From: Rhodocytophaga aerolata
GTDB lineage: Bacteria > Bacteroidota > Bacteroidia > Cytophagales > 172606-1
Length of the DNA stretch: 64,000 bases
Direction: 5' to 3'
Assembly (NCBI RefSeq): GCF_030503435.1
Contig: NZ_JAUKPO010000001.1
Coordinates: 186,001-250,000, forward strand
Positions 1-64,000 of this stretch are shown here, piece by piece. Within the stretch, counting starts at the first letter, position 1; every line of letters begins with the position of its first letter. The notes beneath the pieces are model-generated. The model made no database searches. It was not told where the DNA came from and was given only the letters and a program-made list of their open reading frames with translations. Both the position numbers and the translations under genes were made by a program.

Positions 1-2093
1 CGGAATTAAAAAAAACAGAAGAAGCTCTGCACGACAAAAACCTGAAACTCAGCCAGGCCCTGGAAGAACTGAAAGTAGCCGAGGAAACGCTGGTTAAAAT
101 AAATAGCCAGCTGGAAGCAAAGGTAAAAGAACGCACCTTGGAATTGCAGGTAAGCGAAGAAGAACTTCGCCATGCGCTGGAACAATCCATAGAACTTAAC
201 AAAAAACTGGCAGAAAGCGAGATTTTCTTATCTAGTATAATAGACCAGAGCCCTATTTCCACCTGGATATCCGATGCACAGGGAACGCAGATACGTGTAA
301 ATGAAGCATGTATGAAGCTTTTTGGTATTACAGATGCTACTTTGGGCATTGGTAAATACAATATTCTGAAAGATGATGTGCTCCAGAGCCAGCCTTTTTT
401 CGAAGATATAGCGGCTGTTTTCACAGAAGGAAAAATGGCCAGGTTCAGTGGCAAATACAATATAAGCCAGGTTTCACATGTCAATATTCCTAACGGCAGG
501 TCTATCCATCTGGTAGTGACTATCTTCCCAATCAAAAACTCCAAAGGAGAAGTAACCCATGCCGTTATACAACACGAAGATGTTACCCAGCAAATAGCCG
601 CCCAGGAAGCCCTGCAGGTAAGCGAAGAACGCTACCGGTTTATGGCCGATTCCATTCCGCATATTGTATGGACAGCCACACCCGATGGATCGGTAGATTA
701 CTTCAACAAACAATGGACAGACTTTACCGGACTCCATTTTGACGCAGGCAAACCCAACGAATGGGCAACAGTTATACATCCGGAAGATCTGCCGCTGGTA
801 GCCAACTCATGGGCCAAAACTGTGCGCATGGGTACTGAGTTTTTACTCAAATTCCGCATGCTGCGCAATACCGATGAGTACCGCTGGGTATTTATGAATG
901 CTATTCCTTACAAAAATGAGCAAAATGAAATAATAAAATGGTTTGGTACCACCACAGATATTCATGAGCAACAACTTACCCTGGAAGCCTTAACCGAAGC
1001 CCGCCGGCAATTCCAGTTCCTGGCAGAGTTTATTCCACAGATTGTCTGGCGAACAGAAGCCAATGGTAACCACGATTATTTTAACCAGCGCTGGTACGAC
1101 TATACTGGCTTAAGCTATGAGGAAAGCAAAAACAAAGGATGGTCATTGGTGCTGCACCCCGACGATTACGGCCGCACCCAGGAAGTCTGGAATCATTCTT
1201 TAGCTTCTGGCAACAGTTATGAGATGGAATACCGTTTCAGAAAACACGATGGTACCTACCGCTGGTTTCTGGCCAGAGCTTTGCCCATCCGCGATATAGA
1301 GGGTAATATTATTAAATGGTTTGGTACCTGCACAGATATACACGACCAGATTGAAGCTGTAGCCAGGCTGGAAAGTTCGCAGCAGGAATTGTCGCTGAAA
1401 AATCAGGAGCTCAACCGCATTAATAACGACCTGGACAACTTCATTTACACGGCCTCTCATGACCTGAAAGCGCCTATTTCCAACCTGGAAGGCCTGATTA
1501 ACTTACTGGAGATGAAAATGGATACTAAGCTACAGGCTCCGGTAAAAAGAATTATTGAATTAATAGGTGTTTCAGTAGGCAAGCTCAAACGGACTATTGT
1601 CGATTTAACCGAGATTACCAAAGTACAAAAAGAACTGCATGCAGAAGCAGAGCCAGTAGACCTGGAGGTAGCCCTGCGGGATGTAAAAACAGATGTAGCC
1701 CAGCTCATTGCCGAATCGGATGCTTCTATTCAGGCCCATTTTGAAGTACCCACTATCCGGTTTGCGCGTAAAAACATCCGCAGTATCTTATACAATCTTT
1801 TAACCAATGCCCTAAAATACCGTTCACCAGACAGGCGGGTGCAAATTAATATCCGGACTATACAACAAGATTCTTATATTCTGCTTTCTTTTGCAGATAA
1901 TGGACTCGGTATTCAGGCCGACCAGATAGAGAAGATATTCCTGATGTTTAAGCGGGTACATACCCATGTAGAAGGCTCCGGCATAGGTTTGTATATTGTA
2001 AAACGGATTATTGAAAACAACGGCGGAAAAATAGAAGTAGAAAGTGAACCTGGAAAGGGCACTACATTTAACATGTATTTTAAACTCTTATGA
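1..2093 (+). CDS. Multi-PAS sensor histidine kinase (5' end cut by window edge)
   Basis: Membrane-less part of a sensor kinase that would pass phosphate to the regulator just downstream. The frame is open from base 3, so the TTG at 138 is not a real start: the upstream codons encode a charged coiled coil ending in KVKERTLELQ, typical of linkers before PAS modules. Three PAS/PAC units follow (about 210-590, 620-970 and 1000-1350); the last two are close paralogues with HIVWTA and QIVWRT and a PAC end reading KWFGT-TDIH. The HisKA box is SHDLKAPISNLEGL with the phospho-accepting His codon at 1458. The ATPase has NLLTNALKY (N box), ADNGLGI (G1) and GSGIGLYIVKRI (G2). It overlaps the next gene by 4 bp (ATGA), so translation is probably coupled. 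The signal sensed is unknown; any N-terminal sensor domain lies outside the window. Confidence 0.93.
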   Translation, partial: ELKKTEEALHDKNLKLSQALEELKVAEETLVKINSQLEAKVKERTLELQVSEEELRHALEQSIELNKKLAESEIFLSSIIDQSPISTWISDAQGTQIRVNEACMKLFGITDATLGIGKYNILKDDVLQSQPFFEDIAAVFTEGKMARFSGKYNISQVSHVNIPNGRSIHLVVTIFPIKNSKGEVTHAVIQHEDVTQQIAAQEALQVSEERYRFMADSIPHIVWTATPDGSVDYFNKQWTDFTGLHFDAGKPNEWATVIHPEDLPLVANSWAKTVRMGTEFLLKFRMLRNTDEYRWVFMNAIPYKNEQNEIIKWFGTTTDIHEQQLTLEALTEARRQFQFLAEFIPQIVWRTEANGNHDYFNQRWYDYTGLSYEESKNKGWSLVLHPDDYGRTQEVWNHSLASGNSYEMEYRFRKHDGTYRWFLARALPIRDIEGNIIKWFGTCTDIHDQIEAVARLESSQQELSLKNQELNRINNDLDNFIYTASHDLKAPISNLEGLINLLEMKMDTKLQAPVKRIIELIGVSVGKLKRTIVDLTEITKVQKELHAEAEPVDLEVALRDVKTDVAQLIAESDASIQAHFEVPTIRFARKNIRSILYNLLTNALKYRSPDRRVQINIRTIQQDSYILLSFADNGLGIQADQIEKIFLMFKRVHTHVEGSGIGLYIVKRIIENNGGKIEVESEPGKGTTFNMYFKLL

Positions 2094-2503
2094 GAAAACT
2101 GAATAAGATTTTGCTGGTTGACGACGACTCGACAAGTAATTTTTTAACACAAATGATTCTGGAAGACCTTCAGGTAGCAGATGCCATTATTGTAAAGAAA
2201 AATGGACAGGAAGCCCTGGACTACATCAATGAACTATGTTTGCAACACAATGAAGACTGCCCGGAGCTGATTTTCTTAGATATTAACATGCCGATAATGG
2301 ATGGGTTTGAACTGCTGGACGAACTACAACGGCTCAATAAGCTACATAACCCAGATAGCCCCATCACGGTTGTCTTGCTTACTACTTCCAACAACCCTAA
2401 AGATATTGAGAAGGCTAAGACCTATGATATAACCTATTACATTGAAAAACCATTAACAGAAGACAGCATACGGCATTTGCTCTCAAAAACCTATAATGTG
2501 TAA
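2090..2503 (+). CDS. Single-domain response regulator (CheY/Rcp1-like)
   Basis: A stand-alone receiver domain of 137 residues with no output domain. The acidic pocket is LLVDDDS, the phospho-acceptor is Asp64 in FLDINMPIMDG, the switch Thr lies in LLTTS and the conserved Lys in IEKP. The loop before Asp64 is long, as in the Rcp1-type receivers that partner phytochrome-like or PAS kinases. Its ATG overlaps the kinase stop, so the two form a kinase-receiver pair. With no DNA-binding domain it should act by protein contact or in a phosphorelay; the target is not in view. Confidence 0.92.
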   Translation: MRKLNKILLVDDDSTSNFLTQMILEDLQVADAIIVKKNGQEALDYINELCLQHNEDCPELIFLDINMPIMDGFELLDELQRLNKLHNPDSPITVVLLTTSNNPKDIEKAKTYDITYYIEKPLTEDSIRHLLSKTYNV

Positions 2504-2583
2504 CAAACGATTTTTTACAAGCCTGTTTATGTTGCAGAAGCTTTTTTAGGCTATTTGATGACTTAAGCAGGTTTGTTCGCGGA

Positions 2584-3351
2584 TTATCCTTCCAGCCATG
2601 TTTTAAAAGGTCCGGCTTTGTCGCGGCTGACTACTACCTCGTCGGTAGCCTTGGGACTTAGTTCCAGTTTCAGTTTGCCATTAAAATAGGTATGTATCTC
2701 CTGTATAGCCGACAGATGCGCCAGAAACTGGCGGTTAAGGCGGAAAAAGCTTTCCGGGTTCAATAGTTTTTCTAGTTGCTCCAGGGTATAATCGATCAGG
2801 TACTTTTTGCCATCCCGTTTCACCAGAAGCACCAGTTCATTGCTTGTCTGGAAATAGGCTATCTGCTCTTCAAACACCGGAATAAGCTGCTCCCGGCTTT
2901 TAACCAGAAACCTGGTTTTAAACTTCTTCTGGCTCACTGGCAACACATCCAGTAAAGATTCCAGCTTTAATGCATGATCGGGTTTCCGTGACTCCTGCAT
3001 AAGTTCTTTGTATTTCTGCAGGGCTTGTTCCAGTTCCTGTTGCTTAATGGGTTTCAGCAAATAGTCGATACTTTTTACTCTAAACGCTTTTATGGCATAT
3101 TCATCGTAGGAGGTAGTAAAAATGATGGGGCTGCTGATAAGGGCTTTTTCAAATATCTCAAAACTTATTCCGTCAGATAGTTGAATGTCTGAGAAAATGA
3201 GGTCTGGTGCCGGGTTGGCAGCCAGCCATTTTAGTGAACCTTCTACACTGTCGAGTACGCCACAAATTTCAATATCTTTATCTGCTTTGGCAATTAACTT
3301 TTGCAGCCTTTCTGCTGCCGGGTATTCATCTTCAATAAGTAATGCTTTCAT
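2584..3351 (-). CDS. LytTR-family response regulator
   Basis: Transcription factor with an N-terminal receiver (residues 1-120; ALLIEDE acidic pair, phospho-acceptor Asp55 in FSDIQLSDG, Lys in YLLKPI) and a C-terminal LytTR DNA-binding domain (about 150-255; FLVKSREQLIPV, FFRLNRQFLAHL). I start it at the ATG at 3351, since the upstream in-frame extension does not resemble the family. The LytS-type kinase gene ends about 90 bp upstream on the same strand, giving a classical LytS/LytR pair. The TonB-dependent receptor gene further upstream may be in the same transcript. Confidence 0.92.
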   Translation of the reverse strand: MKALLIEDEYPAAERLQKLIAKADKDIEICGVLDSVEGSLKWLAANPAPDLIFSDIQLSDGISFEIFEKALISSPIIFTTSYDEYAIKAFRVKSIDYLLKPIKQQELEQALQKYKELMQESRKPDHALKLESLLDVLPVSQKKFKTRFLVKSREQLIPVFEEQIAYFQTSNELVLLVKRDGKKYLIDYTLEQLEKLLNPESFFRLNRQFLAHLSAIQEIHTYFNGKLKLELSPKATDEVVVSRDKAGPFKTWLEG

Positions 3352-3440
3352 GGAAATTTTCAGAATCCAACTATAAACTAGCAAGCAAACGGCCTACCTT
3401 TAAGATTTGATCAAACAGGGCTTAGCCGGCAAGGTTTTGT

Positions 3441-4457
3441 TCAGACCTGGCCCAGCAGCGGTATTTTTACTGAGAAGATCTGATTGTTAGTAAGGATTTC
3501 TATCTTTTTTGGAGTCAGAAAATTATACCGGTTGATAATATTTTGCAGCCCAACTTTTGTCGACTTTTCAAAGGTTAATTTTTCCTGAATATTATTCTCA
3601 ATACTCAGATACTCATTGTTGTCCGAAACAATCCGGATAGTAAGCGGTTTATCTTTAGAGATAATATTGTGTTTAATGGCATTTTCTACCAGCATCTGTA
3701 ACGTTAAAGGAGGCACCATGTATTTGTGGTACTCAGCTGAAATCTGGTTATCTATCTGTACGTTTTCCCGGAAGCGGGCTTTAATCAGGTAACTATACGA
3801 CTCCACAAACTTCATCTCTTCTTCCAGGGTTACAGTGTTTTTGTCTTTGCTCAGCAGCACATAGCGGTACACATCCGATAATTGCTCCAGGTATTTCTGG
3901 GCAGGTTCGTTGGTATCGTCTATCAGGGCCGCCAGCGTGTTGAGGCTATTAAATAAAAAATGCGGGTCTATCTGGCTTTTGAGTACTTCCAGCTGCGATT
4001 GAATATTCTCTCTGGCTAATGCTTCTGCCCGTTGAATATGTTTTTTCCATTGCTCAAAAAAGTACACACTTTCGTAGACACACGTGACCATTAACGTAGG
4101 AATAATACTGGTGATAATACCACCAATAATGTTTGCCTGATTAAACTCGCAATGCTTGATTGTTACGCTTAACAAGAACGTGAGTGTAGTGGAAGCAACG
4201 ATGGTATATAAAAGACTTGCAATCGTTTGTACAATAATCCGGTTCCTAGTCTGCTGATACCCGGCATATTTTCGCCGCATGAGAATAAAAATAAACCGGT
4301 TCCCCTCCCACATAGCCGTTGTAAACACCAGGCAGGCAATAAAATGCTGCAGCGACACCTGGTTAAAGGCAAGCATTTCTTCAGAATCCTGTATCAGCGG
4401 AATTATCAGACTAATCAGCGGTATACCAATAAGTCTGGCCCATTTATCGTTCATCAT
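3441..4457 (-). CDS. LytS-type membrane sensor histidine kinase
   Basis: Inner-membrane kinase of the His_kinase (PF06580) type, 338 residues. Four hydrophobic segments fill roughly residues 8-150, followed by a short linker helix and the phospho-accepting motif QIDPHFLFNSLN with His166. The N box is LVENAIKHN. The C-terminal ATPase is short and has no clear GxGxGL box, which is common in this family. No extracellular sensor domain is present, so the signal is probably seen within or at the membrane. It is followed by its LytTR partner and preceded at 80 bp by a TonB-dependent receptor gene. Two adjacent ATGs (4457 and 4454) are possible starts. Confidence 0.9.
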   Translation of the reverse strand: MMNDKWARLIGIPLISLIIPLIQDSEEMLAFNQVSLQHFIACLVFTTAMWEGNRFIFILMRRKYAGYQQTRNRIIVQTIASLLYTIVASTTLTFLLSVTIKHCEFNQANIIGGIITSIIPTLMVTCVYESVYFFEQWKKHIQRAEALARENIQSQLEVLKSQIDPHFLFNSLNTLAALIDDTNEPAQKYLEQLSDVYRYVLLSKDKNTVTLEEEMKFVESYSYLIKARFRENVQIDNQISAEYHKYMVPPLTLQMLVENAIKHNIISKDKPLTIRIVSDNNEYLSIENNIQEKLTFEKSTKVGLQNIINRYNFLTPKKIEILTNNQIFSVKIPLLGQV

Positions 4458-4537
4458 ACCTATATATGTTCGAGAAGTAAGTTACTAATTTTCAAAACGT
4501 TTCAAAAGCGGCTTGTTATAAGTAATGGCTGTTCAAG

Positions 4538-6907
4538 TTAAAACAGCAGCCGGTATTGTGGTATGGGAAAAAACCCAATCTGGTACTCAGTAGCAATTCT
4601 GTTGGTCCGGGCATTGTACTGCTGGGTAAACACATTTTTATTGTTGGTTAGGTTTTGCAAGTCCAGGGAAAATTCGTGCGTGGTTTTCTGACGGTTCATG
4701 CGGAAAGAGAATTTTACATCAGTGCGGAAGTAGTTGCTAAGCTGTGTAGAAAAAGCAACGTCTTGTCTATATACAGCCTCCCCGGCAAGTCTTGATTTTT
4801 CAAGATCTATGGGTGTTACATGGCGGCCACCGGCAGTGGTTAACTTCCAGTCAATATTAAATACATTATTTTTATTCCCTACTTTAAACTCCTTTCCTGC
4901 CAGCAGATTTACCACATATTGGCCATTGAAGGTTGTATTGCGTAATACCTGGTCGCTTCCTTTATATTTAGAATCGAAGAGCGAAGAGGTGAACAGAAAG
5001 TAATAGCCACTGCTATAAAATTTCTCCAGGGTAAGCTCTATTCCGTAATTACGGCCAGTGCCCCGGTTTACTAAACTGTCTTCCTCTGGCATAGAAAAAT
5101 CGGCTCCGGCATTTAGCATAGAAAAGCTGCTAATCCGTTGCTCTACAGGCGCTTTGGTAATATATTGGTAGTAAGTCTCTACTTTCAGGCGCAAATTATC
5201 GCTGAGCATACGGTCATAACCCAGTACCAGATGCTGGCTGCGGGTAAAGTTCATGTTTTTATTGGTGAGCAACACCCTTCCATCAGCCAAGCGGGTCTGA
5301 TTGAAGTAGGTAAGCAGCGGTTGCATCTGGCTGTGGTAGCCATAGCCAAAATTCAGCGATTGTTTAGGCGCAAACTGGTATTTCAGGCCAAGTCTGGGCT
5401 CTACTGCTAAACTGTTGCTCAGGGAAAAATGCTGTACGTTTACTCCACCGTTCAACGTAAGCAAGTCAGTAAAGCGGTGCTGCCCTTGTCCGTAAATTTG
5501 GGTGAGCAGGCTGTTTCCCTGGCTATTGCGTACATCGCGGAATTCGGTGGGAGTAACCAACGACCGCTCGGTAAGCACAAAGTCATACAAATCACTAATC
5601 AAGCCTAGAGTAGCACTGTTTCTGGCGTTAAACTTCTTATTAATTAAATAGTTAATTGAATATTTATTTTGTGTATAAGCGGCCTCTACCCGGCGAAAAG
5701 GGCTTCTGTCTTCCAGACTTAACGAATCTTCTTTATAGCTCTGCCAGTTAGTAGAGGCCGCAACAGCAATTTTAGAATAGGTAGAAGAATTATGGTAATA
5801 GGTATACGAAGCCCCTATTATCCCATTTCGGAAGTCAGAATAGGAATCCTGGCTTTCTTCCCCAAATAAGTTAGTAGAGGAGGTAGTATCTATATCGTCT
5901 CCCAGGAACTTAATCCGGCTGGTGCCCCCCAGACCAAACACGGTAAATCTTCCTGCCTTAGAGGTGGGTATATCTATTTTAAAGCTTAAGTCCTGATATT
6001 GTGGAGTGGCCGCACCGGTACCAAAGTCAATACCCAATGCCTGGAACACTCCTAAGGTAGAGTAGCGGTAGTTTACCAGATAAGAAGCCCGGCTGTTTTT
6101 GGAGAAAGGCCCTTCGATGCCCACCTCAAATCCATTGAAGCCAATCTGACCCAGGTATTCCCGTTTATCTTTGTTGCCATTGCGCAGTTGCAGGTCGAAT
6201 ACCCCGGCAATAGCATTACCATACTGGGCTGGGAAAGCGGCTGTCATAAAATCAGACCGGTCCAGCACATTGTTGTTGAGCATACTTACCGGTCCGCCAG
6301 TGGCACCTAAAGCTCCATAATGACTTGGATTGGGAATATTTATGCCATCCAGCCGCCATAGCAAACCAGAGGGAGAATTACCCCTGATCACTATATCATT
6401 CCGGGCATCATTTGCCCCACTTACCCCCGCAAAGTTGGCTGCCATCCGGGCTGGGTCATTGCGGCTGCCAGCATACCGGGAAGTTTCTTCAATATCGAAC
6501 GAGCGGGCACTCAAGGTAGCAAACTCATTATTGGTTTCTGTTTTATAGCGTTTAGCCGTTACTGTTACTTCAGCGGTAGTTACTACTTGTTCTTCCAGCT
6601 CTACAGAAATTACCACTTCTTTGCCGGATGTTACCAGTATATTAGACAACACCCTGTCCTGATACCCTAAATAGGATACTTTAATGGCCTGCCTACCCAG
6701 TGGAACATTACTAAGCTTGAAATGGCCATTGACATCTGTTGACGACCCAATTAGAGGTTGGGTGCCTATAACAACAATGTTTGCCCCGATCAACGGATAT
6801 TTCGATTGGGCATCGGTAAGTACACCTTTGATGGTTTGCGTGCCTGATTGGGCCATGGCTACATGGCAAAGCAGCGACAGGATGAGAAAGAAAACAAGTT
6901 TATTCAT
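4538..6907 (-). CDS. TonB-dependent outer-membrane receptor with carboxypeptidase-like N-domain
   Basis: Outer-membrane transporter of 789 residues. A signal peptide (residues 1-19, ending CHVAMAQ) precedes a CarboxypepD_reg-like beta-sandwich (about 24-105; GVLTDAQSKYPLIGANI), a plug (about 120-235) containing DIVIRGNSPSGLLWRLDG, and a 22-strand type barrel ending in the aromatic terminus PQYRLLF. It lacks the SusC signature and has no SusD neighbour, so it is an ordinary TBDR; the substrate cannot be told. The LytS/LytTR genes follow on the same strand after 80 bp. Confidence 0.92.
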   Translation of the reverse strand: MNKLVFFLILSLLCHVAMAQSGTQTIKGVLTDAQSKYPLIGANIVVIGTQPLIGSSTDVNGHFKLSNVPLGRQAIKVSYLGYQDRVLSNILVTSGKEVVISVELEEQVVTTAEVTVTAKRYKTETNNEFATLSARSFDIEETSRYAGSRNDPARMAANFAGVSGANDARNDIVIRGNSPSGLLWRLDGINIPNPSHYGALGATGGPVSMLNNNVLDRSDFMTAAFPAQYGNAIAGVFDLQLRNGNKDKREYLGQIGFNGFEVGIEGPFSKNSRASYLVNYRYSTLGVFQALGIDFGTGAATPQYQDLSFKIDIPTSKAGRFTVFGLGGTSRIKFLGDDIDTTSSTNLFGEESQDSYSDFRNGIIGASYTYYHNSSTYSKIAVAASTNWQSYKEDSLSLEDRSPFRRVEAAYTQNKYSINYLINKKFNARNSATLGLISDLYDFVLTERSLVTPTEFRDVRNSQGNSLLTQIYGQGQHRFTDLLTLNGGVNVQHFSLSNSLAVEPRLGLKYQFAPKQSLNFGYGYHSQMQPLLTYFNQTRLADGRVLLTNKNMNFTRSQHLVLGYDRMLSDNLRLKVETYYQYITKAPVEQRISSFSMLNAGADFSMPEEDSLVNRGTGRNYGIELTLEKFYSSGYYFLFTSSLFDSKYKGSDQVLRNTTFNGQYVVNLLAGKEFKVGNKNNVFNIDWKLTTAGGRHVTPIDLEKSRLAGEAVYRQDVAFSTQLSNYFRTDVKFSFRMNRQKTTHEFSLDLQNLTNNKNVFTQQYNARTNRIATEYQIGFFPIPQYRLLF

Positions 6908-7172
6908 AGGTTTGTGGCGTTTACCAGATAAATATCATACATGCGGCTCATGAATAATATATTAAAGAGGGTGAACCGTAGTAGCCTTCCTACAAACCGT
7001 ATGAACAAAAGGCCAAACCGTAGTATGGGCAGGGAAACAATGCGGTTATAATCGGAACAGCTGTATTCGTAACGCATAGCTACGGAATGGTAGAATTTGC
7101 TTTTCATCACAATTCGTTTGTCAATTCCCGGAGAAATGTATTATTTCACAGCTGAATCAATTATTATTGGGC

Positions 7173-8144
7173 ATGGACGTTAACCAGATAGCCACTAAAA
7201 TTAATCAGGAGATTGCTGCTTTGCAATACGGACAGCACCCGCCGGAACTATATGAACCTATCCGGTATATGATGTCTTTGGGCGGAAAAAGGCTTCGCCC
7301 GGTGCTTACCCTCCTGGCAACTTCTTTATATACAGATGATTGGCAACGGTATGCCAAGCCGGCGTTAGCCGTAGAAGTATTCCACAACTTCACCCTCATG
7401 CACGACGATATTATGGATGCCGCCCCTCTGCGGCGGGGTAAACCTACTGTGCATACCCAATGGAACAACAATGTGGCTATTCTCTCTGGTGATGTAATGC
7501 TGGTAAATGCGTATGAGTTGCTCCTTGAACTTCCTGCCCAGCAATTGGCACAGGTTATCCGGCGGTTTAACCGCTGTGCTGCCGAAGTTTGCGAAGGCCA
7601 ACAGCTAGATATGAACTTTGAAAAACAACCCGGTGTAACAGAAGAAGATTACCTGGAAATGATCCGGCTGAAAACAGCGGCTTTGCTAGGTTTTAGCCTG
7701 GAACTAGGCGGGTTAATGGTGGGGGCAGATCATACAGATACCACGTTGCTTTACGAGCTGGGTGAAAGTATAGGCATTGGCTTTCAGCTAAAAGACGACC
7801 TGCTGGATGTATTTGGGGAGCAGGCCAAAGTAGGCAAACAGGTTGGCGGCGATATTATGGCTAACAAAAAAACTTTTCTGCTGATTAAAGCTCTGCAAGA
7901 AGCACAAGAGCAGGACTTAGAAGAGCTGACCTACTGGCTGAATCAGCCCTCTTTTGTTCCGGAAGAAAAAGTAAAAGCTATAACAGCTATTTACGAACGG
8001 CTGGATATCCGACAGATTGCTGAGAATAAAATGAATGAATATTTTGCTTTAGGAATGTTCTGTCTGGATAGACTTCATGCCAATACAGCCAAAAAAGAAG
8101 CATTAAAACAGTTTATTGAGCAAATTATTGCCCGTGAAAACTAA
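7173..8144 (+). CDS. Polyprenyl diphosphate synthase (trans-isoprenyl chain elongation)
   Basis: Condenses isopentenyl diphosphate onto an allylic primer to make a polyprenyl diphosphate, probably the menaquinone side chain. Both aspartate-rich motifs are intact: DDIMD (Asp78 onward) and DDLLD (Asp208 onward), with GGKRLRP near the start and LKTAALLGFS before the second motif. Length (323 residues) fits the family. I use the ATG at 7173; a TTG two codons upstream is less likely. The residues before the first motif include no very bulky pair, which would suit a long-chain product, but chain length is an inference. Confidence 0.93.
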   Translation: MDVNQIATKINQEIAALQYGQHPPELYEPIRYMMSLGGKRLRPVLTLLATSLYTDDWQRYAKPALAVEVFHNFTLMHDDIMDAAPLRRGKPTVHTQWNNNVAILSGDVMLVNAYELLLELPAQQLAQVIRRFNRCAAEVCEGQQLDMNFEKQPGVTEEDYLEMIRLKTAALLGFSLELGGLMVGADHTDTTLLYELGESIGIGFQLKDDLLDVFGEQAKVGKQVGGDIMANKKTFLLIKALQEAQEQDLEELTYWLNQPSFVPEEKVKAITAIYERLDIRQIAENKMNEYFALGMFCLDRLHANTAKKEALKQFIEQIIAREN

Positions 8145-8251
8145 GCAACCCTGACTGCTTATGTGGCAGTAGCTGCGGTAATTTTCTAAAAATAGACGTA
8201 ACTTTTAAGGCAAGCCTTTCTTTTACCTGCGTAATCTTGCGTATTTTGTGC

Positions 8252-8259
8252 TACTTTTG
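8252..8259 (+). promoter_or_regulatory. Candidate -7 box for the rhomboid gene
   Basis: TACTTTTG matches the Bacteroidota -7 consensus TAnnTTTG and lies 54 bp before the rhomboid start codon. No well-spaced -33 TTTG is evident, so this is a weak prediction. Confidence 0.35.
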
Positions 8260-8313
8260 CGTACCTGTAACCGCAGCTTCATTTTCAATACATACTAATC
8301 TTCCCTTTGCTTC

Positions 8314-8937
8314 ATGAGCATTACGCTTATTATTATAGGTATTACCGTTATTGCCAGCCTCTATGCCTGGAATAACCAGACCATTTTTCAGAAGTGGATA
8401 CTTAATCCATATACCGTGCAACGCCGCAAGGAATACCATCGGCTACTTACCTCCGGGCTCATCCACAACGATTATATGCACTTGTTTTTCAATATGTTCG
8501 CCTTGTACTTTTTCGGCGAACTCATTGAGCAGACATATATCATGGCTTTTGGCCAACTAGGTGCTGTTTTGTATGTCGGGCTATACGTACTGGGCATTAT
8601 TGCATCTGACATTCCTACCTACCTGAAGCACAGAAACCATCCGCATTACAACTCACTGGGTGCTTCCGGAGGCGTTGCTTCAGTGGTTTTCTCGTCTATT
8701 CTGTTTTATCCTACCGAAAAAATCTGCCTGTATTTTGTATTTTGCCTGCCCAGCTTCATTTTTGGTGCTATCTACATGTTGTATTCGTATATGCAGGCCA
8801 AGCGAGGCGGCGATTATATTAACCACGATGCCCACTTATTCGGTGCTATATTCGGCATTGTATTCAGTGTCATTACGATGCCATCTGTAGTTATGCATTT
8901 TTTCAACCAGGTAGCAGGCTGGCGCTTGATTGAGTAA
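8314..8937 (+). CDS. Rhomboid-family intramembrane serine protease
   Basis: Membrane protease of 207 residues with about six transmembrane helices. The catalytic serine is Ser118 in LGASGGVAS and the histidine is His174 in HDAHLFGAIFG. The oxyanion-region motif HLFFN (H-x3-N) and the following FALYFFG are also present. It is the minimal six-helix form with no cytosolic extra domain. Substrates are unknown. It is followed at 23 bp by a porin gene, so the two may be co-transcribed, though no functional link is evident. Confidence 0.92.
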   Translation: MSITLIIIGITVIASLYAWNNQTIFQKWILNPYTVQRRKEYHRLLTSGLIHNDYMHLFFNMFALYFFGELIEQTYIMAFGQLGAVLYVGLYVLGIIASDIPTYLKHRNHPHYNSLGASGGVASVVFSSILFYPTEKICLYFVFCLPSFIFGAIYMLYSYMQAKRGGDYINHDAHLFGAIFGIVFSVITMPSVVMHFFNQVAGWRLIE

Positions 8938-8960
8938 CTTGCATCCGATTTTAGCCTACC

Positions 8961-10154
8961 ATGAAATATTTACTTACTATACTGTTTTTTTCTATTGGTG
9001 TTCCTGGAATTTTTGCCCAAACCAACGATCAGGATGAAGCCAGTCTGCTCTTGCATGAAACGGACGGAATAAATATTGCCAGTTTAGACAGTACCTATCA
9101 GATCAATTTCCGGTTCCGGATGCAAAACCGCTTTGAGCTTGGCTCGGATGCTTCGGGAAACATTAACCGGAAGACCTTTCTGGTGAGGCGGATGCGCCTG
9201 CGTTCATTTGGCTATCTGGGTAGAAAAAACTTAACCTATCAGTTCCAGCTGGGTTTTGCCCGGGGTGATGCCGACATAGAAAACTCCGGATTTTATAACG
9301 TGCTCCGCGATGCAGTAATATTCTATAAACCTACCCGTAACCTGGAGCTTGGCATGGGCTTAACTAAATTGCCTGGAAACCGGCAACGGGTTATTTCTTC
9401 AGGTGAACAACAATTCGCTGACCGGTCTCTGTCTAATGCCACCTTCAACCTGGACCGCGATGCCGGAGTTTTTGTGTATTACCGCAATAAATTCAAAGGT
9501 GGTGTAAGATATAACCTGATGGGTGCTATCTCTACAGGTAAAGGGCGGAATTTTGATGTGAGTAATGCAGGCCTGGCTTATACCGGTAAAGTTGAACTTC
9601 TGCCTTTCGGTGATTTTACCTTACGGGGCGACTATTTTGAAGGAGATTGGGTACGGGAAAAATCACCCAAACTTTCCATAGCCGCTGCTTATTCTTTCAA
9701 TGAAGATGCTGTGCGGGCCGGCGGACAGATTGGCGAAAAACTTTATGGCATATCAGATATTAATACATTTATCAGCGATATTTTATTTAAATATAGTGGC
9801 TTTGCCTTGTATGCCGAATACATCAAGCGGGATGCCAGCAACCCACTCACCTATAACGCCGACAACGACCTACGGTATGTATATGAAGGCACTGGCTTAA
9901 ATATACAAGCCAGCTATATGTTGCCTGTCTATTTAGAGTTTGCCGCCAGGTATACGGCTATTACTCCGGATAAAGAACTGGAAGTAGCTACTACGGCTAC
10001 CCGGCAATATACACTGGCGGCCACCAGGTACGTTCGCTGGCACCGGGTAAAACTTCAGACTGATCTTACCTACCAGGATGTACTCCTAAAAAATGATATC
10101 TTAAACTCCAAAGATGGATGGCTGTTCCGCTTCCAGGTAGAAGTGGGGATATAA
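8961..10154 (+). CDS. Porin O/P-like outer-membrane beta-barrel
   Basis: A 397-residue protein with a signal peptide ending GIFAQ and then amphipathic beta strands to the C-terminus (RFQVEVGI). The spacing of FRFRMQNRFELG, VRRMRLRSFGYL and YQFQLGFARGDAD resembles the phosphate-selective porin O/P family (PF07396). It should form a passive outer-membrane channel. No pho genes are nearby, so phosphate specificity is not supported here. Confidence 0.85.
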   Translation: MKYLLTILFFSIGVPGIFAQTNDQDEASLLLHETDGINIASLDSTYQINFRFRMQNRFELGSDASGNINRKTFLVRRMRLRSFGYLGRKNLTYQFQLGFARGDADIENSGFYNVLRDAVIFYKPTRNLELGMGLTKLPGNRQRVISSGEQQFADRSLSNATFNLDRDAGVFVYYRNKFKGGVRYNLMGAISTGKGRNFDVSNAGLAYTGKVELLPFGDFTLRGDYFEGDWVREKSPKLSIAAAYSFNEDAVRAGGQIGEKLYGISDINTFISDILFKYSGFALYAEYIKRDASNPLTYNADNDLRYVYEGTGLNIQASYMLPVYLEFAARYTAITPDKELEVATTATRQYTLAATRYVRWHRVKLQTDLTYQDVLLKNDILNSKDGWLFRFQVEVGI

Positions 10155-10259
10155 TGAGTAAGGAAGAATGAGTAAGGAATACTTGCTTATGAACCAATAA
10201 TTGAAGTGCAGGGTACATACAGCTACATGCAAAATGAGGCTGAATAACGAATTTGGAAC

Positions 10260-10311
10260 AAGGAATACTGAATAAAGAAAGCGGGATTCTTTTCAATATT
10301 CAGTATTTCTT
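10260..10311. repeat. Imperfect palindrome (REP-like)
   Basis: Arms at 10260-10274 (AAGGAATACTGAATA) and 10297-10311 (TATTCAGTATTTCTT) pair over 15 bp with one G-U. It lies between the convergent porin and rhodanese genes, in A-rich DNA containing GGAACAAGGAATACTGAA. Similar GAACAAGGAATT-type wording recurs at 11299-11381, hence REP-like. It may also act as a terminator. Confidence 0.5.
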
Positions 10312-10352
10312 ATCTTGCTGTTGGAGATGCTTATCTTTTAGATACTTGATCA

Positions 10353-10670
10353 CTAATACTTTGGAATATCCGGGTCAATCTGATCAGAGTAGGCCAGGAT
10401 ACCGCCTTTTAAATTATACAGGTTGGTATAGCCAAACTTCTTTTCCAGTTGTTGAATAGCTGTTCCGCTGCGGGCTCCGCTGCGGCAATGCACCACTACT
10501 TTTTTATCTTTGGAGATTTTATCGGCATTTTGCAAGACAGAGCCCAAGGGAATAAGTTCGCCACCCAGGTTGGCAAAATCATATTCATTGGGTTCGCGTA
10601 CATCTATCAGTTGAAAGTCTTCGCCGCGGTCCTGCATATCTTTTAGTTCCTGCACAGTAATTTCCTTCAT
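10353..10670 (-). CDS. Single-domain rhodanese-like sulfurtransferase
   Basis: A 105-residue rhodanese domain. The active-site cysteine is Cys62 in HCRSGARSG, with the family motifs LIDVREPNEYDF and a C-terminal KGGILAY. The six-residue CRSGAR loop fits sulfurtransferase (GlpE/PspE-like) rather than phosphatase activity. I start at the ATG at 10670, where the family N-terminus begins (KEITVQELK). No secretion signal, so cytoplasmic. Confidence 0.92.
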   Translation of the reverse strand: MKEITVQELKDMQDRGEDFQLIDVREPNEYDFANLGGELIPLGSVLQNADKISKDKKVVVHCRSGARSGTAIQQLEKKFGYTNLYNLKGGILAYSDQIDPDIPKY

Positions 10671-10745
10671 AAGGCTAATTTTTTGATGTGAGTTATGTGT
10701 TAACAAAAGTAATAATTATTTTTAAACCTCTTTATATAGCCTAGC

Positions 10746-10753
10746 TACGTTTG
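10746..10753 (+). promoter_or_regulatory. Candidate -7 box for the first OsmC gene
   Basis: TACGTTTG matches TAnnTTTG, 70 bp before the ATG at 10824, in the divergent spacer between the rhodanese and OsmC genes. No convincing -33 box is seen. Confidence 0.35.
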
Positions 10754-10823
10754 CAAAAATAACAGGTATCAACTTTTTCGTAAATAATTCTGTTATAGCT
10801 GCAATTTCAGAACTTTATACCTT

Positions 10824-11243
10824 ATGAAAATAAACATCAACAGAAAGAATGACCTGTTTCATATGCAGGCAGTAAACGATACAGGTAATACCATCGATAT
10901 GGATGGCTCCCCAACTATTGGCGGCGAAAATAAGGGATTCCGGCCTATGCAACTATTACTGGCCGCTATTGGCGGATGCAGTACCATTGATATTGTAAAC
11001 ATTCTGCGAAAACAGCGGGAACCCCTGGAAGATATTAAAATTACGGTAGACGGCGAACGAGAACCAAACGTAGAACCCTCTCTCTTTCAGGATATTCATG
11101 TACATTTTGATTTGAAAGGCAATTTGTCTGAAGAGAAAGTTAAAAAAGCCGTTGACTTATCTATGCAGAAGTATTGTTCAGTAGCCAAAACCCTGGAAAA
11201 AACAGCTAAAGTCACTTACGATTTCTCTATAGAAAGATCGTAA
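10824..11243 (+). CDS. OsmC-family peroxide/thiol protein
   Basis: OsmC-like protein of 139 residues, probably reducing organic hydroperoxides. The two conserved cysteines are present: Cys52 in AAIGGCSTIDI and Cys118 in MQKYCSVAKTL, within the usual alpha/beta swapped-dimer fold. The N-terminus and the RPMQLLLAA helix match the YhfA-like branch. It is followed by a second, differently typed OsmC gene that is frameshifted. Confidence 0.9.
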   Translation: MKININRKNDLFHMQAVNDTGNTIDMDGSPTIGGENKGFRPMQLLLAAIGGCSTIDIVNILRKQREPLEDIKITVDGEREPNVEPSLFQDIHVHFDLKGNLSEEKVKKAVDLSMQKYCSVAKTLEKTAKVTYDFSIERS

Positions 11244-11298
11244 GCATAGCAGCTTTCCGTACTAACCTCTACTGGCAAAATATATGGAGAATTAAAGG

Positions 11299-11381
11299 AA
11301 TAATGAACAGGAGAACAAGGAATTATACATAATGAACAGATATTAGTAATAGTCAAAATTCCATGTTCTTTGTTCATTATT
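11299..11381. repeat. Long imperfect inverted repeat (REP-like)
   Basis: Left arm 11299-11324 and right arm 11357-11381 form a stem of about 25 bp: AATAATGAACA, AGAACA and GGAATT pair with AATTCC, TGTTCT and TGTTCATTATT, with one mismatch and one bulged G. The loop is 32 nt. It lies in the 200-bp gap between the two OsmC genes. A third, partial copy of TAATGAACAG occurs in the loop at about 11330. It looks like a dispersed intergenic element. Confidence 0.6.
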
Positions 11382-11444
11382 AACTTCTTAGTCATCTCTT
11401 GTGATTGATATACCTACTCATAACACCTCTTACCTATCTTATTT

Positions 11445-11841
11445 ATGGTTATTACGGCAAAAGTTGAAAACAGCTTCAACCAACATGGCGACTGTTCAAA
11501 CCAATGATACGGCTCAACAATTAGCTATTCCGGGAAAAGCAACTGGCTGGGGCTCGGCAGTAAATGGCGGCGAGTTGCTTTGCCTGGCGTTGGCTACCTG
11601 TTTTTGCAATGATATCTACCGGGAAGCTAAGAAAAAGAATATTCACGTGACGAAAGTAGTGGTGGAAGCATCTGCTGAATTTGCGGCCGAAGGTGAAGCA
11701 GGCTATCATCTACAATACAAAGCTCATGTAGAAGGCGATGCTTCGGATGAAGTATTAGCCCAGTTGATCAGAGACACCGATAAAGTAGCTGAAATTCAAA
11801 ACACCCTCCGCAAGGGTGTACCCGTGTCTTTACTCGAATGA
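11445..11841 (+). CDS. OsmC-family protein, second type, with a one-base frameshift
   Basis: The core (SAVNGGELLCLALATCFCNDIYREAKK) is the second OsmC branch with a Cys-rich ATCFCND helix. The family N-terminus is found in another frame: ATG at 11445 gives MVITAKVENSFNQH, ending at 11486; after one extra G at 11487 the main frame resumes as ATVQTNDTAQQLAIPGK. Removing that G gives a continuous 131-residue protein of normal length. As the sequence stands, translation could only begin at the internal ATG at 11485 (118 residues, lacking the first strand) or at a GTG at 11401 with an unlike N-terminus. It may be a recent mutation or a sequencing error. Confidence 0.8.
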
Positions 11842-12006
11842 GAGTAAAGGCTTATCTACTGCTCTGCCAGCAAATAGGTTACATCTGCATTAGTCAACAG
11901 CCCAAAGTCTCAGGCAAATTCACCATTTTATCTTGCTTATATACTAAAGCTTTACTTTCCTGCAAATTAGCCGGCACTGGCTTCCTATATTCATAGTAAA
12001 ATGCTC

Positions 12007-12014
12007 TACATTTG
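12007..12014 (+). promoter_or_regulatory. Candidate -7 box for metZ
   Basis: TACATTTG fits TAnnTTTG and ends 29 bp before the ATG at 12044, a sensible leader length. A -33 TTTG is not clear. Confidence 0.4.
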
Positions 12015-12043
12015 CACCTCAATAAATAGCTTTTCAGATCACT

Positions 12044-13234
12044 ATGGCCGAACAAGAAGAACCGAAACATTTTGAGACACAAGCCGTACGCACCCAGGCA
12101 GAAAAAACATCGTACAGAGAACATTCTGTACCTTTGTATCTTACCTCCAGTTTTACCTTTGAAGATGCCGAGCAAGCCAGAGCTATGTTTGCCGATGAAA
12201 TACCTGGCAATATTTACACCCGCTTCTCCAATCCGAATACCACTGAGTTTATAGATAAACTTTGCTTGCTGGAAGGCGCAGAAGATGGCATTGCCACGGC
12301 CTCTGGCATGTCGGCTATGTTTACCAGTATGGCTGCCCTGGTTAAATCCGGCGATCACATACTGGCTTCCCGGTCCTTGTTTGGTTCTACCCACCAGATT
12401 CTGAACACGATATTTCCCAAATGGGGCATTACTCACTCCTACGCCGATATAAATAAACCGGAAACCTGGGAAAAGCTAATTCAGCCCAACACCAAGATGA
12501 TCTTTGTGGAAACTCCTTCCAATCCGGCCCTGGATATGATTGACCTGGAATGGCTGGGAAAACTGGCTGCCAAACACCGGTTGATCCTGAATGTAGATAA
12601 TTGTTTTGCCACACCTTATTTGCAGCAGCCCATAAAATATGGTGCCCACCTAGTAACTCACTCGGCTACCAAATTCATTGACGGACAAGGCCGTGCCATT
12701 GGCGGAGCTATTGTAGGAAATAAAGAACTAATAAAAGAGATTCGTTTCTTTTCCCGGCATACCGGTCCATCTATGTCGCCGTTCAATGCCTGGATATTAT
12801 CGAAAAGCCTGGAGACCCTGGCTGTACGCATGGAAAGGCACTGCGATAATGCCCATAAGATAGCTGCTTACCTGGAAAAACATCCCGAAGTGGAAAAAGT
12901 TATTTACCCGTTCCTTTCTTCCTATCCGCAATATGAACTAGCCAAAAAGCAAATGCGGCTGGGCGGTGCTATGGTTACCGTAATTGTAAAAGGGGGAATA
13001 GAACGAGGCCGCCGCTTCCTGAATTCCTTGCAACTGCTTTCGTTAACTGCTAACCTGGGCGATACCCGCAGCATTGCCACTCATCCGGCTTCTACCACCC
13101 ATAGCAAACTAACCGATGAAGACCGTGCCGCGGTAGGCATATTACCCGGCCTTATCCGCATCTCCGCCGGCCTTGAGCATGTAGATGATATTATTGCCGA
13201 TATCAGGCAAGCACTGGAAAAGTCGAAAATCTAA
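12044..13234 (+). CDS. metZ: O-succinylhomoserine sulfhydrylase (Cys/Met metabolism PLP enzyme)
   Basis: PLP enzyme of the Cys/Met gamma family, 396 residues, cytoplasmic. The Schiff-base lysine is Lys210 in THSATKFIDGQG; the PLP phosphate region is ATASGMSAMF and the tyrosine loop YTRFSNPN. The combination of SATKFIDGQGRAIGGA with a full-length single domain resembles MetZ, which makes homocysteine from O-succinylhomoserine and sulfide. Cystathionine gamma-synthase or lyase cannot be wholly excluded by eye. It faces the DEAD helicase gene convergently across 74 bp. Confidence 0.87.
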   Translation: MAEQEEPKHFETQAVRTQAEKTSYREHSVPLYLTSSFTFEDAEQARAMFADEIPGNIYTRFSNPNTTEFIDKLCLLEGAEDGIATASGMSAMFTSMAALVKSGDHILASRSLFGSTHQILNTIFPKWGITHSYADINKPETWEKLIQPNTKMIFVETPSNPALDMIDLEWLGKLAAKHRLILNVDNCFATPYLQQPIKYGAHLVTHSATKFIDGQGRAIGGAIVGNKELIKEIRFFSRHTGPSMSPFNAWILSKSLETLAVRMERHCDNAHKIAAYLEKHPEVEKVIYPFLSSYPQYELAKKQMRLGGAMVTVIVKGGIERGRRFLNSLQLLSLTANLGDTRSIATHPASTTHSKLTDEDRAAVGILPGLIRISAGLEHVDDIIADIRQALEKSKI

Positions 13235-13308
13235 ACCAGGATTTGCAGGATTGAACGATAAGTAGTTATGTGCAAGTTATTAATTGTGGTAAATCCATAA
13301 TTCTGGGT

Positions 13309-14622
13309 TCAGGAACCTTTAAACTTCTTGCCTTTTACTTTGCTCTTAGTTTTAGCAGTTTTTGTGGTACGTGGCTGGTTTTTCAGTTTTTTCTCATGGA
13401 AAGCTCCCTGAAAATCAGGGTTTTCTTTTCTTTTTTGGGTATCTATCTCCATAGCTATTTCCTGTGCTTCTTCAAAAGGGGTAGGCAATACCTCTACACT
13501 GGCAGGTAAGGGTTTTCTGGGAATCTTCATGCGGATAAGTTCTTCTATTTTCTGCACATGATATTCTTCCGCTTCATTCATAAAGGTAATAGCCTCGCCA
13601 CTATGGTTGGCACGGCCGGTGCGGCCAATGCGGTGCACATAATCTTCATAGATAATAGGCACGTCGAAGTTAATTACATGGCTTACCAGGCTAATGTCTA
13701 TGCCACGGGCCGCTACATCGGTGGCCACTAATATGCGCACATTTCCCTCTCTAAAAGCTTCCATCGAATTAATGCGGGTATTCTGGCCTTTATTGGCATG
13801 AATTACTTTCACCTGCTCCCCATCTAACTTTCTGGCTAAATAACGGAACGTATTTTCAGCTGTTTTTTTGGTGCGGGTAAAAATAATCACCCGGTTAAAC
13901 GATTCGTCTTCCAGCAACGCATTGAGCAAGTTTATTTTGGTTTTCAGGTTTGGCACCTCATACAATACCTGGTTTACGGTTTCTACCGGCGTAGCCTGCG
14001 GCGTAACTTCCACCTTGGTAGGAAACTCCAGAAATTCATCCGACAAGCGTTCCACTTTTTCAGGGAAAGTAGCCGAGAAAAGCAGGTTCTGCCGTTTATT
14101 GGGGATAATCTCTAACAACCTGCGGATTTGTGGCATAAAACCCATATCCATCATTTTATCGGCTTCATCCAATACCAGGGTTTTCAACTCTTTGAGCACC
14201 AATTCGCCTTTCAGGTAAATATCCATTAAGCGGCCTGGAGTAGCTACCAATATATCAACTCCCTTCTGTATAGTTTCTATCTGCGTTTTTGGTCCTATTC
14301 CTCCATACACAGCCACATGGCGCAAATCCGTATACTTGGCTAGCTGGCTGATGCTTTCATCTATCTGCATGGCTAATTCGCGTGTGGGTGCCAGGATCAA
14401 AGCTCGGGGATGCATACCTTGCGCATATTTTACTTTCATGAGGATGGGCAGCAGATAGGCAGCCGTTTTGCCGGTGCCAGTCTGGGCTATTCCTAATACA
14501 TCATGTCCTCCCTGAATTACCGGAATTGCCTTTTGCTGTATCTCTGTGGGAACTTCATAGTTAAGTTCTTCCACCGCCGAAAGGAGTTGCTTATTTAAAT
14601 TAAAATCCTGAAAACTGGCCAT
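13309..14622 (-). CDS. DEAD-box ATP-dependent RNA helicase
   Basis: RNA helicase of 437 residues, RhlE-like. In order: Q motif (PTEIQQKAIP), Walker A AQTGTGKT with Lys52, PTRELA, TPGR, DEAD, SAT, then the second RecA lobe with RILVATDVAARGID and HRIGRTGR. The C-terminus is a basic tail (KKLKNQPRTTKTAKTKSK) that probably binds RNA. I use the ATG at 14622 rather than an in-frame TTG two codons upstream. Likely roles are ribosome assembly and cold adaptation. Confidence 0.94.
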   Translation of the reverse strand: MASFQDFNLNKQLLSAVEELNYEVPTEIQQKAIPVIQGGHDVLGIAQTGTGKTAAYLLPILMKVKYAQGMHPRALILAPTRELAMQIDESISQLAKYTDLRHVAVYGGIGPKTQIETIQKGVDILVATPGRLMDIYLKGELVLKELKTLVLDEADKMMDMGFMPQIRRLLEIIPNKRQNLLFSATFPEKVERLSDEFLEFPTKVEVTPQATPVETVNQVLYEVPNLKTKINLLNALLEDESFNRVIIFTRTKKTAENTFRYLARKLDGEQVKVIHANKGQNTRINSMEAFREGNVRILVATDVAARGIDISLVSHVINFDVPIIYEDYVHRIGRTGRANHSGEAITFMNEAEEYHVQKIEELIRMKIPRKPLPASVEVLPTPFEEAQEIAMEIDTQKRKENPDFQGAFHEKKLKNQPRTTKTAKTKSKVKGKKFKGS

Positions 14623-14851
14623 ATACAAAACTGCAAATGTGAAGATGTGAAAATTAGTTGATAGGGAGTAGTATACATAAAATGCATCAACTACTTAAGT
14701 TCAGCTGGCGAAAGCTTTTTTTCTCACCAACTGTTTTATGCTCGTCTATCCCTGCAAAGCTGATAAAGTTTTTTCTATTATACGTTGATTGGCTCAATTC
14801 ATTTTACTTTAATCCCGAATCTGCTATACTTGTGTTAGAATAAGGAAATTT

Positions 14852-15640
14852 ATGATACAAAACGTTTCCCGGTGGTATAAGCAAATCTTAGGTAGCAGCT
14901 TGTTTCTACTTCTGGTAGCCTGTTCATACAACGAACAAACCACTGAAAGTAAAACGGATACCCTAACTGCAGCACAGAAAACCGTTACCCCTGCCCCAAC
15001 CGACACAGCTACCAGGGTCGCTACACCAGATACCAGCAAGCAGTTACCTTCTACCTCCCCAGCTTTACTTACGCAGGCGCAACGGGATGCCTTACCAGAT
15101 AGTGCTTTTGTAGACCTGCTCAGCCTGGATTCTACGTTTGTACTGGATATGCGCTATGCCACCGATAGTAATTTCCTGAAAGCCAAGGTATACGATTGTG
15201 ACCAGTGTTTGTTAAGAGCCGTGGTAGCCAAAGCCCTGGTAAATGTACAGCAATCGTTGAAAGAGAAAGGCTACCGCATAAAACTCTATGATTGCTATCG
15301 GCCACTGGATATACAAAAGCGGATGTGGAAAATTATGCCCGACGACCGTTATGTAGGCAATCCGTATGGCAATGGCTCCATACACAACAAAGGTGCTGCG
15401 GTAGACCTTACCCTGGTAGATGCCCAGGGCCAGGAACTGGATATGGGTACAGGTTTTGACCATTTTGGAAGAGAAGCCCACCATGCCTATAAAAACCTGC
15501 CAGCCCAGGTACTGGAGAACCGCAAATTGTTGAAAGAAAGCATGGAGAATGCCGGATTTTTGCCCATTACCAGCGAATGGTGGCATTATTTCTATAAGAA
15601 CAATGGCTATTCAGTAGCTAACTTTAAACCTTCCTGCTGA
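14852..15640 (+). CDS. M15-family D-Ala-D-Ala dipeptidase, lipoprotein
   Basis: VanX/DdpX-like zinc peptidase, 262 residues. The N-terminus is a lipoprotein signal (LFLLLVACSYN lipobox) followed by a Thr/Ala/Pro-rich linker, so it is membrane-anchored and periplasmic. Zinc and catalytic residues are all present: His178 and Asp185 in SIHNKGAAVD, Glu242 and His245 in EWWHYF. It would cleave D-alanyl-D-alanine from wall turnover. Its last 30 bp overlap the 3' end of the opposing beta-helix gene. Confidence 0.9.
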   Translation: MIQNVSRWYKQILGSSLFLLLVACSYNEQTTESKTDTLTAAQKTVTPAPTDTATRVATPDTSKQLPSTSPALLTQAQRDALPDSAFVDLLSLDSTFVLDMRYATDSNFLKAKVYDCDQCLLRAVVAKALVNVQQSLKEKGYRIKLYDCYRPLDIQKRMWKIMPDDRYVGNPYGNGSIHNKGAAVDLTLVDAQGQELDMGTGFDHFGREAHHAYKNLPAQVLENRKLLKESMENAGFLPITSEWWHYFYKNNGYSVANFKPSC

Positions 15641-17170
15641 CGTTCTAATCACCTTCTCCGGATAGGTTTTGCTTCTATCGAACTGAGTTTTTATTCTGCC
15701 ATTGGCTTCCTGGCCGCACTCCCGGAAGGTTTTCCAACCATTTCTGCCATTACTCCACTCCCAGCAATGGGCTTCGGCATCTTTTATAAAATAGGTATTG
15801 TAGTTGAAGCGGTTATTACCCTTTTTCCAGAAGGTATCTGCTTCATAATCTGCCCAGGCACCGCTCCGCTTGTTGGTAGCAAAATACGTAATGGTATTGT
15901 GATGCACATAGTTATTGATGCCATAAATTGGAACACCATCTACCTCCCGTTTCGATTGCCTGACTATGATGCCATCGCCACTTTTTTGGTCTACCACTAC
16001 CTCGTTATGATGAATTTCCACATCGCTGGAAGTGGAGAGAAATAACTGCGCTCCATGGACTGTAGCATTGCGGGCTACATAATTATGGCGGATAATGGCA
16101 CTATAGCTGATCTCATGAAATATACCGGAGGCTAGGTTGTCAGTACAAATATTGCCTTCATACAACGCATCTTTGTTTTTAATATCCGTCCATAGGCCAG
16201 GGCCCCAGTTATGGTGTACATAATTATTACGGACAACTAAACTATCTGTATAGGCAAACTTAGTTCCACCGCCTTCGTGCTCCCAGTTGTAGCCAATTTC
16301 CTTCAGGGTGTTATAGGCAATTTCGTTGTTCTCCACCAAAATGTTCTTGCCATTTGCTGTCATTCCCATCTGTCCGTTATGGTGAATGTAATTTCCCCGG
16401 ATAATGGCATTATGTGACGCAGATAAACCCTTTCCATGATTCAGCCGGATTTCGTTATTTTCGATAATCCATCCTTCGCCGGGATACTGGTCGCCAATGG
16501 CTCCCATATGGCCGGGAATGGCATATTTTTCCACAACCAGCCCCCGGATAGCTACCCCCTTCGCATTTCCGCCAAATGCCCTGCGCGACACACTAATCTC
16601 CATTTTATGCCTGGTAGGGTCCTCTAACAGGTATACTTTATCCTGGTCATAATCAAAAAACCACTCACCAGGCTCTACTAGGAGCAAGGCCGTATCTTGC
16701 CGGAGGGGGTAATCATTTTTGTAAATATCTTCCGGATACTGGCAGCCTGCATAGCCCTTTACGCAGGCCGCGTATCGCTGCCCCTGTTGTGTCTGCCCAT
16801 CGTGTACCCAGTATTTTCCTTCTTTCTTCCAATCTTTGAGCAGGCGGCTTCCATTGAGGATAGCTCCTTTTTCCCCAATAAACTGATTTTTATCTTTGGG
16901 TTTTACATCCTGCATCCGGTATAGTCCCGGTTTTAAAATAAAGAGGGTTCCTTCCGGATGCGCATCTACCGCTTTTTGAATTTCATCTCCAGGCTTCAGC
17001 ACAACTTTTGTCTGCGAAAAAGCAGCAGGACCTATAAAAAGAAGCAAAGAAACAACCAGCAGGCAGTAAAATGGCATTTTTAAAAACTCCAAATAAGGTT
17101 TGAAGCTTTTATAAGCAATCTGCTTTTCTAACTGGTCCCAAATGCTATTTACTCTATTCATTCTGTTCAT
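15611..17170 (-). CDS. Secreted right-handed parallel beta-helix protein
   Basis: A 519-residue protein with an internal hydrophobic signal (KMPFYCLLVVSLLLFIGPAAFSQ region), then VLKPGDEIQKAVDAHPEGT typical of pectate-lyase-like folds, and repeated beta-helix coils with asparagine/histidine ladders (NNEI, NNYVHH, HHNEV). No catalytic assignment is possible; lyase, epimerase or hydrolase activity on polysaccharide is likely. The ATG at 17170 has a GGAAAAG just upstream, but the ATG at 17077 gives a cleaner signal peptide. It overlaps the M15 gene convergently by 30 bp. Confidence 0.82.
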   Translation of the reverse strand: MNRMNRVNSIWDQLEKQIAYKSFKPYLEFLKMPFYCLLVVSLLLFIGPAAFSQTKVVLKPGDEIQKAVDAHPEGTLFILKPGLYRMQDVKPKDKNQFIGEKGAILNGSRLLKDWKKEGKYWVHDGQTQQGQRYAACVKGYAGCQYPEDIYKNDYPLRQDTALLLVEPGEWFFDYDQDKVYLLEDPTRHKMEISVSRRAFGGNAKGVAIRGLVVEKYAIPGHMGAIGDQYPGEGWIIENNEIRLNHGKGLSASHNAIIRGNYIHHNGQMGMTANGKNILVENNEIAYNTLKEIGYNWEHEGGGTKFAYTDSLVVRNNYVHHNWGPGLWTDIKNKDALYEGNICTDNLASGIFHEISYSAIIRHNYVARNATVHGAQLFLSTSSDVEIHHNEVVVDQKSGDGIIVRQSKREVDGVPIYGINNYVHHNTITYFATNKRSGAWADYEADTFWKKGNNRFNYNTYFIKDAEAHCWEWSNGRNGWKTFRECGQEANGRIKTQFDRSKTYPEKVIRTSAGRFKVSY

Positions 17171-17311
17171 CTTTTCCGGCTGAGAAAGGATTATGGTACT
17201 TGATCTATATCAAAGTGCCGCTTTGTATGGAATGCCAATAAAACTGTGCCGGGAACAACTGTTCTGCCTAATCGGATTTGAATTAATATTTTTTTTACTT
17301 TCTTTATTTTT

Positions 17312-17587
17312 TTATACTCTCTCTAAAATCAGGTGTTTGATCTTTTTGGCATCGCCTCTGGTAAATCCCTCAATTACAATTTCTGGCCTGGCTCTGGGAA
17401 TAACCCGGATCGTAGCAAACAACAGCCCATTATCAATCTCTACCCCGGAAATATCCTGATAGAACACAAAATTTTCAGTTCCACCAATGACTTTGTTTAC
17501 TTTAAACGTCACCCCTTTTTCATTAAAAACTACCTCATCCGGCGAAAGGGTATCTTTGAACCGGCTGGCTGTAAATACTTCGTTCAT
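17312..17587 (-). CDS. Small PH-like domain protein
   Basis: About 91 residues from the ATG at 17587 (a TTG at 17629 would add 14). The strand pattern, VVFNEKGVTFKV, ENFVFYQDISGVEI, GLLFATIRVIP and a final helix FTRGDAKKIKHLI, looks like a bacterial PH-like (bPH) domain. No signal or membrane segment. Function unknown; no informative neighbour. Confidence 0.6.
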   Translation of the reverse strand: MNEVFTASRFKDTLSPDEVVFNEKGVTFKVNKVIGGTENFVFYQDISGVEIDNGLLFATIRVIPRARPEIVIEGFTRGDAKKIKHLILERV

Positions 17588-18000
17588 ATATCTGTATATT
17601 TGCTGTTTGTTAAAATCAAAAATCTGCAAAAGCCGTTGGACTTACAAGTAAAGCTTCTTTATTCTATTCATTTATATACTTCGGTGTTTAACAACTAAAG
17701 TAACTTTCTTTAGCGTGCAGGTAAACAGAAGTAATTCTTCATAAAAAGTAGCTAAGTCATTATTTCCACATTTCAAACCCATGCCTGTTATTACGCAATC
17801 TACCTACAAAGCGCCTGCTTACTTATTTAACGACGGTATTTTTAACTGTATCATTTTTAGAGAATCAGTAAATTTATTCATAAAAGTGATTCACCTGTTG
17901 AAAAGATTGGCCATTGAAAATTTCTCTTTGTTTCAATAACTAATCGTACTTTTACTTCTTCTACGACATAAGACCTCATTTAATTTGTTAGTGACATACT
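17588..18000. other. 413-bp divergent spacer
   Basis: AT-rich DNA between the PH-like gene and the thioesterase gene. The only recognisable content is the decayed hydrolase remnant at 17781-17939. A TACTTTTA box near 17950 could be a weak -7 element for the thioesterase. Confidence 0.5.
17781..17939 (+). pseudogene. N-terminal remnant of a YheT-like alpha/beta hydrolase
   Basis: A 52-codon frame opening with MPVITQSTYKAPAYLFN, which resembles the start of YheT/EMB8-type hydrolases (MP-I--STYKAP--LFNGHLQTI). After this the likeness fades into NLFIKV and a stop, where the family would continue PSLFRKV and a DGDFL region. The GxSxG core is absent. I read it as a truncated, drifting relic; a chance resemblance over 17 residues is possible. 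Confidence 0.42.
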
Positions 18001-18522
18001 ATGGATAGTAAAAAAGAAATGGAAAAGGAACTGGAAAGCGAACTGGTGATCCGGTTTCAGGACTGCGACCCTTTTGGCCACTTGAATAATGCCAAGTACT
18101 TGGATTATTTTTTTAACGCCCGTGCCGATCAAACTTTATTATATTATGGCTGGAGCCCGCTGAAGCTGTCGCAGGAATTTAATGCCCATTGGGTAGTAAC
18201 CAACCATCAGATATCCTATTTACGGCCAGCCATGTTTGGAGAGACGGTACTGGTAAAAACAGCGCTGATCTTTTTTGACCATAATTCCATTACTACCGAG
18301 TGCCAGATGCTGGATAAAGAGAAAACTCAACTAAAAGCCATGATCTGGACAACGTTACGGAATGTATCCATGCAAACAGGCAAAAGTGTAGATCATTCTG
18401 AAAAACTCAATGAGTTACTGTCTAACATGATTATTCCGGATACCCATTATACTCCACTTGGCTATTACGATCGTCTCCAAAAACTGAAAGACTATTATAA
18501 AAGTTTATCTGCTAAAGGCTAA
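18001..18522 (+). CDS. Acyl-CoA thioesterase (4HBT hotdog fold)
   Basis: Hotdog-fold thioesterase of 173 residues, YbgC/FadM-like. The catalytic aspartate is Asp23 in the motif DCDPFGHLNNAKYL; the strand NHQISYLRPAMFGETV also fits. It hydrolyses acyl-CoA thioesters in the cytoplasm; chain specificity is unknown. A strong hairpin terminator follows directly. Confidence 0.9.
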   Translation: MDSKKEMEKELESELVIRFQDCDPFGHLNNAKYLDYFFNARADQTLLYYGWSPLKLSQEFNAHWVVTNHQISYLRPAMFGETVLVKTALIFFDHNSITTECQMLDKEKTQLKAMIWTTLRNVSMQTGKSVDHSEKLNELLSNMIIPDTHYTPLGYYDRLQKLKDYYKSLSAKG

Positions 18523-18526
18523 GTAC

Positions 18527-18570
18527 AAAAAAACACCTCACACGTTTTGAAGCCTGTGAGGTGTGATAAA
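18527..18570. terminator. Bidirectional hairpin terminator
   Basis: Perfect 10-bp stem ACACCTCACA / TGTGAGGTGT (18533-18542 and 18555-18564) with a 12-nt loop. Seven A residues lie on the left, giving a U-run for the minus strand; an AT-rich ATAAATTTT lies on the right. It sits between the convergent thioesterase and TlpA-like genes and can serve both. Confidence 0.85.
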
Positions 18571-18580
18571 TTTTCCGTCC

Positions 18581-19837
18581 TTACATTGTTCCTTCTGCCA
18601 GAAGCTTATCTATAAACAAATTAAAGTCTTCCACATACGCATCGTAATATTTACCAGTACCTGGGCCACTAAAGCCTGTGTGTACCCGGCGGACTTTGCC
18701 CTCTTTATCTATGAAAATAGTGCTTGGGAAAGCCACTACCTTATCTAGCATTGGTAATGTCTGGGCTGCGGCTTGTTTGTCGTTTACCCCGGCTAAAGCT
18801 ACTTCATAGGTCACATCAAAGCGGTCTTTCATCTTTTGCAGTTTTGGCGCAGATACTGCAAAGTCTGGAATCCGTTCGTAAGCTAGTGCAATTACCTCTA
18901 CTCCGCGGTCTTTGTTTTTCTGATACCAGGGAGCCAGAAACTTAGTTTCGTCCATACAATTGGGGCACCAGGAACCCATCAGCTGTACGACTACTACCTT
19001 TCCTCTATACCGCTCGTCATCCAGGGAAAGAGGTTTGCCATCCTCCACATTTGGAAAGGTAAAAGCTAGTCGGTCGAACCCTTTTTTCAGAAAGGCAAGA
19101 GAGTTGGCATCTGGCAGGGTAGCCGTAGAATCACGATTGGCTGTCCAGGCTTCATAGCTAGCCATACTCGACCAGAATCCGCCTGTTAATGTATTTTTAT
19201 CCTTTCCAATACTGGCTTTAAATAGGTATACGTGAGTTCCATCAAAACAAGAAAGATAGAGACTATCCCTTTGTACGGTTCCGGCCAGATACCGGTAATC
19301 GCCTGTAGTGGTAAGGAAAGTACCAGTAATGTTGTTCCCTTTTTGTTCAAATACCCCTACTGCCGGATACGAATTATTTTCTGAACGGAAAGTAACTGCC
19401 CATTTACCTGTCAGGTCAGCAACTGGCGTTTGTGTAGCAGCAGTAAACCGGTGGGTAAGACCCTGCTGCGCGGAAAATGGCATATTCACATTTCCTGTAG
19501 GGCTATATCTGGTAAAGCGGCCGGTAAGTTTATCGTCATTTACTTTTGCCACCAACTCAGATTCAAATAATTCCATTGGAATCCGGATAGAATCGCCTTC
19601 TATCTTTGCTTCGTCCAATGCCAGTTTTTCCTGCCCATTAATGGCATAAGCTGCGTACGTACTGTCCGTTTTCTTTTCAATCTCCAGGCTGAAAGGAAGT
19701 TCGCCGCCAGGGGATTGCAGTACAGCCCGCCAAATTCCTGTTTGTATTGAAGGTTGTTGTTTGGTGGTGTCCTTCCCGGCAGAGTTAGAACAGGCTGTAT
19801 AAATTAGTAGCAAAATTCCGAATAAACTATAGCGCAT
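18581..19837 (-). CDS. TlpA-family thioredoxin-fold lipoprotein
   Basis: Periplasm-facing lipoprotein (lipobox near residue 15, LLLIYTACSNS) of 418 residues. Residues about 30-240 form a beta-rich lipocalin-like region (TGKWAVTFRSE, GVFEQKGNNITGTFLTTTG). The C-terminal part is a thioredoxin domain of the TlpA/ResA type with the active site WCPNC (Cys291, Cys294). It should exchange thiol-disulfide in the periplasm, perhaps for cytochrome or other extracytoplasmic proteins. Confidence 0.9.
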   Translation of the reverse strand: MRYSLFGILLLIYTACSNSAGKDTTKQQPSIQTGIWRAVLQSPGGELPFSLEIEKKTDSTYAAYAINGQEKLALDEAKIEGDSIRIPMELFESELVAKVNDDKLTGRFTRYSPTGNVNMPFSAQQGLTHRFTAATQTPVADLTGKWAVTFRSENNSYPAVGVFEQKGNNITGTFLTTTGDYRYLAGTVQRDSLYLSCFDGTHVYLFKASIGKDKNTLTGGFWSSMASYEAWTANRDSTATLPDANSLAFLKKGFDRLAFTFPNVEDGKPLSLDDERYRGKVVVVQLMGSWCPNCMDETKFLAPWYQKNKDRGVEVIALAYERIPDFAVSAPKLQKMKDRFDVTYEVALAGVNDKQAAAQTLPMLDKVVAFPSTIFIDKEGKVRRVHTGFSGPGTGKYYDAYVEDFNLFIDKLLAEGTM

Positions 19838-19983
19838 AAAGGATTAGGTTAACAGATTTTGATGCGGGCAATCTTGCTTCATAACAGGTATTTTTGTTAT
19901 TTAGATTCCTCAGCAAGGAGTAGCTACACCTTTTGTTTGGTTTTTGGTTTGTAAAGGTAAGACTTAAAAATAAAATTTCTAGA

Positions 19984-20010
19984 CAATCCCTAGTATATTT
20001 ATAGAGATTG
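19984..20010. promoter_or_regulatory. Inverted repeat, possible operator before the TauE gene
   Basis: CAATCCCTA, a 9-nt spacer and TAGAGATTG: 8 of 9 positions are palindromic. It ends 3 bp before a TAnnTTTG box, a place where a bound repressor would block the -33 region. The regulator is unknown. Confidence 0.4.
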
Positions 20011-20012
20011 CA

Positions 20013-20020
20013 TATATTTG
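20013..20020 (+). promoter_or_regulatory. Candidate -7 box for the TauE gene
   Basis: TATATTTG is a full match to TAnnTTTG, 45 bp before the ATG at 20065, directly after the 19984-20010 inverted repeat. Confidence 0.5.
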
Positions 20021-20064
20021 GATTTTATTTTGAACAGGCTGTACCAACCAAGCGCTAACATTAG

Positions 20065-21027
20065 ATGAAATCTACTCACCTTCACCAACCCATAAACACC
20101 TTAACCTTGGAATCTAAAATTCAAGTACTGGACGAAACTTCAGAAGTGAAAGAAAAAGTTACCCAGCCCTTTTACAGCCGGAAATGGTTTATTTTAGTTG
20201 CCGCTAGTTTGGTAGTCCTTATTGCACTAACTATATTTTTGCCTACCGGAATAATAGCTGAAGCTCCTTCTTTGCTAGAAAGTGTATTTACTGAGCAGTT
20301 AGTATTTTTTATACTAGTTGGCTTTGTAGCACAGATGATCGATGGAGCCTTAGGTATGGCGTATGGCGTAAGCTCCACTTCCTTTTTGTTAGGGTTAGGC
20401 GTACCACCAGCCATGGCCAGCTCTAGTGTGCATGTAGCAGAAGTGTTTACTTCAGGTGTATCTGGCTTGTCTCACTTAAAGCTTGGTAATGTCAATAGAA
20501 AACTTTTTCAAAGCCTGGTTATCCCTGGTATGGTAGGTGTAATTTTGGGTGCCTATATTCTTACTTCCATTGATGGAAAGATAATCAAACCGTTTATAGC
20601 TGCTTATCTAATGATTATGGGTATAGTTATTATCCGGAAAGCCTTCAAAAAAGTAAACGCACCCAAAGAACCAAAAAGACTAGCTATTCTGGCGGTTTTC
20701 GGCGGATTTATGGATGCTGTTGGCGGCGGAGGCTGGGGACCGATTGTTGCTTCCACCCTCATTAGCAAAGGACACAACCCCCGGTACACCATTGGGTCAG
20801 TAAACCTGGCTGAATTTTTTATTGCTTTAGCCGGAGCTGGTACATTTATATACCTGATTGGGGTAGATAACTGGCAGATTGTAGCAGGTCTGGTAGTGGG
20901 CGGAACTTTTGCTGCTCCTTTTGCTGCGTACTTGTGCAAAAAATTTAAGCCAAAAACGTTGATGATCATGGTAGGTGTACTCATTATCTGTTTAAGTCTT
21001 CGGACGATTTATCTCACTGTAGTCTGA
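20065..21027 (+). CDS. TauE/SafE-family anion permease
   Basis: Inner-membrane permease of 320 residues with about eight helices. The two pseudo-repeats carry the family glycine motifs: IDGALGMAYGVSSTSFLLGLG and GFMDAVGGGGWGPI. The N-terminal 40 residues are cytoplasmic. Family members export sulfite, sulfoacetate or related anions; sulfur use is an inference, mildly supported by metZ and rhodanese elsewhere in the window. A 1-Cys peroxiredoxin gene follows after about 100 bp on the same strand. Confidence 0.9.
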   Translation: MKSTHLHQPINTLTLESKIQVLDETSEVKEKVTQPFYSRKWFILVAASLVVLIALTIFLPTGIIAEAPSLLESVFTEQLVFFILVGFVAQMIDGALGMAYGVSSTSFLLGLGVPPAMASSSVHVAEVFTSGVSGLSHLKLGNVNRKLFQSLVIPGMVGVILGAYILTSIDGKIIKPFIAAYLMIMGIVIIRKAFKKVNAPKEPKRLAILAVFGGFMDAVGGGGWGPIVASTLISKGHNPRYTIGSVNLAEFFIALAGAGTFIYLIGVDNWQIVAGLVVGGTFAAPFAAYLCKKFKPKTLMIMVGVLIICLSLRTIYLTVV

Positions 21028-21128
21028 ATTATATAAAATTTATAGGTCGCTTTTTTATAAATTAGTGAATACCCTGTAAATTCAGTAGAACAAACAATTA
21101 TCTGTATAACCCTAAAATCTATAAAACT

Positions 21129-21764
21129 ATGTCACTCAGATTAGGCGATGTTGCCCCAAATTTTACTGCAAAAACCACCGAAGGAGAAATTACCTTCCAT
21201 GAATGGCTGGGAGATAAATGGGGAGTTTTATTCTCTCACCCCGCAGATTTTACTCCTGTATGCACCACCGAACTAGGCATGACGGCCAAACTGAAAGATG
21301 AATTTGACAAGCGGAATGTAAAAGTAATGGCAGTAAGTGTAGACCCGCTGGATTCGCATGTGGAGTGGGTAAAAGATATCAACGAAACACAAAATACGCT
21401 GGTAAACTTCCCGCTGATTGCGGATGAAAACCGGGAGGTAGCTAACCTGTATGATATGATTCATCCCAATGCCTCAGAAAAAGCTACCGTACGTTCGGTG
21501 TTTGTGATTGGCCCTGATAAAAAAATAAAACTTACCTTAACTTATCCTGCCTCTACCGGCCGTAATTTCAATGAAATTCTGCGGGTAATTGACTCGTTGC
21601 AGTTAACTGCTTACCACAGTGTGGCTACCCCGGCTAACTGGGAAGATGGAGGAGATTGTGTTATTGTGCCAGCTGTAAAAGATGAAGATATTCCGGCTAA
21701 ATTCCCTAAAGGCCATACGGTGATAAAACCCTACCTGCGGATGACGCCTCAACCAAACAAATAA
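21129..21764 (+). CDS. 1-Cys peroxiredoxin (Prx6 type)
   Basis: Thiol peroxidase of 211 residues. The peroxidatic cysteine is Cys45 in SHPADFTPVCTTELG; the C-terminal domain (VATPANWEDGGDCVIVPAV and PYLRMTPQP) is typical of the Prx6 group. It reduces hydrogen peroxide and organic peroxides in the cytoplasm. A strong terminator follows immediately. Confidence 0.95.
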   Translation: MSLRLGDVAPNFTAKTTEGEITFHEWLGDKWGVLFSHPADFTPVCTTELGMTAKLKDEFDKRNVKVMAVSVDPLDSHVEWVKDINETQNTLVNFPLIADENREVANLYDMIHPNASEKATVRSVFVIGPDKKIKLTLTYPASTGRNFNEILRVIDSLQLTAYHSVATPANWEDGGDCVIVPAVKDEDIPAKFPKGHTVIKPYLRMTPQPNK

Positions 21765-21781
21765 ATCTAAGCTATATCCAT

Positions 21782-21822
21782 AAAAAAGCCCTCCAGAAAT
21801 TATTATCTGGAGGGCTTTTTTT
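21782..21822. terminator. Bidirectional hairpin terminator
   Basis: An 11-bp perfect stem AGCCCTCCAGA / TCTGGAGGGCT (21787-21797 and 21806-21816) with an A-run before and a T-run after. It separates the peroxiredoxin gene from the convergent M13 peptidase gene. Confidence 0.9.
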
Positions 21823-21844
21823 AGGGTTTAGGTCTCACTTTTAC

Positions 21845-23917
21845 CTACCATATTTTTACGCGTTGTTCAGGCGCCAGATATAAAGAGTCGCTTGGTTGCA
21901 CATTGAAGGCTGTATAGAATTCAGGAATATTCCGCACTACCCCATTTACCCGGAACTTAGCCGGAGAATGCGGATCGGTATTAATTTGATTACGTAAAGC
22001 CTCATCCCTGGATTTGTTTAACCATGCCTGTGCCCAGCCAATAAATACCCGCTGATTGCCTGTAAAACCATCCAGTACAGGGGCTGGTTTTCCATTCAGG
22101 CTAGCATTATAGGCTTTTAAGGCAATGCTTAATCCACCAAGGTCACCAATGTTTTCACCCAAGGTAAATTCTCCATTTACATTCAAATCGTCGAATACTT
22201 TAAAGTTATTATATTGAGAGACTAACGCGGAGGTTCTGGTTTTAAATTCCTGTCCATCTTTTTCAGTCCACCAGTTACGCAGTACGCCATCGCCATCAAA
22301 GGTGCTGCCCTGGTCATCAAAGCCATGTCCGATTTCGTGGCCAATTACGCCACCAATCCCACCATAGTTTACGGCATCTTCTGCATTTAAATCGAAGAAT
22401 GGGGGTTGTAAAATAGCTGCCGGGAACACAATCTCATTGAGTGGCGGATTATAATAGGCATTAACTGTTTGTGGCGTCATGCCCCACTCATCCCGGTCTA
22501 CCGGCTTACCCAGCTTATTGATGTTGCGGTTGTACTCAAATAACGTAGACCGTTTCATATTTCCATACAAGTCGCCTTTGGCTACTTTCAGGTCAGAATA
22601 ATCCCGCCACTTATCCGGATAGCCAATTTTAGGAGTAAACTTGCTTAGTTTATCTAACGCCTGTTTTTTGGTATCTTCACTCATCCATTCTAGCTCCTTA
22701 ATACTGCTTTCATAGGCTTTCAGCAGGTTGTCTACCAGGGTCAGCATCCGCTCTTTTGCTTGCGGAGGAAAGTGTTTTTTTACATATACTTTGCCCACCA
22801 TCTCGCCCAGGTTATTGTTTACCACATCTACTGCCCGGCGCCACTGTGGCCGCTGCTCTTTTACGCCATATAGGGTTTTATTATAGAACTCAAAATTCTC
22901 CTGATCCAAGGCTGTTGTCAGATAAGAGGCCGAACCATGAATCAAGCTCCACTGCAAATAGGTTTTCCAGGTATCAAGGGGTGTATTCTTAATAATAGCA
23001 TTTAATGATTTGGTGTAATCCACCTGAGTAATGACAATGCTATCTTTCTTCTCGACACCGGCTTCTTTTAACAGAGGCTGCCAGGCAAAATCAGGCATCA
23101 GCTGAGTTAAGTCTTTTACCGCATATTTGTTATAAATAGCTACCATGTCTCTGGTTTGCTCTTTTTTCATATGCTTGGAAGCTAGTTGGGTTTCCAGCGC
23201 CATTATTTTTTTAGCCTTTTCTTTTCCATTCTCTATGCCAGATAGTTTAAGCATGTTCTCTATGTGAGCCACATATTTGTTGCGGATATCTGTAGATTTA
23301 GCATCTTTCAGGAAGTAATACTCCCGGTCGGGTAAGCCTAATCCGCCTTGCCAGGTATAGAGCATATACTGCTTAGGATCTTTAAAATCCGTTTCTACAC
23401 CTATGTTAAAGGGAACCATGTTGCCCATTTTATTAGCATAGGCAAAGTAGGTAGCTAAATCTGTATAAGTTGCAATGTCGGCAATTTTTTTCAGTTCGGG
23501 TGCTAATGGAGCCAAGCCTATAGAGTCGCGCCGTTGCAGATTCATATATGCTTCATAGAAATCGCCCACTTTTTGTTCATCAGATCCGTCAGCAAATGTA
23601 CCACTGGCCGATGCTTCAATAATTGCTTTTACATCATCTTGTGCTTTATCATTCAACATATGAAAAGCACCGAAAGCAGCTTTGTCTGCCGGAATTTCTG
23701 TATTTTTTACCCAGTTGCCATTTACATAGGCAGTAAAATTGTCTCCGGGTTTTACCAGCGTATCCATGTTTTGAATAGTGATTCCGGAAGTAAGAGGCTG
23801 GTCCGTTTTGTTTCCTGGTTGGGTTGTTTCTTGTACATTCTGGCTCGTACAGGAAGCCATAAGCCATACCGATGCAGCCAGGGCTAACATCTTCGGGCAG
23901 GAGGAAATACTAATCAT
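21845..23917 (-). CDS. M13-family (neprilysin-like) zinc metallopeptidase, lipoprotein
   Basis: Extracytoplasmic peptidase of 690 residues. Lipoprotein signal (VWLMASCTSQ), N-terminal M13 domain, then the zinc site GHEIGHGF with His527, Glu528 and His531, the third ligand in ENIGDLGG, and the substrate motif NAYYNPPLNEIVFPA. All catalytic residues are kept. The ATG at 23890 gives a shorter signal and is equally possible. It probably degrades peptides up to a few kDa in the periplasm or on the cell surface. Confidence 0.94.
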   Translation of the reverse strand: MISISSCPKMLALAASVWLMASCTSQNVQETTQPGNKTDQPLTSGITIQNMDTLVKPGDNFTAYVNGNWVKNTEIPADKAAFGAFHMLNDKAQDDVKAIIEASASGTFADGSDEQKVGDFYEAYMNLQRRDSIGLAPLAPELKKIADIATYTDLATYFAYANKMGNMVPFNIGVETDFKDPKQYMLYTWQGGLGLPDREYYFLKDAKSTDIRNKYVAHIENMLKLSGIENGKEKAKKIMALETQLASKHMKKEQTRDMVAIYNKYAVKDLTQLMPDFAWQPLLKEAGVEKKDSIVITQVDYTKSLNAIIKNTPLDTWKTYLQWSLIHGSASYLTTALDQENFEFYNKTLYGVKEQRPQWRRAVDVVNNNLGEMVGKVYVKKHFPPQAKERMLTLVDNLLKAYESSIKELEWMSEDTKKQALDKLSKFTPKIGYPDKWRDYSDLKVAKGDLYGNMKRSTLFEYNRNINKLGKPVDRDEWGMTPQTVNAYYNPPLNEIVFPAAILQPPFFDLNAEDAVNYGGIGGVIGHEIGHGFDDQGSTFDGDGVLRNWWTEKDGQEFKTRTSALVSQYNNFKVFDDLNVNGEFTLGENIGDLGGLSIALKAYNASLNGKPAPVLDGFTGNQRVFIGWAQAWLNKSRDEALRNQINTDPHSPAKFRVNGVVRNIPEFYTAFNVQPSDSLYLAPEQRVKIW

Positions 23918-23954
23918 AAATGAGGTTTTGTTTGTATGAAGATAAGGTATAATG

Positions 23955-24004
23955 CCCAGTCTTCCACAGGAGTTTTGTGGGTAGCTTACTGTAGGAAGAC
24001 CGGG
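23955..24004. other. Unassigned hairpin between purQ and the M13 gene
   Basis: CCCAGTCTTCC-ACAG (23955-23969) pairs with CTGTAGGAAGACCGGG (23989-24004), with a one-base bulge and one A/C mismatch. No T-run follows on either strand. It could be a Rho-type or processing hairpin in a purQ-M13 transcript, or a leader structure of the M13 mRNA. Confidence 0.4.
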
Positions 24005-24031
24005 AAGAAAGATGCTGTATACAAGCAGAAA

Positions 24032-24724
24032 TTAGGCGGTTATCTGGGCCACTAAGCCTTCCAAAATAGTCCGGCCATCGGTATTGCCCAAGGCTTCTTC
24101 CGCAGCCCGTTCCGGGTGAGGCATCATGCCAAATACATTTTTCCGCGCATTGCTGATGCCGGCAATATTTTCCAGAGAGCCATTTGGGTTAGAGGCTTCA
24201 TCGATTATGCCCGTTTCGCTGCTGTACTTAAATAGTATCTGGTCGTTCGCATGCAATTCTTTTACTGTTTCCTGATCTGCATAGTAGCGGCCTTCGGCAT
24301 GAGCAATAGGTATTTTATACGTCTTGTCCGGATCAAGTCCTTTGGTAAGAAGCGTAGAAGTAGATTGTGGCTTCAGGTATACATTGCGGCAAATGAACTT
24401 CTGGCCATTATTGCGAAGCAGAGCACCTGGCAGCAAACCAGCTTCCGTCAATATCTGGAAACCGTTGCAGATGCCGATTACATAGCCGCCTTGATTGGCA
24501 TGCGCTACTACTTTTTCCATAATTGGCGAAAAACGGGCTATAGCTCCAGAGCGGAGATAATCGCCATACGAAAAGCCTCCGGGAAGCACAATGCATTCTG
24601 CCCCTTGCAGGTCGGTATCTTTATGCCAGAGCTTTACCACTTCTTGTCCCAGGGTATGTTGCAGGGTATAAATAATGTCTTCGTCGCAATTGGAACCAGG
24701 AAAAACAACGACACCAAATTTCAT
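24032..24724 (-). CDS. purQ: Phosphoribosylformylglycinamidine synthase subunit PurQ
   Basis: Glutaminase subunit of the fourth step of purine synthesis, 230 residues. The nucleophile is Cys86 in GICNGFQIL, the oxyanion region PGGFSYGDYLR and the His/Glu pair in MMPHPERAAEE are intact. It should work with PurS and PurL, which are not in the window. Start matches the family (MKFGVVVFPGSNCD). Confidence 0.96.
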   Translation of the reverse strand: MKFGVVVFPGSNCDEDIIYTLQHTLGQEVVKLWHKDTDLQGAECIVLPGGFSYGDYLRSGAIARFSPIMEKVVAHANQGGYVIGICNGFQILTEAGLLPGALLRNNGQKFICRNVYLKPQSTSTLLTKGLDPDKTYKIPIAHAEGRYYADQETVKELHANDQILFKYSSETGIIDEASNPNGSLENIAGISNARKNVFGMMPHPERAAEEALGNTDGRTILEGLVAQITA

Positions 24725-24846
24725 AAAGTAAGTTTAGAGTTTATGGAGAAAGGCCTAAAATGGAATGTATTTTAAGCTACACGATTCTGTAAAGATAGTT
24801 GTAAACAATGGAAAAGTGAAACCTCCTTTTAATTTATGCCTGATAA

Positions 24847-24875
24847 TTTGTATGTTGCGAAATAGCATAATTTTG
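24847..24875 (+). promoter_or_regulatory. Bacteroidota-type promoter of the YicC gene
   Basis: TTTG (24847-24850), 17 bp, then TAATTTTG (24868-24875), a full match to TTTG-N17..23-TAnnTTTG. The ATG is at 24883, only 7 bp after the -7 box, so the transcript should have almost no leader. Confidence 0.55.
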
Positions 24876-24882
24876 AACCACT

Positions 24883-25761
24883 ATGATAAAATCTATGACC
24901 GGCTTCGGAAGCGCCAAACTGGCGAATGACAGACTAGAAGTTGTTGTTGAAATAAAGTCGTTAAACTCTAAATCGTTGGATACCAGCTTCCGGCTACCAC
25001 GTAGTTTTTCTGATAAGGAACATGAAGTAAGGCATATATTGAGCCAGGTTCTGGAGCGGGGAAAGGTAAATGTAAGTATTGAACTGCAAAGTGTGGGTGA
25101 AAAAAAAAGTAGGTTAAATATTAACCGGACACTGGTAAAAGCCTATTTTGATGAACTAAATAGCCTTGCCGGGGAGATTGGCGCTTCTCAACAAGACATT
25201 TTCCGCTTAGTTTTACAAATGCCGGATATTTACAACCAGGAAGATAATAGCGAACAAAACGAACAGGACTGGCAACTTATCAGGCAGGCACTACAAGAAG
25301 CTATCCAGGCCTGCAATGAGTTTAGAATAACCGAAGGCAAAGAACTAGCGGGTAATCTGGCTTCCTATATTGAAAAAATCCGGTTGTTGCTGGGGCAGGT
25401 AGATACCTATGATCCGCAACGGCTGGAAAATATCCGCAACCGCATTACCTCTCACATAGCGGAAGTAGTAACGGATGAACATTTCGACAAAAACCGCTTT
25501 GAGCAGGAAATGATCTACTACATTGAGAAACTGGATATCAGTGAAGAAAAAGTGCGGCTACGGGTACATTTGGATTACTTTACAGAAGTACTTACCAAAG
25601 AAGATTCACCAGGTAAAAAACTTAACTTCATTTCACAGGAAATTGGCCGTGAAATCAACACTATTGGCTCCAAAGCCAACGATGCCCAGATTCAGCGGTA
25701 TGTGATAGATATGAAAGAAGAACTGGAAAAGATCAAAGAGCAGTCCCTGAATATTTTGTAG
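24883..25761 (+). CDS. YicC/YloC-family endoribonuclease
   Basis: A 292-residue protein with the YicC N-terminal start IKSMTGFGSA, the EIKSLNSKSLD segment and the C-terminal DUF1732 region (GKKLNFISQEIGREINTIGSKA). Family members are RNA endonucleases in the cytoplasm. Full length, no oddities. Divergent from purQ. Confidence 0.93.
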   Translation: MIKSMTGFGSAKLANDRLEVVVEIKSLNSKSLDTSFRLPRSFSDKEHEVRHILSQVLERGKVNVSIELQSVGEKKSRLNINRTLVKAYFDELNSLAGEIGASQQDIFRLVLQMPDIYNQEDNSEQNEQDWQLIRQALQEAIQACNEFRITEGKELAGNLASYIEKIRLLLGQVDTYDPQRLENIRNRITSHIAEVVTDEHFDKNRFEQEMIYYIEKLDISEEKVRLRVHLDYFTEVLTKEDSPGKKLNFISQEIGREINTIGSKANDAQIQRYVIDMKEELEKIKEQSLNIL

Positions 25762-25888
25762 CGAGTACTTATTTGTTAGTGCAAAGGTAAAAAAGACAAA
25801 CACCAAAAATTCCCGGACTGGATGGACTCGCTTTCATATCTGATGATTTTTCGTTATACTATCGAAACGTTAAGAAGAAATTAAGCCT

Positions 25889-26251
25889 ATGCTACTTGTA
25901 ACATCCCAACTGCTTCCATCTACTGGCGAACTAGCAGAAGTTTTAAAAAGGGAATTACCCAGTCACTATTCCTATGAGTTGCTTTTAGAGAGGGAAAGTA
26001 TTTTGGTGAGTAAATCCACTTCGGTTAAAGCACATATTTCCATCCACAAAAACAAAATACTGGTTGGGGCATTTGCTAACTCAATATTTGCTACACTACT
26101 AGTAAACCTTTGTACGAGTGAATTAGGGCTACTTCTTATTCCGCTTTTTTATTACAAGGGTAGCCAATTAATGTCACAAAGCGAAGAATTTGAGAAGGAA
26201 CTAAGTCTTTTTCTAGAGCATAAATACAAGGCTTCCCAATTCAAGGATTGA
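25889..26251 (+). CDS. Hypothetical protein with one hydrophobic segment
   Basis: 120 residues; I do not recognise a family. The N-terminal half is an alpha/beta stretch (LKRELPSHYSYELLLERESILVSKS), the middle is a hydrophobic segment (residues about 55-90, LVGAFANSIFATLLVN and LGLLLIPLFYYKG) and the C-terminus is charged helix. Codon use matches the neighbours. A hairpin terminator with a T-run follows, which supports expression. Confidence 0.6.
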   Translation: MLLVTSQLLPSTGELAEVLKRELPSHYSYELLLERESILVSKSTSVKAHISIHKNKILVGAFANSIFATLLVNLCTSELGLLLIPLFYYKGSQLMSQSEEFEKELSLFLEHKYKASQFKD

Positions 26252-26338
26252 GCAGTCAAAAAAGAAGTAGCTTTAAAAATATGAAGTGGAAACACCCTGC
26301 CGCTAACCCCAAGATTATACCGCAAACAGCCTTCCCTC

Positions 26339-26380
26339 ACCACAGGTCCTTACCGCAGCGGCACTACTCCGTGGTTTTTT
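26339..26380 (+). terminator. Probable terminator after the hypothetical gene
   Basis: ACCAC-A-GG pairs with CC-GTGGT at the base of a GC-rich hairpin and TTTTTT follows directly on the plus strand. Confidence 0.5.
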
Positions 26381-26386
26381 GATACG

Positions 26387-27652
26387 TTACAACTCCCCAA
26401 TAAAATCAGTAAGCAAGCCAAATAACTCTTTAAACTTTGTCAGTGGTAGGGTTTCGGCCCGGTCGTATACATCGTGGTAGGCTTTAATGCCACCCAAGGT
26501 ATAGATGAATATGGCTTTTACGCCTTTATTGGCAAAGAAATAATGATCTGAGTTAGGCGCATTGGTCCGTTTGTTTATTTTCGGTAGGTAGCCTTTCTGC
26601 TCATTTATTCTGGTAAGCAACGTATATTCATCCGTGAGAGCGGCACCATTCACTACCGTCATGCCCTCATCGCCGGTACCTACCAGATCCAGGTTAACCA
26701 GGAATTTAATATCCTTCAAGGGAAATAAAGGATGTTGTACATAGTACCTGGAACCAATGAGCCCTGCTTCTTCTGCGCCGAATCCGATAAACACCATGGA
26801 ATACTCTGGCTGGTTTTGAGGCTGGGAATAATGCCGGGCCAGTTCCAGAAGCATAGTAGTACCACTGGCATTATCATTGGCCCCAGGAAAGTAGGTATTT
26901 TTCCCCATTCTGCCCAAGTGGTCGTAGTGGGCGGAAATGACAATAAATGAGTCCGGCTCTGCTTTGCCAGGAATATAACCTATTACATTCTGTGAGATGT
27001 AGTTGGAAATTAATTTTGCATCTACTCTATATTTTACCCTAGTTCCTGCCGGTGGACTATCTTTTTTTACCATCTCAAAAGCTGGGTGGCTCATTTGCTT
27101 CCCTGAAAGACTGGCCGTAAGCTTCTCTTTTTGCAATTCTATTAATGCTTTGGCTTCATGCATTTTATTCAGGTATTCAATGGGCATTTCTACTAACTTT
27201 CCGTAATGTACCGATTCATACACCATCACCTGTTTGCTAAAATTGCTCTGCAGAAACTTTTGCCGGGCTGATTCCTGTGTAAAAATCAACGTATCCAGAT
27301 AAACTATTTTGCCTTGTCCGGCTCCTTGCTGCGATATGGGATTAACTATATACTGCTCTCCTGGAGTAAGCATTTTTTTCCCAACTGTTAACTTCAGCCG
27401 TTTAGGGAAGGTATTTATATCTAAGGGGAATTCTTGAAAATAAGAGGCATTGAATGTTTTTAATCCCATTTGTTGGAATTGTTCTGCAAGGTATTCGGCT
27501 GCTTTACGGTCGCCGGATTGTACATAGCCTCTGCCATGCATCTGGGGAGAAGTAAGCGTAGCAATGGTGGTTTTTACCCGGTTCATATCCTGAGCATTAC
27601 TTACAAGATTCGTTGCAAGCAAAAGAAAAACAAAAGCCAGAATTCTATTCAT
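26387..27652 (-). CDS. M28-family zinc aminopeptidase, secreted
   Basis: 421 residues with a cleavable signal (LLLATNLVSNAQ). The co-catalytic two-zinc site is clear: SAHYDHLG (His, Asp), GANDNASG (Asp), GFGAEEAGLIGS (Glu-Glu), NLDLVG (Asp) and SDHYFF (His). It should trim N-terminal residues from peptides in the periplasm. It lies downstream of three tonB genes but is cut off from them by a hairpin. Confidence 0.93.
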   Translation of the reverse strand: MNRILAFVFLLLATNLVSNAQDMNRVKTTIATLTSPQMHGRGYVQSGDRKAAEYLAEQFQQMGLKTFNASYFQEFPLDINTFPKRLKLTVGKKMLTPGEQYIVNPISQQGAGQGKIVYLDTLIFTQESARQKFLQSNFSKQVMVYESVHYGKLVEMPIEYLNKMHEAKALIELQKEKLTASLSGKQMSHPAFEMVKKDSPPAGTRVKYRVDAKLISNYISQNVIGYIPGKAEPDSFIVISAHYDHLGRMGKNTYFPGANDNASGTTMLLELARHYSQPQNQPEYSMVFIGFGAEEAGLIGSRYYVQHPLFPLKDIKFLVNLDLVGTGDEGMTVVNGAALTDEYTLLTRINEQKGYLPKINKRTNAPNSDHYFFANKGVKAIFIYTLGGIKAYHDVYDRAETLPLTKFKELFGLLTDFIGEL

Positions 27653-27660
27653 CTGGTAAA

Positions 27661-27695
27661 AATAAGAAAGCCCACAGATATACGGGCTTTCTGGT
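27661..27695 (-). terminator. Terminator after the third tonB gene
   Basis: Perfect 9-bp stem AGAAAGCCC / GGGCTTTCT (27665-27673 and 27684-27692) with a 10-nt loop. On the minus strand it is followed by TATTTTTACC. It separates the tonB gene at 27716 from the M28 gene. Confidence 0.7.
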
Positions 27696-27715
27696 GTAAA
27701 AATTCCACTTTTTAG

Positions 27716-28417
27716 TTATTGAAGTTTGAATATAATGGGTAAGGCCATACGTACTCTTACAGGTTTTCCGCGTTGCTTGGCTGGTGTCCATTTAGGTGCT
27801 TTTTGAAGTATGCGGATAGCTTCTTCATCCAGGCCAAATCCTAAACCTTTAATAACTTTCACTTCTGTAATGCTGCCATCTTTATCAATCACAAACTGCA
27901 CAAATACTTTGCCCTCCACACCAGATTGCTGGGCTGCTTTAGGATATCTCAAATGCTTGCTGATGTATTCATAAAACTGGGCTCTGCCTTCCGGCTCTTT
28001 TTCCAGAACATATACATCTACCACCGCATCTTCTACTATCTCTTCAGGAATCACCTCTGGCAGAACGGAAACAGGTGCCGGAATAACATCCGGCACATCC
28101 GGAAGATCTGAGAGTAAATGATCATCTGGCGACAGGGCATCTTCTACAATAGTGGATAAATCTTCCGGAGGCTGAGGCAGTTTTTCTAAAGGCTTTTCAG
28201 GAGGTGGAATAACAGCCGGAATAGGCGGAATATCTACTAATTCAAAATCATCTGCAGGCTTATAGTCAATTTTCTCACCGTTGTCGCCGGATAATGCCGG
28301 ATAGGTTTTCCACTCAAACGCCAGTAAACATAGGGACAGGCTAATGACTAAGCCCACATTCAGAAATAAGGTATATTTCTTGCCTAATTCCAGTTCAGGT
28401 TTCTTTTTATGTTCCAT
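27716..28417 (-). CDS. TonB-family energy transducer (copy 1, most divergent)
   Basis: 233 residues. One N-terminal inner-membrane anchor (about 16-37, LFLNVGLVISLSLCLLAFEWKTY), a proline/acid-rich periplasmic linker (IPPIPAVIPPPEKPLEK), and the C-terminal TonB domain (last 90 residues; EGKVFVQFVIDKDGSITEVKV, KAPKWTPAKQRGKPVRVRM). It would couple the proton-motive force, through ExbB/ExbD, to outer-membrane receptors. It is the last of three tandem paralogues and does not share their identical 3' block. Confidence 0.93.
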   Translation of the reverse strand: MEHKKKPELELGKKYTLFLNVGLVISLSLCLLAFEWKTYPALSGDNGEKIDYKPADDFELVDIPPIPAVIPPPEKPLEKLPQPPEDLSTIVEDALSPDDHLLSDLPDVPDVIPAPVSVLPEVIPEEIVEDAVVDVYVLEKEPEGRAQFYEYISKHLRYPKAAQQSGVEGKVFVQFVIDKDGSITEVKVIKGLGFGLDEEAIRILQKAPKWTPAKQRGKPVRVRMALPIIFKLQ

Positions 28418-28452
28418 GCGAATATTTTTGAAAATTGTGGTAGCTGGAACAA

Positions 28453-29133
28453 TTAACCCAGTTTAAAAACAACTGGAAGCGACATTTTTACTTTCACCGG
28501 ACGGCCTCTTTGCTTACCGGGTGTCCACTTAGGCATGTTCTTGATTACCCGTACGGCTTCTTCGTCGCAGCCAGAACCAATCCCTTTCAATACGGTAATA
28601 TCTGTGGGCGAACCGTCTTTGTCAATTACGAACTGTACGAATACTTTCCCTTCTACGTTCATGCGTCTGGCCTGCTCTGGGTATTTCAGGTTCTTTTGTA
28701 AGTACTTACCAAATCCGTCAAATCCACCTTCGGGCATCGGCGGGTTCTCAACAACAATGAATGTGCCTTCAGTATCTTCCTCTTGTATGGGTTCAGCAGC
28801 TTTTTCTATAGGTAGCGTAGGTGGAGCTATTATTGTTTCAGGAGTAATCTCTGTCTCGAAAATTGCTAACTCTTCCTCAATTTCTTCTTCTTTTACTTCA
28901 ATAATTTCGGGCTGTACTTTTGGAGGGGGCGGCGGTGTAAGATCTGTAATGGGAATAACTAAGGTAACTTCTGGCTCAATTGTTTTAACACCTATATCCA
29001 CCCCGGAAAGATCGTCATAGGTTTTCCATTCGAAGGCTGCCAGACAAAGGGCCAGACTGATTACCAATCCAATATTGAGAAATAAACTGTACTTGTTGGC
29101 TAATTCTACTTTTGGGTTCTTTTTGGCTTCCAT
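28453..29133 (-). CDS. TonB-family energy transducer (copy 2)
   Basis: 226 residues with the same plan: anchor (about 14-36), linker rich in Glu and Pro (PPPPPKVQPEIIEVKEEE), and a TonB C-domain. Nucleotides 28489-28680 are identical to 29342-29533 in copy 3, a 192-bp block that covers most of the C-domain, while the anchor and linker differ. This is the mark of recent gene conversion or duplication. Confidence 0.93.
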   Translation of the reverse strand: MEAKKNPKVELANKYSLFLNIGLVISLALCLAAFEWKTYDDLSGVDIGVKTIEPEVTLVIPITDLTPPPPPKVQPEIIEVKEEEIEEELAIFETEITPETIIAPPTLPIEKAAEPIQEEDTEGTFIVVENPPMPEGGFDGFGKYLQKNLKYPEQARRMNVEGKVFVQFVIDKDGSPTDITVLKGIGSGCDEEAVRVIKNMPKWTPGKQRGRPVKVKMSLPVVFKLG

Positions 29134-29256
29134 ATCATTAATGTTTAAGAAAGTGGATAACGAGTTTAAACTTTACTGATAGGATGCAGACACATTATTT
29201 ATTCCATAAATTGTTGGAGATTTATCTTAAAAAATTCTTTCCTATATACAAAGCAC

Positions 29257-29288
29257 AAAAAAAGCCCGGAATAACCGGGCTTTAAAAA
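29257..29288 (-). terminator. Terminator after tonB copy 3
   Basis: Perfect 9-bp stem AAAGCCCGG / CCGGGCTTT (29261-29269 and 29275-29283) with loop AATAA, and a run of A on the left that is a U-run on the minus strand. tonB copies 2 and 3 are thus separate transcription units. Confidence 0.85.
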
Positions 29289-29305
29289 AACATATTCTTG
29301 GTATA

Positions 29306-29989
29306 TTAACCTAACTTAAATACAATAGGTAAAGACATACGTACTTTCACCGGACGGCCTCTTTGCTTACCGGGTGTCCACTTAGGCATGTTCTTGATTA
29401 CCCGTACGGCTTCTTCGTCGCAGCCAGAACCAATCCCTTTCAATACGGTAATATCTGTGGGCGAACCGTCTTTGTCAATTACGAACTGTACGAATACTTT
29501 CCCTTCTACGTTCATGCGTCTGGCCTGCTCTGGATATTTCAGGTTCTTTTGCAGATACTGCATAAAGGCACCCATCCCTCCTACTGGCTCAGGCTGGTTT
29601 TCCACCACCTGGAAAATTTCATCTACTTCTTCTTCTTGTACAGGAGCGGCAACTTCGGCAGGTGGTGCTGGCGGAGCTACTACCGTTTCAGGAGTAATCT
29701 CTGTATCCAGGTTTACTAGTTCTTCTTCAATTTCTTCTTCATCAGGCACCTCTACGATTTCGGGTTGCTGTATAACTGGAGGAGGTGGAGGCGGCATTTC
29801 AGTAATTGGAATATCTATTAACTCTTCCGTCTGAACTTCAGCCGGGGCATAGTTCATGGCTGAAAGATCATCGTACGATTTCCATTCAAACGCAAGTAGG
29901 GTCAATCCCAGAGCCACTACCAGTCCGATGTTAAGAAACAGACCAGACTGGCGGGATAAGTCTACTTTCGGATTCTTTTTTAGTTCCAT
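29306..29989 (-). CDS. TonB-family energy transducer (copy 3)
   Basis: 227 residues, anchor (about 14-36), a linker with PPPPPVIQQPEI and VAPPAPPAEVA, and a C-domain nearly identical to copy 2. The C-terminus PVKVRMSLPIVFKLG is shared. The 171-bp gap to copy 2 carries a terminator, so the copies may be controlled separately. Confidence 0.93.
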   Translation of the reverse strand: MELKKNPKVDLSRQSGLFLNIGLVVALGLTLLAFEWKSYDDLSAMNYAPAEVQTEELIDIPITEMPPPPPPVIQQPEIVEVPDEEEIEEELVNLDTEITPETVVAPPAPPAEVAAPVQEEEVDEIFQVVENQPEPVGGMGAFMQYLQKNLKYPEQARRMNVEGKVFVQFVIDKDGSPTDITVLKGIGSGCDEEAVRVIKNMPKWTPGKQRGRPVKVRMSLPIVFKLG

Positions 29990-30059
29990 TGTATAAATTC
30001 GGTTTAGTTAGGTACGGATAAAACGCTATGTCAAAAATATGCTTTTTCTTTTAAAAATG

Positions 30060-30443
30060 CTAGTTAGGAAAGTTAAATTTATAAACGAAATAAAATAATA
30101 AACTTCCTAAGAAACATCCTATTGTATTAGCTAACATATCTACCAGATCAAAAGTTCTGTCTGGAACCAGGGACTGGCCTGTCTCCAACAGCAGGCTGTA
30201 ACCTATACTGATGGCTAAGGCGCTTTTAATGGCATTGAATTTCAGCCAGATATACGTATGCTGCTTAGTAAACCCAATTACCAGCAGAAATACTAATACG
30301 GCAAATACAAAAAAGTGTGCAAACTTATCGAATGTCAAAACGCTCCAGATATTTGTGTCGGGCATGTTATTTCCTGGCATCAATATCAACATAAAGATGA
30401 CGCAGGCCCAAACTATCGCAAACAAATTATATCTGAAAAACAT
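30060..30443 (-). CDS. VanZ-like membrane protein
   Basis: 127 residues with four predicted helices and the VanZ-family marks FDKFAHFFVFAVLVF and LLLETGQSLVPDRTFDLVDMLANTIG. Function of such short VanZ-like proteins is unknown. It follows gcvH on the same strand after about 65 bp. Confidence 0.87.
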   Translation of the reverse strand: MFFRYNLFAIVWACVIFMLILMPGNNMPDTNIWSVLTFDKFAHFFVFAVLVFLLVIGFTKQHTYIWLKFNAIKSALAISIGYSLLLETGQSLVPDRTFDLVDMLANTIGCFLGSLLFYFVYKFNFPN

Positions 30444-30508
30444 ACTCTACTGACGAATGATTAGTGACGAATGAACAGTGAATACAAGGACTTATTCCTC
30501 ATCCATTA

Positions 30509-30889
30509 CTACTCTCCTATCATAGCTGCATACGTATTGGCGCTTAATAAAGATTCAAGCTCCTGTGTATCAGCAATGTTCATTTTAATCATCCAGCCTT
30601 TTCCATAAGGATCTGAATTAACCAGTTCGGGGCTGGCATTCAGTAGCTCATTTACTTCTATGATGGTACCAGTAATGGGAAGAAATAGATCCGATACTGT
30701 TTTTACAGCTTCTACTGTACCAAATACATCACCCATTTGTAATTCTTTCCCTTTGGTATCAATCTCTACATATACTATATCGCCTAATTCTTTTTGTGCA
30801 AAATCAGTAATGCCTACGTAAGCTGTAGTGCCTTCAACGCGTAACCATTCATGCTCTTTGGTGTAGCGTAAGTCTTGAGGTAAGTTCAT
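30509..30889 (-). CDS. gcvH: Glycine cleavage system H protein
   Basis: Lipoyl carrier of 126 residues; the lipoylated residue is Lys63 in GTVEAVKTVSDLFLP. It shuttles the aminomethyl group between the P and T proteins, neither of which is in the window. Start (NLPQDLRYTKEHEW) and length are standard. Confidence 0.96.
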   Translation of the reverse strand: MNLPQDLRYTKEHEWLRVEGTTAYVGITDFAQKELGDIVYVEIDTKGKELQMGDVFGTVEAVKTVSDLFLPITGTIIEVNELLNASPELVNSDPYGKGWMIKMNIADTQELESLLSANTYAAMIGE

Positions 30890-31008
30890 ATAAGTTTAGG
30901 TTATAAGTATGTTTTTCAATAAATAAACAGCGTTACGCTGAGGAGTATATTTATCCTCAATTCTAACCGAAATTTTAGTTTTTTGCAAAATAATTATCAG
31001 CCTCCCGG

Positions 31009-31659
31009 CTATTTTATAGCTTTAAATACCAGATGTTCCAAGAAAGACCCCATCTGCGTATAATCATTATCGGTTACCCGTACTTCCGTTAAAGAAGGCA
31101 GATGCGCTGCGAAAAAAACCTGCTGATGGGCGGCCTCCAGCAACGTACTCACCAGTGCATGTGCATACGGATAACCAGGACTGATGGCTAATACCAATAA
31201 AGCTACTTTATGACACAAAGCTTTATAATTTTTAAACAATCCCTCTTTATTGTCTGCATCTACTGATTTGGTCAGGTATGCTTTAGAAGATTCGCAAATA
31301 ACAATGCGGTGCAGGGCAGCTTTATTTACAGGCAAAAAGTCGAGGTTGTATCTGGTGGAATCGGTGATAATCTGAATAATGATCTTTAGTTTATGTTCCG
31401 GATCGGTTACATTATTGGTATGAAAATCAATTTGAAAATCGAGCCATGCCCAATACCAGGCAGTCAGGTATAGCAATAACTTGTGTTTGTTTTCGAAATA
31501 CCGGTAAACCGATGCTTCGGTAGAATTAATTTCGGAAGCCAGTTTTTTAAATGTAAACTGCTCAAAACCCAGCTCATCTATTAACCGGACCCCTTCAGAA
31601 ATAATACTCCGGCCTAACTCGGTTTGCTCAGGGTCCCTGACAAACACTTTATCATTCAT
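31009..31659 (-). CDS. TetR-family transcriptional regulator
   Basis: 216 residues from the ATG at 31659 (a longer frame begins ten codons earlier). The N-terminal HTH is clear: GVRLIDELGFEQFTFKKLA and STEASVYRYFENKHKLLLYL. The C-domain has no recognised ligand type. It is divergent from the ABC/HlyD/TolC operon, and the shared spacer holds two ATAGTA palindromes, so it probably represses that operon and itself. Confidence 0.9.
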   Translation of the reverse strand: MNDKVFVRDPEQTELGRSIISEGVRLIDELGFEQFTFKKLASEINSTEASVYRYFENKHKLLLYLTAWYWAWLDFQIDFHTNNVTDPEHKLKIIIQIITDSTRYNLDFLPVNKAALHRIVICESSKAYLTKSVDADNKEGLFKNYKALCHKVALLVLAISPGYPYAHALVSTLLEAAHQQVFFAAHLPSLTEVRVTDNDYTQMGSFLEHLVFKAIK

Positions 31660-31757
31660 CGCTATTCGTAATGTAGCATGCATAAACATAGATCTTTATT
31701 AAAACTTTCTGCTTACTAAAAAGTTAGGTATCAACAAGTACATAAAATTTTACAAAT

Positions 31758-31797
31758 ATAGTAATATTTTTACTATTTATAAAGATAGTATTACTAT
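31758..31797. promoter_or_regulatory. Two palindromes, candidate TetR operators
   Basis: ATAGTAA-TATTT-TTACTAT at 31758-31776 and ATAGTA-T-TACTAT at 31785-31797, both perfect. They share the half-site TAGTA and are about 24 bp apart centre to centre. The second ends 18 bp before the -7 box at 31816, where a -33 element would lie. Confidence 0.6.
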
Positions 31798-31815
31798 TAT
31801 TTAAAATATTTTTAC

Positions 31816-31823
31816 TACTTTTG
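31816..31823 (+). promoter_or_regulatory. Candidate -7 box of the exporter operon
   Basis: TACTTTTG, a full TAnnTTTG match, 43 bp before the ATG at 31867 and just after the palindromes. Confidence 0.5.
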
Positions 31824-31866
31824 TCTTAGAGTTTAAGTCTACTATAAAGATTTCTTTACAAAACCC

Positions 31867-34095
31867 ATGAAAGCTTCTGTAATTCAGGATATTATTTATA
31901 AGGTTGGTGAACTTACCGGACCTCCGGGAGAGTTGGCAGGCTTTAGGAAAAAAGTAAAAACTGACTACGAATATACCCGGGAAGAGCTTAACAGCTTTAT
32001 TTATGACTTAACAGATGAGGGTCGGCATATACACATTGCTTTTACAAATAATACCATTGCCGTAGCAAACCTGTCGGCTTTCTTGGATAGCATTACCTTT
32101 CCGGTTATTCTGTTTACGGAAACCTATCCTGGAGACATAGAACCGGCTCTTGTTTACCGGAATGAATCGGATGCCTTAGAAGTGATCAGCTATCCATCCG
32201 GAACTGTAAAAGTTTATCCGGGTGCTGCGTTGCTTTTGTCAAATGTTCAGCTTTACCTGCTTCCCGAAGAACAAACCAGCAGCCAGCAAACACAGCTCAT
32301 TACCTCTTTTCCTATTAAATATTATTCTCAGACGCTGGGGCAGGAAAATCCGGAAAGTGAGAAAAAAAGTCCTCCCAGCCCCTTACAACGATTGCTCCGG
32401 CTGCTGAACACTGAAAAAAAAGATATATGGTATATCTATGTATATGCCATTGTAGTCGGGCTCATCAGTCTGGTATTGCCTTTAGGTACGCAGGCCATTA
32501 TCGGAATGATTTCCGGAGGTATGTTTTTCAGCTCTGTGGTGGTTTTAATCTCCATAATCATAGTAGGTGTATTGGTTTCGGGCGGTTTGCAGATTATGCA
32601 GGTTACGCTGGTAGAAGTATTGCAACAACGTATTTTTGCAAGGGCAGCTTTTGAATTTGCCTTCCGGGTGCCAAAAATTAAACCGGAGGCTTTTGCATCC
32701 TATTATCCGCCTGAGTTGATGAACCGTTTTTTTGATGTGGTAGTCATTCAGAAATCATTGCCCAAAATTCTGGTAGATTTATCAGGCGCTGTATTACAAA
32801 TATTCTTTGGTATTATTTTACTGGCTTTTTACCATCCGGCTTTTCTGGCATTCGGCATGCTGTTTCTAAGCTTCTTGTTTTTGATGTTCCGGTTTACAGG
32901 TCCTAAAGGATTAGAAACCAGCTTAAGCGAATCTAAATATAAATACAAAATAGCTGCCTGGCTGGAAGAAATAGCCCGTACTTTCCCTAGCTTCCGTCTG
33001 GCAGGCGACAGCAATCTGCACATTGACCGTATGGATGATTATGTCAACAATTATCTGTATTACCGCAAAAGCCATTTCAGCATACTCAAAAACCAGTATA
33101 TCTATATTGTTATTTTCAAGACCCTAATTATAGGGGCTTTACTCATTCTGGGTTCTATCCTGGTGGTTGATAACCAGATAACCCTGGGCCAGTTTGTTGC
33201 GTCCGAAGTGGTAGTAGTATTAGTTGTAGGGGCCGTAGAAAAGATTATCTTCAATATGGAAAATGTATATGACCTGCTCACCGCTACTGAAAAAGTAGGC
33301 ACCGTTACCGATCTACCCTTAGAGAAAGACAAAGGTTCTAAAATTAAATTCAATCAATACACCAAGGGGGTACATATCAAGCTTGACAATGTCCAGTATA
33401 AGTACCCGGAGAGCACGCGTTACGCCCTGCAGAATATCAATTTGGAAGTTAAACCAGGCGAACGTATAGGAATAGCCGGAACCTTTGCTGCCGGCAGACA
33501 TACATTGGCCAATCTGCTGGCCGGCTCTATCAATACCGCTTTTGAGGGCAGCATAACGATTAATAGTATGTCTATGCGCGACATACAAGCCAGTGCCTGG
33601 CGGGTAGCCGTAGATAGTAATTTATTTTCGTATGATATTTTTGATGGGTCTATTCAGGAAAATATCTCTATGAACCGGGCCCGCATTAAGCAGGAAGATA
33701 TCTGGTGGGCAATTGAACATACTGGCCTCAGCTCGTATGTTAATAAGTTACCAGAGGGGATTGATACAAAAGTAAGTGCGCTGGGCACAAAGCTAACCAG
33801 AAGCACCCGTCATAAACTGATACTGGCCAGATGCATAGCTTCCAGGCCTAAACTGCTGATTTTTAATGATGATATGCAGGATATGCAACGTGCCGAACGC
33901 TTACAACTAATCTCTTTTCTCATACAAAAAGATAATCCCTGGACCTTGCTGGCTATTACAAACGATACTTCCTTTCTGAGCCAGTGCGACAAAGTGGTAT
34001 TGATGGACGAGAGCAGAATTGTGGAACAAGGCACCTATGCAGAACTAGCAGAGCATCCGGTACTGAAAGAAGTTACTATTACCAACATAGCCTGA
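31867..34095 (+). CDS. ABC exporter with a degenerate ATPase domain (type I secretion-like)
   Basis: 742 residues: a soluble N-domain (1-170) in the place of a C39 peptidase but with no cysteine, a membrane domain (about 190-460), and a nucleotide-binding domain (about 500-735). The fold pattern of the last is kept, but its motifs are not: Walker A reads GTFAAGRHT, so Lys is Arg544 and Ser is His545; the signature LSGGQ is LTRST (643-647); the Q-loop Gln is replaced (WRVAVDSNLF); Walker B reads LLIFNDD with Asp for Glu; and the H-switch is Asn699 (AITNDTS). The frame is long and undisturbed, so this is not a dying gene. It heads an operon with HlyD and TolC. It may be a non-hydrolytic transporter, a half of a heterodimer, or a regulator. 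Confidence 0.88.
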   Translation: MKASVIQDIIYKVGELTGPPGELAGFRKKVKTDYEYTREELNSFIYDLTDEGRHIHIAFTNNTIAVANLSAFLDSITFPVILFTETYPGDIEPALVYRNESDALEVISYPSGTVKVYPGAALLLSNVQLYLLPEEQTSSQQTQLITSFPIKYYSQTLGQENPESEKKSPPSPLQRLLRLLNTEKKDIWYIYVYAIVVGLISLVLPLGTQAIIGMISGGMFFSSVVVLISIIIVGVLVSGGLQIMQVTLVEVLQQRIFARAAFEFAFRVPKIKPEAFASYYPPELMNRFFDVVVIQKSLPKILVDLSGAVLQIFFGIILLAFYHPAFLAFGMLFLSFLFLMFRFTGPKGLETSLSESKYKYKIAAWLEEIARTFPSFRLAGDSNLHIDRMDDYVNNYLYYRKSHFSILKNQYIYIVIFKTLIIGALLILGSILVVDNQITLGQFVASEVVVVLVVGAVEKIIFNMENVYDLLTATEKVGTVTDLPLEKDKGSKIKFNQYTKGVHIKLDNVQYKYPESTRYALQNINLEVKPGERIGIAGTFAAGRHTLANLLAGSINTAFEGSITINSMSMRDIQASAWRVAVDSNLFSYDIFDGSIQENISMNRARIKQEDIWWAIEHTGLSSYVNKLPEGIDTKVSALGTKLTRSTRHKLILARCIASRPKLLIFNDDMQDMQRAERLQLISFLIQKDNPWTLLAITNDTSFLSQCDKVVLMDESRIVEQGTYAELAEHPVLKEVTITNIA

Positions 34096-34163
34096 TCTGG
34101 TTTTGGGAAATGAAATGAATGTATCCAGGTTGATGAATAGTTTACCAGTAATTGAAAGAACAT

Positions 34164-35513
34164 ATGCTACAGATATCTAATGAAAAAATAAAAGAATACG
34201 AATTAGAAAAAAAACTCTATTCGTTAAAAACCCTCAATACACCACGCTCGGGCAAGATACTGGCCCGGTGGCTAATTGGTATTGGGCTTTTTGGGTTTGT
34301 AGTGCTTTTTCTGCCATGGCAGCAGAATATACAAGGTAACGGAACAGTAACAGCCTTAAATCCCCAGGACCGCCCGCAAACTATTCAAACGGCGATTCCG
34401 GGCAAAATAGAAAAGTGGCACATCCAGGAAGGCCAGTATGTAACCAAAGGCGATACTATTCTTACTATTTCCGAAATCAAAGACGAATATTTTGATCCTC
34501 AGTTATTAACCAGGCTGCAAGAGCAATTGCAGGCAAAGGAACAAAGCATACAGGCCACCAAAGAAAAAGTAAAAGCCCTGGATAATCAAATAGCCGCATT
34601 GCAACAAGGCTTAACGTATAGTTTGCAAAAAGCACAAAATAAGTTGAAGCAGGCGCAATACAAATTAATTAGTGACAGCACCGAATACCAGGCAGAAATC
34701 GTGCAGAATGATATAGCTCTCCGGCGGTTTGCCGGGGCGGAAAGCTTATATAAAAATGGCCTGATCTCGCTTACCGACTTTGAAACCAGAAAATTGAAAC
34801 GCCAGGAAGTATCTGCTAAGCTAATTTCCTTAGAGAACAAAGTATTGGCTTCCAGGAATGAAGTATTAAATGCCAAAGTAGAACTTAGCTCTATTTCAGC
34901 AGAATATGCAGATAAAATAGCTAAATCCCAGTCAGATAAAAGCTCAGCGGTATCGTATCTGGCCGATGCAGACGCTGAATATTCCAAGTTACGGAACAAG
35001 TACGCCAGTGTAGAGGTACGTACCACCCAACGGTCTATTGTAGCGCCGCAATCCGGTTTTGTAGTAAAAGCCTTAAAAGCCGGTTTGGGAGAAACTATTA
35101 AGGAAAACGACCCGGTAGTAACTATTCAGCCAGATAAGCCCATGAAAGCGGTAGAACTATACGTAAAAGCCATGGATGTACCGCTGTTGTCTAAAGGCCG
35201 CACCGTACGGCTGGAGTTTGATGGGTGGCCTGCCTTACAGTTCTCCGGCTGGCCCAGTGTAGCAGTAGGTACGTTTGGCGGTAAAATAGCCGTAATAGAT
35301 TATGTAAACAGCCAGGCAGGCACTTACCGGATATTAGTTACGCCAGATCCGAATGACCAACCCTGGCCAGAACAGTTGCGGATGGGCTCCGGTGTGTATG
35401 GCTGGGCAATGTTGAATGATGTGCCTATCTGGTATGAGATATGGCGGCAGTTGAATGGTTTCCCACCTAATCTGCAGTCTGCTCCTACGGAGGGAGAACA
35501 AAAGAGCAAATAA
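34164..35513 (+). CDS. HlyD-family membrane fusion (periplasmic adaptor) protein
   Basis: About 449 residues from the ATG at 34164. One N-terminal transmembrane helix (LIGIGLFGFVVLFLPW), a lipoyl/barrel half-motif (AIPGKIEKWHIQEGQYVTKGD), a long coiled coil (about 115-280) and a second half-motif (SIVAPQSGFVVKALKAGLGE). It bridges the inner-membrane exporter and the outer-membrane channel. It follows the ABC gene after 68 bp and precedes the TolC gene by 9 bp. Confidence 0.93.
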   Translation: MLQISNEKIKEYELEKKLYSLKTLNTPRSGKILARWLIGIGLFGFVVLFLPWQQNIQGNGTVTALNPQDRPQTIQTAIPGKIEKWHIQEGQYVTKGDTILTISEIKDEYFDPQLLTRLQEQLQAKEQSIQATKEKVKALDNQIAALQQGLTYSLQKAQNKLKQAQYKLISDSTEYQAEIVQNDIALRRFAGAESLYKNGLISLTDFETRKLKRQEVSAKLISLENKVLASRNEVLNAKVELSSISAEYADKIAKSQSDKSSAVSYLADADAEYSKLRNKYASVEVRTTQRSIVAPQSGFVVKALKAGLGETIKENDPVVTIQPDKPMKAVELYVKAMDVPLLSKGRTVRLEFDGWPALQFSGWPSVAVGTFGGKIAVIDYVNSQAGTYRILVTPDPNDQPWPEQLRMGSGVYGWAMLNDVPIWYEIWRQLNGFPPNLQSAPTEGEQKSK

Positions 35514-35522
35514 GCACAGGAA

Positions 35523-37070
35523 GTGTATAACCGGCTAAAATTTACCTATCAAAAAATGAGTCAGTTAAGTGGCAAATATCCCCTGATTTCCGAGTTACAT
35601 AAGAATGTACGCTTACTCCTGTTTTCTATATCATTGCTGGGCAGCTACCTGGAAAGCCTTGCCCAGGAAACCCGCATCAGTACCGCTAAAACTACGCCAA
35701 CAGAGCAGTTGCTGAAAGACAGGGATTCTTCCAAAGCCATGAAGCTAGAGGAATTTTACGAACGTATACTCGCCTACCATCCGGTAGCTAAACAAGCTGC
35801 TTTACTTAGCCAAGAAGCCAAGCAGGAACTGCGGATGGCCAGGGGCAATTTCGACCCTAAAATTGAAGCCATCTGGGACAGAAAAGAGTTTGGAAACACT
35901 GAATACTACAACACGCTGGACAATGTACTGAAACTGCCTGTATGGATAGGCGAACTGAAAGGGGGCTATGAATACAACCGGGGAAACTACCTGAATCCGG
36001 AAAACAGAACGCCAAGTACTGGTCTGGGCTATGCCGGTATTTCCGTTCCTCTGGGACAAGGACTTATTATTGATGCCCGCCGGGCTACTTTGCGCCAGGC
36101 ACAGTATTTTCAGCAAATTGCCGAGGCCGACCGAGTAAAAGAAATAAATAAGTTATTGTTGAATGCAGCTAAAGACTACTGGAACTGGTATGTGGCTTAC
36201 AATGAATTCCGGCTGATGGAAGATGCCGTTAATCTGGCTCAGCTACGGTTCAATGCTTCCAAAGAGCGGGTAATTAATGGCGACCTTGCCCCTATTGACT
36301 CTGTGGAAGCAAAAACCCTGTTACAGGAACGGAGCATACAATACCAGCAGACTATAATAAATCAACAAAATGCACAACTGCTTGTATCCAACTACTTATG
36401 GGGCGACAATAATACCCCGCTTGAGTTAGAAGCAGATATAGCTCCGGCAAGTTTCAACTGGCCTTTGCAGGCTGTTACCGAAGAAACGCTTTCTAGTTTA
36501 ATGGATTATGCCCGGGCGCAACATCCGGAACTTGTAAAACTGGATTTTAAGTTAAAGCAGCTGAATGTAGAAGAACGGCTGCAGCGTGACCGTTTAAAGC
36601 CAGTATTAAACGTCAACTATAATTTTCTGACGGCTACCCCCTTAGCGATGGACGATATGAATATGGCCTTGCTGAGAAATAATTATAAGTTTGGCGCCCA
36701 GTTCTCTTTTCCACTCTTCCTCAGAAAAGAACGGGCTAAGCTGGGTCTAACTCAGATAAAGCAATCACAAACGTCTTTTGAGCGGCTACAGGTAAACCGG
36801 GAACTGATCAATACGATTCAGGCAAGCTATAACTCTTTAAAAAACCTAGAAGGCCTGATCCTGCTTCAACAAGACATGATTACCAACTATGAGCAACTTC
36901 GTAACGGGGAGGTGCAAAAATTTGAAGCCGGTGAAAGCTCCATATTCTTAATAAACTCCCGGGAAACCAAATTAATTGATGCGCAGGTGAAACTAATTGA
37001 CTTGCACGGTAAATATGAAAAAGAAAAAGCTACATTAATCTGGGCAGCCGGGCGGTCCACCTTAGAGTAG
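35523..37070 (+). CDS. TolC-family outer-membrane channel
   Basis: 515 residues from a GTG at 35523; the ATG at 35556 is an alternative and also leaves a signal peptide (LLFSISLLGSYLESLAQ). Two outer-membrane-efflux repeats (about 60-280 and 300-510) with the paired long helices of the channel (ARRATLRQAQYFQQIAEADR and a repeat of FERLQVNRELINTIQASYNS). It completes the three-part secretion unit and starts 9 bp after the HlyD stop. Confidence 0.92.
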   Translation: MYNRLKFTYQKMSQLSGKYPLISELHKNVRLLLFSISLLGSYLESLAQETRISTAKTTPTEQLLKDRDSSKAMKLEEFYERILAYHPVAKQAALLSQEAKQELRMARGNFDPKIEAIWDRKEFGNTEYYNTLDNVLKLPVWIGELKGGYEYNRGNYLNPENRTPSTGLGYAGISVPLGQGLIIDARRATLRQAQYFQQIAEADRVKEINKLLLNAAKDYWNWYVAYNEFRLMEDAVNLAQLRFNASKERVINGDLAPIDSVEAKTLLQERSIQYQQTIINQQNAQLLVSNYLWGDNNTPLELEADIAPASFNWPLQAVTEETLSSLMDYARAQHPELVKLDFKLKQLNVEERLQRDRLKPVLNVNYNFLTATPLAMDDMNMALLRNNYKFGAQFSFPLFLRKERAKLGLTQIKQSQTSFERLQVNRELINTIQASYNSLKNLEGLILLQQDMITNYEQLRNGEVQKFEAGESSIFLINSRETKLIDAQVKLIDLHGKYEKEKATLIWAAGRSTLE

Positions 37071-37135
37071 TAGTAAGTGTGGTGTGAATAAAATCTAAAT
37101 CGGGTAGGTGGCTTATTAAGCAATGAGGCAAGGTT

Positions 37136-38410
37136 TCACAGAAAATAGATAATATAGGTAATTCCAACATCCAGCCCGCCTATGATAAACCTATTCGCCC
37201 AGTTTCTTCGGCGGCTAAATACATCAGTTGGCACATCATTTCCATTAAACAACACTTCTGCCCTTTTATCCTTTAGGGCAATGCCATATCCGGCACTTAA
37301 CAGGAACGCTTTGTTGGTTTTTAACCATCGAAAACCGGTCTTCAGATGCACCGCATGATTGGAAGGAATGTAAAACTGTGTGGTATACTCCTCATTAATC
37401 AGATTGCCGCTTTCATCATTCTCCCCTCCCATCCGGATAGTCATGCCGGAGCCCCAGGCATAATGGGCACCAAAAAATGGCTTGAACCTGGTACCGTAGT
37501 CCAATAAATAATAGCGCAACCCTGCCCCTGCTTTAAATCCGCTGGGGCCCACGCCTATGCCTCCGCTAACATCCCACCGGCTGCCTACATTCCGCACTAA
37601 TTCTGCGCCAAACCAACCATAGGGCATACCCCAGCCAACGGAAAGGCCACCGCCCCATCTATTTTTTATCAGGCGTTCGCGCAACAAAACATATTTTTGC
37701 AAGGCTTGCTTCTCTGTATAGTTTCCTTCCCATATAGCCAGCCTGGACAAAAGCACTTCTGCAAATTGCGGATAAAGTGGCCGCATAGCCTGAGCCCGGG
37801 CATCACTAGATGTTAGTAGTATTTGACCAGCAGAAGCAATACGCATAGTTGCATCAAACAATTCATAGTGAATCTGATGCCTGGCACGGATAACCGGATT
37901 GTAATAAGCCGGCGGATTATTGCGGTAAATCAGGTAATAGTTCAGGGATAACAGATAATCGGCACCGTATTTCTGCATTAGATTTTTCATGGCCACGTCC
38001 TGCACAGTATCCGCATCCAGAGCCACATACGGCTCTTTGTATTCATTTTGCCAGTCTACATAGGTACTTCGGGCGTGGATACTAGCCATTTCAGCGGCAT
38101 CGGCAGCTACAAAGCGGTACTTATTAGATGTATACCTGGTTAGGACCTCTACCAGTGCCTGGCTATAGAGTTCGGTTGCCTTGCTGCCGGAAGTATCATT
38201 GAGCCTGGCCAACTCATCAATATAATACACATTCGAATAAAACTGCGTAGGCTGTAGTCCTATAACCAGTATAGTGGATTTACCTGGCTCAGCAGGTGCA
38301 TTTACCTGGGCTATGGAAGAGACATTGAAACAAAAGCAGAGCAGGACGAAAGTCCAGGGAACGTATTTCCAAACAGAAATTTTAGTTGGTTTTATAAGCG
38401 AGAAATACAT
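37136..38410 (-). CDS. Hypothetical exported protein, soluble domain plus beta-barrel-like region
   Basis: About 424 residues from the ATG at 38410 (a TTG lies four codons upstream). Signal segment FVLLCFCFNVSSIAQ. Residues about 40-235 look like an alpha/beta domain with ILVIGLQPTQFYSNVYYID and YGADYLLSLNYYLIY, similar in style to proteins that bind or build outer-membrane structures. The rest is glycine-rich alternating strand (GGGLSVGWGMPYGWFG, GPSGFKAGAGLRYYLLD) as in a small outer-membrane barrel. I do not recognise a family. It faces the secretion operon convergently. Confidence 0.7.
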   Translation of the reverse strand: MYFSLIKPTKISVWKYVPWTFVLLCFCFNVSSIAQVNAPAEPGKSTILVIGLQPTQFYSNVYYIDELARLNDTSGSKATELYSQALVEVLTRYTSNKYRFVAADAAEMASIHARSTYVDWQNEYKEPYVALDADTVQDVAMKNLMQKYGADYLLSLNYYLIYRNNPPAYYNPVIRARHQIHYELFDATMRIASAGQILLTSSDARAQAMRPLYPQFAEVLLSRLAIWEGNYTEKQALQKYVLLRERLIKNRWGGGLSVGWGMPYGWFGAELVRNVGSRWDVSGGIGVGPSGFKAGAGLRYYLLDYGTRFKPFFGAHYAWGSGMTIRMGGENDESGNLINEEYTTQFYIPSNHAVHLKTGFRWLKTNKAFLLSAGYGIALKDKRAEVLFNGNDVPTDVFSRRRNWANRFIIGGLDVGITYIIYFL

Positions 38411-38867
38411 TTCTATCAGCAATTCAAATAAATTAGTTGGGTTTATTTATACTATTCTCTAAATAGACTTGTTCTGTTATTTATAAATAAATATTTCTTA
38501 CATCGCTCAGAAAGCGGATGAATACTTACTATTTTATCCTATAATTTCTAAAAAGAAGCATGTAATTTATCTTTTTTTGCAAATATTTCTTTAATTTAGC
38601 TATTGAAAGAATATAATTTAATATAGTTTCAGTAAAAACCCTCTTTTAGCTGCATATGTTTTCAACCTTCTCCGGGATTTCTCCTTTTTTTCGCTTACCA
38701 ATATTTACAAATTCTTACATAGGGTTCATCTGAGGGCATTATTAAAGATGCCGTTTTTGAGTTACCTTTGTTTATTGCAAATCAGCAGGGTTTCCCTTGG
38801 TTTGTTCAGTCAGTAAACTCTTTATTAATTAGTATATATTCTAAACAGGTTTTAAAGTTTAAGTATC
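38411..38867. other. 457-bp spacer
   Basis: Very AT-rich. It holds a TACCTTTG box at 38763-38770 that could start a transcript for the 35-residue ORF, and a weak hairpin GGCAT / ATGCC (38735-38752) followed by GTTTTTG. I see no coding signal or repeat in the rest. Confidence 0.5.
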
Positions 38868-38975
38868 ATGAAACGTGTTCGTTCAGGTTTAACAAAAGAA
38901 AATGTAACTGTAGGAGTAATCATTGTACTGGTTACTTTTATGATTGAATTCAGCAAATTCATTATTCATTCGTAG
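38868..38975 (+). CDS. Small membrane protein (35 residues)
   Basis: ATG to TAG, MKRVRSGLTKENVTV followed by one hydrophobic helix (GVIIVLVTFMIEF) and SKFIIHS. Basic N-terminus, so probably inner membrane with N-in topology. A TAnnTTTG box lies about 100 bp upstream and a good terminator 90 bp downstream. Too short to be sure. Confidence 0.5.
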   Translation: MKRVRSGLTKENVTVGVIIVLVTFMIEFSKFIIHS

Positions 38976-39064
38976 TCACTTATTTCTGCTCGTAAGCAGC
39001 CGGTGATTGTACTCTTTCTCATTACGTTTATTAGCCTGGTAAGTTATTGCTGCCGGCCAGAAGT

Positions 39065-39103
39065 AAAAAAGTCCCGACGATTCTTCGTACGCCGGGACTT
39101 TTT
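39065..39103. terminator. Bidirectional terminator between two small ORFs
   Basis: AAAAAGTCCCG / CGGGACTTTTT (39066-39076 and 39093-39103), a perfect 11-bp stem. It serves both the 35-residue plus-strand ORF and the 35-residue minus-strand ORF. Confidence 0.85.
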
Positions 39104-39127
39104 ATTGTGCAATGGGTAGGAAACCTA

Positions 39128-39235
39128 TTAATCTTTTTTAGAATTTTTCTTCTCTTTCTTTTCTGCCCGTTTTTCCTTTATTGACTTAGTAGGTTCTTTT
39201 TTCTTTTCTTTTCGGGAATCTTGTGACTTTGCCAT
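39128..39235 (-). CDS. Lysine-rich small protein (35 residues)
   Basis: ATG at 39235 to TAA at 39128: MAKSQDSRKEKKKEPTK and then IKEKRAEKKEKKNSKKD. Over half the residues are charged, mainly Lys. The opening MAKSQ and the KK-rich helix resemble the short basic leader found before cold-shock domains in some Bacteroidota, but no cold-shock domain follows. A TATATTTG box on the minus strand lies 28 bp upstream and a terminator lies 25 bp downstream. Confidence 0.55.
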   Translation of the reverse strand: MAKSQDSRKEKKKEPTKSIKEKRAEKKEKKNSKKD

Positions 39236-39262
39236 ATGGGTTCCAATTAATTATGTGCTACA

Positions 39263-39270
39263 CAAATATA
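39263..39270 (-). promoter_or_regulatory. Candidate -7 box for the lysine-rich ORF
   Basis: On the minus strand this reads TATATTTG, a full TAnnTTTG match, with TTG (39287-39289) 16 bp upstream. Confidence 0.5.
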
Positions 39271-39449
39271 TCAGATTTAGCTATGCCAAGTATACGGTAT
39301 TTGCTAGTAATGTAGAAAAAATTCAGTAAAAATATTGCTTTGGTGCTTACCAGATTAGGTTTTATTCCTATAGTTAACCAATGCAGCAAACTTTCAACTT
39401 TATAGGTCGGATATTCGTACATGGTTTAAACAAAAAAACAAAAACCACC

Positions 39450-40301
39450 ATGTCACAAGATAATCAGTTATTATTAGATGGTTATACAGACCAAGAAAAA
39501 ACAGCCTACCTTTGTGCAATAGCCAGCATTGCTACGGCCGACAGGAAAGCTACGGAAGATGAAATTGAGCTTTTGGAAGCTTTTATGGACAGTGCAAATT
39601 TGTCTTCGGATGGCTCGCAATTAGTACTACAGGCCGCCCATGATCCTTCCAATGCACACTTAGCGCAAAATCTGGATACGCTAAAAAATAGCCAGCTGCG
39701 CTTTTCACTGATCACCGATATTATAAACTTTGCTAAATCAGATGGGCAGTATACAGCAGAGGAACAAGCCCGTATACAAGAAATTGCTGCGTATCTGAAT
39801 GTAAACCAGTCTCAATACAATGCTTTGAACCAGTTCGTAGACACGGCTGACCAGGCACATAAGCAAGGCCAGGATGTTACTTCTCAAAACTTCTTACAAT
39901 CTTCTGGCCTGGGAAACTCTTTCAATAGCCTGGGTATTTCGCCTAGCTTTATTAAGGGTGCTTTAGCTATAATGGCTCCTATAGTTATCAGCCGGATGAT
40001 GGGCAGACGCAGTTCAGCAGGCACAGGTGGCATTGGTTTAGGCACCCCACGTAGCGGAGGGTTATTAGATGGATTACTGGGAGGTGCCGCAGGGGGTATG
40101 TTTGGCGGAAGAAGCAATACCGTACCTGGCTTAGGAGGTGGTTCGAACTTAGGTGGAACCCGCTTCGGTGGCCTGGGATCTATCTTTTCTACGTTTGGTA
40201 GTGGCAGAGGGTATGGAAATTATGGAGGAGTAGGCGGAGGTTTTTCTTCTATCTTAGGAGGATTGCTGGGCAGCCGCAGAGGCGGTGGAATGTTCCAGTA
40301 A
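39450..40301 (+). CDS. TerB-like domain protein with glycine-rich tail
   Basis: 283 residues from the ATG at 39450. Residues 10-130 are helical with TerB-like acidic motifs (AIASIATADRKATEDEIELLEAF; INFAKSDGQYTAEEQARIQEIA). Residues about 180-283 are glycine-rich (GLGGGSNLGGTRFGGLGS) with two hydrophobic stretches that could insert in a membrane. Function unknown; TerB-like domains are linked to stress and membrane-associated complexes. A terminator follows. Confidence 0.75.
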   Translation: MSQDNQLLLDGYTDQEKTAYLCAIASIATADRKATEDEIELLEAFMDSANLSSDGSQLVLQAAHDPSNAHLAQNLDTLKNSQLRFSLITDIINFAKSDGQYTAEEQARIQEIAAYLNVNQSQYNALNQFVDTADQAHKQGQDVTSQNFLQSSGLGNSFNSLGISPSFIKGALAIMAPIVISRMMGRRSSAGTGGIGLGTPRSGGLLDGLLGGAAGGMFGGRSNTVPGLGGGSNLGGTRFGGLGSIFSTFGSGRGYGNYGGVGGGFSSILGGLLGSRRGGGMFQ

Positions 40302-40317
40302 GCCACGAATATAAAAT

Positions 40318-40376
40318 AAAAAAGAGAGCTTTCTGTCAAGGTACGTTCCGGCGTGTCCTGGCAGAAGGCTCTTTTT
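40318..40376 (+). terminator. Terminator after the TerB-like gene
   Basis: AGAGAGCTTTCTGTCAAGG pairs with CCTGGCAGAAGGCTCT through a few wobbles, followed by TTTTT. It also lies 14 bp from the stop of the convergent VCBS gene. Confidence 0.65.
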
Positions 40377-40389
40377 CTATTTACATTTA

Positions 40390-43300
40390 TTACTTTTGTT
40401 TCAAGGCTACAGTGTTTGCAGCTTTTTTCAATGGTTTAAATATTTGTAAAGGCATATTGTTTCTGGCTACTAAGAGTAATTCGCCCTCACTTGTTTTTAA
40501 TGACCTTATTTCCCGTACTTCACCTTCCAGCAACAATCCACTTTCTACAGGTAACACGGATGTAAAATTTCCTTTTCCGTTCCCTTTCAATAGCAGGCCA
40601 TAACTGGCATCATACCGGCCCTGATACATGCTGGAGCCATAGAAATTCCCTCCAAGTAATACATCTATATTTCCATCTTTATCTGCATCTGCTACATGGA
40701 AACTGAATATTTTGGAAACCTGGGCCTCAAAAGGCAAATGCTTCACGGTAAAACCACCTTTTCCATTATTTTGCAGATATACAGACTCAAACATTTGTAC
40801 CTGTAATTGCTCTGCGCCTTTTAATTCTTCGGAAGTAAACAACTCATCTATGGTTTTGCCAGCATACGCGGCGTAGCTGGTAAACTTTTTATTAATCAGG
40901 GGTAATTGTTTCCCTAATTCATCTTTGGAAGCCACCGGGTACCATTTATCCCCGACATTATATGTCAGAATGTGCTCTGTTTTTTCGTTTTTATCTATAT
41001 CCTTCATGAACATGCGTAACTTGGAATCTGGCCGCTTACGTAATTTAGTATTTGTACCCAGATTACCTGCCATTATATCCATGTCTCCATCGCCGTCTAC
41101 ATCTGCTGTTGCCAGGGCACTCCATAACCCATGTGTCTGCCCAAGTCCCGCCTGGCTGGTTACATCCTTGAATATACCTTTGGTATTCTCGTAAATTTTT
41201 ATTGGCATCCAGTCGCCTGCTACAATCAGGTCGGGATCTCCATCTTGATTATAGTCTGTCCACTGGGCATCGGTAGTCATGCCGGCTTTGCGAAGTTCAG
41301 GTGCAAGCTTGTCTGTCTGGTCTGTAAAATTTCCTTTGCCATCATTCACCAGTAAATAAGAGTTCGGTAGCTGGCCATATTGGTAGGCTACTACTCTCCC
41401 TCCAACAAATAAATCCTGATCACCATCTTTATCAAAATCAAAAGCCCGGACACAGCTCGTATTTTCGTACATATCTGGTAGCTGTCCAGTGGATCTTGTT
41501 AGGTTTCCTTTGCCATCATTAATATACAACCGGTCTAACTGCTGAGCCATTTTGCCATAAAATTCATTTCCGGCACTTACTACATACAAGTCCTGGTCGC
41601 CATCGTTGTCCGCATCGAAGAAGAGTGCATCTACATCTTCATAAATGGAATCTGCTTGAAAAAGGCTTTCATTCAGGCAGATGAAGCTTTTCCCTTTTTG
41701 TACAAATAATTTTCCGGGTTTATGCTTGGCTCCTCCGACATAGAAATCATCTAACCCATCGCCATTTACATCGCCTACGCTTAAGGCCGGGCCCTCTGTA
41801 GAAACTCTAAATGGAATCAACCATTCACGGCTGAAATCATAGTACACATTTTCTTCATGTTTGTAATCTACGGGAATAGATTCCGTTACCTCCGTAAATA
41901 AGGGCTCCATTGGCTTTTTTACCGGCAACGAAGCAGGCAATGTAGCCGCAGATTGTTTTAAAGCAAGCGTGGTATTGACCGGAACGTTGGTGCGGATTTC
42001 CATCTTCTGATTGGGCCACAGCACATACAAGGTATCTATGTTCGTAGTTTTTCCTAAACCAAAAGTTAATACTGGGTCCATGGCGGATAAAAAACCTCTA
42101 GTTGGCATCTGGTGCTGGTAATGCAATTTGTTTCCAGCTTTCAGGAAAACCTTGGTACCAATACCATACGTATTGCCCTTTTCGCCTTCCAGTTTAATGC
42201 GGACAAAAGTATGCTTAAACAAACTATCCGCATTGTTGCGGTAAATACCTGCCGGGCTATTTGTATTATTCGTTATCAAGTCCAGGTCGCCATCGTTATC
42301 CAGGTCTGCATAGGCGGCTCCGTTAGAAAGGGTGGGCTGTTCAAATCCCCAGGCCATAGATTTGTCGATAAACCGCAAGCTGTCGGTTCCTTTATATAAA
42401 TAATTATGTACTTTGGCTTCCGGCATCAAGCTAAGCACTTTCTCATCCAGGTTTTTGGATAAGTGCAGTTTGAGAGAAACAGAATCAGCCGAAATATACT
42501 TGGTATAATCCAGGTCGTTGGGGCGGCGTTGTACACCATTGCTGATAAAAATATCTTTTATTCCATCGTTGTCATAGTCAGCCATCAAAGGTGCCCAGCT
42601 CCAGTCGGTAGCGGCTACGCCTGCCATTAACCCTATATCCGAGAATTTTTTACCAAACTGACTGAGCTGCAATACATTCCGGCTGAATTGTGGCTGAAAA
42701 CCGTAATTCAGTTTATAGACATAAATATCCAGAGGGTCTTCTCCTACAGAAGATTTTTCCACTTTCTCGTCTTCCGGATACATATCCAGGGTAAATACAT
42801 CCAGGTAGCCATCGTGGTTAATATCGGCTACATCGTTGCCCATAGAATATCGGCTGGCATGAGTAAACGTATTTTTGAAGTTTTCTGTAAACGTGCCATC
42901 CCCATTGTTTACATAATAATAATCATCTTCGTGAAAATCGTTGCCAACATAAATATCATCCCAGCCATCGTTATTTAAATCCCCAATCGAGATGCCTAAG
43001 CCATAGGCCATAGCCGGGCCAAAAATGCCGGATCTTTCACTTACGTCGGTAAATCGTTGCCCATCATTGCGGTAGAGCCTGTCACCAGCAGAGTTGTCGC
43101 GGAGGCCTCTGGCAGATACTTTATTATATGACCTGGAGGTGTGTACGGCATGGTTAAGCAGGTACATATCCAGGTCGCCATCCCGGTCGTAATCGAAAAA
43201 CGCGGCCTGCGTGGAAAATCCGGTGAAGTCAAGTCCGTAATCGGCTGCTTTTTCTGAAAAGGTTTGGTCTCCATTGTTTATATAGAGCTCGTTGGCACTT

Positions 43301-43764
43301 TCCAGGCCTTTGTAGTTTCCTACGGTGCTTACATAAATATCCAGTAATCCATCTCCGTTTACATCAGCCATAGTAACTCCGGTAGACCAGTCGGCAAACC
43401 CTTCAACGCCCGCTTTAGCAGTAATATCTTCAAACTGAAAATTGCCTTTGTTGAGGTATAACTTATTTTTTCCGTTGTTGGCGACAAAGAAAATATCTGG
43501 TAAACTGTCGTTATTTATATCGCCGGTAGCTACGCCTCCACCATTATAGAAGTAGAGATAATCCAGAATATTCAGTTTATCGGAATCTTTTACGGTGTTT
43601 ATGAAACTGATACCCGTTATAGCAGAGTCCAGACTGGTAAACAGGGCAGGCTCCTTTTCAATTTCATTCGTTTTTTTGTCCTGGCAGGCATTCAATAACA
43701 GGGCAACTACCAGGCTGCTACTGAACCAGATGTTTTTTGTACGCGTAAACTTGAACTGAATCAT
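40390..43764 (-). CDS. Large VCBS/FG-GAP repeat lipoprotein (ASPIC/UnbV type), copy 2
   Basis: 1124 residues. Lipoprotein signal (VVALLLNACQD). Thirteen calcium-binding-like repeats of the type DxNxDGxxD (for example DVNGDGLLDIYV, DYDRDGDLDMYL) make two beta-propeller-like blocks, with an ASPIC/UnbV-like segment (GLGKTTNIDTLYVLWPNQ) between. Surface-exposed by anchor. Such proteins accompany SusC/SusD systems in Cytophagales; role unknown, possibly glycan binding. Its start codon lies inside the 3' end of the upstream paralogue (47-bp overlap). Confidence 0.9.
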   Translation of the reverse strand: MIQFKFTRTKNIWFSSSLVVALLLNACQDKKTNEIEKEPALFTSLDSAITGISFINTVKDSDKLNILDYLYFYNGGGVATGDINNDSLPDIFFVANNGKNKLYLNKGNFQFEDITAKAGVEGFADWSTGVTMADVNGDGLLDIYVSTVGNYKGLESANELYINNGDQTFSEKAADYGLDFTGFSTQAAFFDYDRDGDLDMYLLNHAVHTSRSYNKVSARGLRDNSAGDRLYRNDGQRFTDVSERSGIFGPAMAYGLGISIGDLNNDGWDDIYVGNDFHEDDYYYVNNGDGTFTENFKNTFTHASRYSMGNDVADINHDGYLDVFTLDMYPEDEKVEKSSVGEDPLDIYVYKLNYGFQPQFSRNVLQLSQFGKKFSDIGLMAGVAATDWSWAPLMADYDNDGIKDIFISNGVQRRPNDLDYTKYISADSVSLKLHLSKNLDEKVLSLMPEAKVHNYLYKGTDSLRFIDKSMAWGFEQPTLSNGAAYADLDNDGDLDLITNNTNSPAGIYRNNADSLFKHTFVRIKLEGEKGNTYGIGTKVFLKAGNKLHYQHQMPTRGFLSAMDPVLTFGLGKTTNIDTLYVLWPNQKMEIRTNVPVNTTLALKQSAATLPASLPVKKPMEPLFTEVTESIPVDYKHEENVYYDFSREWLIPFRVSTEGPALSVGDVNGDGLDDFYVGGAKHKPGKLFVQKGKSFICLNESLFQADSIYEDVDALFFDADNDGDQDLYVVSAGNEFYGKMAQQLDRLYINDGKGNLTRSTGQLPDMYENTSCVRAFDFDKDGDQDLFVGGRVVAYQYGQLPNSYLLVNDGKGNFTDQTDKLAPELRKAGMTTDAQWTDYNQDGDPDLIVAGDWMPIKIYENTKGIFKDVTSQAGLGQTHGLWSALATADVDGDGDMDIMAGNLGTNTKLRKRPDSKLRMFMKDIDKNEKTEHILTYNVGDKWYPVASKDELGKQLPLINKKFTSYAAYAGKTIDELFTSEELKGAEQLQVQMFESVYLQNNGKGGFTVKHLPFEAQVSKIFSFHVADADKDGNIDVLLGGNFYGSSMYQGRYDASYGLLLKGNGKGNFTSVLPVESGLLLEGEVREIRSLKTSEGELLLVARNNMPLQIFKPLKKAANTVALKQK

Positions 43765-46700
43765 TATTTTTAGCTAAAATGAGTAATTGTTGATTATTGG
43801 CTCCACGGATTTCGCGGATAGCCCGTACCTGGCCTTTCACAAAAAAGCCTGAATCTTTGGATAACACTGCTTCAAACTTTCCCTGGCCAGTGCCTTTCAG
43901 AATGAGGCCATAGTTTGCATCATAGCGGCCTATCTCTGGTAACACTTCATAAAAATTGCCTGTCAGCAGCAGATCCGTAATGCCATCCTCATTGTAATCC
44001 AGGGCTTGAATGCCATATACCGGAGAAAACTGTGCCTCCACGGGTAAAGGCTGAAGATCAAACGTTGCATTGCCTTTATTTACTAAAATAGATGTATGCG
44101 GATTATTTACTGTTTTGATGGTGGCCCCTTGCAATTCTTCTGTTGTAAAAACTTCTTTTATCCCTTTGCCCGCATAGTCGCTGAATTTGACAAATTTCTT
44201 TTTCACCATGGGTAAACGTTTTTGTAAGTCAGCTTTTAATACCATAGGATAGCTTTTGCCATCTTCCGCATAACAAGTAATAATTTGTTCAACTGACCCA
44301 TTGGCATCATAATCATGTACATACAGTTCTGCTGGTTGTTCGGCACTTGCTTTTAAGCGGCTATTGATACCCAGGTTACCCAATACAAAATCAGTATCGC
44401 CATCCTGATCTACATCTGCCGGATAAATGCTGTTCCACCATCCGGAACTGGTAGCTAAAGCAGGATCGGTTATTTTATCGAGGCGGTTACCGCGCACATT
44501 TTTAAATATTGTTACCGGCATCCAGTCTCCCACAAGCAGCAACTCCGGAAAATTATCTTTGTCAATATCGGCCCATACTGCGCTGGTGACCATACCTAAC
44601 TCGCGAATCTCAGGAATGTATCTTTTCGACATGTTCTTGAAATTGCCGGTACCATCGTTCACAAACAAGTAGTGATAGGGATTATACCCATACTGGCCAG
44701 GAATGAGACGGCTGCCGACAAACAAATCAATATCTCCATCTCCATCAAAATCGGCAGCAGCTACACAAGACCCGCTTTCGGTAATAGCCGGAAAACGCAA
44801 ATCTTTGGTAAAGTTGCCCTTGCCATCGTTTACATATAAGCGGTCAATCAGGCGTTCATCATTTGGTGTAAACTCGTTGCTGCCAGTTACTACAAATAAG
44901 TCTAAGTCTTTATCTCCATCGGCATCAAAAAATGCAGCGGCAACATCTTCTGAAGCGCTATCAGCTTCAAACACCGGCATAGCAATTTCCCGGAACGTGC
45001 CTTGAAACGTTTGTGTATACAATACACTTTTTTTATCTCTGGCTCCCCCAAAAAACACATCTTCCAGGCCATCTCCATTGATGTCGCCAGTGGCTAAGGC
45101 GGGCCCCTGGGTAGAATACATCTGTTTTAATAAGGCATCGCGGTTGTAATCCACAAAATCGCTTTCCCGATGGCGGTAGGTTAAGGCTACTTGACTGGTT
45201 ACGTCGGCCATGGGTTTTGCTGCCGGATTTACAGGAGACGCTGGCTTAAATTGTTTGTCAGCATTTTTATGCGCCAGAACCAGCTCCTGGTTGGCTTTTA
45301 CATGGGGAAGTACTTGTTTCTGATCATCCGGCCAAATTACTTCCAGTGAATCTATCTGCGTTTGCTTGCCTAAACCAAATACCAACACATGATCTACCGA
45401 GGACTGGAACCCTCGGTTGGGCATTTGTTGCAAGTATTGCGTGCCCGTTTTTGTATGCACATATACTTTCGTACCAATGCCATTGATGTTGCCGGCAGGA
45501 CCTTTTAGCTTTACCCGGATATAATGGGTACTGTCTTTTTCAATAGATGTATTTTTAAAAACACTCAGCGGGCTGTTTACATTATTTACAATCAGGTCCA
45601 GATCACCGTCGTTATCCAGGTCGCCATAGGCACTGCCGTTAGAAAAGCCTGGGTTACTTAACCCCCATTGCTGGGCAGCATTAGTAAATTGCAGATTGCC
45701 TTTGTTGCGGAAAGCATAATTGGGAATAGGCCTGGAAGGAATAATGCTGATAAATTCCTGGAAATTAAACTGCTTCTTCTCCATCAGCATCTCAATATTG
45801 CCTGCATCTCCCAGAAAACTAATATAGTCTTGATCGGTTAAATCGCGGTTAATGCCATTGGCCACAAAAATATCTTTCAGGCCATCGTTATCCATATCAA
45901 AAATCAAAGCCCCCCAACTCCAATCAGTAGCATGTACGCCTGCCAGCTGGCCTATTTCACTAAATGTTTCGTCGCCATTATTTAAATGGAGCATATTCCG
46001 CATATACTGGTGGTAATAGCCTTGCGAAAGTTTCAACTTCTGCAAATCATACCCTTCGTAGGTGGAAGTCATTTTGAGGTGATGGTCGTCGCCCGGAAGC
46101 ATATCGGTGACGAATATATCTAGGTTTCCATCATTGTTAATATCGGCAATGTCTGCGCCCATAGAAGAAAGGCTAATATGGCCAAAGCAGTCTTCCAGCA
46201 TTTCTTTATATGTGCCGTTTTTTTGGTTCACATACAGATAATCCCGCTCGTGAAAATCATTAGATATATAGATATCGGGCCAGTTGTCGTTGTTTACATC
46301 CCCAATCGTAATGCCCAGACCAAAACCAATCAGGCTGCCATAAATACCGGCATAGCCACTTACATCTGTAAACCATTTGCCATTGTCGTTCCGGAATAAT
46401 TTATCGCCGCCAAGGTTATCGCGCTGGTTACGTAAATTCTGGTAACCTAACCGGCCAATGGGAGTAAAGCTGTTATTGAGTAAATATACATCCAGGTCGC
46501 CATCGCGGTCATAGTCAAAAAAGGCGGCATGGGTAGAAAACCCTCTGTCGTTCAAGCCAAACTGGGCTGCTTGCTCGGTAAATGTAAGATTGCCATTGTT
46601 GATAAATAACTCATTTTCACGCCCGTCTCCTTTTATATTTCCCGAATTACAAACATATATATCTATAAATCCGTCGCCATTAATATCTGCAAAGGTAACA

Positions 46701-47050
46701 CCGGTAGACCAGGCTTGTTTTCCTCCTACACCAGCTTTATCGGTAATATCCTCGAACTGAAAATTGCCTTTGTTGAGGTATAAATGGTTTTTTTCCAGAT
46801 TAGAGGTAACAAATACATCCGGTAGCCCATCGTTGTTAATATCGCCGATCGCTACGCCCCCGCCATTGTAAAAATTGCGGTAATTGAATATGTTGAATTC
46901 TTTATCGTCGGTAATTCGGTTGACAAACTCAATACCGGTGACACTGGAAGGTAAGGTCTCGAATAATACGGCTTTTTCCGGCTTATTTTTGCTGCATGCC
47001 AGACTTAGTATGAGTATAACACAGAGGAGAAAAGAAGAATAAATTCGCAT
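43718..47050 (-). CDS. Large VCBS/FG-GAP repeat lipoprotein (ASPIC/UnbV type), copy 1
   Basis: 1110 residues from the ATG at 47050. Lipobox LILSLACSKN. It has the same plan as the downstream gene: thirteen DxNxDGxxD-type repeats (such as DINGDGFIDIYV, DYDRDGDLDVYL, DFDGDGDIDLFV), with the ASPIC-like segment GLGKQTQIDSLEVIWPDDQ. One repeat has lost acidic positions (DIDKDNFPELLL). The two genes clearly arose by tandem duplication but have diverged widely. Confidence 0.9.
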   Translation of the reverse strand: MRIYSSFLLCVILILSLACSKNKPEKAVLFETLPSSVTGIEFVNRITDDKEFNIFNYRNFYNGGGVAIGDINNDGLPDVFVTSNLEKNHLYLNKGNFQFEDITDKAGVGGKQAWSTGVTFADINGDGFIDIYVCNSGNIKGDGRENELFINNGNLTFTEQAAQFGLNDRGFSTHAAFFDYDRDGDLDVYLLNNSFTPIGRLGYQNLRNQRDNLGGDKLFRNDNGKWFTDVSGYAGIYGSLIGFGLGITIGDVNNDNWPDIYISNDFHERDYLYVNQKNGTYKEMLEDCFGHISLSSMGADIADINNDGNLDIFVTDMLPGDDHHLKMTSTYEGYDLQKLKLSQGYYHQYMRNMLHLNNGDETFSEIGQLAGVHATDWSWGALIFDMDNDGLKDIFVANGINRDLTDQDYISFLGDAGNIEMLMEKKQFNFQEFISIIPSRPIPNYAFRNKGNLQFTNAAQQWGLSNPGFSNGSAYGDLDNDGDLDLIVNNVNSPLSVFKNTSIEKDSTHYIRVKLKGPAGNINGIGTKVYVHTKTGTQYLQQMPNRGFQSSVDHVLVFGLGKQTQIDSLEVIWPDDQKQVLPHVKANQELVLAHKNADKQFKPASPVNPAAKPMADVTSQVALTYRHRESDFVDYNRDALLKQMYSTQGPALATGDINGDGLEDVFFGGARDKKSVLYTQTFQGTFREIAMPVFEADSASEDVAAAFFDADGDKDLDLFVVTGSNEFTPNDERLIDRLYVNDGKGNFTKDLRFPAITESGSCVAAADFDGDGDIDLFVGSRLIPGQYGYNPYHYLFVNDGTGNFKNMSKRYIPEIRELGMVTSAVWADIDKDNFPELLLVGDWMPVTIFKNVRGNRLDKITDPALATSSGWWNSIYPADVDQDGDTDFVLGNLGINSRLKASAEQPAELYVHDYDANGSVEQIITCYAEDGKSYPMVLKADLQKRLPMVKKKFVKFSDYAGKGIKEVFTTEELQGATIKTVNNPHTSILVNKGNATFDLQPLPVEAQFSPVYGIQALDYNEDGITDLLLTGNFYEVLPEIGRYDANYGLILKGTGQGKFEAVLSKDSGFFVKGQVRAIREIRGANNQQLLILAKNNDSVQVYAYKKHLVQ

Positions 47051-47162
47051 GGGTAACAAGGTTTACTACAATCAGGCAACGTATAAAGAGCTTGATTAGG
47101 ATGGGGTCTGCCAGGTTCAGGTAATGCTTTCTACGAAACAGAAACAGGTAAATAATTGAAAT

Positions 47163-47199
47163 AAAAAGAGAACAAGTTTACCTAAACTTGCTCTCTTTT
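47163..47199 (-). terminator. Terminator after the SusD gene
   Basis: AAAAGAG/CTCTTTT and CAAGTTTA/TAAACTTG form a nested stem (47164-47170 with 47193-47199; 47173-47180 with 47183-47190). It separates SusCD from the twin VCBS genes, which therefore need read-through or their own promoter. Confidence 0.75.
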
Positions 47200-47220
47200 A
47201 AAAGGTTCATTGCCAGAATT

Positions 47221-48714
47221 TTAGTATCCAGGATTCTGTGACAGGTTTGGATTCAGATCCAGCTGTGTACGGGGAATTGGATATAGCTCTCTGGTTTCAG
47301 CAGAAGCGGGTTTAAACTGCCATGCTTGAGTAAATTTATCAAACCGGATCAGGTCTTGTCTTCTATGAAATTCCCAGGCAAGTTCCCGTCCACGCTCCGC
47401 CAGTATTTCATCTAACGTAATAGTAGTTAATGCAACGTAATTTGCCCCATATGCACGTTCTCTTACGCGGTTAATATCTGTCAGCGCAGCAGCCGTATTA
47501 CCCAGTCTGAATTGAGCTTCGGCTCTCATCAACAGTGCATCAGCCAAACGGAAAATTACAAAGTCGTTGCTCTGGTCGTTATTCTTGTTATTTACTTGAA
47601 TCTCATATTTCTTGAAACGAGCACCTGCCCGGCGTGCTGCAGGTCCGGCAGGCATTACCAGGGCCGGAATTTCTGGTGAAAATATCAAAGGCTGCCCATC
47701 ATCTACCAAAGGTTCACCTTTAGCGTTGAACTGCTGACCCACAATCCAGCCATCCTTTCTTTGGTCAGTATCTTCATAAGAGTTATAGAACTCAGCCATG
47801 GTAGCAAACCCGTTCCAGGGAGCAGCACCCAGGTTATAGGTCGTCTGGTTCAGGTAGTGCAGGGTTCTCATATGCGGATTAAATCCACCACGTTTGGTAG
47901 CATCCATGGGGGTAGCTAATATAATCTCGGGAGAGTTCTGGTTCTGAACGGCAAAGGTTGAGAAGAAGTCTGCCGGTAATGAATACTTGTTTGAGTTAAT
48001 AATAGCATCCATTTGCTCGATTACCTTTGCCCATTGTGGGGTACCAGTATATACCTGTGCATTCAGATATAATTTACCCAAAATCATATGGGCTACGTAT
48101 TTGTTCATACGTCCATAATTTACGCCGCCTGTTTCTTCAGACAGATTTGGTATAGCTGCTACTAGCTCTTGCTCTACCCAGGTATATACTTCAGTCCTGG
48201 TCTTCTGTGCGGGAGAATCGCCACCTACCCTATCAGCAATAATTACATTGCCAAACATATCCGTGGCTATATAATGATAGAACGCGCGTAAGGTTCTCAG
48301 CTCAGCAATAGTCTGCTCATTGGTAAGATTTTCGTCGGCCAGCTGAAAATTGATCCTGGTAATATTGTTATAGATCCAGTTCCAGATACCATTGAAGGTG
48401 CCATCATCCAGGGTTACATCCCAAGTATGCTGATGGAAACGCCGCCAACGGCCGCCATCTTCCCAGTCTCCACCTCTGGTAGGTACAATTTGCTCGTCCG
48501 TTACGGTGTTTATTTCTGCCATATTTCCATAATAGTCTCCAAGTCCACTATACAAGGGGCCTATTAAAGCATTCAACTGCCCTGGTGTCTGTCCAAAGCT
48601 ATCAGGAGTTGTCTGATCATATACTTCCTCTTCCAAATCTGTACACGCATGACCCATAAAGAGGCCAATGGTACAACCGGTAAGAATCAGTCCTTTTTTA
48701 ATATATTTATTCAT
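47221..48714 (-). CDS. SusD/RagB-family outer-membrane lipoprotein (locus 1)
   Basis: 497 residues; lipobox LFMGHACTDL. TPR-rich SusD fold with the family marks EVYDQTTPDSF, RTLRAFYHYIATDMFGNV, FRLADALLMRAEAQFRLGN and the C-terminal YPIPRTQLDLNPNLSQNPGY. It binds substrate on the cell surface and closes as a lid on the SusC barrel encoded upstream, 40 bp away. Substrate unknown; no glycoside hydrolase is nearby. Confidence 0.94.
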   Translation of the reverse strand: MNKYIKKGLILTGCTIGLFMGHACTDLEEEVYDQTTPDSFGQTPGQLNALIGPLYSGLGDYYGNMAEINTVTDEQIVPTRGGDWEDGGRWRRFHQHTWDVTLDDGTFNGIWNWIYNNITRINFQLADENLTNEQTIAELRTLRAFYHYIATDMFGNVIIADRVGGDSPAQKTRTEVYTWVEQELVAAIPNLSEETGGVNYGRMNKYVAHMILGKLYLNAQVYTGTPQWAKVIEQMDAIINSNKYSLPADFFSTFAVQNQNSPEIILATPMDATKRGGFNPHMRTLHYLNQTTYNLGAAPWNGFATMAEFYNSYEDTDQRKDGWIVGQQFNAKGEPLVDDGQPLIFSPEIPALVMPAGPAARRAGARFKKYEIQVNNKNNDQSNDFVIFRLADALLMRAEAQFRLGNTAAALTDINRVRERAYGANYVALTTITLDEILAERGRELAWEFHRRQDLIRFDKFTQAWQFKPASAETRELYPIPRTQLDLNPNLSQNPGY

Positions 48715-48754
48715 GATGATTATTTTTAGCTTAATAATACAATTACTAAAGTTG

Positions 48755-51700
48755 TTAGAATGTTAGATTCACTCCAAGCTGGAACGAACGGGTTTTAGGA
48801 TACACACTGGCAGCATCTATACCAATGTTGTTTGGTGTCTGGCTTCTGCCATTATCTGCTAAATCACCACGTACTTCTAACTCAGGGTCAATGCCTTTGT
48901 ATTTAGTAATGACAAACAGGTTATTTCCTCCCAGGTAAATACGGGCCGCTTGTACAATTCTTCCTTCAGCCATTGGCAGGTTGTAGCCCAACTGCCAGTT
49001 GTCTAAGCGGACAAAAGCGCCACTTTCCAGCCAGAAATCAGACAACTGATTGGTGCTGAAATTGGCAGGCAAGTCTTGCACATCTTTCAACATATTGGTT
49101 TCCAGAATACTACCGGGAATAGACAGGTTAGAACGAAGGTTGTTCAGAATTTTATTACCGGCTACACCTCTAAGCTGGAAGTTCAAGTCAAAGTTGCCAT
49201 ACCGTAGGGTGTTGATTAACGCACCTGTGTATCTAGGCAAGGCTACTCCTGATTCTACTAATTTAGCTTTTGAATTATCGGTAGTAGGTTCGCCTCCATC
49301 TGCAGCTACAAACAGCATGTTGCCATTCTGGTCAAACCCTGCATGCTGCGGAATATAAAACTCACCTAATGAACGGCCTGGACGTAACTCAGAAGCAAAC
49401 ACGTTAGACAAGCCTCTTCCACCAAAGGAGTTGTACCGGATGATCCCTACGTTAAAGTCGCCACTATTTAACGACATAATGGTGTTCTCATTGTAAGCAC
49501 CTACTACTCTAGCATTCCAGGTAAAGTTTTCTTTGTTGATGATATCTGCTCCGATAGATAATTCAATACCGCGGTTACGCATTGTACCAGCGTTAGCCAC
49601 AATAGAATTGGTTACAAAACGGCCACCGGTTGCTGCTACTGTAAATGGATAGAGCATGTCGCGGGTCATTTTGTTATACACGTCCAAAGTACCGGTAATT
49701 CTATCAAACAAAGTAAAGTCTAAGCCAACGTTAGTCTGCTCTAACACTTCCCATTTCAAGTCAGGGTTGTCGTTCTGGGTGTATCCATATCCTGGAACAA
49801 AGTCTCCAGCTACACCGGCTGTAGCATCATAATAGTTTTGTACAGGTCCCAGCAAACGAAGGGTATTATATGGGCGGATACCTTCAGAGTTACCTGTTTG
49901 TCCCCAACCTGCCCTTAATTTCAAATAGCTCAGTACTCGGTTATCTTGCAGGAATGGTTCGTTAGAAATAGTCCAGCCTGCTGCAAAGGAAGGGAATATA
50001 CCCCATCTGTTATTCACCCCAAACTTGGAACTACCATCTCTACGAAGCGTAGCGGTTACGTTATATTTATCTACAAAGTTGAACGTTGCCCGGCCAAAGA
50101 ATGAAATCAGTTTCCAAGAGTTTTTGTAGGAAGAAACATAGTCGGACCTACCGAAAAGCAAGGTTCCGTTTCCACGGCCAAGGTTATCATACCCAAATAA
50201 ATCGTAGCCACCGTCGATGTAGTTATTATTGTTGGCGCCAAAACCATCATCCACATTCTCCTGGTAAGAATAACCACCTAAAAGATTGAAGTTACTATTG
50301 GCACCTATGTTTCTGGTGTAGGTAGCAGTTAAATCTAATAAGGTGTTGTTGGTTTGATACAAGTTACGGGCGGTTCTACCCTGGTTGCCCTGGAATTGTT
50401 TTATTACACCATTAAAAGCCTGGCTTTCGATCGTACTCTCATTTCTGAAAGCACCATTTGCGCCTAATACCAGGCCATCTAATACTTCAAAGCTCATATT
50501 CACCCCGCCAATCAGGTTTCTTCTCACCCGGTCGTTCAGGAAGTTGTTCTGGATAGCTACCGGGTTAAATAAGTCGAAACTTCCATCTACTTCGTAATAG
50601 CCACCAAAGTCTGAGCGTCCACCTGGGTCTTTAATCGGTAATGTAGGCAGGAACGTTACTGCTCTGGAGATAACGCCATCTTCTCTAAGTTGAGCATTTG
50701 TATTAGCAATAGAGAGGTTATATTGAATTTTTAAGCGGTCGTTAATGGCCCGCTGATCTATATTTACACGGCCGGTTAAGCGGTTGAATCCGGTATTTTT
50801 TAAGATACCCTGCTGCTGGATGTAGTTCAGTGAACCGCGGTAACTAAAGCTGCTACCTCCGCCCATGATAGACAAATCGTGATTGTTGGTATAAGCAACA
50901 CGTGTAATTTCATCTATCCAGTCGGTGCTAAAATTACCATCCGGAAATCTCAGATTATCATCCAATGAGGCAGGGCCTTTAATTCTGTTTACTTCCTGGC
51001 GGTATTCTTCGCCATTTAGTAACTCTAATCTGTTAGAGATTATTTCAGTACCAACGTAGTTGTTAAAACCAACGGTTGTTTTTCCTTCGCGTCCTCTTTT
51101 AGTAGTAACAATAATAACCCCATTGGCAGCACGGGCACCATAAATAGCCGCAGCCGAAGCATCTTTCAACACGTCCATACTTTCGATATCTTCCGGAGAC
51201 ACACTATTGATTGGCACGCCAATAATACCATCTACTACATATAGAGGCTCGCTGCCACCGGCTAAGGAAGTATAGCCCCGCAGACGTACCGTAGGAGCCT
51301 GGTTAGGATCACCAGAAGGACGGGTAATATTCAAACCAGCTACTTTCCCCTGAATGGCCTGTAAAGGATTGGGGTTGATACCGGCATTGAAATCTTTAGC
51401 AGATACCTGGGCAATAGAACCAGTTACATCTTTTTTCTTTTGTTCGCCATACCCAATTACTACTACTTCGGATAAGGCTTGTACGTCGCCTGCCAAAGCC
51501 ACATCTATTGTAGAACGGTTGTTCACTGGAATTTCCTGGGTAGTATACCCGATAAAGCTATATACCAGGGTTGAATTTCCCGGAACAGATATAGAATAAG
51601 CACCAGTACCATCTGTAACGGTACCTGTGGTAGTGCCTTTTACTGTGATATTTACACCAGGTAGCGGGCTGTTATCAGCAGGATCTGTTACTTTACCTGA

Positions 51701-51871
51701 AACGGTTACATCTTGTGCAAACGTTTGCAGTGTACAAATAAACACTAAAATAAGCGTTAATGCAGCAGATACTATACTACGCTTAATCAGGTGTGGTGTT
51801 GGTTTACCAAAATGGGCATAATCAGAATCATTCCTTTGATGGAATAAAGGTTGATGGGTAGTTTTCATCAT
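48755..51871 (-). CDS. SusC/RagA-family TonB-linked transporter (locus 1)
   Basis: 1038 residues. Long N-terminal extension before the hydrophobic signal (LTLILVFICTLQTFAQ), CarboxypepD_reg domain (VSGKVTDPADNSPLPGVNI), TonB-box region (ALSEVVVIGYGEQKKKDVTG), plug (ITRPSGDPNQAPTVRLRGYT; LYVVDGIIG) and barrel ending SFQLGVNLTF. Imports the ligand captured by SusD. It lacks the STN domain seen in locus 2, so no FecR signalling is expected. Confidence 0.95.
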   Translation of the reverse strand: MMKTTHQPLFHQRNDSDYAHFGKPTPHLIKRSIVSAALTLILVFICTLQTFAQDVTVSGKVTDPADNSPLPGVNITVKGTTTGTVTDGTGAYSISVPGNSTLVYSFIGYTTQEIPVNNRSTIDVALAGDVQALSEVVVIGYGEQKKKDVTGSIAQVSAKDFNAGINPNPLQAIQGKVAGLNITRPSGDPNQAPTVRLRGYTSLAGGSEPLYVVDGIIGVPINSVSPEDIESMDVLKDASAAAIYGARAANGVIIVTTKRGREGKTTVGFNNYVGTEIISNRLELLNGEEYRQEVNRIKGPASLDDNLRFPDGNFSTDWIDEITRVAYTNNHDLSIMGGGSSFSYRGSLNYIQQQGILKNTGFNRLTGRVNIDQRAINDRLKIQYNLSIANTNAQLREDGVISRAVTFLPTLPIKDPGGRSDFGGYYEVDGSFDLFNPVAIQNNFLNDRVRRNLIGGVNMSFEVLDGLVLGANGAFRNESTIESQAFNGVIKQFQGNQGRTARNLYQTNNTLLDLTATYTRNIGANSNFNLLGGYSYQENVDDGFGANNNNYIDGGYDLFGYDNLGRGNGTLLFGRSDYVSSYKNSWKLISFFGRATFNFVDKYNVTATLRRDGSSKFGVNNRWGIFPSFAAGWTISNEPFLQDNRVLSYLKLRAGWGQTGNSEGIRPYNTLRLLGPVQNYYDATAGVAGDFVPGYGYTQNDNPDLKWEVLEQTNVGLDFTLFDRITGTLDVYNKMTRDMLYPFTVAATGGRFVTNSIVANAGTMRNRGIELSIGADIINKENFTWNARVVGAYNENTIMSLNSGDFNVGIIRYNSFGGRGLSNVFASELRPGRSLGEFYIPQHAGFDQNGNMLFVAADGGEPTTDNSKAKLVESGVALPRYTGALINTLRYGNFDLNFQLRGVAGNKILNNLRSNLSIPGSILETNMLKDVQDLPANFSTNQLSDFWLESGAFVRLDNWQLGYNLPMAEGRIVQAARIYLGGNNLFVITKYKGIDPELEVRGDLADNGRSQTPNNIGIDAASVYPKTRSFQLGVNLTF

Positions 51872-52463
51872 AGTTAAATAAATAAATGTGTTATTACTTT
51901 TTCATTAAAAAATACAATTTTGCTTTTAATAAAAAGCTACGGCGGCAAATTGACTTTAATAAAGAGGGTTTCCGTAAAGAAATTCTGCATAAAATAATTG
52001 GTTTTGGGTTATAGGCTTATAATTATTTAACCGAAAAAACTTTTGTTTAAGAATTCTATGCCTGAAAGACTAAAACATTAAACATAGAATTAAACAATAA
52101 ATATGTTTCCCCGATATTACGCTATGTAAACCAGAAAAGCTAGTCTAAGTTATAAATTTTACTGGAAAAATGTAAAATATATTCAGAAATACAGGGCATA
52201 CAGAAGGCTAGTTTGTATTTTTTTAAGTCGTAAGATTTTATAAACCCAAATTCCAACCAAAGACAAATTACTCTTAAATTTATATTTGCTTCAATTTTCA
52301 TCCTATCTTGTCCCGAAAACCTATCCCTAGCATAGCATAAGCAATAGTAGTGAATAACATAAAAAAACCACCAGAGACTACCCGCCCGTTGGTTTTTACT
52401 TTTTGCAAAAATCATATAGATACCTGAACAACAGGATACTTTATGCGTGATACTTCGTGCAGA
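51872..52463. other. 592-bp spacer
   Basis: AT-rich; includes the leader of the SusC gene (no clear TAnnTTTG box on the minus strand) and a terminator at 52361-52397. The remaining DNA has no convincing gene; a minus-strand frame of 91 codons at 52140-52415 crosses the terminator and looks random. Confidence 0.5.
52361..52397 (-). terminator. Terminator after the outer-membrane-factor remnant
   Basis: AAAAACCA / TGGTTTTT (52363-52370 and 52390-52397), perfect 8-bp stem with flanking A- and T-runs; 66 bp past the remnant's stop. Confidence 0.7.
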
Positions 52464-52799
52464 TTATTTCCAACCTCCTCCTAAACGTGTGTATAAATTA
52501 ATCAGTGAAAAAAACTGTTGTTTGCGCACCTGTGTAAAGCCTAGTTCTGCTTCCAGGACACTCTTTTGCGCTGTAACCACTTCCAGATAGGTAGCAAAAC
52601 CACTCAGAAACAAATCATTAGAGGTAGCCACGGCATCGTATAGCACCTCTACTTCCTGCTGCTTTAATGCCGATACCTTTCCGTAATTCTCAATACTCTT
52701 TAAGGAAGTAAGTACTTCCTGGTATCCATTTAGTATTGCCTTCTGATAGGCATGGTAAGCTGCCAGACTTTCGGCTTCCGATTGTTTATAATGAGCTTT
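52464..52799 (-). pseudogene. 3' remnant of an RND-type outer-membrane factor (TolC/OprM/CusC)
   Basis: In-frame sequence on the minus strand reads as the last 112 residues of an outer-membrane factor: HYKQSEAESLAAYHAYQKA, SLKSIENYGKVSALKQQEVE, NDLFLSGFATYLEVVTAQKS and the family end LYTRLGGGWK. The first three quarters of the gene are missing and no start codon lies at a sensible place (the nearest is an internal GTG at 52646). The break falls at about 52800 in a poly-T tract. Its terminator survives. Confidence 0.7.
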
Positions 52800-53113
52800 T
52801 TTTGTTTTTTTGGCGCCTCTACAATTATATAATACTACAGAAGAATGATTTGAGTTTAAAACATTCTAGACAGGCAATCTTCCTACATTGTTTTTTAGCT
52901 TGAAGCTCTGGTTATTGTCTCATAGCTGTTTGAAACAACAGATATAAGGCAATATCATATTTTCAAAGAGAATAAAACAAAAGAACCTCCTTTCAAAGTT
53001 GAAAGAAGGTTCTTGTTATATACTACAATAAGAAACAGGTACCTTACTTATTGTAGCTTTCTTCACCTAGCCCGGGTTGCGGATATGCCAATTAACCGGG
53101 TTTGCTTTTCTGC
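52800..53113. other. 314-bp spacer
   Basis: Holds the break point of the outer-membrane-factor remnant (long T-runs) and a terminator at 52981-53014. Nothing else recognised. Confidence 0.5.
52974..53017 (-). terminator. Terminator after the locus 2 SusD gene
   Basis: AAGAACCT / AGGTTCTT (52981-52988 and 53007-53014) with CTTTCAA / TTGAAAG inside it; an A-rich stretch on the left gives U residues on the minus strand. Confidence 0.75.
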
Positions 53114-54634
53114 TTAGTTAAATCCGGGATTTTGCACCAGACTTTTGTTGTTATCAATTTCGCGTTGTGGAATTGGGAACAGCAGCTGGCTTTCCGTAAA
53201 TGTTTTCCCATAAACGGTGGTATGTCCAACAAAATTCTCCCACTGTTTGGTAATATCATTGCGCACCATACGGGTTCTTAACATATCGAACCACATCTTA
53301 TTCTCGTACGCAAGTTCAAAATACCGTTCCGTCCACACAGCTTTTTCAAATTCATCTTGCGTAACAGCTGTTGTAGGAAGCAACTTTGCACGTTCACGGA
53401 TCATATTCAGGTACATTCTGGCATTCGGGTTTGGGCCGCCTTCTGCCCGGTTAGAAGCCTCAGCATACATCAGCATTACATCGGCTAAGCGGTAAACCGT
53501 GAAGTTCAGGCTTGCTTTAGCATCTACATCTACGGCTTGTTTATCAAAATATTTATAGATATAGTAGCCACCCAGATCTAACCGATCTCTCCTGGGGTCA
53601 CCTACCGGATAGTCGTTAGGATGCCCTTTATAGAAGGTATAATAAAACTGCTTCTCCTCAGTCCGTTTATCTCCAGGTTCATAACTTTGAATAAACTCTC
53701 TGCGGGGGGTAATGCCACCGTACTCATCGGCGTAGGCCGCAATTCCCCTCAGGGTGGGCAGAGTTTGCGGTGTCAGGTAATTATGCCGGATATCTTTGGC
53801 ATGCTGCACCTGGAAAACAAATTCGCCTTTATTGTTGTTGGCCGGGTTAATCATGTCGTTGTATTCCGGAAATAAGCTGAATACTCCGCTGTTGATCACT
53901 TCCAGTGACCGTTTAGCAGACTCTGCGTAAGCTGTCTGGCCGCCCTGTACTGGATAGCCAGCATACGTTAAATACACATCTGCCAGAAGAGATTTTATAA
54001 ATCCCATAGAAACTTTACCGGTTTCGTCGCGCCAGGGTAAGGTAGACTTCTCAGCCTCCAGCAGGTCAGGGATAATAATCTCATCATAGATCTCTTTCAC
54101 TGGAGAACGGGGAGTTTCAACTTCATTCAGGGAAGTTGCCAATTCGGTAATTTTAGGCACATCGCCAAACATACGCACCAGATAGAAATAATATAAGGCC
54201 CGCATCGTTCTAACCTCTGCCAGCATATTGGTTTTTTCAACATCTGTAATGGAGTTAAATTCACCGATCTTGCTTAAGGCTAAATTACATTTAGCTATGC
54301 CAGCATACATGCCCTGCCACCAGTTATCAATATAAAAAGCCCGGGCATCATAGGTAAGTTCAGTAAACTTAAATGCTTCTGACTGCGCATTGCCATCTCC
54401 CTTACCAGTCATATATTCTAATAATCCAGGATTTGAACCACCCCAGCCCCCACCGGAGTTATTTAGGGTACCTATGTTGCCATACGCAGAATTAGCAAAG
54501 GCACGGGCAATATCTGGGCTACTTACCGGAGAATCAGTAGTAAGCGCATTCGTTGGCTTTTCTTCCAGAAAGTCTTTACAGGAAGTAGCCATAAATAAAA
54601 GGCTACAAAGTGTTATATATTTTAAATTGACCAT
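53114..54634 (-). CDS. SusD/RagB-family outer-membrane lipoprotein (locus 2)
   Basis: 506 residues; lipobox LLFMATSCKDF. SusD marks LEEKPTNALTTDSPV, EVRTMRALYYFYLVRMFGDVP, VYRLADVMLMYAEASNRAEGG and the C-terminal LLFPIPQREIDNNKSL. It is the lid partner of the STN-type SusC whose gene ends 21 bp upstream. Confidence 0.95.
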   Translation of the reverse strand: MVNLKYITLCSLLFMATSCKDFLEEKPTNALTTDSPVSSPDIARAFANSAYGNIGTLNNSGGGWGGSNPGLLEYMTGKGDGNAQSEAFKFTELTYDARAFYIDNWWQGMYAGIAKCNLALSKIGEFNSITDVEKTNMLAEVRTMRALYYFYLVRMFGDVPKITELATSLNEVETPRSPVKEIYDEIIIPDLLEAEKSTLPWRDETGKVSMGFIKSLLADVYLTYAGYPVQGGQTAYAESAKRSLEVINSGVFSLFPEYNDMINPANNNKGEFVFQVQHAKDIRHNYLTPQTLPTLRGIAAYADEYGGITPRREFIQSYEPGDKRTEEKQFYYTFYKGHPNDYPVGDPRRDRLDLGGYYIYKYFDKQAVDVDAKASLNFTVYRLADVMLMYAEASNRAEGGPNPNARMYLNMIRERAKLLPTTAVTQDEFEKAVWTERYFELAYENKMWFDMLRTRMVRNDITKQWENFVGHTTVYGKTFTESQLLFPIPQREIDNNKSLVQNPGFN

Positions 54635-54655
54635 AATCGTAGGGTTTAGGTAAAA

Positions 54656-57600
54656 TTAGAAGGTTACGTTTACACCAAGGTTAAATGTCCGCGGTTTTGG
54701 GTACTGGAAGAATTCAATGTTCTGAATTAACTGTCCGCCAAACGTTTCGGCTTCCGGATCGTAGCCTGAGTAATCAGAGATCAGGAATAGGTTCTGGGCA
54801 CTCGCATAGAAACGCAATCGTTGCATTTTAAGCCTTTCAATCAGGGTAGCTGGTAAAGAATACCCCAATACAAAGTTCTGGCCGCGGATAAAGGAACCAT
54901 CTTCCAGCCACCAGTCATCCATGTGGGTATCGTAGCCAGCATTGTAGTGTCTGATCTGTGCAATATGCGTGTTCTGATTTTCAGGGGTCCAGGCATTTAA
55001 CACAGTAGCCATACTATTGGCAATTGCCTGGCGGTCTTCTACAGAGTGCTTGGTAGCATTTACTATATCTGCCCCCATAACAAACCGGATGTCGAAGGTA
55101 AAGTCAAAACCTTTCCAGTTCAGGGTGTTGGCAATGTTCATGGTCCATTTAGGGTACATGCGGCCAATAGTGGTTTCATCTTTTCCGTCAATTACACCAT
55201 CATTGTTTAAGTCAGCCCATTTTAAATCACCAGGTAAGCGGTCGTATTTGGCTGCTTCATCCGCTTCAGCAGTGCCCCAGGTGCCTAAACGTTTATACCC
55301 CCAGAAGGTACCAATTGGCAAGCCTACACGCAAGATATTTGTTTGACCTAAGAACCATGGACCAGGAAAGATATCATCATTATTCACGCCCAGTTTCAAG
55401 ATTTTATTCTGGAAGGTAGACCAGTTGATATTGGTATTCCAGCTAAAATTCGGGCTTTGAATATTGAAGGTGTTTAGGGAAAATTCTAATCCTCTGTTTT
55501 CTACAGAACCAATATTCTGGGTAACATTGCTCAATCCGGTAGACCATGGAATGGGTGCAGCCAGCAGTAAATCGTTCGTACGTTTGTAGTAGGCATCAGC
55601 GGTTAATTCTACGCGGTTCTGGAATAAACCAATTTCCAAACCAATATCATACTGGTTAGTTACTTCCCATTTCAGGTCGGGGTTACCAAAACTTGTTCTG
55701 GAAATGGCTGTCTGGCGGTTGCCATCCAATAATATTTCTTGTGTTCCCAAGAACTGCAATGACTGGAACAAGCTAATTTCCTGATTACCTGTAGCTCCGG
55801 CACTAGCCCGTAGTTTAAGATTACTTAAGGTAGGATTACCTTTTAAGAAACTTTCTTCAGAAATACGCCAGGCTACCCCTGCAGATGGGAAAAAGGCATA
55901 CTTATTATTCGCACCAAATCTGGAAGAGCCATCTACACGTCCGGTTAATGTTAGCAAATATTTATCGTTCAATGTATAATTAATACGGGCAAAGTAAGAA
56001 TTTAAAGCCCATCTGTCATCATAAGAACCAATCCCGGAACGTACTGTGCCTACTCCTAAATTATGATAACCAAAAAAGTCATCAATGAAGTTTTGAGTCT
56101 GGGCAGAATATTCTTCCGTATTTTGCTCTTGCCACGATAAACCGGCCATAGCGGTGAAGCGATGACTTTCGTTAATGTCTTTATTCCAGGTCAGGTAGTT
56201 TTCACTTTGCCAATAGGTACGCTGACGTGACCATATATCAGCAATCCCTTTCTGGTCAGCAGACATCTGAGCCAGGTCACGGCCAGAATAAAAATTTCTT
56301 TTCTCGTTGATCAGGTTATACCCAAACGTAGAACGGAATTCCAGGCCAGGAGCAATTTTGAATAAAGCATACACATCGCCCAACGTCTCTGTACGATGAT
56401 TGGTACGCTGGCGCTCTGTAGCCAAACGTACAGGATTTTCCCCTCCTTCCATTCCTGGCCAGTCTCTATTCCGACCCCAGGTGCCATTTGGATATTTAAT
56501 AGGAAGAATAGGAACTGCTTCGAACACCATCCGGGGCACATTTAATCCACCATTGGCATCGTCTACTTCTAGTTGCCGTGTCCTGGTGATAGAGATACTA
56601 CCTCCCATAGTTAACCATTTCTTTACATCACTATCTAAGGTAAATCTGCCAGAATACCGTTTCAAGCCAGAATTCAGCATAATACCATTCTGGTCAGTCA
56701 TCCCTAATGATAAGCCATAAGCTGATTTTTCAGCACCTCCCTGCAAGTTCAACTGATGGTTTTGTGCCCAGGCCGGTTTATATACCTCTTTTTCCCAGTT
56801 TGTATCATACAGTGGGTTACCATTGGCATCAAACAAATTCGGGAAATCAGCCGGATTGTTCGGCACATATTTTCCATCGGCAAATCCTTGTGGATCGTAT
56901 TTGGCTGCATTAGCAAATGCTGTATTGTATACTTGCATAAATTCCTGTGCATTCAGGCGGTCTACACTGCTGGCAGGTACGGCATACGAACCCCAGCCTT
57001 CATAGGATACTGAGCTTCTATTGCGGGTACCCCGTTTGGTGGTAATCATAATTACCCCATTAGCGCCTCTAGCTCCATAAATAGCCGTAGCCGAAGCATC
57101 TTTCAGTACTTCCAAGGATTCAATATCATTTGGATTTAAGGCATTGGCATTTACCCCTACTACTCCATCTACTACATACAGCGGATCTACACTGGAGTTA
57201 ATGGAGTTGATACCCCGGATACGTACCTTTGGAAATTTACCTGGCGCCGCTGTGTTCATAGCTACATCTACGCCGGCGATACGGCCCTGCAAGGCCTGGC
57301 CAACGCTGGTTACGTTCCGCTCTAATAGTTTATCAGCTTTAATAGTAGCAACAGAACCAGTTAAGTCAGATTTTTTTACCGTTCCATAGCCCACTACTAC
57401 CACTTCGTTCAATGATTGCACATCAGAAACTAAGGATACATTAAGGGTAGCACGGTTGTTAATTGGCACTTCCTGGGTAACATACCCTATATAAGAAAAT
57501 ACCAAAGTACTATTGCCATCCGGAGCACTCAGCGAGTAGCTTCCATCAGCCGCACTGGTAGTACCATTAGTAGTGCCTTTTACCAGTACGTTCACACCTG

Positions 57601-58117
57601 GCAAACCTTCACCGTTTTCATCGGTTATTCTGCCTGATACAGCAAACGCTTTCTGCGAATAAATCAATGATAGAGAAGTAGACGCTAGCAAAGGAGCCTG
57701 CGAAACCTGAAGAAAATTCTGATTTTTTTGTAATAGGCCAGTTTCTACCTTCTTAATTTCTTTAGCTTCCTGTTCCTCTCTGGGAATAATTACATAAAAG
57801 GCCTCACCGGCTTTTTTATGTACCAGGTTATGTTTAGCTAGCAAACTCCGCAGATCTTCATCCAAACTTTGGGTGGTTTTTCTACGGCTGGCGTCTATGC
57901 TCAAGCCTTCAATAAGACCTGTTTTATAGAAAAAAGTCACTTTATACGTAGCTTCCAGCGACTGAAGAGCACTTTTAAGGGATTGTGTGCCCTTTTGTTC
58001 GTCTGAATCTTTGTCGGCCACATACATTGCCGAAGAGGCAAGTGTCTGGCTGTAGACTGGCGAAATCAGGCAAGATGCCAAAAATAGCATACTTCCATGA
58101 GTTAATTTTCGAATCAT
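54656..58117 (-). CDS. SusC/RagA-family transporter with STN signalling domain (locus 2)
   Basis: 1153 residues. After the signal (MLFLASCLISPVYSQ) comes an STN (secretin/TonB short N-terminal) domain (about 40-115; LKSALQSLEATYKVTFFYK), then CarboxypepD_reg (VSGRITDENGEGLPGVNV), TonB-box region (LNEVVVVGYGTVKKSDLTG), plug and barrel ending TFNLGVNVTF. The STN domain contacts FecR in the periplasm, and the FecR and sigma genes lie just upstream, so this is a transducing receptor that reports substrate arrival. Confidence 0.95.
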   Translation of the reverse strand: MIRKLTHGSMLFLASCLISPVYSQTLASSAMYVADKDSDEQKGTQSLKSALQSLEATYKVTFFYKTGLIEGLSIDASRRKTTQSLDEDLRSLLAKHNLVHKKAGEAFYVIIPREEQEAKEIKKVETGLLQKNQNFLQVSQAPLLASTSLSLIYSQKAFAVSGRITDENGEGLPGVNVLVKGTTNGTTSAADGSYSLSAPDGNSTLVFSYIGYVTQEVPINNRATLNVSLVSDVQSLNEVVVVGYGTVKKSDLTGSVATIKADKLLERNVTSVGQALQGRIAGVDVAMNTAAPGKFPKVRIRGINSINSSVDPLYVVDGVVGVNANALNPNDIESLEVLKDASATAIYGARGANGVIMITTKRGTRNRSSVSYEGWGSYAVPASSVDRLNAQEFMQVYNTAFANAAKYDPQGFADGKYVPNNPADFPNLFDANGNPLYDTNWEKEVYKPAWAQNHQLNLQGGAEKSAYGLSLGMTDQNGIMLNSGLKRYSGRFTLDSDVKKWLTMGGSISITRTRQLEVDDANGGLNVPRMVFEAVPILPIKYPNGTWGRNRDWPGMEGGENPVRLATERQRTNHRTETLGDVYALFKIAPGLEFRSTFGYNLINEKRNFYSGRDLAQMSADQKGIADIWSRQRTYWQSENYLTWNKDINESHRFTAMAGLSWQEQNTEEYSAQTQNFIDDFFGYHNLGVGTVRSGIGSYDDRWALNSYFARINYTLNDKYLLTLTGRVDGSSRFGANNKYAFFPSAGVAWRISEESFLKGNPTLSNLKLRASAGATGNQEISLFQSLQFLGTQEILLDGNRQTAISRTSFGNPDLKWEVTNQYDIGLEIGLFQNRVELTADAYYKRTNDLLLAAPIPWSTGLSNVTQNIGSVENRGLEFSLNTFNIQSPNFSWNTNINWSTFQNKILKLGVNNDDIFPGPWFLGQTNILRVGLPIGTFWGYKRLGTWGTAEADEAAKYDRLPGDLKWADLNNDGVIDGKDETTIGRMYPKWTMNIANTLNWKGFDFTFDIRFVMGADIVNATKHSVEDRQAIANSMATVLNAWTPENQNTHIAQIRHYNAGYDTHMDDWWLEDGSFIRGQNFVLGYSLPATLIERLKMQRLRFYASAQNLFLISDYSGYDPEAETFGGQLIQNIEFFQYPKPRTFNLGVNVTF

Positions 58118-58196
58118 AGCAAATGGAGTTTAGGTGAAGACATAGAAATTCCGGGAGCTTTTTTCAAGCTCATTTTTAAGGTTAAAAAAGAATAAA

Positions 58197-59207
58197 TTAT
58201 TTTATTTGGAACTTTACTTTATTGCCTGTCTTTTGAAAGTTTAGGTTGAACGAGAGAGAAAGAGCTTTTAACAACATATCTGCGTTTCCGCAGGGAACAA
58301 TACCCGAAAACCGTTCTTCGTAAAAAGACCGGTCAGGTACTACCACAGACAAACCATACGTTTCTTCCAGCAGTAAGGCTATTTCCTGAAAGCTGGTGTT
58401 TTCCAGAATTAGTTTTTTGTTGATCCAGGAAGAATATACTTCGGCATTAACTCCTTTTTTTACATAGGTTGACGGATTGTTTTTAAATTCTACCAGTTCG
58501 CCGGGCTGCATAGTAATCTGATTTTGTTGATCGGATGCCTGCATATTCAGGGTTACTTTTCCTGAATTAAGCACTACCCGTGTTTTGGCACTCCGGTTAT
58601 ATACATTAAACTCGGTACCTAACACTTCTACATTAAACTTATCGGATGTATTTACTCTAAATTTCTGCTGGGCCTGCGTATGCTTCACCGAGAAAAAAGC
58701 CTCTCCGGTAAGCCATACTTCCCGGTCATCGGTAGGCAGCCAGTTTTGTGCATACCGGATAGAGGAATTGCCATTTAGTGTTACCTGAGAACTATCGGGC
58801 AGCAAAACGGACATTGTCTGACCATAGGCAGTGGCATGTTCAACAAAAGTATTTTTCTTATGTAACGCGTAGTAGGCGACTACAGCACTCAACACTGCTC
58901 CGGTTAAAACAGCTGCCATCCGCCAGGGAAAAGTAAACCAGGACCGGCCAGTCCGTTTCGCCTGATCCGGTGTTTCTCTGCGCTGGATCTTCTGCTCTAT
59001 GGCCGGATACATGCTTTCGGCTAGGGCATTATCTGTTTTTTCAGGAGCTTGTATGGTTTCTGTTATTTCAGCATTAAGCATGGCATGCAGCTGGGCATCG
59101 GCTTGTGGGCTCTGCAAATAGTCAAATACCAGCTCGAGTTCTTCCGGGCTGCATTCGTTAGCCAGGTATTTCCGTAAAAGCTCTTCTTTGCTGAGGTTAT
59201 TTTTCAC
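58197..59207 (-). CDS. FecR-family anti-sigma factor
   Basis: 336 residues from a GTG at 59207. N-terminal cytoplasmic sigma-binding part (LLRKYLANECSPEELELVFDYL), one membrane helix (about 93-112, MAAVLTGAVLSAVVAYYAL), then the periplasmic FecR domain (ATAYGQTMSVLLPDSSQVTLNGNSS region, TEFNVYNRSAKTRVVLNSG) and the C-terminal STN-like region (NTSFQEIALLLEETYGLSV). It holds the adjacent ECF sigma factor until the receptor's STN domain signals. Confidence 0.95.
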   Translation of the reverse strand: MKNNLSKEELLRKYLANECSPEELELVFDYLQSPQADAQLHAMLNAEITETIQAPEKTDNALAESMYPAIEQKIQRRETPDQAKRTGRSWFTFPWRMAAVLTGAVLSAVVAYYALHKKNTFVEHATAYGQTMSVLLPDSSQVTLNGNSSIRYAQNWLPTDDREVWLTGEAFFSVKHTQAQQKFRVNTSDKFNVEVLGTEFNVYNRSAKTRVVLNSGKVTLNMQASDQQNQITMQPGELVEFKNNPSTYVKKGVNAEVYSSWINKKLILENTSFQEIALLLEETYGLSVVVPDRSFYEERFSGIVPCGNADMLLKALSLSFNLNFQKTGNKVKFQIK

Positions 59208-59358
59208 AATAGGTGCAGAGTTAGCCGCTATATCTGTATATACAATTGAAACAGCAGGCAGGTCTGCTCCACTTAAATTTTTTTTCGAATTAGTAATACG
59301 ATAGCTTAAGGACGGCTAGCAAAGCCTCAACCAGGAAAGAGAGTGGACTTAATATGCC

Positions 59359-59946
59359 TTACAGGAACCAGGCCATCAGGCATACCAGGAAAGTTGTTTG
59401 TGTATGTGCCTGCAAGTAATCTTTTATAAATTTTATGGCCTTCACCATGTGGTCGCGGACCGTACTTTTGGATATACCCAGCGTATAGGAGACCTCTTCG
59501 TAGCTTTTACCTTCGTTGCGGCAAAGCTTAAAAATAAGTTTTCGTTGGGGAGGTAACTGTTCAATGGCATCTATGGCCAGTGTTTCATATTCGGCAGAAA
59601 GCACTTCGTTTTCGGTATAATTACTGGCTGTTTCGGCAGCTGCCAGTATTTCATTTTTGATTGCTGCCTCTTTAGATGCCCGTTTTAATAAATTAAATAT
59701 ATGATTATGGGCTATTCTGAAAAGAAAGGCTGAGAAAGAAAGGCTAGTATTGATCTGACTGCGGTTTTCCCAGATTTTGACAAATACATCCTGTACAATC
59801 TCTTTAGCTAGTTCTTCGGATTTGACAAATTTCAGTGCCATCCGGTACAGGCTACCATGATAGTTGAGATAAATCTTTTTGAAGGCAGTTTCGCTACCTT
59901 TCATCAATTCTTCCAGTAACTGTATTTCATCTAAATTTGGGTGCAT
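59359..59946 (-). CDS. ECF RNA polymerase sigma factor (FecI-like)
   Basis: 195 residues. Sigma2 (FKKIYLNYHGSLYRMALKFVKSEELAKEIVQDVFVKIWE) and sigma4 (EQLPPQRKLIFKLC, SYEEVSYTLGISKSTVRDHMVKAI) are both present. The C-terminus ends in an odd hydrophobic tail (TTFLVCLMAWFL). It probably drives its own operon: sigma, FecR, SusC, SusD. A gap of 151 bp separates it from fecR. Confidence 0.95.
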   Translation of the reverse strand: MHPNLDEIQLLEELMKGSETAFKKIYLNYHGSLYRMALKFVKSEELAKEIVQDVFVKIWENRSQINTSLSFSAFLFRIAHNHIFNLLKRASKEAAIKNEILAAAETASNYTENEVLSAEYETLAIDAIEQLPPQRKLIFKLCRNEGKSYEEVSYTLGISKSTVRDHMVKAIKFIKDYLQAHTQTTFLVCLMAWFL

Positions 59947-60272
59947 TCCGAAAATTGTATCTGAAAAAAGTGGTTCCTCGAAAAGAAAAGCTTCTTTAAA
60001 GATATAGCTTTTGCCTATTAAAACAAAGCAATAAAATATATTAATAGTGCAAATATTTGAAATGATTCAGACTATCAAAAGTTTTTCCTAATAAATTATC
60101 ATTCTTCCATAACAAAAACTTAACAAACAGATACATACGAAATAGCTGCCTTTGCTGCCTGCATTTATTCTTAAAATATGTTTTTAAAGCATCTTACCGG
60201 AATGCTTAATGTCCGCAAATTGACAAAGGCCGGTTTATCTCCTTATATTTACCACGTACCAAACAAACCATT
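59947..60272. other. 326-bp divergent spacer
   Basis: AT-rich. Towards the quinone oxidoreductase it has TTG (60220-60222), 21 bp, then TATATTTA (60244-60251), one base off the TAnnTTTG consensus, 21 bp before the ATG. On the sigma side no clear box is seen. No other gene recognised. Confidence 0.45.
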
Positions 60273-61247
60273 ATGAAAGTTATTCAACTTAGTCAGTACG
60301 GAGGCCCGGAAGTACTACAGTATGCAGAAGTAGAAATACCTCAGCCCAAGGCTGGAGAAGCCCTGGTAAGAATAAAAGCCATAGGCGTAAACTTTATTGA
60401 CGTGTACCACCGGACCGGCCGTTATCCTGGCGCTTTACCCTTTACTCCCGGTTCGGAAGCAGCCGGCGTGGTAGAAGCAATAGGCGAAGGTGTTACAGAA
60501 ATAAAAAAAGGAGACCGGGTTGCCTATGCCATGCATGTAGGAAGCTATGGAGAATATGCCCTGGTGCCAGCGGCCAAACTAGTGCCCATACCTGCACAGG
60601 TAGACGATAAATCGGCAGCAGCTTGTATGCTGCAAGGGATGACCGCCCATTACCTGAGTTACAGCACTTATTCTATAAAGAAGGGAAACCGGGTGCTCAT
60701 ACATGCTGGGGCCGGCGGGGTAGGCTTATTGCTTACTCAACTGGCTCACAAGCTTGGCGCTTATGTGCTTACAACGGTGTCAACAGAAGAAAAAGCCCAA
60801 CTATCCCGGGAAGCAGGTGCCGATGAAGTAATTCTTTATACCCAGAAAGATTTTGAGAAAGAAGTAAAACGCCTGACGGATGGCAAAGGAGTACACGTGG
60901 TGTACGACTCTGTTGGAAAAACTACGTTTGACAAAAGCCTCAACTGCCTGCAGCCCAGAGGATACCTGGCATTATTTGGCGCCTCCAGCGGCCCGGTTCC
61001 TCCGGTAGATCCCTTAGTGCTGAGTTCCAAAGGTTCGCTATATTTAACCCGTCCTACTTTAGGACATTATGTACTAAACCGGGAGGAGTTATTGAGCCGG
61101 GCCAATGAGGTATTAAATTGGGTAGCTACCGGGGAGTTGAAATTACGTGTGGAGCATACCTATCCGCTATCGCAAGCCTCACAGGCACACACGGATCTGG
61201 AAAGCCGCTCGACTACCGGCAAATTGTTACTTTTACCAGAAGAATAA
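60273..61247 (+). CDS. Zinc-free quinone oxidoreductase (MDR superfamily)
   Basis: NADPH:quinone reductase, 324 residues. Typical start (MKVIQLSQYGGPEVLQY), NADP-binding Rossmann motif AGAGGVGLLLTQLA, and no zinc-ligand cysteines in the catalytic loop (INFIDVYHRTGRYP). Reduces quinones by one electron in the cytoplasm. Followed by a perfect hairpin terminator. Confidence 0.95.
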   Translation: MKVIQLSQYGGPEVLQYAEVEIPQPKAGEALVRIKAIGVNFIDVYHRTGRYPGALPFTPGSEAAGVVEAIGEGVTEIKKGDRVAYAMHVGSYGEYALVPAAKLVPIPAQVDDKSAAACMLQGMTAHYLSYSTYSIKKGNRVLIHAGAGGVGLLLTQLAHKLGAYVLTTVSTEEKAQLSREAGADEVILYTQKDFEKEVKRLTDGKGVHVVYDSVGKTTFDKSLNCLQPRGYLALFGASSGPVPPVDPLVLSSKGSLYLTRPTLGHYVLNREELLSRANEVLNWVATGELKLRVEHTYPLSQASQAHTDLESRSTTGKLLLLPEE

Positions 61248-61260
61248 TTTTACTTATCCA

Positions 61261-61297
61261 GAGGCATATATTGTTGGTCAGTATATGCCTCATTTTT
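61261..61297 (+). terminator. Terminator after the quinone oxidoreductase
   Basis: GAGGCATATA / TATATGCCTC (61261-61270 and 61282-61291), perfect 10-bp stem, 11-nt loop, then ATTTTT. Confidence 0.85.
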
Positions 61298-61411
61298 GAT
61301 AATTAGCCGTTTTTTTAAGTCAGCTGTATTTACACCGGAAATCCTGCCATAAAAACTTAGCCTTTTGTTGAAAAGGGGCGTAAAAGGTAATATACCCACC
61401 TTTCAACCGCC

Positions 61412-62563
61412 ATGAAAAAGACTACAACTTTGCTAGCCGTATTGTTGCTTACCTGGCAGGTAGCCACGGCTCAACTCATGGGAAATATGTTTTCCTCCCC
61501 TATGAATGGCACGCCTATAGACATTACTTCGCATGAAGGCGATGGATTTAAAGCAGAATACTACAATGGCCCGAATTTCAATAAAAAAGTATTTACCAGA
61601 GTAGATAAGAAAATTGAGTTTTACCTGATCCACCGGAGCCCGGCAGAAGGGATTGACCCGGATTACTTTTCTGTGCGCTGGACAGGAAAATTTTATGCGC
61701 CAAAAACTGGCATCTATGTATTTAACTTTATAGCAGACGATGGTGTACGGGTGTGGGTAAATAACCAGCTGGTGATTGATCAATGGCGGCTAAATCGGGC
61801 TACTAAGTTTTCAGGAAAAGTTTCGTTGAAAGGAGAGCAGTTGTATGATTTAAAAATTGAATACTCGCAGATGAAGCCCAGTGCTGCCGTTGCCCGGGCT
61901 TCCTGGAATTTTGAGAATGGCCCCGAACTGGAGTTTAATCCCAAATATATTTTTAGTAACCCGCCGAAAATTGTGCCTGTTGTGGCAAAAAAACAGACAA
62001 CGCCCAAGCCAAGTACCACGGTAGCTCAAAAAACACCTTCTACCAAACCTGCGGTAAAAAAAACGGAGCCTGCAAAACCCACACAAGTTGCCAGCGTAGT
62101 GCCTAAGGAAAAACCGGCTAGCAAACCCGCTGAAATACCTAAACCAGTAGCCAAAACTCCCGCTCCCGAAAATGATGCCAATGACGAAGACTTATCCAGA
62201 GAAACGTTTGATAACCTGGAGAAAGGAAAAGCCATTGTGCTCAACCATATTTTCTTTGACCAGAGCATGAGTGAACTGAAGCCTGAATCGTATGATGAAT
62301 TACATAAGCTGATCAATACGCTTAAAAAATACCCTGGAATGAAAATTACGATTACCGGCCATACGGATAACGTAGGAGATTTTTACCTGAATGTACAACT
62401 CTCCAAGGACCGGGCTAAAGCAGTGGCAGATTATCTGGTGGAAAAAGGAATTGAAGAAACCCGCATCGACTCAAAAGGAATGGGTAGCTTATATCCGTTA
62501 GCCCCCAATACGAATGAGGAGAATAAAGTTAAAAACCGCCGGGTAGAGTTTGCCGTGCGATAA
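61412..62563 (+). CDS. PA14-OmpA fusion envelope protein
   Basis: 383 residues. Signal peptide (LLLTWQVATAQ), a PA14-like carbohydrate-binding beta-barrel (about 40-165; GFKAEYYNGPNFNKKVF, FSVRWTGKFYAPKTGIYVF, DDGVRVWVNNQLVIDQW), a Lys/Pro/Thr-rich linker (about 190-265) and a C-terminal OmpA domain (TITGHTDNVGDFYLNVQLS, RIDSKGMGSLYP, KNRRVEFAVR) that binds peptidoglycan. It could hold a glycan layer to the wall. A terminator follows. Confidence 0.93.
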   Translation: MKKTTTLLAVLLLTWQVATAQLMGNMFSSPMNGTPIDITSHEGDGFKAEYYNGPNFNKKVFTRVDKKIEFYLIHRSPAEGIDPDYFSVRWTGKFYAPKTGIYVFNFIADDGVRVWVNNQLVIDQWRLNRATKFSGKVSLKGEQLYDLKIEYSQMKPSAAVARASWNFENGPELEFNPKYIFSNPPKIVPVVAKKQTTPKPSTTVAQKTPSTKPAVKKTEPAKPTQVASVVPKEKPASKPAEIPKPVAKTPAPENDANDEDLSRETFDNLEKGKAIVLNHIFFDQSMSELKPESYDELHKLINTLKKYPGMKITITGHTDNVGDFYLNVQLSKDRAKAVADYLVEKGIEETRIDSKGMGSLYPLAPNTNEENKVKNRRVEFAVR

Positions 62564-62573
62564 GCTGCAAACA

Positions 62574-62615
62574 AAAACCACCTGAAAAGCCAATTAGCTG
62601 TATCCAGGTGGTTTT
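62574..62615 (+). terminator. Terminator after the PA14-OmpA gene
   Basis: AAAACCACCTG / CAGGTGGTTTT (62574-62584 and 62605-62615), perfect 11-bp stem with a T-run in its right arm; also usable by the convergent OYE gene. Confidence 0.8.
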
Positions 62616-62679
62616 ACGATGGTCATATGCTAAATGGCATCTACCAGATAGCTTCTATTGCATTTTTTTATCACTATCC

Positions 62680-63777
62680 TTACGCTTCCTGTAGTTGCAG
62701 GAACGGGTAATCGGTATATCCTTTTTCATTTCCGCCATAGAATGTAGTCCTGTCAGGTACATTCAATGAAGCTCCGGTTTCAAACCGTTGCGGCAGATCA
62801 GGATTAGCCAGAAATAAGCTGCCATAGGCTATTAAATCGGCTACTCCATCTTGCAGAGCTTTCTCTCCGGTTTCCTGTGTGTAGCCACCATTAGATATAA
62901 TAGTACCTTTGTATATATTCCGGTAACGGGCAGCTACTTCACCTATATAGTGTGGCAAGTGATCAATAGAGGCTAATGGCTCCATTAGATGAATATAGGC
63001 TAGTGGATAGTTGTTGAGTTCGTTAATTAGGTAGTCGTATTGTGCCGCCGGGTTAGAATGATGAATGCTGTTAAAGTAATTGCTTGGAGATAGACGGATG
63101 CCTACTTTTCCGGCTCCCCACACGCCTACTACGGCCTCTACTACTTCCAAAGCAAAACGTGCGCGGTTTTCTACCGAACCTCCGTATTCATCTGTCCGTT
63201 GGTTGGACCCGTCTGCCAGAAATTGCTCTACCAAGTAGCCAAACGCCCCATGAATTTCTACCCCATCGAAACCTGCTTCTTTGGCATTTATTGCCCCTTT
63301 CAGGAATTGCTCTACCACCTCTTTTACTTCATGGATTTCCAAAGCTCTAGGTGTTTCAAAATCCTGTAACCCCTGGGCTGTATATACTTTGCCTTCGATT
63401 TTAAGAGCAGACGGGGCCACTGGTAACGCACCGTTGTGGAAGCTTGAATGTGAAACCCTGCCTACATGCCAGAGTTGCAGAAAAATTTTACCTCCTTCTT
63501 TATGAACAGATTCAGTTACTTTGCGCCAGCCTGCTATCTGTTCGGCGGTATGGATACCTGGCGTATTGGCATACCCCACTCCTTGGGGCGATACTTGCGA
63601 AGCTTCGGTAATAATGAGGCCCGCTGAAGCCCGCTGTGTATAGTATACTACATTTAAATCGGTAGGTACATTATTTTCTCCGGCACGGTTACGCGTCATT
63701 GGCGCCATTACTAATCTGTTAGCTAACAAACTGGGGCCTAATTGGAATGAACTTAAAATATTTTGTGATGTGTTCAT
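62680..63777 (-). CDS. Old Yellow Enzyme-family alkene reductase
   Basis: FMN-dependent ene reductase (NemA-like), about 365 residues from the ATG at 63777. TIM-barrel marks: LVMAPMTRNRA, LWHVGRVSH, SNQRTDEYGGSVENRARFALEVVEAV and SNGGYT. The active-site pair usually written HxAN/H-G here reads HGAFG: His176 is kept, but the second hydrogen-bond donor is Phe179. The Tyr of GYL is present. Substrate range may be altered. Confidence 0.9.
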   Translation of the reverse strand: MNTSQNILSSFQLGPSLLANRLVMAPMTRNRAGENNVPTDLNVVYYTQRASAGLIITEASQVSPQGVGYANTPGIHTAEQIAGWRKVTESVHKEGGKIFLQLWHVGRVSHSSFHNGALPVAPSALKIEGKVYTAQGLQDFETPRALEIHEVKEVVEQFLKGAINAKEAGFDGVEIHGAFGYLVEQFLADGSNQRTDEYGGSVENRARFALEVVEAVVGVWGAGKVGIRLSPSNYFNSIHHSNPAAQYDYLINELNNYPLAYIHLMEPLASIDHLPHYIGEVAARYRNIYKGTIISNGGYTQETGEKALQDGVADLIAYGSLFLANPDLPQRFETGASLNVPDRTTFYGGNEKGYTDYPFLQLQEA

Positions 63778-63840
63778 AAGATTTAATTTTGTTTGTTTAA
63801 ACAATATTTGTATATACAATTATTAGTGTAAATTTTTTTC

Positions 63841-64000
63841 TTATTGTTCTACAGAAGCCTCATTGATAAGTGCGGCTATAGGCAGATTACCCTTCTCCAA
63901 ATAAGAAAAGGGATTTATTTCATATACTTTATAAGATCCTCTTTTACCTTTTATTTCAATAGTATACTCTTTTTCTGGCTGAACGAAGTGTCTTACCTGC
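63841..64000 (-). CDS. 3' end of a gene cut by the window edge (possibly cyclase-like)
   Basis: The last 53 codons of a minus-strand gene end at TAA (63841). The sequence has VQPEKEYTIEIKGKRGSYKVYEINPF, a strand pattern like the end of class III adenylate/guanylate cyclase domains (KG---VYEI). The final residues are PIAALINEASVEQ. Too little to be sure. Confidence 0.5.
   Translation of the reverse strand, partial: QVRHFVQPEKEYTIEIKGKRGSYKVYEINPFSYLEKGNLPIAALINEASVEQ

Follow-up and report, generated by a model that had tools for sequence, protein, structure and literature searches.

Tripartite pumps of the EmrAB-type MFS and RND classes combine a gradient-driven inner membrane pump with an adaptor and a TolC-type channel, and heterodimeric ABC exporters such as TmrAB and TM287/288 retain one competent site. 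One site of these heterodimers has degenerate NBD motifs (PMC8277102). In the T1SS HlyB-HlyD-TolC, HlyB and HlyD are described in a 1:1 ratio, with three HlyB dimers and six HlyD (PMC11026475). SbmA/BacA (SLiPT), a proton-driven homodimer that imports peptides and has two extra TM0 helices and acidic residues in its TMD, is proposed to have arisen when an ABC exporter lost its NBD and coupling helices (PMC13316013, PMC12003926); the descriptions given there name no adaptor or channel. This distinct importer family is a precedent for NBD loss.

We analyzed a 64,000-nt stretch of Rhodocytophaga aerolata DNA, hereafter the window (GCF_030503435.1, NZ_JAUKPO010000001.1, positions 186,001 to 250,000, forward strand; GTDB lineage Bacteria; Bacteroidota; Bacteroidia; Cytophagales; 172606-1), containing a putative exporter operon whose ABC-type protein belongs to a family found phylum-wide in Bacteroidota. 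This family shares with T1SS (HlyB-HlyD-TolC), PCAT and ComA exporters the TMD sequence (ComA, 2.6e-9) and the predicted type IV exporter fold, and with T1SS an HlyD adaptor and a TolC-type channel encoded in one operon. Unlike T1SS and PCAT, its ATPase motifs are decayed or its NBD is absent, there is no C39 peptidase match and no conserved cargo gene near the operon, and one clade carries a TMD-HlyD fusion, which would fix the two parts at a 1:1 ratio like that of HlyB and HlyD. The adaptor and TolC-type channel are also held in common with EmrAB-type MFS and RND pumps, whereas the inner membrane part is here an ABC exporter TMD. TM6 carries acidic residues, as does the TMD of SbmA/BacA, where a glutamate ladder serves proton-driven transport, but the family differs from SbmA/BacA in having HlyD and OEP genes, in matching ABC_membrane and in the survival of intermediate stages of NBD decay. 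Compared with TmrAB and TM287/288, no competent site was seen in the window protein and no partner is encoded alongside. Our search of the open-licence PMC literature (titles and abstract starts) found no description of this family.

The operon and the motifs of its ABC-type protein

The features of the locus are as follows.

31009..31689, minus strand: divergent TetR-type regulator upstream, adjoining the operon (Pfam TetR_N, 3.8e-9)
31867..34095, plus strand: ABC-exporter-derived inner membrane protein of 742 aa, no internal stop, NBD without catalytic motifs
31867..32361, plus strand: N-terminal domain of about 165 aa, cysteine-free, missing in many relatives
32368..33321, plus strand: six-helix TMD, residues 168 to 485, the family's conserved core (gapless 318-column alignment; 188-row alignment)
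33367..34092, plus strand: degenerate NBD, approximately residues 501 to 742 (PF00005, 3e-12; motifs lost)
33496..33501, plus strand: R544-H545 instead of Walker A Lys-Ser/Thr (residues 538 to 546, GTFAAGRHT)
33793..33807, plus strand: LTRST, residues 643 to 647, instead of LSGGQ
33865..33870, plus strand: N667-D668 instead of Walker B Asp-Glu
33961..33963, plus strand: N699 instead of the H-loop His
34152..35513, plus strand: HlyD-type periplasmic adaptor (Pfam HlyD_3 and HlyD_D23; TIGR01843, 1.4e-20, below the curated cut-off)
35523..37070, plus strand: TolC-type outer membrane channel (Pfam OEP, 4.3e-33)

The initial annotation had described an intact 742-codon exporter with HlyD and TolC directly after it, and both the open reading frame and the Pfam matches (ABC_tran with 44.6 bits and ABC_membrane with 29.9 bits in the 742-aa protein) agreed. 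The motif losses that it listed (R544, H545, LTRST at 643 to 647, no Q-loop Gln and N699) were all read back from the translation and alignment, with Phe at the Q-loop Gln position 587 in an alignment of the protein to exporters from its own genome family. Beyond that list, the Walker B Asp was replaced too (N667), and the aromatic A-loop residue Y511 was retained. All 18 control exporters, which come from the same genome family and include some near-copies of one another, kept the Walker A Lys and Ser/Thr, the Q-loop Gln, the Walker B Asp and the H-loop His, so that the motif loss is not a matter of chance. The position of the catalytic Glu was occupied by Glu in 12 of these controls and by Asp in 6, and the signature Ser-Gly was present in 12 of 18. 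Judged from its sequence, the window protein appears to lack the catalytically competent NBDs of a T1SS (R544, H545, LTRST, N667, N699).

The N-terminal domain had been described as free of cysteine and hence no C39 protease, and this was borne out. The only cysteines of the protein are residues 656 and 707, and residues 1 to 165 matched no Pfam family up to E 1; on sequence grounds, a C39 peptidase domain was therefore rejected.

Motif decay and NBD loss across the family

Relatives were sampled non-randomly from the best matches listed, at about one per genus, giving 195 members. The 188-row alignment and tree leave out L177 and L227 (contig ends) and L253 and L255 (fragments), all four of which are also left out of the TMD-only count, as well as L245, L249 and L237 (partial TMD). 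A match was found in 33 genomes of other classes, and stretches from 20 of these were examined. Three (L336-L338) scored like Bacteroidia-class members and had decayed motifs, and the remaining 17 were therefore taken as the outgroup, whose tree leaves out eight long-branch rows (L241, L240, L243, L250, L315, L233, L231 and L208).

Among the 149 NBD-bearing members, mainly of the class Bacteroidia, none had the catalytic Glu and the H-loop His together, and none had more than two of the Walker A Lys, signature Ser-Gly, Glu and His. The Walker A Lys was present in 135 and absent in 14, and the A-loop residue was aromatic in 139. Seven of the 17 outgroup members had a nearly full motif set, with the Q-loop Gln alone missing. 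Members on Sphingomonadales plasmids had decayed motifs in all three cases read, and they grouped separately on a tree of an 88-row subsample with weak deep forks. Decay is thus family-wide and not local to the window gene. The initial annotation held that relatives with normal motifs would speak against it; the Walker A Lys is indeed usually kept, but the signature, catalytic Glu and H-loop His are not. Because relatives mostly keep this Lys, the window protein represents an advanced stage of the decay and not its defining case. Loss of the ATPase in the family, and of the catalytic motifs across the clade holding the Bacteroidia-class members, is well supported by these alignments. Median identity between family members was 0.32 for the NBD and 0.50 for the TMD (10585 pairs), indicating that the NBD evolves faster; in the controls, NBD conservation equaled or exceeded that of the TMD in 18 of the 26 pairs listed and was at most 0.08 lower in the other 8.

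The NBD was absent altogether from two lineages, comprising 33 TMD-only proteins, those of both Fibrisoma species among them, and nine proteins with the TMD fused directly to HlyD. In the TMD tree the 33 formed one clade (SH-aLRT 100) nested among NBD-bearing members, and the HlyD tree placed all 30 TMD-only rows in one clade (SH-aLRT 98). The nine fusions also formed a single clade (SH-aLRT 100), as they did in the HlyD tree. In each of the 33 TMD-only loci, the distance between the TMD stop and the start of HlyD homology ranged from -8 to +121 nt, which leaves no space for an NBD. For four of four TMD-only gene pairs, dN/dS was 0.004 to 0.036, indicating strong purifying selection; finite ratios were obtained for 8 NBD pairs and 7 TMD pairs, out of 19 pairs each. 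Loss of the whole NBD in two distinct lineages, with fusion of the TMD to HlyD in one of them, is well supported by these comparisons. The lack of an NBD that characterizes SbmA/BacA is thus seen in the 33 TMD-only relatives; in the window protein a remnant of the NBD persists.

Of 32 ten-residue bins, just 3 were less conserved in the TMD-only proteins than in NBD-bearing members, and the ICL2 region (368 to 387) accounted for two of these. ICL1 stayed conserved in this clade, and both the ICL1 and ICL2 regions were variable in the fused proteins. Bins were assigned to coupling loops according to what we take to be the general anatomy of exporters.

Membrane charges and structure models

Three charged residues lie in the last two helices of the TMD.

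33118..33120, plus strand: K418 in TM5, basic in 183 of 188 members
33205..33207, plus strand: E447 in TM6, acidic in 188 of 188 members and in 0 of 18 control exporters
33238..33240, plus strand: E458 in TM6, acidic in 185 of 188 members, with Glu in 3 of 18 controls as well

An equivalent of E447 was present in 16 of the 17 outgroup members, where the ATPase motifs are mostly intact. This residue is therefore older than the ATPase loss and by itself no sign of proton coupling, and its gain upon NBD loss was rejected. Residues 418 and 458 in the TMD-only clade were KD in 12, RE in 10, KE in 8 and RD in 3 proteins; as this variation follows subclades, it was not counted as evidence of pairing.

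The AF2 model of the TMD-only protein L009 of Fibrisoma limi (positions 6100-7101 of its locus; pLDDT 71.8) had six long TM helices and intracellular loops. Foldseek matches to it, including PCAT1, HlyB, ComA and PrtD, reached probability 1.00 with TM-scores of only 0.34 to 0.53, and VIA-align superposed it on ABCC1 with a Z of 22.5 and an rmsd of 3.0 over 301 aligned residues. The predicted fold is that of a type IV ABC exporter TMD. SbmA was absent among the Foldseek and VIA-align matches listed for L009, which excludes nothing. PF00664 (ABC_membrane) was the sole Pfam match of L009 and of TMD-only L010 up to E 0.01, and neither matched, up to that value, the SbmA/BacA family model that we presume to be in Pfam. 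The model of the full-length window protein (pLDDT 47.9, pTM 0.34) was set aside.

Energy source of the exporter

We consider it reasonably probable that these are tripartite exporters of the TMD/HlyD/TolC type that descend from an ATP-driven ABC exporter and now work without ATP hydrolysis, with a proton-driven TMD. The ancestor would have been an ATP-driven exporter of the peptide or T1SS type, whose ATPase decayed stepwise and whose NBD was deleted in some relatives; since the rest of the machine was kept, the pumps probably run without ATP. The clade-wide loss of motifs and twofold loss of the NBD place the conserved function in the TMD, HlyD and OEP and make the NBD dispensable, and its remnant in the window protein is probably structural. 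TMD dimers would still alternate access and pass a substrate, which may be small or amphipathic, to the HlyD-TolC conduit. The family's energy source is probably the proton gradient, which would drive transport via the membrane-embedded E447, E458 and K/R418, so that protons replace ATP much as in SbmA/BacA. More tentatively, tripartite envelope exporters may include, in addition to the ABC, RND and MFS types, a class formed by this family: an ATP-independent, gradient-driven ABC TMD, with its intermediates alive and one clade making a TMD-HlyD polypeptide.

Of the 22 TMD-only loci (L089-L110), 19 had a TetR gene upstream of the operon, as had 6 of 7 fused loci, and besides OEP, HlyD and TetR no gene family, cargo included, was widely common within a few kb of the operon. 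The operon is not universal: for 7 of 61 NBD-bearing loci, the stretch examined contained neither HlyD nor OEP. HlyD and OEP genes followed the TMD gene in all 22 TMD-only loci. This arrangement, like the TMD-HlyD fusion, would also suit a TMD that is a membrane anchor or gate, with HlyD-TolC as a passive, regulated channel that leads out of the cell from the periplasm or the inner membrane, and loss of every energy-coupling motif would then be neutral. We think this rather unlikely, however, as the six-helix core and the TM5 and TM6 charges, kept in 183 to 188 of 188 members, seemingly go beyond the needs of an anchor, and dN/dS is very low.

An ATPase in trans, whether a free-standing NBD or the competent ABC half-exporter of a mixed pair, is in our view improbable. 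Split TMD and NBD genes are described in ABC families, as in the YddA cases (PMC13316013), and ICL1, which serves coupling in true exporters and is conserved in the TMD-only clade, could point to a cytoplasmic partner. A gene for a 286-aa NBD, an ordinary ABC ATPase by eye, lies 4 to 5.5 kb downstream in 3 of the 22 TMD-only loci, but all three belong to genus g37, the only one in which it was met, and no NBD gene was conserved next to the operon across loci. Nor was a close relocated NBD found among the matches listed in any of the 18 NBD-less or fused genomes, where a strongly diverged NBD would escape; the NBD matches listed had 20 to 30% identity and lay nearly all within full-length exporter frames. 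Both an adjoining and a close relocated NBD gene were thus rejected as general answers. A TMD-only subunit with one half-exporter would, moreover, have a single NBD. The initial annotation had considered that a different ATPase might drive the protein, or that the protein might be a transporter independent of ATP or a regulated gate, perhaps an undescribed branch of secretion. This holds in a stronger form, with family-wide decay and NBD-less lineages, except that the ATPase in trans is weakened, because the 18 genomes gave no separate NBD among the matches listed, none is conserved next to the operon, and some stretches of the cytoplasmic loops, which contact the NBD in true exporters, are variable where it was lost.

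The frequent retention of the Walker A Lys means that ATP binding may still matter in NBD-bearing members, and together with the aromatic A-loop residue it would fit a regulated gate that binds ATP without hydrolysis, the NBD-less members being a derived exception; R544-H545 in the window protein, the 14 members without the Lys and the two NBD-less lineages make this very unlikely. Hardly credible is a decaying gene or sequencing artefact: the NBD diverges fast, and saturated dS between the window gene and its nearest relative allows no selection estimate for the window gene, but about 190 distinct members have open frames, relatives are under purifying selection, the operon is mostly conserved, and the NBD-less form occurs in genome families f10, f12, f17 and f61.

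These proteins form a natural series within one family, from a nearly intact ATPase through a decayed one to none and to adaptor fusion. Such a series makes testable the long-standing question of what the NBD adds to an ABC exporter TMD, and it bears on how primary transporters become secondary ones. SbmA/BacA is an importer end point whose origin was argued via a distant relative, whereas here intermediates and two end points occur in one family. Annotation as "ABC transporter ATP-binding protein" beside HlyD/TolC genes in these bacteria need not mean that the exporter is ATP-driven.

The operon and its ATPase motifs

The operon under study comprises the following genes:

31009-31689, TetR gene, divergent, upstream of the operon
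31867-34095, +, ABC exporter-like gene of 742 codons
34152-35513, +, HlyD gene
35523-37070, +, TolC-type outer membrane channel (OEP) gene

The initial annotation had described the ABC-like protein as stripped of its catalytic ATPase motifs, and the losses it listed were borne out when read from the sequence; the Walker B Asp was likewise replaced, by Asn (N667). The N-terminal domain of this protein (31867-32361, +, about 165 aa) gave no Pfam match and is absent in many relatives that keep the nucleotide-binding domain (NBD). The genome containing the window is 9.07 Mb. Close relatives (44-100% identity) were found in seven of the eight genomes of its genome family, its own counted, and the eighth (75% complete) gave matches of 21-25% only. 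When aligned, six relatives from the other genomes of that family had the Walker A Lys and lacked LSGGQ, the catalytic Glu, and the H-loop His. Elsewhere in the window (27716-29989, -), three proteins that we take to be TonB-like lie in tandem; the C-terminal parts of two (28453-29133 and 29306-29989) are almost the same while their proline-rich middles differ, a pattern resembling that of a recent duplication or of gene conversion.

Among 149 NBD-bearing members, the Walker A Lys was present in 135 (the window protein being one of the 14 without it), Ser/Thr in 102, the Walker B Asp in 42, the catalytic Glu in 26, the signature Ser-Gly in 8, the H-loop His in 6, and the Q-loop Gln in 3. At most two of Lys, Ser-Gly, Glu, and His occurred in any one member, and catalytic Glu and H-loop His were never found together. 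For comparison, 18 ordinary exporters from the same genome family (controls) all had Lys, Ser/Thr, Gln, Asp, and His, with Glu in 12 (Asp in the other 6) and Ser-Gly in 12. We also read 20 stretches from other classes of the phylum, 17 of which formed an outgroup after L336-L338 were set aside. Lys, Ser/Thr, and Asp were present in all 17, Glu in 16, His in 13, and the Q-loop Gln in none; seven retained Lys, Ser/Thr, signature Ser and Gly, Glu, and His all together. Since the motifs are decayed in the Bacteroidia-class members and mostly kept in the outgroup, these sequences suggest that the ancestor of the clade with the Bacteroidia-class members had already lost catalysis. By its residues, the window protein represents a late stage of motif decay. 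The three loci set aside, from other-class genomes, resemble their Bacteroidia-class counterparts: the motifs are decayed, and matches to TetR, HlyD, and OEP lie close by. They may reflect between-class transfer.

Members without an NBD

Of 195 distinct members, 148 had an NBD, 37 stopped after the six-helix transmembrane domain (TMD-only; 33 once contig-end and fragment rows were removed), nine continued in frame from the TMD into HlyD (fused), and one had a C-terminal part as long as an NBD that the NBD model did not recognize. In Fibrisoma limi and F. montanum, similarity and open reading frame both stop at about window residue 488, no NBD is present, and the TMD stop codon is overlapped by the likely HlyD start codon. 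HlyD homology started between -8 and +121 nt relative to the TMD stop at 33/33 TMD-only loci. In four fused members searched with Pfam, HlyD_3 scored above the cut-off in all and ABC_membrane matched below it in three. Assembly error is an unlikely source of the TMD-only form, because single-contig genomes (G313 and G222; loci L091 and L099) have it. Loci L234 and L238 (genome family f59) have an NBD-length C-terminal part with unrecognizable motifs, and in genome G176 (C1:3908956-3911715) a member consists of two frames separated by about 1.8 kb, as if an insertion had split it.

At 22 TMD-only loci (L089-L110), HlyD and OEP genes lay downstream in every case and a TetR gene upstream in 19. 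Across a larger set (30 TMD-only loci), OEP was found at 30, HlyD (in the cluster) at 29, TetR at 19, and every other family at no more than 8; the seven fused loci had OEP in 7/7 and TetR in 6/7. Among 61 NBD-bearing loci, HlyD fell within the stretch read in 54 and OEP in 53; neither did in seven (L118, L153, L154, L156, L157, L164, and L168), whose partners may be located elsewhere. No common cargo or ATPase gene was found beside the operon across the 30 TMD-only and seven fused loci. When the window NBD was used as query in 18 NBD-less or fused genomes, no close relocated NBD was found among the matches listed, which reached only 20-30% identity and lay nearly all within full-length exporter frames. 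At L104, L105, and L106 (genus g37), a 286-aa NBD gene, an ordinary-looking ABC ATPase, lies 4-5.5 kb from the operon start, followed in L105 by another reading frame.

Distribution, history, and constraint

An alignment of the TMD alone (318 gapless columns) matched 318/390 genomes sampled from the order (E <= 1e-25), 200/395 from the class (E <= 1e-10), and 98/395 from the phylum (E <= 1e-15), these samples overlapping. Further members were found on plasmid records (22 records) of Persicobacter, Aureibacter, Riemerella, and several Sphingomonadales genera.

In a TMD tree of 188 rows, the 33 TMD-only rows formed a single clade nested among NBD-bearing rows and the nine fused rows a separate clade (SH-aLRT 100 for each), a topology that two NBD losses suffice to explain. 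The same clades appeared when 17 other-class rows served as outgroup and eight long-branch rows were omitted, and a HlyD tree, based on different columns, gave the same groups (TMD-only 30/30 rows, SH-aLRT 98; fused 7/7, 100). The TMD-only clade spans genome families f10, f12, f17, and f61, and HlyD of the f61 rows clusters with that of genus g53 of f10. The NBD-less operon thus appears to have been transferred whole among families, which would hardly be expected of a broken machine. One g53 genome (G075) has both a TMD-only member (L310) and an NBD-bearing one (L226/L311), far apart on the tree.

All three Sphingomonadales plasmid members read have wrecked NBDs, in operons annotated as ABC transporter proteins:

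L339, 3426-7651, Novosphingobium aromaticivorans pNL2
L340
L341

Motif decay there was probably an independent event, since these rows join the outgroup rows (SH-aLRT 99 in an 88-row subsample tree with weak deep forks).

The dN/dS of TMD-only genes was 0.004-0.036 in 4/4 pairs. For NBD-bearing pairs it was 0.01-0.10 in the TMD part (finite in 7/19 pairs) and 0.03-0.38 in the NBD part (finite in 8/19); the window gene against L015 was saturated. Over 10585 pairs, median TMD identity was 0.50 and median NBD identity 0.32, whereas in the 26 control pairs listed NBD conservation equaled or exceeded that of the TMD in 18 and was at most 0.08 lower in 8. Judged from these values, the family NBD is under constraint, weaker than that on the TMD.

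Possible mechanism and membrane-embedded residues

Sequence comparison thus showed that catalytic residues were lost and the NBD was lost twice, with TMD, HlyD, and OEP retained. Export would be independent of ATP. We favor a proton gradient as the drive, since SbmA offers a precedent and charged residues within the membrane are conserved; the main rival is a passive gate. Since no cargo gene is linked to the operon and a TetR gene often neighbors it, the substrate is more likely a small molecule or lipid-like compound than a dedicated protein. In the accessible text of PMC13316013 and PMC12003926, NBD loss has a precedent in SbmA/BacA, and in that of a review (PMC8277102) the inner membrane types of tripartite pumps are ABC, RND, and MFS; the family is not described in those portions. 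Among the papers listed by text searches of the literature, mostly outside subscription papers, none described it, and an earlier description is possible.

In an AF2 model built from 5 sequences (pLDDT 71.8, pTM 0.66), the 334-aa Fibrisoma protein has six long helices and intracellular loops (ICLs), and the Foldseek matches listed included type IV ABC exporters such as PCAT1, HlyB, ComA, and PrtD, with modest TM-scores. The best VIA-align rows were ABCC, SUR, and P-glycoprotein chains (first: Z 22.5, rmsd 3.0, 301 aligned). The predicted model of the full-length window protein was poor.

Conservation in TMD-only rows fell below that in NBD-bearing rows in just 3 of 32 ten-residue bins (338-347, 368-377, and 378-387), the latter two forming the ICL2 region; ICL1 was retained. 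In fused rows, the ICL1 (258-287) and ICL2 (358-387) regions were variable and most transmembrane bins were not. Coupling helices are also lost in the SbmA/BacA peptide transporters (SLiPT), according to the accessible text of PMC13316013. Position 447 in TM6 was acidic in 188/188 members and 0/18 controls, which should not be over-read since E447 is already present in 16/17 outgroup members. Position 458 was acidic in 185/188 members and 3/18 controls, and position 418 was basic in 183/188 members.
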